Source: Polaromonas sp. UBA4122 | GTDB lineage: Bacteria; Pseudomonadota; Gammaproteobacteria; Burkholderiales; Burkholderiaceae_C | Length of the DNA: 38,941 nt | NCBI GenBank assembly: GCA_002381615.1 | Contig: DFWY01000059.1 | Coordinates: 1 to 38,941, forward strand | Reading direction: 5' to 3' | Part shown: one piece after another, positions 1-38,941 of the stretch | Layout: every line of letters starts with the position of its first letter | Numbering within the stretch: position 1 is the first letter of the stretch | Notes under the pieces: generated by a model | Seen by the model: only the letters and a program-made list of their open reading frames with translations | Databases searched by the model: none | Told to the model about the DNA's origin: nothing | Position numbers and translations under genes: made by a program

Positions 1-1
1 C

Positions 2-61
2 GCCAAGCAGCCCAACAAGGATGCTGCCAAGAATGCGGCGATCTACACCAAAAAGAAGTAG
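2..61 (+). CDS. C-terminal tail of a gene cut by the window edge, possibly a helix-hairpin-helix protein
   Basis: The frame starting at base 2 is open from the window edge to a TAG at 59-61 and encodes a short lysine-rich tail beginning AKQPNKDAAK. Small exported ComEA-like helix-hairpin-helix proteins of this bacterial group often end in a similar stretch (IIAKQ followed by Lys/Asn residues), and a helix-hairpin-helix remnant lies just downstream at 126-254. That makes this family my guess, but only 19 residues are visible. A good terminator hairpin follows at 98-125, which supports a real gene end here. Confidence 0.4.
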   Translation, partial: AKQPNKDAAKNAAIYTKKK

Positions 62-97
62 TGGAAGTCGCATGACCGATGTTTGGTCACAGTAATA

Positions 98-131
98 AAG
101 CCGGAGGCGGCAACGCTTCCGGCTTATGTTT
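98..131 (+). terminator. Rho-independent-type terminator hairpin after the left-edge gene
   Basis: Bases 98-109 pair with 114-125 to give a 12-bp stem (one G-T wobble), closed by a GCAA tetraloop at 110-113. A moderately T-rich stretch, TTATGTTTATC, overlaps and follows the 3' arm. It lies 37 bases after the stop codon at 59-61. The U-tract is imperfect, so termination strength is uncertain, but the stem is very unlikely to be accidental. Confidence 0.7.
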
Positions 132-254
132 ATCTATGCCAACAGTGCCAGCAAAGCAGAACTGAAGACGTTTGTGGGCATCAGCGACACGGAAGCCGAC
201 AAGATCATCGCCAGGCAGAAGCAATATCCTGCGGCCAGACCCAGCCGGAAGTAA
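126..254 (+). pseudogene. Helix-hairpin-helix (ComEA-like) gene remnant
   Basis: The ATG at 126 opens a 42-codon frame ending in TAA at 252-254. Its product contains ANSASKAELKTFVGISDTEA followed by DKIIARQ, which reads like the helix-hairpin-helix core of ComEA-type DNA-binding proteins (usual pattern: DINSAS-ELK-L-GIGD-A-KII-GRPY). A full protein of this family has a signal peptide before the core and about 30 residues after it. Here the frame meets a stop at 96-98 upstream and ends early, and the beginning overlaps the terminator of the preceding gene. No ribosome binding site is visible. I read it as a broken leftover, perhaps of a tandem duplicate of the left-edge gene. A small functional peptide cannot be excluded. 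Confidence 0.45.
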
Positions 255-443
255 ATGGGCGGATCTGCGTGCGGACAAGGTGATAGGCGTCGGCGCCCTC
301 GTTTTGATCCAAGTCATAGCTCTGTCAGTCTCAGTCAGGCGCTGAACAGTTGCAGTTAAAATTACCTCCGCGTCACTTACGAGCTGTTTCCAATGACCGG
401 GCATCCAGTATGACCCGTCAATAATCGGCCGCCGGAGGTTAAA

Positions 444-459
444 CTAGGGTAATCCCTAG
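444..459. promoter_or_regulatory. Palindromic operator candidate upstream of ccmA
   Basis: CTAGGG (444-449) and CCCTAG (454-459) form a perfect 6-bp inverted repeat around TAAT, ending 37 bases before the ccmA start codon. A two-fold symmetric site at this distance is typical for a dimeric regulator acting on the operon promoter. LuxR/FixJ-type response regulators bind palindromes of this size, but the regulator is unknown. The rest of the gap (255-496) shows no convincing gene. Confidence 0.35.
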
Positions 460-496
460 GTACTTCGGCTTTCTTTCTCACTGAATCTTTCATTAC

Positions 497-1114
497 ATGC
501 TCGAAGTCTCGAATCTGAAATGCGTACGCGGCGAACGCCAGTTGTTCGATGGCGTGGGATTTCGGCTTGAAAGCGGCAAACTGCTTTACCTGCGTGGGGC
601 CAACGGCTCCGGCAAAACCAGCTTGCTACGCATACTGTGCGGCTTGTCGCCGGCCGAGGCGGGGCAAATTCTCTGGGATGGGGTGCCGATCAACAAACTC
701 GGCGAGGTCTATAGGCGCGACTTGTTCTATCTGGGCCACCACAACGCCCTGCAAGAAGCGCTCACCGTCAATGAAAATCTGGCGTTTTACGCGGCCCTTG
801 CCGGTACCATTCCCAGCGAAGCGGACACCGCCAGCGCCTTGGCGCGCCTGGGCTTGCGCGCTTGCCAAAGCCGGCTGGTGCGCCATCTGTCGCAAGGCCA
901 GAAGCGGCGCGTGGCGCTGTCTCGCCTCATGCTAAATCGCGCCCGGCTTTGGGTGCTGGATGAACCTTTCGTGGCGCTGGACCAGGCCGCCATTCAACTG
1001 CTTGCTGATTTAGTGGCCGCCCATCTCGACAAGGGGGGGCTGGCCGTGCTGACCAGCCACCAGCAGGTCGACATCGGCAATGTGCCCCCTCAGGTGCTGG
1101 AGCTCAACGCATGA
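497..1114 (+). CDS. ccmA: Cytochrome c maturation heme-exporter ATPase CcmA
   Basis: ATP-binding subunit of the CcmABCD complex. In System I, ATP hydrolysis by CcmA drives release of heme-loaded CcmE from CcmC/CcmD on the periplasmic side. The 205-residue length matches the family. Visible motifs are Walker A GANGSGKT (34-41), the ABC signature LSQGQ (131-135), Walker B LWVLDEP (151-157) and an H-loop His at 188. It is the first gene of a nine-gene operon; its stop overlaps the ccmB start in an ATGA. No strong Shine-Dalgarno sequence precedes the ATG. A palindromic operator candidate lies upstream at 444-459. Identification is secure from sequence plus context. Confidence 0.97.
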   Translation: MLEVSNLKCVRGERQLFDGVGFRLESGKLLYLRGANGSGKTSLLRILCGLSPAEAGQILWDGVPINKLGEVYRRDLFYLGHHNALQEALTVNENLAFYAALAGTIPSEADTASALARLGLRACQSRLVRHLSQGQKRRVALSRLMLNRARLWVLDEPFVALDQAAIQLLADLVAAHLDKGGLAVLTSHQQVDIGNVPPQVLELNA

Positions 1115-1794
1115 AGGCTGCGGGTTGGGCGTCCGTCTTCATGGCTGTGGTTCGGCGCGAAGTGTCGCTGAGCATGAAACAAAAAGGTGAGGTGTTAACG
1201 CCTCTGTTTTTCTTCGTCATCGTCACCAGTCTGTTCCCGCTGGGTGTCGGGCCGGAATCGGCCTTGCTGCTGCGCATGGCGCCTGGCGTGCTGTGGGTAA
1301 GCGCGCTGCTTGCGGCCATGCTCTCCTTGCAACGCCTGTTTGCCGTCGATTACGCCGATGGTTCTCTGGAGCAGATGGCGCTATCCCCCGCGCCGCTCGG
1401 CCTGTTGGTGGTGGCCAAGGCGCTGTCTCACTTTCTGCTCTCGGGACTGCCGCTGGTCCTGATGGCGCCGGTGCTGGGTTTGCAGTTCGGCCTGGATGGT
1501 CGGGCCTTGGGCATTTTGATGCTCTCCTTGTTGCTGGGAACACCCACCTTGAGCCTGATTGGCAGCATTGGTGCGGCACTGACCTTGGGCGTGCGCGGGG
1601 CAGGGGTATTGCTGTCACTTTTAATCTTGCCACTGTATATTCCAGTACTGATATTTGGTGCCGGCGCTGTGGAAGCCGATGCGGCCGGTCTGGGTGCTGG
1701 CGGCCACCTGTCACTGCTGGCGGCGCTACTGGTGCTGTCGGCATTTTTTGCGCCTTTGGCCACCACGACAGCCTTGAGGATTTCCCTGGAATGA
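1111..1794 (+). CDS. ccmB: Heme-exporter permease subunit CcmB
   Basis: Integral membrane partner of CcmA in the CcmABCD complex. The 227-residue protein is close to the usual 220. It has a short cytoplasmic N-terminus, about six hydrophobic segments and the family-typical cytoplasmic motif FAVDYADGSLEQM near residues 71-83. The start codon overlaps the ccmA stop (ATGA at 1111-1114) and the stop overlaps the ccmC start in the same way (1791-1794), so translation is probably coupled. No frameshift or missing segment was seen. Confidence 0.96.
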   Translation: MKAAGWASVFMAVVRREVSLSMKQKGEVLTPLFFFVIVTSLFPLGVGPESALLLRMAPGVLWVSALLAAMLSLQRLFAVDYADGSLEQMALSPAPLGLLVVAKALSHFLLSGLPLVLMAPVLGLQFGLDGRALGILMLSLLLGTPTLSLIGSIGAALTLGVRGAGVLLSLLILPLYIPVLIFGAGAVEADAAGLGAGGHLSLLAALLVLSAFFAPLATTTALRISLE

Positions 1795-2531
1795 AAACAC
1801 GCGTGATTCACTGGTTCAAGTTTGCTTCGCCGCAAAACTTCTATTTTCTGGCCGGCCGTCTGTGGCCCTGGTTTGCCGCTTTGGCGGCCGTGTTGACAGT
1901 GGTGGGCTTGTGGATTTCATTCTTTGTGGCCCCCACCGATGCCCAGCAGGGCGACGGCTACCGCATCATTTTTGTGCATGTGCCGGCGTCACAGATGTCC
2001 ATGTTCATTTACCTGATCATGGCTGCCTGGGCCGGTTTTGGTCTGGCCTTCAACACGCGGATGTCCGGCATGATGGCCTCGGCGCTGGCGCCTACCGGCG
2101 CTCTGTTTGCCTTCCTGTCGCTGGTGACGGGCGCCCTATGGGGCAAGCCGATGTGGGGGGCCTGGTGGGTGTGGGATGCGCGGCTGACGTCAGAGCTGAT
2201 CCTGTTGTTTTTGTATCTGGGCTTTTTGGCCCTGCAATCGAGCATCGACGACCCGCGCCGCGCCGACAAGGCTTGTGCCGTGCTGGCGCTGGTGGGCGTG
2301 GTGAATGTGCCCATCATTTATTTCTCGGTCAAGTGGTGGAACACCCTGCACCAGGGTGCCTCGGTATCCATGACCGCTGCCCCGTCCATGGCCAAGACCA
2401 TGCTGTGGGGCATGTTGATCATGGTCGTGGCTTTCTGGATGTACGCCATCGCAGTGGCCCTGGCGCGGGTGCGCAACATCATTCTCGAACGTGAGCGTCA
2501 TACGGAGTGGGTCAAACATGCATTGGAATAG
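1791..2531 (+). CDS. ccmC: Heme-handling protein CcmC
   Basis: CcmC binds heme in its periplasmic WWD domain and attaches it covalently to CcmE. The 246-residue protein has six predicted membrane segments. The tryptophan-rich motif, with WGAWWVWDARLTSE at its centre, lies at about 122-135, and the two expected heme-ligand histidines are visible at His63 (FVHVP) and His187 (TLHQG). The frame stays open far upstream into ccmB, but the ATG at 1791 is chosen because it overlaps the ccmB stop in an ATGA and gives the normal family N-terminus and length. Confidence 0.96.
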   Translation: MKTRVIHWFKFASPQNFYFLAGRLWPWFAALAAVLTVVGLWISFFVAPTDAQQGDGYRIIFVHVPASQMSMFIYLIMAAWAGFGLAFNTRMSGMMASALAPTGALFAFLSLVTGALWGKPMWGAWWVWDARLTSELILLFLYLGFLALQSSIDDPRRADKACAVLALVGVVNVPIIYFSVKWWNTLHQGASVSMTAAPSMAKTMLWGMLIMVVAFWMYAIAVALARVRNIILERERHTEWVKHALE

Positions 2532-2697
2532 CGTTTCCGAATTCTTTGCCATGGGGGGCTACGCCTTCTATGTCTGGGGCAGCTTCGGGGTTACGGCGGC
2601 AGCGGTGGTGATTGAGATGCTGTTGATTCGCAGCCAGCGCAGGGAACTTCTGCGCGATCTTCGGAACGAACTGTTGTCAGAAAGAAGCTCTTCATGA
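2518..2697 (+). CDS. ccmD: Heme exporter protein CcmD
   Basis: Small membrane protein (59 residues from the ATG at 2518) that stabilises the CcmABC-CcmE complex and is needed for release of holo-CcmE. It has the CcmD layout: a short N-terminal part with [16 protein letters not shown], one transmembrane helix to about residue 32, then a basic cytoplasmic tail rich in Arg and Leu. The start at 2518 is preferred over an upstream in-frame codon at 2491 because GGAG lies about 9 bases before it and the length fits. The gene overlaps the end of ccmC and shares ATGA with ccmE. Confidence 0.92.
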
Positions 2698-3137
2698 AAC
2701 CTCGTCATAAACGTGCTGCCATCATTGTTGGCGGTCTCGCAGCTGTGGGTCTTGCGTCCTACCTGGTACTCAACGCCTTCCAGAGCAATCTGGTCTTTTT
2801 CTTCTCCCCGAGTCAGGTGGCTGCGGGTGAAGCACCCAAAAACCGGACCTTTCGCATCGGTGGCATGGTCAAGACGGGAACGGTCAAGCGTGACAACCTG
2901 ACGGTCAGCTTCGTGGTGACCGATACCGCCAAGGACATGAATGTGTCCTATACCGGCATCCTGCCGGACCTGTTTCGCGAGGGCAAGGGCGTCGTAGCGC
3001 AAGGCAAGCTGGATGCCGATGGCAAATTTACCGCGACCGAGGTGCTGGCCAAGCACGATGAAAACTACATGCCACCCGAGGCCCAGCATGCGATGGACCA
3101 GGCCCAGATCCAGAAAACCATCAAAACACTGAAGTAA
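2694..3137 (+). CDS. ccmE: Periplasmic heme chaperone CcmE
   Basis: CcmE binds heme covalently in the periplasm and delivers it to CcmF. The 147-residue protein has one N-terminal membrane anchor (about residues 8-27), an OB-fold beta-barrel domain, and the [12 protein letters not shown] motif with heme-binding His121 and Tyr125. This is the histidine form, not the archaeal-type cysteine variant. The gene overlaps ccmD by four bases. A 68-base gap, the only real gap inside the operon, separates it from ccmF and contains an inverted repeat. Confidence 0.96.
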
Positions 3138-3145
3138 GACTTTGC

Positions 3146-3186
3146 GGGACAGTCCGTCGTTACGCGCAGCGAACAAGCTCTGTCCC
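3146..3186 (+). other. Inverted repeat in the ccmE-ccmF gap
   Basis: GGGACAG (3146-3152) and CTGTCCC (3180-3186) are perfect 7-bp complements separated by 27 bases in the only intergenic gap of the ccm operon. The structure has no following T-tract, so it is not a classical terminator. It may mark an RNA processing or stability point that separates heme-export genes from heme-ligation genes, but this is speculative. Confidence 0.3.
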
Positions 3187-3205
3187 CAACTAACTGAGAT
3201 ACACC

Positions 3206-5176
3206 ATGATTCCTGAACTTGGTCATTTTTCGCTGATTCTCGCCCTGTTTGTGGCGCTGGCCTTGGGCACCTTGAGCGTTGTGGGCGGGCAGCAGGGGCG
3301 CGCTGGCTGGATGGCGCTGGCGCGGCCTGGCGCACAAGTGCTTTGGTTGTTGACGGCGTTCTCTTTTGCCTGCCTCACCTACGCCTTTTATACCAATGAC
3401 TTCTCGGTCCTATATGTCACGCAACACTCCAATTCCAAGTTGCCGGATATCTACCGCATTGCCGCCGTCTGGGGCGGGCATGAAGGCTCGCTGCTGCTGT
3501 GGTTGCTGATGCTGTGTTCGTGGATGATGGCGGTGTCCATTTTTTCCCGTCAGTTGCCTGATGTGATGGTGTCGCGGGTGCTGGGCGTTCTGGGCCTGGT
3601 GGCGGTCGGCTTCCTGCTGTTCATGTTGATCACGTCGAATCCGTTTGCTCGCCTGAGTGACATTCCTGCCAATGGGCAGGACTTGAATCCGATGTTGCAA
3701 GACCCGGGCCTGGTGTTCCACCCACCGATGTTGTACATGGGCTACGTCGGCATGTCCGTGCCATTTGCTTTTTCTATCGCCGCCTTGCTCAATGGCCGGC
3801 TGGATGCCGCCTGGGCGCGCTGGTCGCGACCCTGGGCCACCGCAGCATGGATTTGCCTGACCATCGGCATTGCAATGGGTTCCAAGTGGGCGTACTACGT
3901 GCTTGGCTGGGGCGGCTGGTGGTTCTGGGACCCGGTGGAAAACGCCTCCTTCCTGCCTTGGCTGATAGGCACGGCATTGATCCATTCACTCGCCGTTACG
4001 GAAAAGCGTGGACTGTTCAGAAACTGGACCATCATGCTGGCGATCATCGGGTTTTCGATGAGCCTGCTGGGTACTTTCCTGGTGCGCTCCGGCGTACTGA
4101 CTTCAGTGCATGCATTTGCAACTGATCCCAAGCGCGGCGTGTTCATATTGATGTTCCTGGCCGTGGTCGTGGGTGGCTCACTGGCATTGTTCGCCATGCG
4201 CGCCAGCAAGGTTCGTTCCGGCGGCACATTTGCGCTGGTGTCGCGCGAAACGTTTCTGCTGCTCAACAACGTGTTGCTTGCCACCGCCACCGCCGCCGTG
4301 CTGTTGGGCACTTTGTATCCGCTGATTGTCGACGCCCTCAATCTGGGTAAACTGTCAGTCGGGCCACCTTATTTCAATACCGTTTTTGTACCCATCATGG
4401 TGCCCGTGTTGTTTTTCATGGTGGTGGGTTCCTACTCGCGCTGGAAAAACGACAGCGTTGCCGGACTGATAAAAAAATTGCGTCCTGTGGCCATTATTTC
4501 GGTGCTGTTGGGCTGTACTGCACCGCTGCTGGCTGGCGAATGGTCAGCTCTGGTGGCGCTGGGTTTGACGCTGGTGTTCTGGATTGTGTTGGGCTCCATG
4601 GTGCAGATCTACCGTCAGGTCAAGGACACCGTCAACTGGAAATCCACGCCGATATCGTTCTGGGGCATGCACGTCGCGCACATCGGCATTGCCGTGTTTG
4701 TGGTGGGCGTTACCATGGTCAAGGGTTATGAGACCGAAAAGGACGTGCGCATGGGCGTTGGCGACATCGTGGCAGTCGGTGGCTACACCTTTCGCCTGAC
4801 CGGCATTCATACCGAGCCCGGCCCGAACTACAAGGCCGATGTGGGTGATGTTGAGTTGATCCGCAATGGTCAAGTCCTTAAAACCATGCACCCCGAGAAG
4901 AGGACTTATTTCTCATCGACCATGCCCATGACCGAAGCCGCCATTGACAGCACCATTGTCCGTGACGTGTATGTTTCCCTGGGTGAGCGACTCGAAGACA
5001 GCGCAAGTCCTGCCTGGGCAATGCGGGTGTACTACAAACCATTTGTCAGCTGGATATGGGTCGGTTGCCTGTTGATGGCTCTGGGCGGAGGCATGGCAGC
5101 GCTGGACCGCCGTTATCGCAAGAAAGTCACCGCCGCCAGCATGGGCGTGGTTAATGTCAAGGGCCTTCCGGCATGA
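3206..5176 (+). CDS. ccmF: Heme lyase subunit CcmF
   Basis: Core of the CcmFHI holocytochrome c synthase, which takes heme from CcmE and forms thioether bonds to the CXXCH motif of apocytochrome c. The 656-residue polytopic membrane protein has the usual length. The WWD domain (GWGGWWFWDPVENASF) is at about 234-249, and the conserved periplasmic segment LNPMLQDPGLVFHPPMLY, with a heme-ligand candidate His172, lies at 160-177. A large periplasmic loop near the C-terminus is followed by a last membrane helix. Its stop overlaps the ccmG start (ATGA at 5173-5176). Confidence 0.97.
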   Translation: MIPELGHFSLILALFVALALGTLSVVGGQQGRAGWMALARPGAQVLWLLTAFSFACLTYAFYTNDFSVLYVTQHSNSKLPDIYRIAAVWGGHEGSLLLWLLMLCSWMMAVSIFSRQLPDVMVSRVLGVLGLVAVGFLLFMLITSNPFARLSDIPANGQDLNPMLQDPGLVFHPPMLYMGYVGMSVPFAFSIAALLNGRLDAAWARWSRPWATAAWICLTIGIAMGSKWAYYVLGWGGWWFWDPVENASFLPWLIGTALIHSLAVTEKRGLFRNWTIMLAIIGFSMSLLGTFLVRSGVLTSVHAFATDPKRGVFILMFLAVVVGGSLALFAMRASKVRSGGTFALVSRETFLLLNNVLLATATAAVLLGTLYPLIVDALNLGKLSVGPPYFNTVFVPIMVPVLFFMVVGSYSRWKNDSVAGLIKKLRPVAIISVLLGCTAPLLAGEWSALVALGLTLVFWIVLGSMVQIYRQVKDTVNWKSTPISFWGMHVAHIGIAVFVVGVTMVKGYETEKDVRMGVGDIVAVGGYTFRLTGIHTEPGPNYKADVGDVELIRNGQVLKTMHPEKRTYFSSTMPMTEAAIDSTIVRDVYVSLGERLEDSASPAWAMRVYYKPFVSWIWVGCLLMALGGGMAALDRRYRKKVTAASMGVVNVKGLPA

Positions 5177-5697
5177 AGAAGGCACTGATACCCCTGGGTC
5201 TTTTTATTGTCTTGGTGGTGTTTCTGGCCATTGGCCTGACACGTGATCCGCACGAAGTTCCCTCGCCACTGATCGGCAAGGCTGCGCCTTTGTTCTCTGC
5301 ACCCATTCTGCAGGCGGCCGATCAGAAATTTTCCAGCAAGGATATGCTGGGCAAAGTCTGGTTGCTCAATACCTGGGCCTCCTGGTGCGTAGCCTGTCGG
5401 CAGGAACACCCCATTTTGGTTGAATTTGCCAAAACTAAAACCTTTCCCATCGTCGGCCTGGACTACAAAGATCAGGACTCGGATGGCTTGAAATGGCTGG
5501 CTCGCCTTGGCAACCCCTATGACTTCGCTGTGACGGACAAGGACGGGCGCATTGGCATCGACTTTGGTGTCTATGGTGTGCCAGAAAGCTTTCTGATCGA
5601 CAAGGCAGGTGTGATTCGCTACAAGCAAATTGGCCCCATCACCGAAGACGCATTGCGCGACAAGATACTGCCGCTGGTACGGGAGTTGCAAAAATGA
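5173..5697 (+). CDS. ccmG: Membrane-anchored thiol:disulfide oxidoreductase CcmG/DsbE
   Basis: Periplasmic thioredoxin-like protein that helps keep the apocytochrome CXXCH cysteines reduced. The 174-residue protein has one N-terminal anchor (about 4-22) and a thioredoxin fold with active site WCVAC (Cys72, Cys75). The family cis-proline region is GVYGVPESFLID. The active-site dipeptide VA differs from the WCPTC or WCEPC seen in many CcmG proteins but keeps the CXXC spacing. It overlaps ccmF and ccmH by four bases each. Confidence 0.95.
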   Translation: MKKALIPLGLFIVLVVFLAIGLTRDPHEVPSPLIGKAAPLFSAPILQAADQKFSSKDMLGKVWLLNTWASWCVACRQEHPILVEFAKTKTFPIVGLDYKDQDSDGLKWLARLGNPYDFAVTDKDGRIGIDFGVYGVPESFLIDKAGVIRYKQIGPITEDALRDKILPLVRELQK

Positions 5698-6161
5698 AGT
5701 TTCTTTTAGTTATTTTCTTGGCGCTGCAGTGCTCGCTTTCGGCCTTCGCGGGTGAGGCTCCGCCCCTGGCAGAAGACCCTGTGGTGGAGCAACGCATGCT
5801 CTCGATTTCCGAGGAACTGCGCTGCCTGGTCTGCCAGAACGAGACATTGGCAGCATCGCGCGCCGACCTGGCGCAGGATTTGCGCCGTGAACTGCGCACC
5901 CTCATCAAGGCCAACAAGACCGACAAGGAAATCATGGACTACATGGTCAGCCGCTACGGCGACTTTGTACGCTACCGCCCGGCTGTCAAACCCCTGACCT
6001 ACATGCTCTGGTTCGGGCCCTTTGTGCTGCTGATAGGCGCATTGTCCATCTTGTTGCGTCTGGTGCGCCGAAGACAACAAGGCGATGCCGCGCCCATGCT
6101 CGATGCCGCCCAGCGCAAAAAAGCACAATCTCTTTTAAAAGATCCGGAACTCCCCTCATGA
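5694..6161 (+). CDS. ccmH: Cytochrome c maturation protein CcmH (CycL type)
   Basis: Periplasmic thiol protein of the heme-lyase complex, with a signal peptide (about 1-19), the redox motif LRCLVCQN (Cys44, Cys47) on a three-helix domain, and a C-terminal membrane helix (about 103-123). At 155 residues it corresponds to the N-terminal half of the fused Escherichia coli CcmH; the TPR half is a separate downstream gene here, ccmI. It overlaps both neighbours by four bases. Confidence 0.96.
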   Translation: MKFLLVIFLALQCSLSAFAGEAPPLAEDPVVEQRMLSISEELRCLVCQNETLAASRADLAQDLRRELRTLIKANKTDKEIMDYMVSRYGDFVRYRPAVKPLTYMLWFGPFVLLIGALSILLRLVRRRQQGDAAPMLDAAQRKKAQSLLKDPELPS

Positions 6162-7558
6162 CCGTTTTTGTTGCAATTGCAGCGCTGCTGACGCTGCTGG
6201 TGGTGGCTTGGCTCGTGCGCCCGCTGCTGCGCCCCGCTTCGCAGGCCGGTGTGTCGAGCCAGCGCCTGAACGCTTCTATCTACCGTGACCAACTGGAGGC
6301 GCTGGGGCGAGACCTGGCACGCGGTGTCATCAGTCCTGCGGACTATGAAACCACGCGGGACGAACTGCAGCTGCGGCTGCTGGATGACACCGAAGAGCCT
6401 GCATCAGCGCCGCGGACCCGAACCGCCAGCGTCTGGACCGGCCGGATTACCGCGGCGGTGATTGCGCTGCTGTTGCCGCTCGGTGCAGCGGGCATGTACT
6501 GGTGGCTGGGCACACCTGAGGCCATCGATCCAGTGGCAACGCAAAAAGCCAATGACGACCAGGTCGCGAAAATGGTCGATACCCTGGTTGCACGCTTGAA
6601 GGCCAACCCCGACAATCCCAAGGGCTGGGCCATGCTGGCGCGTTCCTACAAAGTGATGGGGCGTTTCGACGAGGCCGAACAGGCCTTTCTAAAAGCAGGT
6701 GACTTGCTCAATACCGATCCGGACTTGATGGTGGACTACGCCGACCTGCTGGCCGTGCGCGCCAACAACAACATGGAAGGCAAGCCGATAGAGTTGGTCA
6801 ACAAGGCCCTGGCCCTGGACCCACAGCACCCCATGGGACTGATGATGTCCGGCGTGGCCTCCTATAGCCGCTCCGACTTTGCGGGCGCAGTGGCGCAGTG
6901 GGAGAAATTGCTGCCGCTGCTGGAGCCCGATTCACCGGATGCCCAGCAAGTGGAAGCCGACATTGCGAATGCGCGCGCCAAGGCGGGAATGCCCGCCTCT
7001 GCCAAATCCACGTCCTTGCCGGCAGCCAACATGACTGGTGCGGACGCGGGCAAGCTGCCGCCGGTCGATGCAGCCGCAGCGGGCCCCATGACACCGGAAA
7101 AAATCAATGAGATGGTCGACCGCCTGGCTGAGCGTCTCAAGGCCAATCCGGATGACCTGACGGGCTGGGCGCGGCTGGCGCGGGCCTACAAGGTGCAGGG
7201 CCGTCTGGCCGAGGCAGAACAAGCCTATGTCAAGGCAGGCAAACTGGTGGACAGTGACCCCGATTTGCTGACCCAGTATGCCGACCTGTTGGCCACGCGT
7301 GCGGACAACAATATTGAAGGTCGTCCGCTGGTGCTGATTAACAAGGCGCTTGCACTGAACCCCAAACACCCCACGGCCCTGATGATGGCGGGTTCTGCCG
7401 CGTACCGGCGCGCCGACTATGCCAAGGCTGTGAGCTATTGGGAAACAGTGCTCACCGTGCTGGAGCCTGGCTCAAGTGATGCCACGCAGGTGAGGGCTGA
7501 AATTGCCGATGCGCGCGCCAAAGGCGGGCTCGGCCTGCAGAGCAAGACAAAGCCCTGA
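6158..7558 (+). CDS. ccmI: TPR protein CcmI with duplicated C-terminal domain
   Basis: CcmI (CycH) is the apocytochrome chaperone of the heme-lyase complex. It has two membrane helices (about 1-20 and 96-117) flanking a cytoplasmic loop, then a periplasmic TPR region. The TPR region is present twice: residues 135-276 and 315-456 align without gaps at a constant offset of 180 residues, sharing for example ERLKANP/ARLKANP, NKALAL, DPDL and ADLLA. A Pro/Ala-rich linker (about 277-314) separates the copies. The total of 466 residues is accounted for by this second copy. It is the last gene of the operon and overlaps ccmH by four bases. Confidence 0.93.
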   Translation: MTVFVAIAALLTLLVVAWLVRPLLRPASQAGVSSQRLNASIYRDQLEALGRDLARGVISPADYETTRDELQLRLLDDTEEPASAPRTRTASVWTGRITAAVIALLLPLGAAGMYWWLGTPEAIDPVATQKANDDQVAKMVDTLVARLKANPDNPKGWAMLARSYKVMGRFDEAEQAFLKAGDLLNTDPDLMVDYADLLAVRANNNMEGKPIELVNKALALDPQHPMGLMMSGVASYSRSDFAGAVAQWEKLLPLLEPDSPDAQQVEADIANARAKAGMPASAKSTSLPAANMTGADAGKLPPVDAAAAGPMTPEKINEMVDRLAERLKANPDDLTGWARLARAYKVQGRLAEAEQAYVKAGKLVDSDPDLLTQYADLLATRADNNIEGRPLVLINKALALNPKHPTALMMAGSAAYRRADYAKAVSYWETVLTVLEPGSSDATQVRAEIADARAKGGLGLQSKTKP

Positions 7559-7567
7559 TTGATCGCG

Positions 7568-7599
7568 GAACAGGCTGCCGACAGGGTCGGCGGCTGTTC
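7568..7599 (+). terminator. Imperfect hairpin after the ccm operon
   Basis: GAACAG and GCCGAC on the 5' side pair with GTCGGC and TGTTC on the 3' side to form a long stem with one bulge, nine bases after the ccmI stop codon. No T-tract follows, so it may stabilise the mRNA end or act with other factors rather than terminate by itself. Confidence 0.4.
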
Positions 7600-7610
7600 T
7601 GGGGTGAACT

Positions 7611-7705
7611 AAATTGCTATTATTTATACGGCTGCTAAGCTATATTTAAGCAAAATAGGGCTATAGCCCAATGAATACGGGCGTAATCAGCTATCAAATT
7701 TATAG
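7611..7705. repeat. Dispersed palindromic repeat, copy 1 (possibly an inverted pair)
   Basis: Contains the core GCCCAATGAATACGGGCG at 7666-7683, followed by an AGCTAT-type flank. The left part (AATTGCTATTATTTATA) resembles the same flank in the opposite orientation, so the whole element reads as a palindrome. The identical core recurs at 21198-21215, and near-identical versions at 33843-33860 (reverse) and 36004-36021 (reverse). It lies between the ccm operon and the radical SAM gene in non-coding DNA. Confidence 0.7.
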
Positions 7706-7785
7706 TGAAAACCTTCCCGCATCGTGTGACGATGCTGGTGTGCCCGGTGCAGTAAGCATGGGCGCAAGGCAGGTTTAATACCGGC

Positions 7786-9393
7786 ATGGTTTCCTCTCAA
7801 GTCGTCGATTCACCCGCCATCATTTTGGCCACGCTCAACGCCAAATACATCCATGCGTCGCTGGGCTTGCGTTACCTGCTGGCCAATATGGAGGTGCATG
7901 GTGGCGCTGGCTTGAGGGCGCAGACGCAGTTGCGGGAATTCGTCATTCAGCAGCGCCCCACACAGATTGTGGAAGAGCTGCTGGCGTTGCAGCCCGCGGT
8001 GATCGGCCTCGGCATCTATATCTGGAACGTGGTGGAAACCACCCAGGTCGTGCGGCTGCTGAAAACCCTGAGGCCTGACATCAAGGTGGTGCTCGGCGGG
8101 CCTGAGGTCAGCTACGAGGCCGAGAGCCAGGAGATTTGCCGCCTGGCTGACCATGTGATCACCGGCTGGGGCGACGTGAGCTTTCCCAAGCTCTGCCGCG
8201 CCCTGCTGGACGGCCCGAAGCCGCTGATGAAGGTGATCGCCGGCGAGCAGCCTGCGTTGGCAGTGCTGGCCTTGCCCTACAGCGAGTACACCAGCGAAGA
8301 CCTCGCCAAACGCCTGTTGTATGTCGAGGCCTCGCGCGGTTGCCCGTTCAAGTGCGAGTTCTGCCTGAGTTCGCTCGACAAGACCGCCTGGGCTTTTGAT
8401 CTGGATCGCTTTATGGCCGAGGTGGATGCGCTCTACCTGCGCGGCGCGCGCAACTTCAAGTTTGTCGATCGCACCTTCAATTTGAAGGTGGCGCATTCGG
8501 CGCGCATCCTGCAGTTTTTTCTGGACAGGATGACGACCGATCTGTTCGTGCATTTCGAAGTGGTGCCCGACAGCCTGCCGGACCGGCTCAAGGCGCTGAT
8601 TGCGCAGTTTCCGTCCGGCTCGCTGCAGTTCGAAGTCGGCATCCAGAGCTTCAACCCGGAAGTGCAGCGGCGTATTTCGCGTAAACAGGACAACCTTAAG
8701 ACTGCCGACAACCTGCGCTGGCTGGTCAATGAGAGCCAGGCCCATGTGCACGCCGACCTGATTTTTGGCTTGCCCGGTGAAACGCTGGACAGCTTTGCCC
8801 AGGGCTTTGACCGCCTCTACGAGCTGGCGCCGCACGAAATCCAGTTTGGCATCCTAAAACGCCTGCGCGGCACGCCGATTACCCGGCACACGGCTGAGTT
8901 TAGGATGCTCTACGACCCGCAGACGCCATACACGATTTTGCAGACCTCGACGATTGACTTTGCGACGATGCAGCGCATCAAGCGCTTTGCGCGCTACTGG
9001 GAGATGGTTGCCAACTCGGGGCGGTTTGCGCTGGGGCTCAAGCTGTTGTTAGCGCCTGGCTCCGCTTTCAATCACTTTCTGGGTTTCAGCGACTGGCTAT
9101 GGCGCACCACAGGCAAGACGCATGAATTTGCGCTGGAAAAACTCGTGGATTTGCTGCACCAGCACCTGACTGCCGTTCGGGGTCTGGCGGGCGATGCGGT
9201 GCGGGCGGCGCTGATGGCGGATTACCGGGCCAGTGGGGCGCGGGGCCGGCCGCAGTGTCTGGCTGAGCTGCTTCGCTCCGAGCGGCCGGCTTTGCCGACA
9301 GCCTCTGCGGCGCTGCGGGCGGAGCGGCAGGGGCGGCATGTTCAGCAGCAGGTGCATCGGGACGAGATTCAAAAGGCTGCGGCTGCTGCTTGA
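7786..9393 (+). CDS. B12-binding domain radical SAM protein (DUF4080-like)
   Basis: The 535-residue protein has an N-terminal cobalamin-binding Rossmann-like domain (about 10-140, with VIGLGIYIW and VVLGGPEVS). A radical SAM core follows with the iron-sulfur motif CPFKCEFC (Cys186, Cys190, Cys193), the CX3CX2C signature that ligates the 4Fe-4S cluster and S-adenosylmethionine. The opening ILATLNAKYIHASLGLRYLL is characteristic of the DUF4080 group. The reaction of this group is unknown to me. It stands alone on the plus strand, with no cofactor or substrate gene next to it. The C-terminal 60 residues are Ala/Arg-rich and poorly conserved-looking. Confidence 0.85.
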   Translation: MVSSQVVDSPAIILATLNAKYIHASLGLRYLLANMEVHGGAGLRAQTQLREFVIQQRPTQIVEELLALQPAVIGLGIYIWNVVETTQVVRLLKTLRPDIKVVLGGPEVSYEAESQEICRLADHVITGWGDVSFPKLCRALLDGPKPLMKVIAGEQPALAVLALPYSEYTSEDLAKRLLYVEASRGCPFKCEFCLSSLDKTAWAFDLDRFMAEVDALYLRGARNFKFVDRTFNLKVAHSARILQFFLDRMTTDLFVHFEVVPDSLPDRLKALIAQFPSGSLQFEVGIQSFNPEVQRRISRKQDNLKTADNLRWLVNESQAHVHADLIFGLPGETLDSFAQGFDRLYELAPHEIQFGILKRLRGTPITRHTAEFRMLYDPQTPYTILQTSTIDFATMQRIKRFARYWEMVANSGRFALGLKLLLAPGSAFNHFLGFSDWLWRTTGKTHEFALEKLVDLLHQHLTAVRGLAGDAVRAALMADYRASGARGRPQCLAELLRSERPALPTASAALRAERQGRHVQQQVHRDEIQKAAAAA

Positions 9394-9519
9394 GGTTGCG
9401 GGGCGTTTACCGCTGCGCCCTTTGCGAGCAGGCAGGGGCGAGACCCGGCCTGCCAGCAAGGCAAACCACATCCCAATCAAACCCGCCCCAACAACCCAAA
9501 TTGCCCTCAAAATACGCCC

Positions 9520-10371
9520 ATGAACCCTGTAACGTCCACGCCCGCCGCATTGCCCCGCTTCTGGGCCGACCTCAAAAGCCCCGACTTTGCGCGGCTGGAC
9601 CTCACCTGCTGTATCGCCGTGCTGCCGGTGGCAGCGATCGAGCAGCACGGCCCGCACCTGCCTCTCAATGTGGACGCCACGCTGGTGGACGGCGTGATTG
9701 CGGCGGCCTTGCCGCACCTGCCGCCCACCCTGCCGGTGCTGTTTCTGCCCACGCAATCGGTGGGCTTGAGTCCCGAACACGCCCGCTTTGCGGGCACGCT
9801 CACGCTCAAGGCTGACACGGTGATCCGGCTCTGGACCGAGCTGGCCGAGTCGGTGGCGCGCAGCGGCATCAAAAAACTCGTGTTGTTCAATTCGCACGGC
9901 GGCCAAGTCGGCCTGCTGGATGTGGTGGCGCGCGACCTGCGGGCGCGGCTCGACATGCTGGTGTACAGCGTGAACTGGTTCAACCTGCCGCTCATTGATG
10001 AACAGGGCGATTCAGTGGCCGAGCAGTTCAGTGCGCAAGAGCACCGCTTCGGCATTCATGCCGGCGAGATTGAAACTTCGATGATGCTGGCCCTCAAGCC
10101 GGAGCAGGTCGACATGGCCCGGGCGCAGGATTTTCATTCCACCTCGCAGCACAGGGCGCAAACCTTCCGCATTCTGGGGGATGGTCGCAGCGCCAAGCTG
10201 GGCTGGCAAATGCAGGATTACAACCCGCAGGGCGCGGTCGGCAATGCCGCTGCGGCCACGGCGGAAAAAGGCCGTGCGCTGCTGGGGGCGGCTGGACGCA
10301 GTCTGGCGCAACTGCTGACTGAGGTGGACCAGTTGCCAGCCGACACCTTGAGCAACAAGACGGCGTTTTAG
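9520..10371 (+). CDS. Creatininase-family metal-dependent amidohydrolase, cytoplasmic
   Basis: The 283-residue protein has the creatininase fold signature. The motif AIEQHGPHLPLNVDAT carries candidate metal ligands Glu41, His43 and Asp52; NSHGGQ (His126) and HAGEIETS (His180, Glu183) complete the site. The family hydrolyses cyclic amides or formamides (creatinine, formamidopyrimidines and others), so the exact substrate cannot be told. No signal peptide is present, in contrast to the second creatininase-like protein at 14121-14918. The 126-base gap before it holds no obvious gene. Confidence 0.88.
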   Translation: MNPVTSTPAALPRFWADLKSPDFARLDLTCCIAVLPVAAIEQHGPHLPLNVDATLVDGVIAAALPHLPPTLPVLFLPTQSVGLSPEHARFAGTLTLKADTVIRLWTELAESVARSGIKKLVLFNSHGGQVGLLDVVARDLRARLDMLVYSVNWFNLPLIDEQGDSVAEQFSAQEHRFGIHAGEIETSMMLALKPEQVDMARAQDFHSTSQHRAQTFRILGDGRSAKLGWQMQDYNPQGAVGNAAAATAEKGRALLGAAGRSLAQLLTEVDQLPADTLSNKTAF

Positions 10372-10535
10372 GTGGCGATCTGAAACGAAGCGTCCCTCAA
10401 GTGCCCGGCGCGGCCAAGCGCTGACAAGTCCCTGCGGGCTTGGCTTACAGCCATGGCCTGGCCGGGCGCGCACAGTGTCGGGGAGGTGGTGTTTGGGTGC
10501 AGGCTTGGCACACAACGGCTTATGGGGGGCTTTTC

Positions 10536-11879
10536 ATGCAGTCACTGGCTGGTCTTTTCAAACGGTGGCGCGCTTGCGCGCTGTGCTTGCTGCTGTTTGG
10601 CAGCGTGGCTGCGTGCGGCGACACGGCCTTGCTGCCACCCGAGGCGGGCATGGGGCCTAACCCGACCCTGCCGCAACCCAAAACCAGCCTGATTCCCACG
10701 GTGAACATCGCGCCCGCCAAGGGCTGGCCCGAAGGCGTGATGCCTACGCCCATGGCGGGCCTGACCGTCACCGCCCTGGCGTCTGGGCTGGACCATCCGC
10801 GCTGGGTTTATGTGCTGCCCAATGGCGACGTGCTGGTGGCCGAAAGCAATGCGCCGCCCAAGCCTGACGACGCCAAGGGCATCAAGGGCTGGGTCATGAA
10901 AAAGGTGATGCGCCGAGCCGGTGCCGGCGTGCCAAGCGCCAACCGCATCACGTTGCTGCGCGACGCCGATGGTGACGGCACGGCGGAAACCCGGACGGTG
11001 TTTTTGCAAGACCTGAATTCGCCCTTTGGCATGGCCCTGGTGGGCAACGATTTTTACGTGGCCAATACCGATGCTGTTCTCCGCTTTCCCTACGAGACAG
11101 GGCAAACCCGCATCACGGCAAAGCCCGTGAAGGTGCTGGACTTGCCCGCCGGTCCCATCAACCACCACTGGACCAAAAACATCATCGCCAGTCCGGACGG
11201 CAGCAAGCTTTATGTGACGGTGGGCTCCAACAGCAACGCGGGCGAACGAGGCGCCGAGGCCGAAGTAGGCCGTGCTGCCATCTGGGAAGTCGATCCCAAA
11301 ACCGGCAGCCACCGCGTGTTGGCGTCCGGCCTGCGCAATCCCAACGGCATGGGTTGGGCGCCGGAAAGCGGGGCGCTGTGGACGGTGGTGAACGAACGCG
11401 ACGAGATTGGCAGCGACCTGGTTCCAGACTACCTGACTTCCGTTCGCGAGGGTGCTTTTTACGGCTGGCCTTACAGCTACTATGGCCAGCACCTGGACGA
11501 TCGCGTCAAGCCGCCCCGGCCCGATCTGGTAGCCCAAGCCGTTTCGCCCGACTATGCGCTAGGCTCCCACGTCGCGCCCTTGGGCATGGTTTTTTCCGAA
11601 GGAAAGGCCTTGCCTCAATCATTCGCCAATGGGGCGTTCGTGGGTGAGCATGGATCCTGGAACCGCGTGCCGCGCAGTGGTTACAAAGTCGTGTTTGTGC
11701 CCTTTGCCGGGGGTCGACCGGTCGGCCTTCCGGTTGATGTGCTGACAGGTTTCCTGAGCGCCGAAGGCAATGCTTATGGCCGGCCAGTGGGCGTGGCCAT
11801 CGACAAGCGCGGCGCGTTGCTGGTGGCCGACGACGTGGGCAATGTGATTTGGCGCGTCAGTGGCGCGGCGGCAAAGTAA
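10536..11879 (+). CDS. PQQ-dependent sugar dehydrogenase/sorbosone dehydrogenase-like lipoprotein
   Basis: The 447-residue protein starts with a lipoprotein signal peptide; the lipobox SVAAC predicts lipidation at Cys27. A six-bladed beta-propeller of the glucose/sorbosone dehydrogenase type follows, with motifs such as [38 protein letters not shown] and EHGSWNR. These enzymes usually oxidise sugars or aldoses with PQQ in the periplasm, but many homologues are uncharacterised. The ATG at 10536 is preferred over an in-frame codon at 10440 because it gives a proper signal peptide and follows a G-rich stretch. A loop DADGDGTAE resembles a calcium-binding site. Confidence 0.87.
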
Positions 11880-11907
11880 GCGCGAGTTGGCGGGCCGGCG
11901 TGGCTTA

Positions 11908-11990
11908 ATTGCCTGATATTTATGATGAAATAGCCCTCTGGCCCATATGGAGCGGGTGCAAGTAGCTATTAAGTTGATAGCATTTTAGCC
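11908..11990. repeat. Dispersed palindromic repeat, copy 2 (diverged)
   Basis: The stretch contains GCCCATATGGAGCGGGTG (11941-11958), a diverged form of the family core, followed by AGCTATTAAGTTGATAGCAT, which matches the right flank of the copy at 21181-21244. It sits between the convergent sugar dehydrogenase and Tgl-like genes, where it could also serve as a shared 3' structure. Confidence 0.6.
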
Positions 11991-12014
11991 ACGCCGGGCC
12001 AGCCCGAATCGGCG

Positions 12015-13169
12015 TCAGGCGGGCGGCAGCACCATGTCGGCGGTACCCGGGCAGACCCTGCGGGGATATTCACGTGAGGTGTCTATGCAGCCTCCCGACT
12101 GATGCATCCCTTGGGGTTCCCGCACGCGCAGCATCAATTCCAGAATCTGCGCTGGCCGGGCCGGATCGGCCATTGAGGCCTTGACGTGTTCTTCCACGAT
12201 GCTTTCGTTGATCTGCAGTTCGCCGGCTTCATCGGTGTAAGTCGCGTGGCGCCAGTGAAATAGCTCCAGGCATTTGGAACTCAGTGTGTAGGGCTGCTGC
12301 CGTTTCCAGAAATTGGTGAACAGCCCGCCCCCGAGATAAAACACCCAGGAGCCTTCGTAGCCGGTGACGTCGGACGAATGCGCATCAGGGTTGCGAAACC
12401 ACAGACGGTCGCCCGGCACGTAGTACCTGGGCGGCAGTGGCGTCTCCATCGAGCCGTATTCGCGCAGAAACACTTCATTGAACTGGCCTGACATGATGGC
12501 GCGGCGCTCCCACTGCTGCTGCAGGCCGTCCAGCAGTGCCGGGTTGCAGTGCTCCAGCTCCTGCGCAATGGCCAGCAGGACCACGTACTCGGTGGCGCGG
12601 TAGCAGGAAAACGAATACAGCTTGCCCGAAGGCTCGGGCTGGGTGGCTTTTTGCAAGGCGGGGATCAGCGCCTGGCCAGTCCGCACGGTAAAACCCCGGC
12701 CTTCGGCGTAGGTCCAGCAGTCTTCGGGCCTATCGGCCTTGGTGGTGTGAAATGCCAGCGCCGTCTTGCGCGCGGCCACCACCATGTTGCAGCGTATGCG
12801 CACGCTGGAGGCCAGTTCGGCATGGCTGGGAAACTCAAATCCCACCGGGCTCAGCAGCATGGCCAGCAAAATCTCCCGCTCCAGGTCGCCAGCGCGGTGC
12901 TCGGTGTCCAGCTGCAGTTGCTCCGTCAAACCGGTCGTGTCCAGACCGGGCGCCCATTTTTGCGCCAGGTCGGCACGCAGGTGAAAGCTCTTTTCGCAGC
13001 CCTTGCTGCCCGGCGAGGGGAGTCCTTCAGCGGTTTCAGCGTCGTGCTGCAGGCCGAGCTGCTCCAGTTGGGTCAGGAAGCTGCGGCTGGCCGTTGCCAG
13101 CGCATCGGCGGTGGGGGCGCGCAGACGAATGCCGCCAGCGCGGGGGCTTGAGTTGTGGGCGGCAGTCAT
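12015..13169 (-). CDS. Protein resembling bacterial transglutaminase Tgl
   Basis: From the ATG at 13169 the protein has 384 residues (397 from a TTG at 13208). The central part resembles Bacillus spore transglutaminase Tgl. EFPSHAELASSVRIRCNMVVAARK recalls its Phe-x-x-His-x-x-x-Glu-Leu helix; SGKLYSFSCYRATEYVVLLA aligns with the catalytic FYAFECATA segment; PGDRLWFRNPDA and YEGSWVFYLGGGLFTN align with the later strands. Counting from the TTG, the candidate nucleophile is Cys202. The Glu before the Tgl nucleophile is Ser here, and the catalytic Glu in RGENV also falls on Ser, so the charge relay differs (Glu207 and Glu285 are close by). No signal peptide is seen. The match is from memory and needs confirmation. 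Confidence 0.6.
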   Translation of the reverse strand: MTAAHNSSPRAGGIRLRAPTADALATASRSFLTQLEQLGLQHDAETAEGLPSPGSKGCEKSFHLRADLAQKWAPGLDTTGLTEQLQLDTEHRAGDLEREILLAMLLSPVGFEFPSHAELASSVRIRCNMVVAARKTALAFHTTKADRPEDCWTYAEGRGFTVRTGQALIPALQKATQPEPSGKLYSFSCYRATEYVVLLAIAQELEHCNPALLDGLQQQWERRAIMSGQFNEVFLREYGSMETPLPPRYYVPGDRLWFRNPDAHSSDVTGYEGSWVFYLGGGLFTNFWKRQQPYTLSSKCLELFHWRHATYTDEAGELQINESIVEEHVKASMADPARPAQILELMLRVREPQGMHQSGGCIDTSREYPRRVCPGTADMVLPPA

Positions 13170-13253
13170 GGTGCTGCAAAGTATCTTTGCTTGCAGCGGA
13201 TTCTGCAATACAGGGAAACCACGGGAGTCCGCGGCTCAGTGGCTCAGGCGGGC

Positions 13254-13964
13254 TCAGGCGTAGGTGATCCAGCTCGCGTGTTCGGGGGCATCCAGGTGCG
13301 GCAGCGTGTTGTAGCTCACCAGCCTATGGTGCTTGGGTGTGAAGGCGAATTCGGTAAGCGAGCTGTTGCGTATGTGCATGTTCAATTCAATCGTCGCGTC
13401 GGTGCTGGTGCCCAGCACATGGCCCACGGCGGTCGCGATCGGCCCGCCGCTGGAAACCAGCAGCACATGGCCGTCGTAGTGGCTGCGGATGTGGTCCAGC
13501 GCGCTGCTTACACCGGCTACAAACTCGGTATAGCTGGGCATGCCCCTGGGGCTGATCTCGCCAGCCATCCATTGCGCCAGGCCCGCCTTCAGCAGGCGGA
13601 AGTGCTGCCTGTACAGCTCGGGCGTATCTGGTTTTTCGAGCTGGTGCGGATGAATGGCGCCTATCACGGCTTCGCTGTTGTATTCATTGAGCCCGGGCCA
13701 GAGTAAACGTGCCCCCACGCTCGCCACTGCGTGTGCTTCACTGCGTTCGCTTTCAGACTCCACGCCCATGCCCTCGCATATTCCGGCCAGGGTCTGGATC
13801 TGGCGCGTCAGGGTGCCGGTCATGGCGGCATCAAACGTCACGCCCTTGTACTTGAAGTATTCCCCCAGCCGCACGCTCTGCTGGTGCCCCAGCGCGCTCA
13901 GCCTGTCGTAGTCATCCGCACCAAACGAAGCCTGGCCGTGGCGTACCAAATAAAGTGTTCCCAT
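13254..13964 (-). CDS. Histidine phosphatase family protein
   Basis: Phosphoglycerate-mutase-like phosphatase of 236 residues. The N-terminal LVRHGQAS carries the phosphorylated His9 with Arg8, and LTRQIQTL is the typical Arg-containing helix. The segment that usually reads SHGG is LLVSSGGPIA here, a replacement I have seen in a common subgroup of this family. The substrate is unknown. The frame continues upstream for hundreds of codons, but the ATG at 13964 gives the family N-terminus directly, so the longer version is rejected. The gene is divergent from the exported creatininase-like gene, with about 156 bases between them. Confidence 0.9.
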   Translation of the reverse strand: MGTLYLVRHGQASFGADDYDRLSALGHQQSVRLGEYFKYKGVTFDAAMTGTLTRQIQTLAGICEGMGVESESERSEAHAVASVGARLLWPGLNEYNSEAVIGAIHPHQLEKPDTPELYRQHFRLLKAGLAQWMAGEISPRGMPSYTEFVAGVSSALDHIRSHYDGHVLLVSSGGPIATAVGHVLGTSTDATIELNMHIRNSSLTEFAFTPKHHRLVSYNTLPHLDAPEHASWITYA

Positions 13965-14120
13965 GGGGCCATTGTGGCAACAAGGCTGCGGGTAGCGCTT
14001 TTTCGGGAGGATTGCAAAAGCCTGTGATAATTTGCAGCAGGCTGCGGGCCGCCCCACGTCCAGGCGCTGGGTCTTGCGCTCTGGCAAATGATGTTGTGCT
14101 TGTAAAACAGGGAAGTTGTC

Positions 14121-14918
14121 ATGCGTGCTGTTTGGATGGTCTTGTTGGGCGCCCTGATTGGGCTTCAAGCCTTTGCGGCGGAACCGGCCAGGGTCATGCT
14201 GGAAGAGTTGACCTCGACAGAAGTTCAACAGGCGCTCAAAGCGGGCACTTCCACCGTCATCATTCCGATCGGTGGAACGGAACAAAGTGGCCCGCATATG
14301 GCGCTGGGCAAGCACAATGTCCGCGTCAAGGCGCTGGCTGGCAGAATAGCCAGCCGTCTGGGCAATGCGCTGGTGGCACCTGTTGTCAACTATGTTCCGG
14401 AAGGCGCCATCACGCCGCCTCAAGGGCACATGCGCTACGCCGGAACCCTCTCGGTATCTGCTGAGGCCTTTGGCGGCATCGTCGAGGGTGCCGCGCGCAG
14501 CCTCAAACAACATGGCTTTCGGGATATCGTCCTGATCGGAGACCATGGTGGCTATCAGCCGCAACTCAAGAGCATTGCTGCCCGCCTGAATCATGAATGG
14601 TCCGCCACCCCAGCCAGAGTTCACTTCATCGAGGCGTATTACCGTGTTGCGCAGAAGCCCTATAACGATGTCTTGCGGTCCAAGGGGCTGAGCGATGCTC
14701 AGATCGGAACGCACGCTGGCACCGCCGACACCTCCTTGATGATGGCGCTTGACACCAGCCTGGTGCACCCCGAACGTTTTGAAGAGGCCGCACGAGACGG
14801 GGCCAGGACCGGCACGGTCGGAGATCCGCGCAAATCCAGCGCCGCTTTGGGTGAACTGGGCGTGGACATGATCGTGGCGCGCACGGTGGAAGCGATCAAA
14901 ATCGCTCAAGCGCGTTGA
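14121..14918 (+). CDS. Exported creatininase-family protein with altered metal ligands
   Basis: The 265-residue protein starts with a Sec signal peptide (about 1-20, cleavage near AFAA). The creatininase fold is recognisable from PIGGTEQSGPHMALGKHN, IGDHGGYQ and GTHAGTADTSLMMA. Compared with the cytoplasmic paralogue at 9520-10371, the His of EQHG is Ser56, the Asp region is occupied by His65/Asn66, and the Glu residues of HAGEIET are Thr and Ala. The metal site may therefore be rebuilt or lost. GGAAG at 14111-14115 supports the start. It is followed after 34 bases by an exported beta-propeller, so the two may act together in the periplasm. Confidence 0.83.
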   Translation: MRAVWMVLLGALIGLQAFAAEPARVMLEELTSTEVQQALKAGTSTVIIPIGGTEQSGPHMALGKHNVRVKALAGRIASRLGNALVAPVVNYVPEGAITPPQGHMRYAGTLSVSAEAFGGIVEGAARSLKQHGFRDIVLIGDHGGYQPQLKSIAARLNHEWSATPARVHFIEAYYRVAQKPYNDVLRSKGLSDAQIGTHAGTADTSLMMALDTSLVHPERFEEAARDGARTGTVGDPRKSSAALGELGVDMIVARTVEAIKIAQAR

Positions 14919-14952
14919 TAAATCTGTTGTCAGCACTTTTAAAGTCGTTTTT

Positions 14953-16245
14953 ATGTCCGGTTATTCCCGCCTTGCTTTCGTCGCCGCTGCCACTGTCTTG
15001 GTGGGTAGCGCTCTCGCACTAAGTGGGCAGGCTCCGCCCGCAGCGGCGTCTGCATCGCCAGCGCAGCCCGTTTTAACAGTGCCCGGTATGCCGCCCGTGC
15101 TGGATGCGCTGAATCTTTACAGCGAAACAGGCAAGGGAAAGCTGAGCGCCGCAACGGCGGGTGCGCTGGAGCGGGTTTATGTGCCAAACCGCTCCGAAAA
15201 CACGGTTTCAGTCATTGACCCCGCCACGCTGAAGGTGATCGACAAATTCAAGGTCGGCACCAACCCGCAGCATGTGGTGCCCTCATGGGATTTGCAGACG
15301 CTGTGGGTGGCCAACAATGCGGAGGGGCGCGCCGACGGCAGTCTGACGCCGATCAACCCGCAGACCGGAAAGCCGGGCAAGTCGATTCCGGTGGACGATC
15401 CTTACAACCTGTATTTTTCGCCGGATGGCAAGCTGGCGATTGTGGTGGTAGAAGCCCGCAAGCGCCTGGATTTTCGCGATGCGCACAGCATGAAGCTGAT
15501 GTATTCGATCGCTACGCCCGATTGCCCCGGCATCAACCACGCGGATTTTTCAATCGATGGCCGGTTTGCGCTGTTTACCTGCGAGTTTGACGGAGGCATC
15601 ACCAAAATTGACCAGGTGAACCGCAAAGTGTTGGGCACCCTCAAGCTCAGTCGCTATTTCAATCGGCCCGATGCTCTTGCCGTGATTGCCGCGCCCGGCA
15701 AAAAACCGCGCAATGTACCCGACCCGAGCCAGCCGGGAGCGGATATTTGTACGACTCCCGGCATGCCCCAGGATGTGCGTGTTTCGCCTGATGGCAAGAC
15801 TTTTTTCGTGGCTGACATGATGGCCGACGGCGTGCACCTGGTGGACGGCGAGACCTTCAGGCAGATCGGTTTTATTGAAACCGGCGTGGGTGCCCATGGC
15901 CTGTACCCCAGTCGGGACGGCAAAAGCCTGTATGTGGCGAATCGCGGCAGCAACAAGATTCATGGCGCACGGGGTGGCAAGGGAAGCATATCGGTGATCG
16001 ATTTTGCGACCCGCACCGTCGTGAAGAACTGGCCCATTCCGGGGGGCGGCAGCCCTGACATGGGCAACGTCAGCGCGGATGGAAAGCACCTGTGGCTGTC
16101 GGGACGGTTTGACGACACCGTTTACCGTGTTGACACGCAGTCTGGCGCTGTGGACAAGATCAAGGTAGGCCGCGAACCCCACGGCCTGACGGTCTGGCCG
16201 CAACCTGGCCGCTATTCGCTGGGGCATACGGGGAATCTTCGCTAG
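14953..16245 (+). CDS. Exported YVTN-family beta-propeller protein
   Basis: The 430-residue protein has an N-terminal signal peptide (about 1-30) followed by a seven-bladed-type propeller of YVTN repeats: VYVPNRSENTVSVIDPAT, LWVANNAEG, FFVADMMADGVHLVD, LYVANRGSNK and LWLSGRFDDTVYRVD. Such proteins act as periplasmic scaffolds or ligand binders; no enzyme motif is evident. No heme-binding CXXCH is present, so it is not a cytochrome. It probably forms a transcription unit with the preceding exported creatininase-like gene. Its stop codon overlaps the convergent dehydratase-like gene by four bases. Confidence 0.85.
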   Translation: MSGYSRLAFVAAATVLVGSALALSGQAPPAAASASPAQPVLTVPGMPPVLDALNLYSETGKGKLSAATAGALERVYVPNRSENTVSVIDPATLKVIDKFKVGTNPQHVVPSWDLQTLWVANNAEGRADGSLTPINPQTGKPGKSIPVDDPYNLYFSPDGKLAIVVVEARKRLDFRDAHSMKLMYSIATPDCPGINHADFSIDGRFALFTCEFDGGITKIDQVNRKVLGTLKLSRYFNRPDALAVIAAPGKKPRNVPDPSQPGADICTTPGMPQDVRVSPDGKTFFVADMMADGVHLVDGETFRQIGFIETGVGAHGLYPSRDGKSLYVANRGSNKIHGARGGKGSISVIDFATRTVVKNWPIPGGGSPDMGNVSADGKHLWLSGRFDDTVYRVDTQSGAVDKIKVGREPHGLTVWPQPGRYSLGHTGNLR

Positions 16246-17207
16246 GGTCTCAGCACGCTTGCCAGCGTCGCGCTGTCCACGTTGCCGCCGCACAGTGTGG
16301 TGCCCACCACCTGTCCCTTGAACTGATGGCGCTCCTGCATGGCGGCAGCAAAGCTGGCCGCACCTGCGCCTTCGGCCACGTTGTGCGTATCGGCGTACAG
16401 GTCGCGCATGGCCTGTGCCACCTCGTCATCTGTGACCTGTACGAGATGGTCGATGTGGGCTGCAATGATGTCGAGCGCCGCCTGGTCCGCGATGCGGCAG
16501 GCCATGCCGTCGGCCAGTTGGGTGGTCACCGGCGCTTCCACTACATGGCCGGCGGCCAGCGAGTCTGCGTAGGTGGTGGCGTGCGCGCTCACCACACCGA
16601 CGATGCGCAGTGTGCGCCTTAACGCCAGCTTGGCGGCAATCGCCGCGCAGGCGCCCGAGCCCTGGCCAATCGGCACGTACACCATGTCCAGCTGCGGCAC
16701 GGCCTGCATGAACTCCCACCAGTAGCTTGCCACGCCGCGCAGCAGGTCGGCGTGAAAGCTGGGCACTATGTGGGCACCGCGCTCGGCGGCCAGCTGCATG
16801 GCGAACTCGCGGCTTTCCTGAAAGTCCTGCCCGCGCTCGATCAGCGTCACGCCCAGCGCGCGCATGGCCGCATTTTTCTCCAGCGAATTGCCGATCGGAA
16901 CCACGATGGTGCAGGCCACGCCATGGGCTCTAGCCGCCCAGCCAATGCTCTGGCCGTGGTTGCCGCGCGTCGCGCTGATGACTTCGGCTGGCAGCGGGCC
17001 GCGCTGTTTGAGCGCGTCAAAGTAGGTGAGTCCGCCACGTATCTTGAAAGCACCGACCGGCGTGTGGTTCTCGTGCTTGATCCAGCAGTCGGTGCCCAGC
17101 CGCTGGCTGGACAGGCCCCAGCGGTATTGCGGCGTCGCCTGGAATTCGCGGTAAACGACGCGGGCCGCGTTTTCAATGTCTTGCAGGTTCGGCAAATCGG
17201 TGACCAT
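16242..17207 (-). CDS. Threonine/serine dehydratase-like PLP enzyme
   Basis: Fold-type II PLP enzyme of 321 residues. The Schiff-base lysine is Lys55 in ENHTPVGAFKIRGG. The substrate loop is ATRGNHGQS (usually SAGNHGQ), and the glycine-rich phosphate-binding loop, normally GGGG-like, appears as PIGQGSGACA. The length corresponds to a catabolic dehydratase without the regulatory ACT domain of biosynthetic IlvA. It likely deaminates threonine or serine or a related hydroxy amino acid. It is the last gene of a minus-strand run with PhzF-like, aminotransferase and LysE exporter genes, 66 bases after the PhzF-like gene. Confidence 0.88.
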   Translation of the reverse strand: MVTDLPNLQDIENAARVVYREFQATPQYRWGLSSQRLGTDCWIKHENHTPVGAFKIRGGLTYFDALKQRGPLPAEVISATRGNHGQSIGWAARAHGVACTIVVPIGNSLEKNAAMRALGVTLIERGQDFQESREFAMQLAAERGAHIVPSFHADLLRGVASYWWEFMQAVPQLDMVYVPIGQGSGACAAIAAKLALRRTLRIVGVVSAHATTYADSLAAGHVVEAPVTTQLADGMACRIADQAALDIIAAHIDHLVQVTDDEVAQAMRDLYADTHNVAEGAGAASFAAAMQERHQFKGQVVGTTLCGGNVDSATLASVLRP

Positions 17208-17238
17208 CTAGATTCCTTTGGATTCAAGCGTGACCACA

Positions 17239-17260
17239 CCGCGCGGCGATTGCCGCGTGG
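17239..17260 (-). other. Short GC hairpin between the dehydratase-like and PhzF-like genes
   Basis: CCGCGCGGC (17239-17247) pairs with GCCGCGTGG (17252-17260) around a GATT loop, giving a 9-bp stem with one G-T wobble. No T-tract follows on either strand, so it is probably an mRNA processing or stability element inside the amino-acid gene cluster rather than a terminator. Confidence 0.35.
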
Positions 17261-17273
17261 CGATGAGATGGGG

Positions 17274-18221
17274 TTATAGCGTCACCGTGCCGTCGATGCA
17301 GGTGACCGATTCGCCGCCGACCCAGACCTGGCCTGACGCATCGCGTTCGATGTGCACCTGCCCCGCGCGGCCAAGGCAGACCCCTTGCGAGGCCACATAG
17401 CGCTCCGGGGCATGGCCTTCGGCAATCAGCCACTGCGCCAGGCTGGCATTGAGGCTGCCGGTCACGGGGTCTTCGTTGATGCCGATGGCGGCCGCGAAAG
17501 CGCGCACCTCAAGGTCAGGCGTATCGGTGATGCTGTCCGGCGCATCGTGAGCAAACGCCCGCGCTTCGCGGTTGGCGCGTGCGATCAGCGGCGGCGCTTC
17601 CTCGCGCGGGTAGATGGCTGCCACGCCGACTTTTGCATTGAGCTTTTCAAGTGCCAGGTGGTTGGGCGCAAGTTGCAGCACGGTCTCCACGCTGTTTAGC
17701 AGCAGCCCCAGCCACATCGGCCCGTTGTCCAGCAACTGCGCGGCAAGAATTTGTGGTGCCTTCAAACCCACGGCCGTCGCCACTTGGGCCAGCCACACTG
17801 GGTCGGGTGCAGCGCGTAGAAGCGGAGGGGCGGCAAACGCCAGGAGCTGCGTGCCAAGCTCGCGGCGAATCCTGATCAGGCCGACCTTGCACTCCTGCAC
17901 GATAAGGTCTTGGGCGTGCGGCTTGCCACCGGCCTGCAGCCAGCTGTGGCAGCTGCCCAGCGTAGGGTGGCCGGCAAAGGGCAGTTCGCCGCCGGGCGTG
18001 AAGATGCGCACCCGGTAATCGGCCGACGGATCGGTTGGCGGCAGCAAGAATGTGGTTTCCGACAAATTTGTCCAGCGCGCAAAGCGCTGCATGGCCGCAT
18101 CGTCCAGGCCGCTGCCGTCCAGCACGACGGCCAGCGGGTTGCCCAAATAGGGCGTTGCGGTGAACACGTCAACTTGTTTAAAAGGCCTGTCCTGAGCTTG
18201 TCGAAGGGGGCGTTGTTTCAT
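17274..18221 (-). CDS. PhzF-family isomerase with an 8-residue repeat-derived insert at the N-terminus
   Basis: PhzF/diaminopimelate-epimerase fold protein of 315 residues. The catalytic Glu is Glu55 in NLSETTFLL; FTPGGELPFAGHPTLG and EDPVTGSLN are the conserved substrate-site segments. The function is probably isomerisation or epimerisation of a small amino-acid-like metabolite; a phenazine role is not suggested, since no other phz gene is present. The first residues MKQRPLRQAQDRPFKQVDVF look like an ordinary MKQRPFKQVDVF start into which 24 bases have been inserted. The insert matches the common dispersed element CTTCGACAAGCTCAGG (see 18184-18208). The frame is preserved. Confidence 0.88.
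   Translation of the reverse strand: MKQRPLRQAQDRPFKQVDVFTATPYLGNPLAVVLDGSGLDDAAMQRFARWTNLSETTFLLPPTDPSADYRVRIFTPGGELPFAGHPTLGSCHSWLQAGGKPHAQDLIVQECKVGLIRIRRELGTQLLAFAAPPLLRAAPDPVWLAQVATAVGLKAPQILAAQLLDNGPMWLGLLLNSVETVLQLAPNHLALEKLNAKVGVAAIYPREEAPPLIARANREARAFAHDAPDSITDTPDLEVRAFAAAIGINEDPVTGSLNASLAQWLIAEGHAPERYVASQGVCLGRAGQVHIERDASGQVWVGGESVTCIDGTVTL
18184..18208. repeat. Short REP-like element inside the PhzF-like coding sequence
   Basis: On the minus strand this reads CTTCGACAAGCTCAGGACAG plus flanking C residues. It is one arm of a REP-type sequence that I know to be common in beta- and gammaproteobacterial genomes. The insertion is 24 bases, so it keeps the frame and adds about eight residues (LRQAQDRP) to the N-terminus. 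Only one arm is present; no partner arm of opposite orientation is seen nearby. Confidence 0.65.
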
Positions 18222-18266
18222 GGGGCTGGCTTTAAAAAGAGGGAGGAAAAGGCGGCAACTTCTGAT

Positions 18267-19457
18267 TTACCGTCCGACGCTTGCTACCGGCGCGTCCTGG
18301 CGCATATCGCGAATGGCGGCAGCCAGCGCTGCGATGCCAATATTGATCTGCTCCACGCTGGAGGTCACAAAAGACAGCCGCAGCGTGCTTGCGTCGGCCT
18401 TGTCAGCGTAAAACGCCCAGCCGGGCACGAAAGCGACACCCTTGTCCACCGCCTTGGGCAGCAGATCAGTCGCGTTCATGCCTTCAGGCAAACGCGCCCA
18501 CAAGAACATGCCGCCCCCTGGCGTGTTCCACTCCACACCCTCGGGCATGTCACGCGTCATCGCCGCCAGCATGGCATCGCGCTGCGATTTGTACAGCGTG
18601 CGTATGGTGGGTACGTGGCGGTCCAGGAAACCGTCTTTCATCACTTCGGCCACCAGGCGCTGGTTAAAGCCGGGGCTGTGCAGGTCGGCCGCCTGCTTGG
18701 CCTGCAGCAGCTTGGGGTAAATCGACTGGGGCGCCACCATGAAACCCAGCCGCAGCCCCGGTGCCAGCACTTTGGAGAACGAACCCAGGTAGACACAACC
18801 GTCGGGGTTGCGCGCGCTCAGCGGCAGCGGCGGCGGCGTGTCAAACCACAGGTCGCCGTAGGGGTTGTCCTCAACGAGGGGCAGGCCCAGCCGAGCGGCC
18901 TCAGCGCTCAGCGCGGCACGGCGCGCCTCGGTCATGGTGCGGCCGGTCGGGTTCTGGAAATTGGGCAGTATGTAAAAGAAACGGGCACCGGCGGCCTTGG
19001 CGCTTAAGTCGGCAAGTTCAACCCCTTCGTCATCACTGGCCACGCTGACAATGTCAGGTTCCGTAGGTGTGAAGGCCTGCAGCGCGCCCAGGTAAGTCGG
19101 CGCCTCAACCAGCACGCGGCTGCCGGCGTCAATCAGCACCTTGGCGATCAAATCCAGCCCCTGCTGCGAGCCGGTGGTGATCAGCACCTGCGCGGGGTCC
19201 ACGTTCCAGGGCAAGCCAGCCGCCACCATTTCGCGCAGCGGCGCAAAGCCTTCGCTGGCCGAATATTGCAGCGCGGCAGGGCCGTCTTCGCGCAGCACTT
19301 TCTCGCAGGCTGCGCTGAAAGCACTCACTGGAAAGGTCTTGGGGGAGGGCAGGCCGCCGGCAAAGCTGATGATGCCGGGCTTCTCGGTGAGCTTCAGTAT
19401 CTCGCGGATCACTGAAGGGTTCATTTTTTTGGCGCGTTGCGCCTGCATCCATTCCAT
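18267..19457 (-). CDS. PLP-dependent aminotransferase, class I/II (MocR-catalytic/LysN type)
   Basis: Fold-type I aminotransferase of 396 residues. ISFAGGLPSPKTFP near the start, the NFQNPTG segment (about 166-172) and the PLP lysine Lys229 in LGSFSKVLAPGLRLGF place it in the 2-aminoadipate/branched-chain aminotransferase group that also forms the catalytic part of MocR regulators. It likely transfers amino groups between an unidentified amino acid and 2-oxoglutarate. The gene lies between the LysE exporter (36 bases upstream) and the PhzF-like gene (45 bases downstream) on the same strand, suggesting one transcript. Confidence 0.92.
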   Translation of the reverse strand: MEWMQAQRAKKMNPSVIREILKLTEKPGIISFAGGLPSPKTFPVSAFSAACEKVLREDGPAALQYSASEGFAPLREMVAAGLPWNVDPAQVLITTGSQQGLDLIAKVLIDAGSRVLVEAPTYLGALQAFTPTEPDIVSVASDDEGVELADLSAKAAGARFFYILPNFQNPTGRTMTEARRAALSAEAARLGLPLVEDNPYGDLWFDTPPPLPLSARNPDGCVYLGSFSKVLAPGLRLGFMVAPQSIYPKLLQAKQAADLHSPGFNQRLVAEVMKDGFLDRHVPTIRTLYKSQRDAMLAAMTRDMPEGVEWNTPGGGMFLWARLPEGMNATDLLPKAVDKGVAFVPGWAFYADKADASTLRLSFVTSSVEQINIGIAALAAAIRDMRQDAPVASVGR

Positions 19458-19493
19458 GCGGAGCCCCTTTATTGATTGGATGGTTTGCGGGTT

Positions 19494-20141
19494 TTATATA
19501 AAGAGCATCCAGATCGCGGTGACCACAAGCACCGCTGCCATGACACGGTTAAATGCCAGAAGCCGCTGGCCTGTGCCTTCAGGCCCGCGCAGCCAGTCCC
19601 GCAGCAGCGAGCCCGCCAGCGCATAAGTCAGGTTGCTTGCAAACGCAAAGGCCAGCATGACCGGCAGCACCACGGCAAAGCGCAGGCCGGGGTCAGCGCG
19701 CCCGGCAATCCAGCCGCTCACAATCGCCAGCGCCAGCAGCCAGGCCTTGATGTTGACAAACTGCAGTGCCGCGCCTTGCCAGAAGGTGACGTGCATGTGT
19801 GCGGCATCTGCCTTTAAATTAATGGGGCTTGGATTCAAAATTCGCGAACGAAACTGGAATCTGACCCCCATTAATTTGAAGGCCAGCCACAGCAGATAGG
19901 CCACGCCGATGAGCTTGACGGCCCAGCCCAGCAACGGCATGGCCAGCACCAGCGCACCCAAGCCCAGCGTGCACACCAGCAGCATCACGCCCCAGCCCAC
20001 CGGCACAGCGCACACAAAAGGCAGCGCGCGCCGCAGCCCGTGGTTGGCCGCCAGCGCGGTCGATAGGGTGGTGTTGGGCCCGGGCGTGAAGCTCATCGCC
20101 GTGGCCAGTACCAATAAAGCCGTAAATTCTTGCCAGTTCAT
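19494..20141 (-). CDS. LysE-family amino-acid exporter with in-frame repeat insertion
   Basis: Inner-membrane exporter of 215 residues with the LysE/RhtB start (TALLVLATAMSFTPGPNTTL) and about six membrane segments, including LIGVAYLLWLAFKL and later ALQFVNIKAWLLALAIVSG. Normal relatives run from LAFKL directly into a short loop. Here about 22 residues (MGVRFQFRSRILNPSPINLK and neighbours, about 89-110) are added, encoded by the palindromic element at 19811-19882. The loop is probably on one membrane face, so the transporter may still work. The ATG at 20141 fits the family start; a longer frame to 20204 is rejected. It is the first gene of the minus-strand amino-acid cluster. Confidence 0.88.
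   Translation of the reverse strand: MNWQEFTALLVLATAMSFTPGPNTTLSTALAANHGLRRALPFVCAVPVGWGVMLLVCTLGLGALVLAMPLLGWAVKLIGVAYLLWLAFKLMGVRFQFRSRILNPSPINLKADAAHMHVTFWQGAALQFVNIKAWLLALAIVSGWIAGRADPGLRFAVVLPVMLAFAFASNLTYALAGSLLRDWLRGPEGTGQRLLAFNRVMAAVLVVTAIWMLFI
19811..19882. repeat. Palindromic MITE/REP-like insert inside the LysE-type gene
   Basis: CCTTTAAATTAATGGGG (19811-19827) is the reverse complement of 19866-19882 with one mismatch. Between the arms lie a TTCGCGAA palindrome and, on the minus strand, GGGGGTCAGATTCCAGTTTC. The TTAATGGGGTCAG pattern is familiar from REP-like elements associated with RAYT transposases. The element is about 72 bases (24 codons), contains no stop in the used frame and leaves the gene open. 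No transposase gene is in this window. Confidence 0.75.
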
Positions 20142-20179
20142 GGTTGCTGACTTTATAGTCGAAACCAGCACACTACCAT

Positions 20180-20210
20180 TACAGTTAGGGGCACAAATGT
20201 TCAAACTGTA
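20180..20210. promoter_or_regulatory. Inverted repeat in the LysE-MocR divergent promoter region
   Basis: TACAGTT (20180-20186) and AACTGTA (20204-20210) form a perfect 7-bp inverted repeat with a 17-base spacer, between the LysE-type exporter and the divergent MocR-like pseudogene. MocR-type regulators typically bind repeated sites in the intergenic region they share with their target. CTGTA-containing half-sites would fit, so this is a candidate operator of the lost regulator. Confidence 0.35.
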
Positions 20211-20227
20211 CCGCTCACTTTGTCAGC

Positions 20228-21134
20228 ACACCTGCGCCGCAAGAGCATCAGGACGTGAGTGTGTCCACGGCGGCGGCGTATGACCAGTTGCAGGCGCAGG
20301 GCCTGGTGGTGGCGCGCAAGAATCGCGGGTTTTTTGCCCGGGATTCATCATCAAATACGGGTCCAGTGACCGCCAGTCGAGCGCAGGCAGCTATTAAAAA
20401 CATAGCGAATGCGCCGGTGGACGCCACCGCCCTGATTCGCGGCATGTTCCATCAAGTCAGCAACAAGCCGCAGCCCGGCATGGGGGTATTTCCGTCGGAC
20501 TGGCTGGAAACCAGCTTCATGCCGGCGGCGGTCCGCAAAGTCGTCAGCGCCAGCGCGCTGTGGGCGTTTCCGTTGCAATATGGCGAACCTTTGGGCGATG
20601 CGGGCCTGCCGTCGTTCGGTCTCGCAAAAGCTCAGCGTGCTCGACGGCCTGCAGTGCACCATTTACGTCAGCGGTTTTGCCAAAATTCTTGCGCCCGGCT
20701 GGCGCGTCGGTTTCATGGCCGCGCCGCCGGATCTGGTCGAACGCCTGCTCAACACCAAGCTGCTCGCCACCCTGACCACGCCCGCCTTGCTTGAAAAAGC
20801 GCTGGCCTGGTGCATAGACCAGGGCCAACTGCGCCGACACGCCGAACGTATCCGCAGCCGGCTCGACCAGGCGCGCGCTCGCAGCGTCAGGCTCGCGCTG
20901 GCGCACGGCTGCAGTTTTGCAGCGGAGCCGGCGAGGCTGTTTGGCTGGGTGGACACCGGTGTAGACACCGACGCATTGGCGCAGCGCATGCTGGACGAGG
21001 GTTATCTGATTGCGCCCGGCGCGCTATTTCATGCGGCGCGGCAGCCCAGCACCTTGATGCGGATTAACTTCGCGACGACGCAGGAGGCAGCGTTCTGAAA
21101 GGTGTTTGCGCGTTTGCGGGATGGGGTGCGGTGA
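20228..21134 (+). pseudogene. MocR-type (GntR-aminotransferase) regulator, degraded
   Basis: Two pieces of a MocR regulator are recognisable. The first reads SVSTAAAYDQLQAQGLVVAR plus the linker and start of the aminotransferase domain up to QYGEPLGDAGLP (20255 to about 20610). The second, in another frame, reads IYVSGFAKILAPGWRVGFMA and onward to the C-terminus (about 20650-21095). The N-terminal helix-turn-helix is incomplete, the middle of the aminotransferase domain is deleted at the frame change, and near the end the expected Trp codon after AAF is TGA (21096-21098), followed by a readable tail KVFARLRDGVR to 21134. The neighbouring divergent operon was probably its target. A decayed repeat may lie inside at about 20360-20410. 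Confidence 0.85.
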
Positions 21135-21180
21135 GACGGGCTTGGGTTTTCTTCTTGGCCTTGCTTAGCCCGGATATGTA

Positions 21181-21244
21181 AGCATTTTTGGCTTTTAGCC
21201 CAATGAATACGGGCGTAGATAGCTATTGAATTAATAGCATTTTA
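21181..21244. repeat. Dispersed palindromic repeat, copy 3
   Basis: Contains the core GCCCAATGAATACGGGCG (21198-21215), identical to the copy at 7666-7683, followed by a small hairpin-forming flank AGCTATTGAATTAATAGCAT. It lies directly after the MocR-like pseudogene. Confidence 0.75.
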
Positions 21245-21700
21245 CTTTGCTGCCAGACGGTGGGGCAGAGCAACGCTCGGTTATTGCGCCGCACCAGTGT
21301 CCGTGCTCATCCGCTTGGCCCTGCAGTACCCAGTCATTGCGACAACCGTGCTCAAGAACGAGCAGACGTCTTCTTGTGTAGCGTGCGTTTGTCTCTTGCA
21401 CCCACTGATATTTGCAAGCCCTGTGCCGCCTGGCAACGACTTGTGACTGAGTTATTACCAAATGCAACAAAACCTGTATCAGTGAATAGATTTCTTGGAA
21501 TTCAGGCGATTTATCACGAAAACTCCACTTTTCTTGTTGGTTTTCTCCGGATTTTTGGTTTTATCCAGCTAGACAAGATAAAACTAACATACAGTTACTC
21601 TTTTTAGAGCCAGAAACAGTCACAACAGCGACCAGCACCGTCAAGCGCGGACTCCGCCGCAGCTGTTTTGGCCAGATTTGTAACCACCGGAAACAGACTG
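21245..21700. other. 456-base non-coding stretch before the DUF11 locus
   Basis: No convincing gene is present on either strand; the short open frames do not look like proteins. The right half (about 21480-21610) is clearly AT-richer than its surroundings, which suits a promoter region for the surface-protein genes starting at 21701. A weak sigma70-like pair, TTGGTT (21555-21560) and GATAAA (21577-21582) with a 16-base spacer, is the best candidate seen, at low confidence. Confidence 0.4.
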
Positions 21701-22201
21701 ATGAAACCGCTCTTGAGCCTTTGTTTTTTCGCAGCCAGCCTGGCCTTGGGACAGGCCGCCCTGGCCCAAAGCCCCATCGTGACCTCCCAGCTCCGCGCCC
21801 AGCGCGTGGAGATGGTGGATGGCAAAGCTGTGCTCGAGCCCGCGGCTGAGGGCAAGCCGGGTGACGTCATTGAATACAGCAGCACCTACCGCAATGGCGG
21901 CACAGCGGCGGTAGCAAAACTACTGGCCACCGTGCCCGTGCCCCCTGGTACCACCTTCATCGCCGGCAGCGCCGAACCTGCGCAAGCGCAGGCCTCAACC
22001 GACGGTACCCGTTTCGCGCCCATGCCTTTGACGCGTACCGTCAGGCAGCCTGACGGCAGTGAGCGCAAAGAGCCCGTGCCGCTGACCGAATACCGCGCCC
22101 TGCGCTGGGAAATCGGCACGCTTGCCGCTGGCGGTAGCGCCGTGGTCAGTCTGCGGGTGCACATCGATTTGCCTGCGGCAGCACTACCCGCTAAGCCGTG
22201 A
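21701..22201 (+). CDS. Small exported DUF11-domain protein
   Basis: The 166-residue protein has a signal peptide (about 1-22, cleavage near ALAQS) followed by one DUF11-like beta-sandwich: KPGDVIEYSSTYRNGGTAAV, a strand with PVPPGTTFIAGSA, and the last strand SAVVSLRVHIDL. Such domains are stacked in bacterial surface proteins and also occur singly. It opens a four-gene locus with larger proteins of the same type, so it may be an accessory or chaperone-like subunit. The ATG at 21701 is used because it gives the signal peptide directly; an upstream in-frame codon at 21668 does not. The gap to the next gene is 112 bases and contains an AGGAGAG ribosome site. Confidence 0.85.
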   Translation: MKPLLSLCFFAASLALGQAALAQSPIVTSQLRAQRVEMVDGKAVLEPAAEGKPGDVIEYSSTYRNGGTAAVAKLLATVPVPPGTTFIAGSAEPAQAQASTDGTRFAPMPLTRTVRQPDGSERKEPVPLTEYRALRWEIGTLAAGGSAVVSLRVHIDLPAAALPAKP

Positions 22202-22313
22202 TGTAAGCCCGCATTCCCGAGTTGTTGCGCCTAACCACAGCGTTCGGCTCTTTTCGCGTAAGTCGTTTGTTTGTTGAGTTGCCTTTTTTTATAAATCAGG
22301 AGAGAAACCCGTT

Positions 22314-24950
22314 ATGTACGCCACCCCCACGAGTCCCCAGCCGTTGCGGCTGCAGCACTTTTTCACCCACTGGATTGTGGGATTGTTCGTTGCCTTTCTG
22401 TTGGCTCTGGCCAGCATGGCGGCGCATGCTGCAGCACCAGCGGCGGGCACGTCCATCAGTAACCAGGCCTCGGCAACCTACGCAGACGGCTCGGGGCTTG
22501 CGCGTACGGTCAGCTCCAACGTGGTCAGCACCACGGTGACACAAGTGACCAGCATGACCCTGACGGCCAACGGCGCCCAGACTGCCACCCCTGGCAGCGT
22601 GGTCTATTACCCGCACACCCTCACCAACACGGGGAACGGCGCGGACACGTTTAACTTCACCAGCAGCAACACTGGTGGCTTCACGATGACGAGCGTGCAG
22701 ATATTTGCTGATAACGGCAGTGGGCAACCGACCGGCTCGGCCATCACTTCCACCGGAACAGTCGCGGCTGGTGCAGCCTTCAAGTTCATCGTGGTCGGCA
22801 CACTGCCTGCCACGGCGACTGCAACGCAGACCAATCCGATCGTTGTAACTGGAACCAGCGTATTCACCAGCGGCGTGACCGCGTCCAACACCGACACCAC
22901 CACGGTCACCACCAACGCGGTGGTGACTTTGACCAAGTCGGTCAGCGCTTCCAGCGGCGCGGCAGGTTCAGGTCCGTACACCTACACCCTGACCTACACG
23001 AACACGGGTAACAGCACGGCCACCGCCGTAGCGATCACTGACGTGATTCCTGCGGGCATGACCTACGTGACTGGCTCGGGTCGCTGGAGCGTGACCGGCA
23101 CCACGGCGCCGAGCGACACTGGCAACTCTGTTGGCACTGGGCTCAACACGCTGACATCTTCATACACCTCAGGTACCTTCCTGGCGACACTAGCCCAGGT
23201 GACGGCAGGCCAGTCGGGCACCCTCAACTTCCAGGTGAAAGTGGATGCTGGGGTTGCTCCCGGTGTTCTGAACAATACCGCGACCACTTCGTACAACAAC
23301 GGCGCAGCTACGGTGGCCGGCTCGTCCAACACCGTTCCTTTCACGGTGACGCAAAGCGCCAGTGTGACCCTGACGGGTGCAACGGTGGCAGGTCTCGCCG
23401 CCCCGGGCTCCACGGTTAGCTTCACCAACGTGGTGACCAACACCGGCACGGGCACGGACACGTTCAACATCACCCTGGGCGCTAGCAACAACTTCCCTGC
23501 GGGAACCACCTTCCAGCTGTTCAAGAGCGGCGGCACCACGCCGCTGGTGGACACCAATGGTGACGGCACCATCGACACCGGCCCCTTGGCCGTTGGCGCC
23601 AGCTACAACGTGATCCTCAAAGCCACGCTGCCGCCTAACGCCACCAATACCGGCGCACCGTTCAGCATCAACAAGATTGCCACCTCGGTGTTCGACCCCA
23701 CCAAGTCGGCAACCGCTGCTGACACGCTGTCAGCCATTGCCAAGGCTTCGGTTGACCTGACCAACAACCTGGCCGCCGCCACCGGCGTGCCAGGCTTCGG
23801 CGCAGGCGCGGAAGCGACTTCGCAGGTCACCAACACCACGAACCCCGGCACCACCACGGTGTTCACGCTGGTTGCCAACAACACCGGCCCGTCGCCCGAC
23901 AGCTACAACCTTGGCGCGAGCACGGTGTCCAACTTTGCCAGTCTGGCCCTGCCTGCGGGCTGGACGGTGACTTTCAAGGCCGACGGCGGCGCAGGTAGCT
24001 GCTCCACCACTGGTGCAAGCATCATCAACACGGGTTCCGTGGCTGCAGGTGGTTCTGCAACCGTCTGTGCCGTGGTGACCGTGCCGGCAGGCTATGCCGC
24101 AGGAACGCAAGACCTGTATTTCCGCACACTGTCGCCCAACTCCGGTGCAAGCGACATCCTGCACGACGCCGTGACGGTTAACGCTGTGCGCTCCCTCACC
24201 ATCACGCCGAATGGCGCTGGCCAAACCTACCCTGGCGGCTCTTATGTGTACAGCCACACGCTGACCAACAACGGTAACGTGCTTGAAGGTAACGGTACGC
24301 TCAGCACCCTCACCCTGCCCGTCGCCAACAACCAGAGCGGCTGGACTTCGACGCTGTACTACGATCTGAATGGCAACGGCGTGCTGGATGCGGCCGATCC
24401 CCTGCTCACTGGAAATCTGAACGCTGTTCTGTCCGCCGGACTGGCTCCTGGTCAGTTCATCACCGTGTTCGAAAAGGTGATCGCTCCCAGCGGAGCGGCA
24501 CCGGGTGCCGTGAATACGAGCACCATCACGGTGACCACTGCCAACGGCAGCTACACCACCACGGTGCCGGCAGCGGCTGTGGCCACGGACAGCACCACGG
24601 TCATCGCCGGTAACCTGACCCTGGTCAAGGCGCAGGCGCTGGATACCGTCTGTGCAGGTCCAACGGGCTCCCCCGTTTACACCACCGCCATCTTGAGCGC
24701 CAAGCCCGGCCAATGCGTGCTGTACCAGATCACGGTGACCAACGTGGGTTCTGCCGATGCCACCACCATCGTTGTGTCTGACGGTACGCCGTCCTACACG
24801 AAGTTGAGCAGCGCGCCAACTACCTCTGCAGGCTCGATGGCAGCAGGCGTTCCAGTTGTTGGCGCTACGGGATCGTTCAGCGCCAACGTCGGCACCTTGA
24901 GCGCCAGCCAGTCGGCTGTCGTGGTCTTCGGCGTGAAGATCGACCAGTAA
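22314..24950 (+). CDS. Large exported DUF11-repeat surface protein
   Basis: The 878-residue protein has a long-type signal peptide (cleavage near AHA, about residue 39) followed by several DUF11/Ig-like beta-sandwich repeats, recognisable by P-G-x-V-x-Y-x-H-x-L-x-N-TGN (for example VVYYPHTLTNTGNG, YTLTYTNTGNS and SYVYSHTLTNNGN). It is very rich in Thr, Ser, Ala, Gly and Asn and poor in charged residues. Two loops, DTNGDGTID and DLNGNGVLDAAD, look like calcium sites. It ends abruptly on the last strand, VVVFGVKIDQ. Asn is almost always AAC, suggesting high expression. A ribosome site AGGAGAG precedes the start and a strong terminator follows, so this is probably the major product of the locus. 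Confidence 0.9.
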   Translation: MYATPTSPQPLRLQHFFTHWIVGLFVAFLLALASMAAHAAAPAAGTSISNQASATYADGSGLARTVSSNVVSTTVTQVTSMTLTANGAQTATPGSVVYYPHTLTNTGNGADTFNFTSSNTGGFTMTSVQIFADNGSGQPTGSAITSTGTVAAGAAFKFIVVGTLPATATATQTNPIVVTGTSVFTSGVTASNTDTTTVTTNAVVTLTKSVSASSGAAGSGPYTYTLTYTNTGNSTATAVAITDVIPAGMTYVTGSGRWSVTGTTAPSDTGNSVGTGLNTLTSSYTSGTFLATLAQVTAGQSGTLNFQVKVDAGVAPGVLNNTATTSYNNGAATVAGSSNTVPFTVTQSASVTLTGATVAGLAAPGSTVSFTNVVTNTGTGTDTFNITLGASNNFPAGTTFQLFKSGGTTPLVDTNGDGTIDTGPLAVGASYNVILKATLPPNATNTGAPFSINKIATSVFDPTKSATAADTLSAIAKASVDLTNNLAAATGVPGFGAGAEATSQVTNTTNPGTTTVFTLVANNTGPSPDSYNLGASTVSNFASLALPAGWTVTFKADGGAGSCSTTGASIINTGSVAAGGSATVCAVVTVPAGYAAGTQDLYFRTLSPNSGASDILHDAVTVNAVRSLTITPNGAGQTYPGGSYVYSHTLTNNGNVLEGNGTLSTLTLPVANNQSGWTSTLYYDLNGNGVLDAADPLLTGNLNAVLSAGLAPGQFITVFEKVIAPSGAAPGAVNTSTITVTTANGSYTTTVPAAAVATDSTTVIAGNLTLVKAQALDTVCAGPTGSPVYTTAILSAKPGQCVLYQITVTNVGSADATTIVVSDGTPSYTKLSSAPTTSAGSMAAGVPVVGATGSFSANVGTLSASQSAVVVFGVKIDQ

Positions 24951-24968
24951 TACGGTCATGCGCTCTTT

Positions 24969-25000
24969 GCGGAGGGGGGCGAAAGCCTCCCTCCGCTTTT
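24969..25000 (+). terminator. Rho-independent terminator after the large DUF11 gene
   Basis: GCGGAGGGGGGC (24969-24980) pairs with GCCTCCCTCCGC (24985-24996) as a 12-bp stem with one G-T wobble and a GAAA tetraloop, followed directly by TTTT. It lies 19 bases after the stop codon. Its 3' arm and T-tract are shared with the following hairpin (24993-25035), so the two structures exclude each other. Confidence 0.85.
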
Positions 25001-25035
25001 CAGAAGCCGCCTGGATGGCGGCTTCTGAAAAGCGG
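24993..25035 (+). promoter_or_regulatory. Perfect 19-bp hairpin overlapping the terminator (possible anti-terminator)
   Basis: CCGCTTTTCAGAAGCCGCC (24993-25011) and its exact complement (25017-25035) surround a TGGAT loop. The first eight bases of the 5' arm are the end of the terminator stem plus its T-tract, so folding of this hairpin would dissolve the terminator. The arrangement is that of an attenuator between the large DUF11 gene and the 2031-residue gene starting at 25070. It could equally be a bidirectional double structure that insulates the two genes; no leader peptide or ligand-binding domain is visible. Confidence 0.6.
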
Positions 25036-25069
25036 CTCACCGCTAATCAACCGGATCAACTGCTACCTC

Positions 25070-28000
25070 ATGTTTTTTCGCCTGTTGCGCAAACTGCTGC
25101 CTGTCTGCCTGTTACTGCTCTTCTGGGCGGTGGCACAGGCTGCGCCGACGCCAGTGGGCACGGTTATCAGCAACACGGGTTCAGCCACTTATGTGGATTC
25201 GACCACCGGCCTGCCCGCGCGGCTGACCTCCAACACCGTCAACACCACTGTAACTGTGCTGGAGGCGCTCACTCTCGTAGTGAACCAGAATGTACTGGTC
25301 GCCAGCGGCACCCCGTTCGCACTCAGCCATACGCTGACCAATACCGGCAATGCGCTCACCACCTACAGCCTCACCGTCAGCCTTCCGCCAGGCAGTGCTT
25401 TCACGCCCACCAACCTGCAGGTAGTGCGTGATCTCAATGGCAACGGCCGCGTCGATGCGGGCGAGTCCGTTATTCCCGCTGGCGGTACTGTTTCGTTGGT
25501 CCCTGGGGCCAGCGTCAATTTGCTGATCACGGCGCAAGCGCCAGCCACGACGACGCCGGGACGGGCGGCACAGCTGACGTTGACAGCGGTAAGCCAGTTA
25601 CAAGGCGTGAGCGCCAGCAACACCGACACGGTCACGCTCACTGCTGGCGCTGCCATGGTGGTGACGTTGGCCGCTTCCTCTGCCACGGCCGCACCCGCCG
25701 AACTACTTCGTTTGACTGCCAAGACAGACAATAACGGCAGCGTGACGGCAACGCCTACGAACGTGACTGTCAATGGCTCAGCAACGGTTTTGTTGGTGCT
25801 GCGTGTGCCCGTTCCTGCCCATGCAGCGTTTGTCTCTGCCGATGCCTCGACGACCGTGGGTGCGCAAAATATTTACCATGTGCAGGGCACAGCGGCCAAC
25901 CGCTATGTGACTGCTGTGCCCATTGGTGCCACGGTTGACGCCGTGGCGTGGAGTGTTGCCAATCTACCCGCACGCGCCAGCTTGCAGGGGCAATTTTCTG
26001 TGCTCGTTGATGCCAATGCAGCCGGTGCGATTACTGGCACCGCGTATGCCGATTGGACTGATCAAGCGGCTCCTTTGAGTACCACCAGTAATGTTGTGGT
26101 GCTCCCGCTGCCCGTCCGCTTGCCCAGTATTAGTTTTTACACTGGTACGAGTTACACCACACTTTCTAACCAGAATATCGCCGGAAACCCATTGTTTGTG
26201 CAGGTGGATGCTGCCATGTGCAACACCAATCCGACGGAAATTCTCACCTTGCCGTTGACGCTTGTGAGTAAGCTCACCGGCGACACTGAAACCTTTCCCG
26301 CCGTGGAAACGGCGCCCAACACCGGGCTGTTCCGCATCTTGCCCAACGTGCCGACGGCCAATGCGGTCACGCACATTGTGGCCTCGGGCGACGGCATCCT
26401 CGAGGTGCTGCATAACGACCTTATTACTGCCACCATCACGGCCTGCGGCGGCGTTTCGGCTTCTGCCACCACCACACTGCTGATTGACCCTTCAGGCGTC
26501 GTTTACAACAGTGCAACCAACCAGCCGGTGTCGGGCGCCACTGTTCAACTCATCGACGTCACAGGCACGGGCAATGGCGGCAATGCGGGCGGCCCAGCCA
26601 CGGTGTTGCAGCCCGACGGTGTCAAGCCGGCGCCCAGTGTGATCGTCACGGGTGCCGATGGCAGCTACGCTTTCCCGCTGGTGCTGGCAAGTACTTACAA
26701 ATTGAAAATCACCACGCTGGTCGGCTATTTCTTTCCGTCCAAGTTGCCCCCGGCGCTGCAGCCCGCTGGTCGCGTCATTGACCCGCAGGCCTCCTATGGC
26801 AAGGACTTCATCATTGGCGGCGATACCCGGGAGCCGGTGTATTTTGACGTGCCACTTGATGCTGGTGCGACCGGGGGACTGTTCATCCAGAAAACCGCCA
26901 ACAAGACGACGGCCGAAGTGGGTGATTTTGTGGACTATCTGATCAAATTCAACAACGTTACCGCTGCGGCGCTGCCCGGCACGGTGGTTAACGACAACCT
27001 GCCCGCAGGTTTCCTCTACGTGCGTGGCACCGCGCGTCTCAACGGCGCGCTGCTTCCCGATCCGTCTGGCAGCGCCGGCAACGGCCTGCAATTCGCGCTG
27101 GGCAGCATCGCAGTCGGCAGCCAGCCCGCCTTGACCTACCGCGTTCGCGTGGGCGCAGGCAGCCAGGACGGCAACGGCACTAACACTGCACAGGCGGCCA
27201 GTGGCAGCGTGCAATCCAACCGCTCCAGCGTTCGCGTGCAGATCATGGGCGGCGTATTCTCCAACAAGGCCTACCTCATCGGCAAGGTGTTCGCCGGCTG
27301 CCGCAAGGACGACGGACAGGGCGGTGTTCAGGACGCGGGCGACCCCGGCATTCCCGGCGTGCGCATCTACCTTGAAGACGGCACCTATGCGGTGACTGAC
27401 GAGGAGGGCAAGTACAGCTTTTATGGCTTGAGCCCGCGCACCCATGTGGCCAAGGTCGACAGCACCACACTGCCGGCGGGTGCCACGCTCGAAGTGCTGA
27501 ACAACCGCAATGCGCTGGACCCCGCCAGCCAGTTCGTCGACCTCACCAACGGCGAACTGCGCAAGGCCGAGTTTGCCACCGCTGAGTGCACCCCTGCCAT
27601 TCGCGAGCAGATCGCAGCGCGCCGCAAGGCGCTGGCCAACCCCTCGGAAATCCTGCAGGCCGCCGGCACCCTGCTGTCATCCACCCCTGGTGTGGCGACT
27701 GTGGATGCGCGCACCTTGCCGTCAAGCGGGCCCATCGGTTTACCTGGAGCGCTGCAGGGAAAAATGGGTGCTAATGCCACAGCGCAGTTGCCTGGTGCTG
27801 CAGCTCCGCTCGCACCTTCGGCGGGTGCGCTGGGCGCAGTGGGTGACATCGGTGGCCCTTACGCGCCGAATGCCCAAGGCCTGCCCAAGCCGATCTTCAC
27901 TCCGGGCAGCACCCTGCTGGAGTCTGCACAGCCTGCGGCGGGGGCAGCATCCCAGCCGGCCAATGTCGAATCGGCGCCAACGCTTGAACCGCTGGAAGAC

Positions 28001-31000
28001 CTGCTGCCGGCGCTCGGCCCCGATGTTGGTTTTATCGGCTTGCGCAATGACCAGGTGTTGACCAGCGACCAGACCCGCGTGCGGGTCAAAGGCCCGTTGG
28101 GCGCCACCTTCGAACTCCTGGTCAATGACCAAGCCATACCCGTCAGCCAGGTCGGCAAAAAGAGCAGCCTGGAAAAGACGGCAACGGTCGCCTGGGAATA
28201 CATCGGTATCAACCTCAAGCCGGGCCGCAATACGCTGAGCGTGCGCGCTATCGATACCTTTGGGAACGTGCGCGGCAACATGCAGGTCGCCGTGCTGGCG
28301 CCCGGACCACTCGCAAAAATCCAGATGGAAGCCCCGCAGCAGCCCGTGGCCGATGGCGCCACCGCGGTATCGGTTGCCATCCTGCTGCGCGATGCGCAAG
28401 ACCTGCCGGTGGCAGCACGCACCCAGATCACCCTGCAGTCCAGCCTCGGTCAGTGGCAAGCGCCTGATCTTGATCCGTACCAGCCCGGCATCCAGGTGTT
28501 TATTGAAGGGGGAGAAGGGCGCTTCCTGCTGCTGCCTCCGGCCCAGCCTGGCAAGGCCGAGCTTGGCGCCACCAGCGGCACGGTCAAGTCCACCGCCCAG
28601 ATTGAATTCATGCCGAATTTGCGACCCATGATTGCTGCCGGTCTCATCGAAGGGACGATCAATCTGCGCAATCTCAGCCCGTCAGCCCTGCAGCCCGCGC
28701 AAAGCGGTGATGTGTTCGAGCGCCAGATTCAGAGCACCTCGCGCAGCTTCGACAGCGGCAAGGGCGACGTGGCCGTGCGCACAGCGCTGTTCCTTAAAGG
28801 CAAGGTACTCGGCGCTACCCTGCTGACCCTTTCCTATGACTCGGACAAGCCCTCGGACACCACGCTGTTCCGCGACATCCAGCCTAACCAGTTCTACCCG
28901 GTGTATGGCGATTCGTCGGCGCGGGGCTTCGATGCCCAGTCCACCGGCAAGCTGTATGTGATGCTGCAAAACGGCAGCAACTACGCGCTGCTCGGTGACT
29001 ATTCCACCCAGAGCGACAATCCTGCGCGCCAGCTGACGCAATACTCGCGCGCACTCAACGGCGGCAAGGGGCGTTTACAGAAAGGCGCCATCACGGTTGA
29101 GGGCTTCGCCAGCCGCACCTCCAGCACGCAGGTTATTCAGGAATTACGCGCCAACGGCACGTCCGGGCCGTTCCGCTTGAATATCAACGGCGTGGTGAAC
29201 AGCCAGCAGGTTGATGTCATCACACGCGACCGCAATCAGCCCTCGGTCATCGTTAAGGATACGCCGCTGGCAGCCTTCACCGACTATGAAATGGAGCCCT
29301 ACTCCGGCCTGCTGCTGCTCAAGAGCCCGGTGCCCAGCGTTGATGCCGACCTCAATCCGGTTTTCATACGGGTGAGCTACTCCGTCGACTCCGGCGGAGC
29401 CAGGCACGCGGTCGCGGGTGCCGACGTCAAGGTTCAGCTCAACCCAAGTGTGACGCTGGGCGCTACCGCTATCCGCGATGCCGACCCGGCCAATAACCAG
29501 AACCTGACGGGCGTCAACATGACGGTCAAGCTGGGTGACAAGACGGTAGCCGCTGCCGAGGTCGCCCGCAGCACCACCGACCTCCAGGGCAGCGGCTCCG
29601 GCCAGCGCGTGGAGATACGCCATGAAGACCAGCAGCTGCAGGCCCGTATCTGGGGCGTGCGCACCGACGCCGGTTTTTACAACCCCAACAGCCTGCAGTC
29701 GGCAGGCCAGTCGGAATACGGCGCCAAGCTTGGCTACACCGTGGATGAAAAAAACCGGGTGGTGGCCGAGGCCCTGAAAACCGCCAACAGCGTCACTGGC
29801 GCCGAGCAGACCGGCATGGAACTCAAGCTGGAGCACAGCCTGCCGGGCAATGCCAGGCTCGAAGTAGGGGTACGCCACAGTAGCGCCAATGCCTATTCGG
29901 TGTTGTCAGCGTTGCCGCTGCCCGGCACTTCCGCACCCATGGTGCCATCGCTGTCAGGTCTTGCCACAAGCTCAGCGCAGGCAGGCTTCACCAGTGCGCG
30001 GGTCAAGCTGAGCGTGCCGGTTCCCGGCGTGCCGCAAGCCGATGTCTATGGTCTGGCCGAATACGCGATCGACGGCAGCGGCGGGCGCGAGATCGGCATT
30101 GGCGGCAACTATGCGCTCAACCCGACCACCAAGCTGTATGCCCGCCACGATTTCATCAACAGCCTGAACGGCCCTTACACCCTCAACCCGGCGGTGTCGC
30201 AATACACCACGGTGGCCGGCCTCAACACCGAGTTGTCGGACAGTACGCAGTTGTTCAACGAGTACCGCATGGGTGACAGCCTCAATGGCCGCAGCAGCGA
30301 AGCCGCCGTTGGCTTGCGCAGGCTCTGGCGACTGAACAACGGCCTCGGTGTGACCGGCAGCGTGCAGCGCATCAAGCCGATGTCGGGTGTGGTCATCGAC
30401 GACTCCAGCGCTGTGACCTTGGGCGTTGACTACACCGCCGCAACCGATTGGAAAGCTTCCGGCCAGGCGCAGTGGCAAAGCTCCGCCACTTCGCGCAGCT
30501 GGCTGCTCACCGCAGCACTGGCCAACAAGCTGGATAAAAACTGGACGCTGCTTAACCGCGCTCTTTACAGCGTGCAAAGCAATCTGGCAGCAAGTGGCGG
30601 GCAGCGCGAACTCGTCACTGCACAGTCTGGCTTCGCCTATCGCCCCGTGGAGACCGATGTCTGGAATGCGCTCGGCCGTATCGAATACAAGCGCGACGCA
30701 GACAGTACATTGGGCGCAGGCTTGAGCCGTGATGAATCCGCCTGGATAGTCTCCACCCACGTCAATGTTCAGCCCAACCGCCGTTGGTTGATGACCGGGC
30801 GCTACGCCGCCAAGTGGGCGACAGACCGTTCCAGCGGCATAGCAAGCCGATCGTTCACCCAGCTGATTGGTGGCCGTTCCACCTGGGACCTCACAGACCG
30901 CTGGGACATAGGCCTGCAGGGCTACCGCACCTGGGGCGACGGCGCCGCTGAAAACGCCGTCGGCGTCGAGGTGGGCTACCTGGCCTGGAAAAACCTGTGG

Positions 31001-31165
31001 CTTTCATTGGGCTACAACTTCAAGGGCTTCAGCGTCGCCGACCTGGCTGGCGAAGCCTACACCCAGCGCGGCGTATACCTGCGGATGCGTTTCAAGTTTG
31101 ATGAAAACCTGTTCGAGCCTGCAGCCGCAGCACCTTCACCCCGCCTGCCGGCCAGCAAATCATGA
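25070..31165 (+). CDS. Giant exported protein: DUF11 and SdrD-like domains fused to an outer-membrane beta-barrel
   Basis: The 2031-residue protein has a signal peptide (about 1-24). In order: DUF11-like sandwiches with a DLNGNGRVDAGE calcium loop (about 25-470), a CarboxypepD-regulatory-like domain (about 477-560), a DUF11 domain (about 600-720; GGLFIQKTANKTTAEVGDFV), an SdrD_B-like domain (about 733-800; GIPGVRIYLEDGTYAVTDEE), a Pro/Ala-rich linker (about 870-985), Ig-like domains (about 1000-1190), and about 830 residues of alternating amphipathic strands ending YLRMRFKFDENLF. The last part looks like a large outer-membrane barrel. It is translationally coupled to the next gene by an ATGA overlap. 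Function is unknown; secretion, anchoring or assembly of the neighbouring surface proteins is the natural guess. Confidence 0.88.
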   Translation: MFFRLLRKLLPVCLLLLFWAVAQAAPTPVGTVISNTGSATYVDSTTGLPARLTSNTVNTTVTVLEALTLVVNQNVLVASGTPFALSHTLTNTGNALTTYSLTVSLPPGSAFTPTNLQVVRDLNGNGRVDAGESVIPAGGTVSLVPGASVNLLITAQAPATTTPGRAAQLTLTAVSQLQGVSASNTDTVTLTAGAAMVVTLAASSATAAPAELLRLTAKTDNNGSVTATPTNVTVNGSATVLLVLRVPVPAHAAFVSADASTTVGAQNIYHVQGTAANRYVTAVPIGATVDAVAWSVANLPARASLQGQFSVLVDANAAGAITGTAYADWTDQAAPLSTTSNVVVLPLPVRLPSISFYTGTSYTTLSNQNIAGNPLFVQVDAAMCNTNPTEILTLPLTLVSKLTGDTETFPAVETAPNTGLFRILPNVPTANAVTHIVASGDGILEVLHNDLITATITACGGVSASATTTLLIDPSGVVYNSATNQPVSGATVQLIDVTGTGNGGNAGGPATVLQPDGVKPAPSVIVTGADGSYAFPLVLASTYKLKITTLVGYFFPSKLPPALQPAGRVIDPQASYGKDFIIGGDTREPVYFDVPLDAGATGGLFIQKTANKTTAEVGDFVDYLIKFNNVTAAALPGTVVNDNLPAGFLYVRGTARLNGALLPDPSGSAGNGLQFALGSIAVGSQPALTYRVRVGAGSQDGNGTNTAQAASGSVQSNRSSVRVQIMGGVFSNKAYLIGKVFAGCRKDDGQGGVQDAGDPGIPGVRIYLEDGTYAVTDEEGKYSFYGLSPRTHVAKVDSTTLPAGATLEVLNNRNALDPASQFVDLTNGELRKAEFATAECTPAIREQIAARRKALANPSEILQAAGTLLSSTPGVATVDARTLPSSGPIGLPGALQGKMGANATAQLPGAAAPLAPSAGALGAVGDIGGPYAPNAQGLPKPIFTPGSTLLESAQPAAGAASQPANVESAPTLEPLEDLLPALGPDVGFIGLRNDQVLTSDQTRVRVKGPLGATFELLVNDQAIPVSQVGKKSSLEKTATVAWEYIGINLKPGRNTLSVRAIDTFGNVRGNMQVAVLAPGPLAKIQMEAPQQPVADGATAVSVAILLRDAQDLPVAARTQITLQSSLGQWQAPDLDPYQPGIQVFIEGGEGRFLLLPPAQPGKAELGATSGTVKSTAQIEFMPNLRPMIAAGLIEGTINLRNLSPSALQPAQSGDVFERQIQSTSRSFDSGKGDVAVRTALFLKGKVLGATLLTLSYDSDKPSDTTLFRDIQPNQFYPVYGDSSARGFDAQSTGKLYVMLQNGSNYALLGDYSTQSDNPARQLTQYSRALNGGKGRLQKGAITVEGFASRTSSTQVIQELRANGTSGPFRLNINGVVNSQQVDVITRDRNQPSVIVKDTPLAAFTDYEMEPYSGLLLLKSPVPSVDADLNPVFIRVSYSVDSGGARHAVAGADVKVQLNPSVTLGATAIRDADPANNQNLTGVNMTVKLGDKTVAAAEVARSTTDLQGSGSGQRVEIRHEDQQLQARIWGVRTDAGFYNPNSLQSAGQSEYGAKLGYTVDEKNRVVAEALKTANSVTGAEQTGMELKLEHSLPGNARLEVGVRHSSANAYSVLSALPLPGTSAPMVPSLSGLATSSAQAGFTSARVKLSVPVPGVPQADVYGLAEYAIDGSGGREIGIGGNYALNPTTKLYARHDFINSLNGPYTLNPAVSQYTTVAGLNTELSDSTQLFNEYRMGDSLNGRSSEAAVGLRRLWRLNNGLGVTGSVQRIKPMSGVVIDDSSAVTLGVDYTAATDWKASGQAQWQSSATSRSWLLTAALANKLDKNWTLLNRALYSVQSNLAASGGQRELVTAQSGFAYRPVETDVWNALGRIEYKRDADSTLGAGLSRDESAWIVSTHVNVQPNRRWLMTGRYAAKWATDRSSGIASRSFTQLIGGRSTWDLTDRWDIGLQGYRTWGDGAAENAVGVEVGYLAWKNLWLSLGYNFKGFSVADLAGEAYTQRGVYLRMRFKFDENLFEPAAAAPSPRLPASKS

Positions 31166-33717
31166 TGCAAGCCCGTTCACCCTTTGATTTCACCGCGCTG
31201 CGTGTGCTGCGCCTGATGCTGGCCGCCATGTTGGGCTTGGTGGCCAATGTGGCCCTGGCTGCCGGTGGTTCTTATGCGACGGCTGCCGCAACCAGCACCT
31301 ACGCCCAAAGCCTGTGGTGGCTGGACTTCACCGGATACAACGACGCCACAGCAGCGGGTGCAGCTGGACAGCCCTACACCTTTACCTTGCCCGGCGGGGC
31401 GGGTACGTTGACCCTGACAGTTAAAAAAACGGGCGTCGGGACACTAGTTGCCACCGTTTCGCCCGCGTGGACGGGCGGCGGCGCCTTTGGAAATGGTGCT
31501 TACAACGGCATCACCGGGAATCCAAGTCTTTACTGGGCAACGGGGTTGGCGGCTGGCGGGACGGTCACCCCGAGTCTGACATCACTGGTTATGAAGGATG
31601 CTGCTGGCAATGTACGAAATTTCTCTTTAGCAGCAGCGGACGGCGAGAAAACCGATGGCAACGGCTCGGTAGAAAAAATCGTTTACACCAGCACTGCGGC
31701 CTGGAGTCTGACCCACAATGTGATTGGCTATCCCGGTTACAACGGCGGGCCGGTGGTGGTCACGGGTGTGGGTACAACCACCGTTACAGAGACAGGGCCG
31801 GCCACGGGCGATAACAACTACAACGGTTCGGTGATTTTGGCCACGCAGAACCCGACGCAGGTTTCCACGGCCTTCACAGGTAACGAGGCTGCGGTGTTTG
31901 CAGTTTCACTGCCCAAAATCACCTTCATTCTCTCAATCGCCGGGCGGCTCAATGCCGCCGACCAGTTCACCGGCAGCATCGGCTACACCACGCCGTACGC
32001 CAATGTCATAAGTGCCAGCACCAGCGGTGCGGGCACTACGGCGACGACCGGCGCGACCTCAGTGATTGGAACCAATAGCATCACTCTGGGCACGGCCATG
32101 GCTGCTGGCAGTATCTCGGCGCTGTCCAGCTACAACGGAAATATTTCTTGCGTTAACAACGGGCCAGGCGCTGCGGGCTATGGGGGTGTGAGCACGGCGC
32201 TTCCAGCTGGCGTAGGCCCCAGCTTTACCCTGACACCGCAAACCGGCGACGCCATTGTCTGTACGCTCACGCTGACGCCGAAAACCCAGACCGTCAGCGG
32301 CACGGTGTACGGCGACGCCAACCACAACGCCAACCTGGACGCGGGCGAGACGGGCACAGGCGTTGCGGGCTTGTTTGTCAAGCTCGCACCGTCATCAGGC
32401 AGCGTGTGCTCAGGTCCCGCCACGGCAGCAGCAGCAGTGACAGCGGCCACCGGCACCTACAGTCTGCTCAATGTTGCCCAAGGCAGCTACTGCCTGATTC
32501 TGGACAACAACAGCACTTTGAGCGACATTGTCCCGGCCGTGCCCCCAAGCTGGGTCGGCACACAAAACCCCAGCGGCGTGATACAGCTCAGCGTAGGCGG
32601 CGCGCCCCCCTCACCGCAAAACTTCGGTCTATACAACGGATCCAAGCTCAGCGGCACGGTGTTCGCCGACACCGGCGTGGGTACAGGCATCGCCAACAAC
32701 GGCGTCAAAGACGGCGGCGAGCTGGGTATTGCTGGCGTTGCCGTCAACGCCACCGCAGGCGTGGCAAGCGCCACTACCGCCGGCGACGGCAGCTACACCC
32801 TGTGGCTGCCCGCGAGCGTCAGCGGCACGGTCACCATCACGCCCGCGGCACCCAGCGGCGACCTGGCCACCGGCGGCTCGGCTGGCACCACCACCACGGC
32901 AAGCGGTAGCTACACCCGGCCCAGCGTGGGCTTCACGCCAGCGGCAGGGCAAATCTACAGCGGCGTGAACTTCGGCCTGGTGGTCCCCAACACCCAGGCG
33001 CCCAACGGCGCGCAGACGGCGCAACCAGGCACGGTCGTGTTCTACGCCCACACCTTCCAGGCAGGCAGTGGTGGGCAGGTCACCTTCTCACTCGCCAACG
33101 TCGCCAATCCGGCCAGTCCAGCCTGGAGCCAGGTGCTGTATCAGGACAGCAATTGCAACGGCGTACTCGATGCCGGCGAGCCACAGATCACCGCAGCCGT
33201 CACTGTGACGGCAGGGCAGAAGCTGTGCCTCATCGTCAAGCAGTTCGTCCCTGCAGGCGCTGCCATGGGTGCGCTGAACACGGTCACGCTCAGCGCCGCG
33301 TTCAGCTACACCAACGCCAGCCCAGCGCTGTCAAGCACGCTCACTGCCATCGACATCACCACCGTGGGCCTGCCGGGCGCGCTGGCCTTGAGCAAACTGG
33401 TGAACAACGTTACGCAGGGCGGCGTCGCGGCTACATCGGTCAATGCCACGCCGGGCAACACCCTGCAGTACACCCTGACGGCGACCAATAACGGCAGCGA
33501 GTCCCTGTCCGCGCTGGTGATCAACGACGCCACCCCGGCCTTCACTTCCTACCTCTCGGCGGCCTGTCCGGGTTCGTTGCCGTCCGGGATCACAGGCTGC
33601 AGCATAAGCACGCAGCCCGCCGTGGGCGCGCAGGGCGGTCTGCAATGGACCTTCACCGGCTCGCTGGCTCCCAGTGCACAGTTGGCGGTGACGTACCAGG
33701 TCAAGGTCAATCAGTAA
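31162..33717 (+). CDS. Exported SdrD/DUF11 surface protein
   Basis: The 851-residue protein has a signal peptide (about 1-34). A novel-looking N-terminal region (about 35-370) contains YAQSLWWLDFTGYND and recalls surface-adhesin headpieces. Two SdrD_B-like domains follow (about 377-490, GTVYGDANHNANLDAGETG; about 495-600, GTVFADTGVGTG), then a DUF11-like repeat (about 613-730, with DSNCNGVLDAGE) and a C-terminal DUF11 domain (about 740-851) ending AVTYQVKVNQ. The end resembles that of the large DUF11 protein (VVVFGVKIDQ). Its ATG overlaps the stop of the beta-barrel gene, so the two are made together. No LPXTG or PEP-CTERM anchor is present, so it may be held by the barrel protein. Confidence 0.87.
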   Translation: MMQARSPFDFTALRVLRLMLAAMLGLVANVALAAGGSYATAAATSTYAQSLWWLDFTGYNDATAAGAAGQPYTFTLPGGAGTLTLTVKKTGVGTLVATVSPAWTGGGAFGNGAYNGITGNPSLYWATGLAAGGTVTPSLTSLVMKDAAGNVRNFSLAAADGEKTDGNGSVEKIVYTSTAAWSLTHNVIGYPGYNGGPVVVTGVGTTTVTETGPATGDNNYNGSVILATQNPTQVSTAFTGNEAAVFAVSLPKITFILSIAGRLNAADQFTGSIGYTTPYANVISASTSGAGTTATTGATSVIGTNSITLGTAMAAGSISALSSYNGNISCVNNGPGAAGYGGVSTALPAGVGPSFTLTPQTGDAIVCTLTLTPKTQTVSGTVYGDANHNANLDAGETGTGVAGLFVKLAPSSGSVCSGPATAAAAVTAATGTYSLLNVAQGSYCLILDNNSTLSDIVPAVPPSWVGTQNPSGVIQLSVGGAPPSPQNFGLYNGSKLSGTVFADTGVGTGIANNGVKDGGELGIAGVAVNATAGVASATTAGDGSYTLWLPASVSGTVTITPAAPSGDLATGGSAGTTTTASGSYTRPSVGFTPAAGQIYSGVNFGLVVPNTQAPNGAQTAQPGTVVFYAHTFQAGSGGQVTFSLANVANPASPAWSQVLYQDSNCNGVLDAGEPQITAAVTVTAGQKLCLIVKQFVPAGAAMGALNTVTLSAAFSYTNASPALSSTLTAIDITTVGLPGALALSKLVNNVTQGGVAATSVNATPGNTLQYTLTATNNGSESLSALVINDATPAFTSYLSAACPGSLPSGITGCSISTQPAVGAQGGLQWTFTGSLAPSAQLAVTYQVKVNQ

Positions 33718-33814
33718 AGCAGGGCGCGGATGGCAGGCCGAAGGTCCTTGGCGGTGGTTCAAATTTTCTTTGACGCGTCAATAACGGCCGGACTACTCGG
33801 ATCGGCGGTCCTGT

Positions 33815-33880
33815 AAATTGCTATAAAGTTAATAGCTGCTTGCGCCCGTCTTCATTGGGCTAGAGGCCAAAAACATACAT
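33815..33880. repeat. Dispersed palindromic repeat, copy 4 (reverse orientation)
   Basis: CGCCCGTCTTCATTGGGC (33843-33860) is the reverse complement of the family core with one mismatch. It is preceded by the AATTGCTATAAAGTTAATAG flank and followed by TAGAGGCCAAAAA. It lies between the convergent surface-protein and phospholipase-type genes. Confidence 0.75.
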
Positions 33881-33909
33881 GAAAATGCCGAAAAGGCCAT
33901 CGCAGGCCG

Positions 33910-35634
33910 TCACAGCATCTCATCGGGCGCAAACGGCCCGATCAGCTTGAGCATCAGCCTGAGCCCCAGGCTGGCGTCGGGTTCGGTTCTCGAATCTTTC
34001 AGGGTAGAGCCCTGCGGCGCGCGCCAGACCAGTTGACCGTCCACCAACTCAACGCGCCAGGCGCCGCCCGCCAGTGCGGGCTCTATCATGCGAGTTGCCT
34101 CGGCGGACAAGGCGCGGTTGCGGATGACGATGGCGACCTCGCTGTTTTGCAGTTTGGAGCGCAAATCGAGGTTCATCGAGCCGACCACCAGCAGGCGGCT
34201 GTCGATCACCACCACTTTGGCGTGCAGGCTGGCGCGCGAGGCGCCGATGGCGTCACCCGTGGAGCCGCCCACTGAGCCTAAGCGCCTGATGGAGCCCTCC
34301 TGTTCGGCACGCATTTCGTACAGCTCAACGCCCATGCCCAGCAGTGCTTCGCGGTAGCGGGCATAACCTGCGTGCGCGGCGGGGGCGTCGTTGGAAGCCA
34401 GCGAATTGGTCAGCACACGCACGCGCACGCCGCGTTGCCGGAGGTCGGCAAACTGTTTCATCATGCGCTCGCCGGGAACAAAGTAGGACGAAACGATCAG
34501 CAGCTCGGTCTTGGCCTGCGCCATGAGCTGCAGCAGGCCATCGACGGCGGTGTCTTGCGATTCGGCCACGGTGTCGGCGTCGGCGGCAATTTTGGAAGGT
34601 TTGTCCGCCAGCAGGACGGAGGGTGCCCAGGTCCAAGTCAGCAGGCGAAGGTCGGTCGAGTCGGGCAATGCCGGGAGGGTGGTGATGACGCCGTTCGGCG
34701 AGGTGATGATGCGCTCGGTCGTCGTTAGGTTGGGAGTGCTGCGCGTCGTCTGCGTGGTGTTGGTCTGCACAGCGGGGTATTCCGGGGTGCCGGGTCTGGT
34801 GGTGGCGGTAGCTGTACGGGTTTTCGGCTTGAGGGCTTCAATGTCCTCTTTCGTCATCAGCGACTGCACCGGATAGGCCAGCGGGTTGTTCCAGTACTCG
34901 TCAAAGCTGCGCGACAGGTCGCGCGCGATGCGGCCAGCCGCCAGCAGGTCGATGTCTACAAAGTTGGTGCCTTCGCTCTGGCCAAAATAGGTTTCTCCCA
35001 GGTTGCGGCCCCCCACAATGGCCACCGCGTTGTCGGCCGCAAAAATTTTGTTGTGCATGCGCCGCTGCATGCGGGCCACGTCCTTGAGGTTGCTCAGAAT
35101 TCGCAAAAACATCGATCCGCGCCCCCCCGGCAGGGGATTGAACAGGCGCAGTTCGATATTCTTTTCAAAGGCCAGCTTCAACACCTGGGCGTTTTTGCCG
35201 GAGGTGTTGAAGTCATCCAGCAGGATGCGGATGCGCACGCCCCGGTCGGCGGCCTCACGCAGGGCGTCAAACATGCGTTCGGTGGTGTCGTCGGCAAAAA
35301 TGGCGTAGTACTGGATGTCCAGCGTTTTTTGCGCGGCCTTGATCAGCGTCATGCGGCTGGTAAAGGCCAGTTCGGCACTGCCCACGAGTGCAAAGCCAGA
35401 GTCGTTGCGGGTGCCTACCGTGGCGGCACGGGCCTCGATGGCCCGACCCAGCCGGGTTTCCGAGGGGGTGGCCAGTGCCGTGGAAACCGGCCTGTCGACC
35501 TCGCTGGGCAAAGGTGCACAGCCAGTGAGCCAGAAGCCCAAAAGCAGCAGGCACAGCCACCGTGAGTTGCCTGAGCGGTGGGGTGCCGGCGAGGCAAAAG
35601 TTGAAGCGGGGCGCAGCGCGGCGGTGATGGGCAT
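33910..35634 (-). CDS. Phospholipase D-family lipoprotein (cardiolipin synthase-like)
   Basis: The 574-residue protein has a lipobox LTGC (Cys39) and two complete HKD active sites: HNKIFAAD (His194, Lys196, Asp201) and HAKVVVID (His471, Lys473, Asp478). Together they form the single catalytic centre of the phospholipase D superfamily, here of the ClsC-like bacterial group that transfers phosphatidyl groups or cleaves phospholipids. Between the two halves lies an unusual Thr-rich stretch (about 270-325, including TATATTRPGTP and TNTTQTTRSTPN), which looks like an added flexible linker. The start at 35634 gives a proper signal peptide. The gene is convergent with the surface-protein locus and downstream of the ABC-F gene. 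Confidence 0.9.
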   Translation of the reverse strand: MPITAALRPASTFASPAPHRSGNSRWLCLLLLGFWLTGCAPLPSEVDRPVSTALATPSETRLGRAIEARAATVGTRNDSGFALVGSAELAFTSRMTLIKAAQKTLDIQYYAIFADDTTERMFDALREAADRGVRIRILLDDFNTSGKNAQVLKLAFEKNIELRLFNPLPGGRGSMFLRILSNLKDVARMQRRMHNKIFAADNAVAIVGGRNLGETYFGQSEGTNFVDIDLLAAGRIARDLSRSFDEYWNNPLAYPVQSLMTKEDIEALKPKTRTATATTRPGTPEYPAVQTNTTQTTRSTPNLTTTERIITSPNGVITTLPALPDSTDLRLLTWTWAPSVLLADKPSKIAADADTVAESQDTAVDGLLQLMAQAKTELLIVSSYFVPGERMMKQFADLRQRGVRVRVLTNSLASNDAPAAHAGYARYREALLGMGVELYEMRAEQEGSIRRLGSVGGSTGDAIGASRASLHAKVVVIDSRLLVVGSMNLDLRSKLQNSEVAIVIRNRALSAEATRMIEPALAGGAWRVELVDGQLVWRAPQGSTLKDSRTEPDASLGLRLMLKLIGPFAPDEML

Positions 35635-35710
35635 GTTGCGGCCACTTTAGCCTAAGCCGAGTGGTTTTGGACTCGCAACGCCTGGCTGCTCTGCCTCTTC
35701 TTGATGTAGG

Positions 35711-35737
35711 CGCCCGGCTTGACAGCGCAGCCGGGCG
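35711..35737 (-). terminator. GC hairpin downstream of the ABC-F gene
   Basis: CGCCCGGCT (35711-35719) and AGCCGGGCG (35729-35737) are perfect 9-bp complements around a 9-base loop, 35 bases beyond the stop of the ABC-F gene on the minus strand. No clear T-tract follows, so terminator function is only plausible. Confidence 0.4.
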
Positions 35738-35771
35738 GCTTGGGTCGCTTGGGAAGTGGCGGAGAGATCGC

Positions 35772-37700
<1,929 letters not shown>

Positions 37701-38221
37701 ATAGACCAAGGATTATCCGGGTGGCGGCGTTTGTTGGTGGTTTATCGGGGTTTAAGCGGCCCCATAGGCGCTCGATCGGAGCGATCAACCCCATGCAGCG
37801 GGCTTGCACAGTGCGTTGCAAGACGTGAACCTGACCATGGCGCCGTTGCTCGGCTGGCGCTGAACTTTTTTTTGGGGGGGGGCGAGCCGTGCGCGTGGTC
37901 ATAGGCTATGGTGAGTTTTAACGCGAGACAATGACTTCGCGCAACGCCTTTCCCGGAAAGATGGGGCGACGAACTGGCTTTTTCAATCCCGCACGATCCG
38001 CTGGAGTTCAGGCGCTGGTAGTGCCAATGGATAGGAGTTCCCGGTACGTGACCAACCGGTGGCGCGGCTCGCGCCAGTTGCGGCTACCGCGTCGTTCGTC
38101 TTGCTCTGACGCCGAGCGCGCGTTGCCTCAGTTTGCCCGGTTGTCAGGGGCGCTTGCAGGAGTGGCCTACGCGGGCGTGGCGGCCATCAAGGGTGGCGTA
38201 ACATTTTTTCTTCAAGAATCT
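37701..38221. other. Non-coding stretch between the ABC-F gene and rRNA promoters
   Basis: No convincing gene is visible. A 111-codon open frame at 37931-38266 gives an Arg-rich sequence with no domain signs and no ribosome site, and is probably spurious. A T8 run (37866-37873) directly joined to a G9 run (37874-37882) is the most striking feature. The stretch probably carries upstream promoter DNA for the ABC-F gene and the rRNA operon. Confidence 0.5.
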
Positions 38222-38251
38222 TTGCGCAGGTACTGGAAACAGTGCTATGAT
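38222..38251 (+). promoter_or_regulatory. rRNA operon promoter P1
   Basis: TTGCGC (38222-38227) and TATGAT (38246-38251) with an 18-base spacer make a sigma70-type promoter. The sequence after it (TCGTGGCTCTGCTGATGACG) closely resembles that after the second promoter (38332-38361), indicating a duplicated promoter module. An AT-rich stretch (ACATTTTTTCTTCAAGAATC) directly upstream could be an UP element. Confidence 0.6.
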
Positions 38252-38331
38252 TCGTGGCTCTGCTGATGACGAAGCGGCTCGCAAAAAAATGCAGGCTGAC
38301 GAATCAGAAGGCAGAAAAACTTCAAAATTAT

Positions 38332-38361
38332 TTGACGCGGCTTAAAAATCCGGTATATAAT
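38332..38361 (+). promoter_or_regulatory. rRNA operon promoter P2
   Basis: TTGACG (38332-38337) and a consensus TATAAT (38356-38361) with an 18-base spacer form a strong sigma70 promoter about 260 bases before 16S rRNA. The preceding AAAAACTTCAAAATTA is an UP-element-like AT tract. The sequence after the -10 box (TCGAGGCTCAGCTGATCACA) repeats that of P1 with small changes. Confidence 0.85.
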
Positions 38362-38456
38362 TCGAGGCTCAGCTGATCACAGCTAACGACGAAAGCGAAG
38401 CGGCAAGTTGCTGCTAGCGGGTAGTCAGGATCATTAAAAATTTACAGCCGATAAGT

Positions 38457-38530
38457 ATGGGCGTTTGAAGGCGATTGCCAGGTTGCATTTCTTGTAAATG
38501 TAACCAGGTCTTCTGACCTTAAACGCTCAT
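38457..38530 (+). ncRNA. Cloverleaf-like structure in the 16S leader
   Basis: ATGGGCGTTT (38457-38466) pairs with AAACGCTCAT (38521-38530) as a 10-bp closing stem with one wobble. Inside are three hairpins: GGC-GATT-GCC (38470-38479), GGTTGCATTT/AAATGTAACC (38481-38505, one wobble) and AGGTC-TTCT-GACCT (38506-38519). The result is a four-way junction in the transcribed leader between P2 and 16S rRNA. A role in anti-termination, processing or ribosome assembly is plausible. Two more hairpins follow: 38538-38554 (palindrome) and CCCGCA/TGCGGG at 38579-38596. Confidence 0.55.
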
Positions 38531-38620
38531 AGAGATAGAAGTGAAGTTCACTTCAATTCCGTTTTTATGAGTTTTCTTCCCGCAGTCAAATGCGGGGAGT
38601 TGAAAATTATTGCAGTGATT

Positions 38621-38941
38621 AAACTATAGAGTTTGATCCTGGCTCAGATTGAACGCTGGCGGCATGCCTTACACATGCAAGTCGAACGGCAGCACGGGAG
38701 CAATCCTGGTGGCGAGTGGCGAACGGGTGAGTAATATATCGGAACGTGCCCAGTCGTGGGGGATAACGTAGAGAAATTTACGCTAATACCGCATACGATC
38801 TACGGATGAAAGCGGGGGACTCGCAAGGGCCTCGCGCGATTGGAGCGGCTGATATCAGATTAGGTTGTTGGTGAGGTAAAAGCTCACCAAGCCGACGATC
38901 TGTAGCTGGTTTGAGAGAACGACCAGCCACACTGGGACTGA
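38621..38941 (+). rRNA. 16S ribosomal RNA, 5' part (continues beyond the window)
   Basis: AGAGTTTGATCCTGGCTCAG, the universal 27F primer site (E. coli positions 8-27), starts at 38628, which places the mature 5' end near 38621. The following ATTGAACGCTGGCGGCATGC and the V1-V2 region (AGTCGAACGGCAGCACGGGA, GATACCGCATACGATC-type segments) are typical of Burkholderiales, close to Comamonadaceae. About 320 bases are present, to the CACTGGGACTGA segment. The helix containing GGTTTGAGAGAACGACC shows a paired change from the common GGTCTGAGAGGACGACC, so the fold is preserved. Confidence 0.97.

Follow-up and report, generated by a model that had tools for sequence, protein, structure and literature searches.

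The four-gene DUF11 locus described here is likely to encode a donor-strand surface fibre, the joints of which are probably self-locked by Lys-Asn isopeptide bonds and the root of which would be an outer-membrane barrel. The locus lies in a stretch of 38,941 nucleotides from Polaromonas sp. UBA4122, analysed as a whole (the window). The first-pass annotation had placed four genes here, and each of the four reading frames was confirmed, all on the + strand:

21701..22201, +, P0005, small exported "cap" protein (166 aa)
22314..24950, +, P0004, shaft protein (878 aa)
22434..22553, +, putative P0004 donor hairpin, residues 41-80 (Asn50 at 22461-22463)
24609..24947, +, putative P0004 acceptor half-domain, residues 766-878 (Lys772 at 24627-24629, Asp823 at 24780-24782)
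25070..31165, +, P0001, barrel anchor protein with N-terminal donor and passenger (2031 aa)
25148..25267, +, putative P0001 donor hairpin, residues 27-66 (Asn35 at 25172-25174)
25652..26104, +, P0001 CLIPPER-type domain, residues 195-345 (63.1 bits)
26879..27256, +, P0001 complete CLIPPER domain, residues 604-729 (119.6 bits)
28637..31162, +, P0001 predicted giant outer-membrane beta-barrel, residues 1190-2031 (AlphaFold2, Foldseek)
31162..33717, +, P0003, putative tip protein (851 aa)
31162..31165, +, overlap of barrel gene and tip gene (4 bases)
31933..32277, +, P0003 SpaA_3 domain, residues 258-372 (82 bits, E 4.6e-23)
33382..33714, +, putative P0003 acceptor half-domain, residues 741-851 (Lys745 at 33394-33396, Asp789 at 33526-33528)

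All four proteins had been described as built of DUF11/SdrD-like domains. The DUF11 part of this description stands, although P0005 is sub-threshold in Pfam: the cut-off for DUF11 (PF01345; 24.6 bits) is exceeded by P0004 (54.9 bits, four stretches), P0001 and P0003 and missed by P0005 (18.8 bits), which is above the cut-off of the NCBIfam model B_ant_repeat. SdrD_B is matched in only two of the four, P0001 (Pfam/NCBIfam) and P0003. A genome-wide DUF11 search gave four matches, every one inside the locus. Signal peptides were judged by eye, and no lipobox cysteine was seen in the four proteins. A sortase search that was positive in 3 of 14 control genomes gave no match in this genome, and neither the usher family PF00577 nor a PapD-like chaperone was matched by Pfam among the four proteins; the genome's single usher lies on another contig, and two secretins are also encoded. 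Membership of the chaperone-usher, sortase or autotransporter systems was dropped as a candidate on family tests. A promoter scan returned 0 sites, with 2.5 expected, and was uninformative.

In P0005, P0004 and P0003 the C-terminal DUF11 (CLIPPER) domain breaks off just short of its last strand, and in P0004 and P0001 the signal peptide is followed directly by a strand resembling the missing one. The halves would fit each other, with the tip as acceptor only, the shaft as donor and acceptor, and the barrel anchor as donor only. In a whole-domain model of 137 positions, built from 160 complete internal domains only, the C-terminal match of P0004 covers positions 12-96 and stops at residue 876 of 878, that of P0003 (residues 759-850) covers positions 10-97, and that of P0005 (47.7 bits; residues 59-171 of a 177-aa frame) covers positions 10-101. 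The N-terminus of P0004 matches only positions 93-136, weakly (9.4 bits, E 0.068), and scores 17.3 bits with a last-strand model built from complete domains. The P0001 donor gives no match at E below 1 with the whole-domain model, and the donor model scores it at 11.1 bits over residues 30-63; no donor strand was found in P0003 or P0005 (donor-model scores -0.6 and -1.0). P0004 runs from its donor hairpin through a string of Ig-like domains to the acceptor half-domain. A fold search with it brought up mainly generic strings of Ig-like domains, and a weak internal match at residues 506-598 (17.2 bits, under the 20-bit limit) ends early, at model position 104. The N-terminal half of P0003 is variable; the protein also has SpaA_3 and SdrD_B domains and the C-terminal acceptor half-domain.

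The truncations are conserved. Across 79 named loci, matches of at least 20 bits no more than 14 aa from the stop finish at model positions 88-104 in 129/133 cases, as against 4/342 for matches more than 60 aa from it, the count covering + strand frames only and leaving out matches 15-60 aa from the stop or below 20 bits. The donor model reaches at least 8 bits in 46/96 large acceptor proteins (shafts and tips pooled) and in 26/79 barrel frames; shuffled N-termini reach at least 5 bits in 7/875 cases and at least 8 bits in none of 875. At a threshold of 3 bits, a donor is found in 45/57 barrels with a long passenger and in 1/14 with a short one (3.7 bits). Of the 12/57 long-passenger barrels below that threshold, some show the motif to the eye (for example L090 and L118). 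Eight of the 79 barrels were set aside, six because they start or end at the end of the locus and two because their passengers are of middle length. A loose donor motif search gave some wrong strands and contributes to none of the donor and shaft counts. The sequences are related, so that counts are not independent events.

When the halves were joined in a script, the model score rose by medians of 10-15 bits, and the joined halves beat shuffled donors in 157/157 pairs and interior pieces in 153/157, a gain that is partly circular because donors had been picked with a related model. An earlier model of one domain was too weak and was replaced by the broader 160-domain model. With it, the P0004 C-terminus joined to the P0001 N-terminus scored 14.4 bits, not clearly apart from shuffled donors (8.0-13.4), and the P0003 C-terminus with the P0001 N-terminus scored 18.0 bits, inside the shuffled range (12.9-18.7); the P0004 N-terminus joined to the P0003 and P0004 C-termini gave 26.1 and 23.0 bits, above the controls tested, which included no shuffled P0004 donor. 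Judged from sequence, complementation between the half-domains is well supported.

The first-pass annotation had proposed searching other Comamonadaceae for the gene order, and the same four-gene order does recur there, so that a layout by chance is unlikely. Related loci extend from Acinetobacter to Verrucomicrobiota, with the tip gene in variable position. Among 87 Polaromonas genomes, the shaft and the long barrel are found in one and the same set of 19; homologues are thus not mostly single genes without the barrel gene. In the named loci, 50/57 long-passenger barrels and 0/14 short ones have a donor-bearing acceptor (shaft) nearby, and 56/57 and 2/14, respectively, have an acceptor of any kind; of the two short-passenger exceptions, one is at a contig edge and one beside an incomplete barrel frame. 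The balance leans modestly towards a widespread class of self-ligating fibres in which tip, shaft and anchor would weld covalently without sortase, chaperone-usher or other enzyme, and in which a reaction-dead acceptor would reversibly protect the donor.

In the proposed fibre, each shaft would use its N-terminus to complete the tip or a second shaft, and the barrel protein would complete the last shaft with its own N-terminus and so root the chain in the outer membrane. We infer the binding of the halves, the formation of the bond, the order of tip, shaft and anchor, the role of P0005, the export and the direction of growth. A dedicated system centred on the barrel, perhaps a fibre or a surface layer, had been suggested earlier and is supported by the computed evidence. 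Among these options the barrel as anchor of a fibre is favoured; the matching half-domains supply a physical link, and the surface layer found no specific support, for which reason S-layer assembly was dropped.

The barrel suggested earlier for residues 1190-2031 of P0001 is borne out by AlphaFold2, which predicts a very large beta-barrel. The model of the 842-aa piece, run with a 39-sequence alignment, has 32 strands of at least 10 residues between residues 241 and 821 (mean pLDDT 72.9, pTM 0.62; 124/842 residues below 50). Among the top Foldseek matches, outer-membrane barrels predominate (SlpA, TonB receptors, LptD, SprA and PapC), with TM-scores of at most 0.27 among the 50 matches listed; Deinococcus SlpA is the best (E 1.4e-8) and SprA is matched at E 7.3e-7, at about 8-12% identity. 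Kinship with SlpA or SprA was dropped as a claim because the TM-scores are too low. In a Pfam search up to E 1, the barrel matches no family, known autotransporter barrels included. It is possible, if rather doubtful, that the barrel protein is mainly an export pore, usher-like or of the two-partner secretion kind, and not a covalent root. The size of the predicted barrel and the distant structural matches to the export barrels SprA and PapC would suit such a pore, as would a second architecture in which a separate fibre gene adjoins the barrel gene; the N-terminal donor strand, however, would be hard to account for in a protein that is only a pore. The pore reading would be compatible with the fibre, and the two are not exclusive.

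A completed joint of the proposed fibre would regain the Lys-Asp-Asn arrangement of isopeptide CLIPPER domains, and would therefore probably lock spontaneously, with a Lys-Asn isopeptide bond joining the two proteins. The triad is divided in the terminal half-domains, Lys and Asp lying in the acceptor and Asn in the donor strand. Asn50, Lys772 and Asp823 of P0004 are each invariant in 24/24 aligned shafts, and Lys and Asp of P0003 align with the family acceptors. The complete CLIPPER domain of P0001 is related to the crystal structure 9IFR (phmmer E 1.4e-6 to 9ifr_A), the bond Asn of which, numbered as in the consulted part of PMC12617251, aligns with the same motif as the donor Asn. Lys was read from family alignments because an insertion makes the general model unusable there; Asp is missing in 3/33 P0004 rows and 4/24 P0003 rows, which are wrong or cut-off frames.

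All 95 of 95 large acceptors from other genomes, 52 with and 43 without a donor, retain Lys and Asp. The division of shafts from tips is approximate: L167 (918 aa) was counted as a shaft but resembles a tip, and L093 (1058 aa) and L096 (863 aa), counted without a donor, look like shafts with a wrong frame start. One "tip", L094 (335 aa), comes from a wrong frame. The donor Asn is present in 52/54 frames called shafts, the other two, L142 (923 aa) and L160 (909 aa), being tip-like proteins with chance matches that were counted among the tips. It is also present in 39/47 barrel frames with a donor match, and in two more where the alignment displaced it, although two of the barrel matches (L150, L152) look like chance and some of the 47 may be internal domains. 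In the named loci, Asn is replaced in barrel donors by Ser (L097, L130) or Ala (L153, L162), and in the first set by Gly (L070), so that a covalent root joint is not universal.

These replacements would also suit donor-strand complementation without a covalent bond, in which the conserved Lys, Asp and Asn have no role beyond folding. The full triad is present in 119/160 complete internal domains and absent from 41, and the domain can therefore work without the bond; classical donor-strand fibres, the chaperone-usher pili, likewise hold without such bonds. Such a purely structural role is nevertheless unlikely, because it would not predict that both residues are kept in every large acceptor ending before its own Asn and yet lost in the caps.

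By its sequence, P0005 is an incomplete CLIPPER domain of the acceptor type that lacks both reactive residues, Lys and Asp. It has Val at the Asp position, where Ile, Val or Leu stands in 24/24 family rows, the window included. Lys is found in 0/41 caps. Asp is missing by HMM in 40/42, the other two being truncated tip or shaft frames (L089, 222 aa; L102, 263 aa); an alignment gives Asp in 1/41, and the HMM in none of the same 40. None of the 42 caps reaches 5 bits with the donor model. P0005 would probably shield a donor strand reversibly, as a periplasmic chaperone or a reversible end cap.

A closed ring, in which the shaft hairpin completes the C-terminal domain of its own chain and no polymer forms, is very improbable: shaft donor and shaft acceptor do fit about as well as other pairs, and in the single-chain AlphaFold2 model of P0004 residues 41-80 are confident (block pLDDT 85-92; strands 47-50 and 53-57), strands that would need a partner, but tips have an acceptor without a donor and barrel proteins a donor without an acceptor, and so need partners on other chains. 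That the genes encode independent DUF11 surface proteins beside an S-layer-like (SlpA-like) barrel, the truncated ends being a family quirk, is scarcely credible despite the SlpA match and the commonness of DUF11 proteins at surfaces (PMC12617251, in part), because truncation is confined to C-termini and donors to the expected N-termini, and because shaft and long barrel share their genomes.

Chaperone-usher and type V pili likewise combine an acceptor-only tip with a donor-and-acceptor shaft, and chaperone-usher systems have an outer-membrane barrel. The shaft here differs in being an 878-aa multi-domain rod, with no enzyme seen, and the protective partner would mimic the acceptor and not the donor. 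Threads of Saci_0406 are archaeal and hence without an outer-membrane barrel. They combine donor-strand complementation with a proposed inter-subunit bond that would link the N-terminal alpha-amine of Asp24 to the Asn57 of the subunit two places along (PMC9715654, in part); unlike the proposed fibre they are, in the consulted text, homopolymers of one subunit without a Lys-Asn bond of one split domain. The CLIPPER isopeptide domain (DUF11, PF01345; 9IFR), also carried by Gram-negative fibrillar adhesins, is of the same domain family as the domains described here. In the CLIPPER adhesin the bond is intramolecular, in a single chain with an OmpA-like anchor (PMC12617251, in part), whereas in this locus each terminal domain is divided over two proteins. 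The main text of that paper has 0 occurrences of "donor strand", "split" and "SpyTag". SpyTag/SpyCatcher and the RrgA-derived split pairs are also split isopeptide domains that rejoin covalently, and are man-made (PMC5487036 and PMC5333627, in part), whereas the pair proposed here would be natural. No such fibre system appeared among the literature matches listed.

If the proposed fibre is real, a natural split isopeptide pair builds a covalent fibre in a Gram-negative genome in which no sortase was found, loci of "DUF11 plus unknown barrel" acquire a function, and many species offer candidate protein-ligation pairs. The rooting of such fibres in the outer membrane becomes testable, and a reason is suggested why some relatives have instead a single giant fibre chain with a separate barrel next to it. 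In size, the predicted P0001 barrel resembles the very large outer-membrane barrels SlpA of Deinococcus and SprA of type 9 secretion.

The proteins of this locus probably assemble through split domains, a reading strongly supported by profile comparison, in which an acceptor, a DUF11 (CLIPPER) half-domain without its last strand, would receive a donor, an N-terminal hairpin that resembles the missing strand. The four frames reported by the first-pass annotation are present at the positions that it gave, with a four-base overlap between the last two:

21701-22201, forward strand: P0005, cap, 166 residues
22314-24950, forward strand: P0004, shaft, 878 residues
25070-31165, forward strand: P0001, barrel anchor, 2031 residues
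31162-33717, forward strand: P0003, putative tip, 851 residues

The DUF11/SdrD-like content noted earlier was recovered with Pfam and NCBIfam as DUF11, SdrD_B and SpaA_3 (weakly for the 166-residue protein), and the original observation on the locus is confirmed. The window is one entire contig of 38,941 bases from a 4.17-Mb genome, in which a DUF11 search gave four matches, every one inside this locus. A beta-barrel had also been predicted, and AlphaFold2 indeed models the barrel piece of P0001 as a long meander of strands; this piece matches no Pfam family, and its top Foldseek matches are mostly outer-membrane barrels, with low TM-scores. The earlier interpretation, a system centred on the barrel protein, is strengthened and made specific by split domains that match between the proteins.

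The two ends of P0004 are complementary in their matches to a whole-domain profile, made from 160 complete internal DUF11 domains only (137 positions). Residues 795-876 correspond to positions 12-96 only (29.1 bits), the protein stopping at 878, and residues 36-80 to positions 93-136 only (weakly, 9.4 bits). The C-terminal match of P0003 covers positions 10-97 and ends at residue 850 of 851, and that of P0005 ends likewise (positions 10-101). At 79 named loci, 129 of 133 C-terminal matches of at least 20 bits stop at positions 88-104, as against 4 of 342 internal matches, and loss of the last strand therefore belongs to protein ends, not to the DUF11 family. With a profile restricted to the last strands, likewise taken from complete domains, the start of mature P0004 scores 17.3 bits and P0001 11.1 bits; a donor was also sought in P0003 (-0.6 bits) and P0005 (-1.0 bits), and none of 42 caps has one at 5 bits. 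Among 875 shuffled N-termini, 7 score at least 5 bits and 0 score at least 8 bits. Thresholds of 3, 5 and 8 bits are reached by 45, 39 and 24 of the 57 barrel proteins with a long passenger (the region preceding the barrel) and by 1, 0 and 0 of the 14 with a short one. Joining the C-terminal and N-terminal halves of each locus raises the whole-domain score by medians of 10.2-15.5 bits, with changes of -2.3 to 0.8 bits (medians) for shuffled or interior pieces, although this gain is a consistency check and not independent proof, because the donors were chosen with the strand profile; the joined halves extend to position 125 or beyond in 157/157 cases. AlphaFold2 predicts P0004 to consist of successive domains rich in strands (mean pLDDT 81.8); its N-terminal hairpin is confident (block means 85-92) and has the strand spacing of the internal complete domain.

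The joint between the halves is likely to be covalent, judging from the aligned residues. A DUF11 domain, renamed CLIPPER, has been crystallized with an intramolecular isopeptide bond (9IFR), whose residues appear in a table of the excerpted source as Lys 715, Asp 748 and Asn 806 (PMC12617251). Alignment of a P0001 domain with 9IFR places the bond Asn at the N of the recurrent donor-strand motif. C-terminal Lys772 and Asp823 and N-terminal Asn50 are unchanged in 24 of 24 aligned shafts; in a wider set of large acceptors, Lys and Asp are found in 95/95 (52 classed as shafts, 43 as tips), and the donor Asn in all 52 of these shafts. Among 47 barrel frames with a donor match, 39 have the Asn in alignment, 2 have it displaced, 4 truly lack it and 2 have a chance-like match. 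Gly, Ser or Ala replaces the bond Asn in the donor strands of the barrels of L070 (from the first set), L097, L130, L153 and L162, implying that the root would be non-covalent in these species. Two Cys of the P0004 acceptor half-domain (window 24609-24947), kept in most aligned shafts, are likely to form a disulphide.

At the Asp position, 40 of 42 caps have a hydrophobic residue or Gly, the other two being misclassified frames, and the Lys is found in 0 of 41, window included. An acceptor that is open but chemically dead, beside open and chemically complete ones, suggests that the P0005-type cap is a reversible holder of the donor. Proteins of the P0003 type carry an acceptor but lack a donor. 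In seven Polaromonas relatives of P0003, the last 240 residues are 66-78% identical, and the first 330 are 26-38% identical in six and 81% in the closest; Pfam content varies among eight tips. This N-terminal variability and differing domain content fit a variable tip with a putative binding role.

In the proposed working, Sec would export all four proteins (signal peptides by eye), and P0005 may keep hold of donor strands until they are needed. Each donor hairpin would then slide into an open acceptor, either at the surface or within the lumen of the barrel, and a Lys-Asn bond would close without an enzyme, with the barrel protein as the root of the chain and the tip as its end. Autocatalytic bonds between subunits are known from phage capsids. 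A sortase search of the genome gave no match, and one usher and two secretins lie elsewhere in it. No such system was found among the matches listed from open PubMed Central papers, a collection that takes in few subscription papers or preprints. The nearest idea is an archaeal thread, which, in the excerpted source, has donor strands and a proposed, different inter-subunit bond (PMC9715654).

Of the long-passenger barrels in the named set, 50 of 57 have a shaft nearby, compared with 0 of 14 short-passenger barrels. Any acceptor lies near 56 of the 57 (the exception is L132) and near 2 of the 14 (L094, which lies at the edge of a contig, and L122, with an incomplete frame); most short-barrel loci carry a DUF11 fibre chain instead. 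There thus seem to be two routes to a long fibre beside the same barrel, namely a single long chain, or numerous pieces that plug into one another.

Gene order is identical, with all four genes on one strand, in 19 of 40 regions around barrel relatives; in 5 of these 19 the tip is interrupted by undetermined bases or by an end of the contig or region. Contig ends cut 5 of the 40, leaving part of the gene set visible (in L062, a tip fragment on the opposite strand); in two (L079, L080), cap, shaft and barrel precede a long frame that runs off the region; and two others (L083, L084) are divergent, their shafts being short. In the other 12 (L071, L073-L078, L081, L082, L085-L087), a DUF11 fibre frame adjoins a separate barrel frame of ~1,100-1,200 residues; the fibre frames are listed at 564-2854 residues, some being incomplete at region edges.

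Homologues do not mostly occur singly: the same 19 of 87 Polaromonas genomes have both a shaft (E at most 1e-60) and a long barrel at full length (E at most 1e-172), and neither is found alone at these thresholds. Beyond these, weak shaft matches occur in two more genomes and other barrel relatives in nine more. Barrel relatives are present in 28 of 87 genomes of the genus and 59 of 299 of the family, and barrel identity is 76-86% in five named relatives, all Polaromonas. Caps occur in 23 of the 87 genomes; a cap-type gene lies in a genome with no barrel or shaft match (G029 C27:20471-20914), and a second, partial cap copy in another (G016 C1:1891474-1891782). Named records with long barrel and shaft come from Polaromonas, Ramlibacter, Variovorax, Acinetobacter, Psychrobacter, Alkanindiges, Pseudomonas and Gallionella, and further from Geobacteraceae, Opitutae, Limisphaerales and Balneolaceae, several being metagenome bins with possibly wrong names; in some (e.g. 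L115, L116, L157) the barrel donor scores <3 bits. A plasmid of Acinetobacter haemolyticus carries a related gene set with the shaft in two frames, several records of Acinetobacter and Alkanindiges have the tip-like gene on the upstream side instead, and one Psychrobacter barrel gene (L163) has two cap and two shaft genes beside it.

Two overlapping frames at window 20255-21098 (forward strand), of which one resembles an aminotransferase by eye and the second has a weak GntR match only, look like the remains of a MocR-type regulator. The downstream neighbour, at window 33910-35634 (reverse strand), encodes a protein of the PLD family (PLDc_2, 138.8 bits), whose start resembles that of a lipoprotein by eye.
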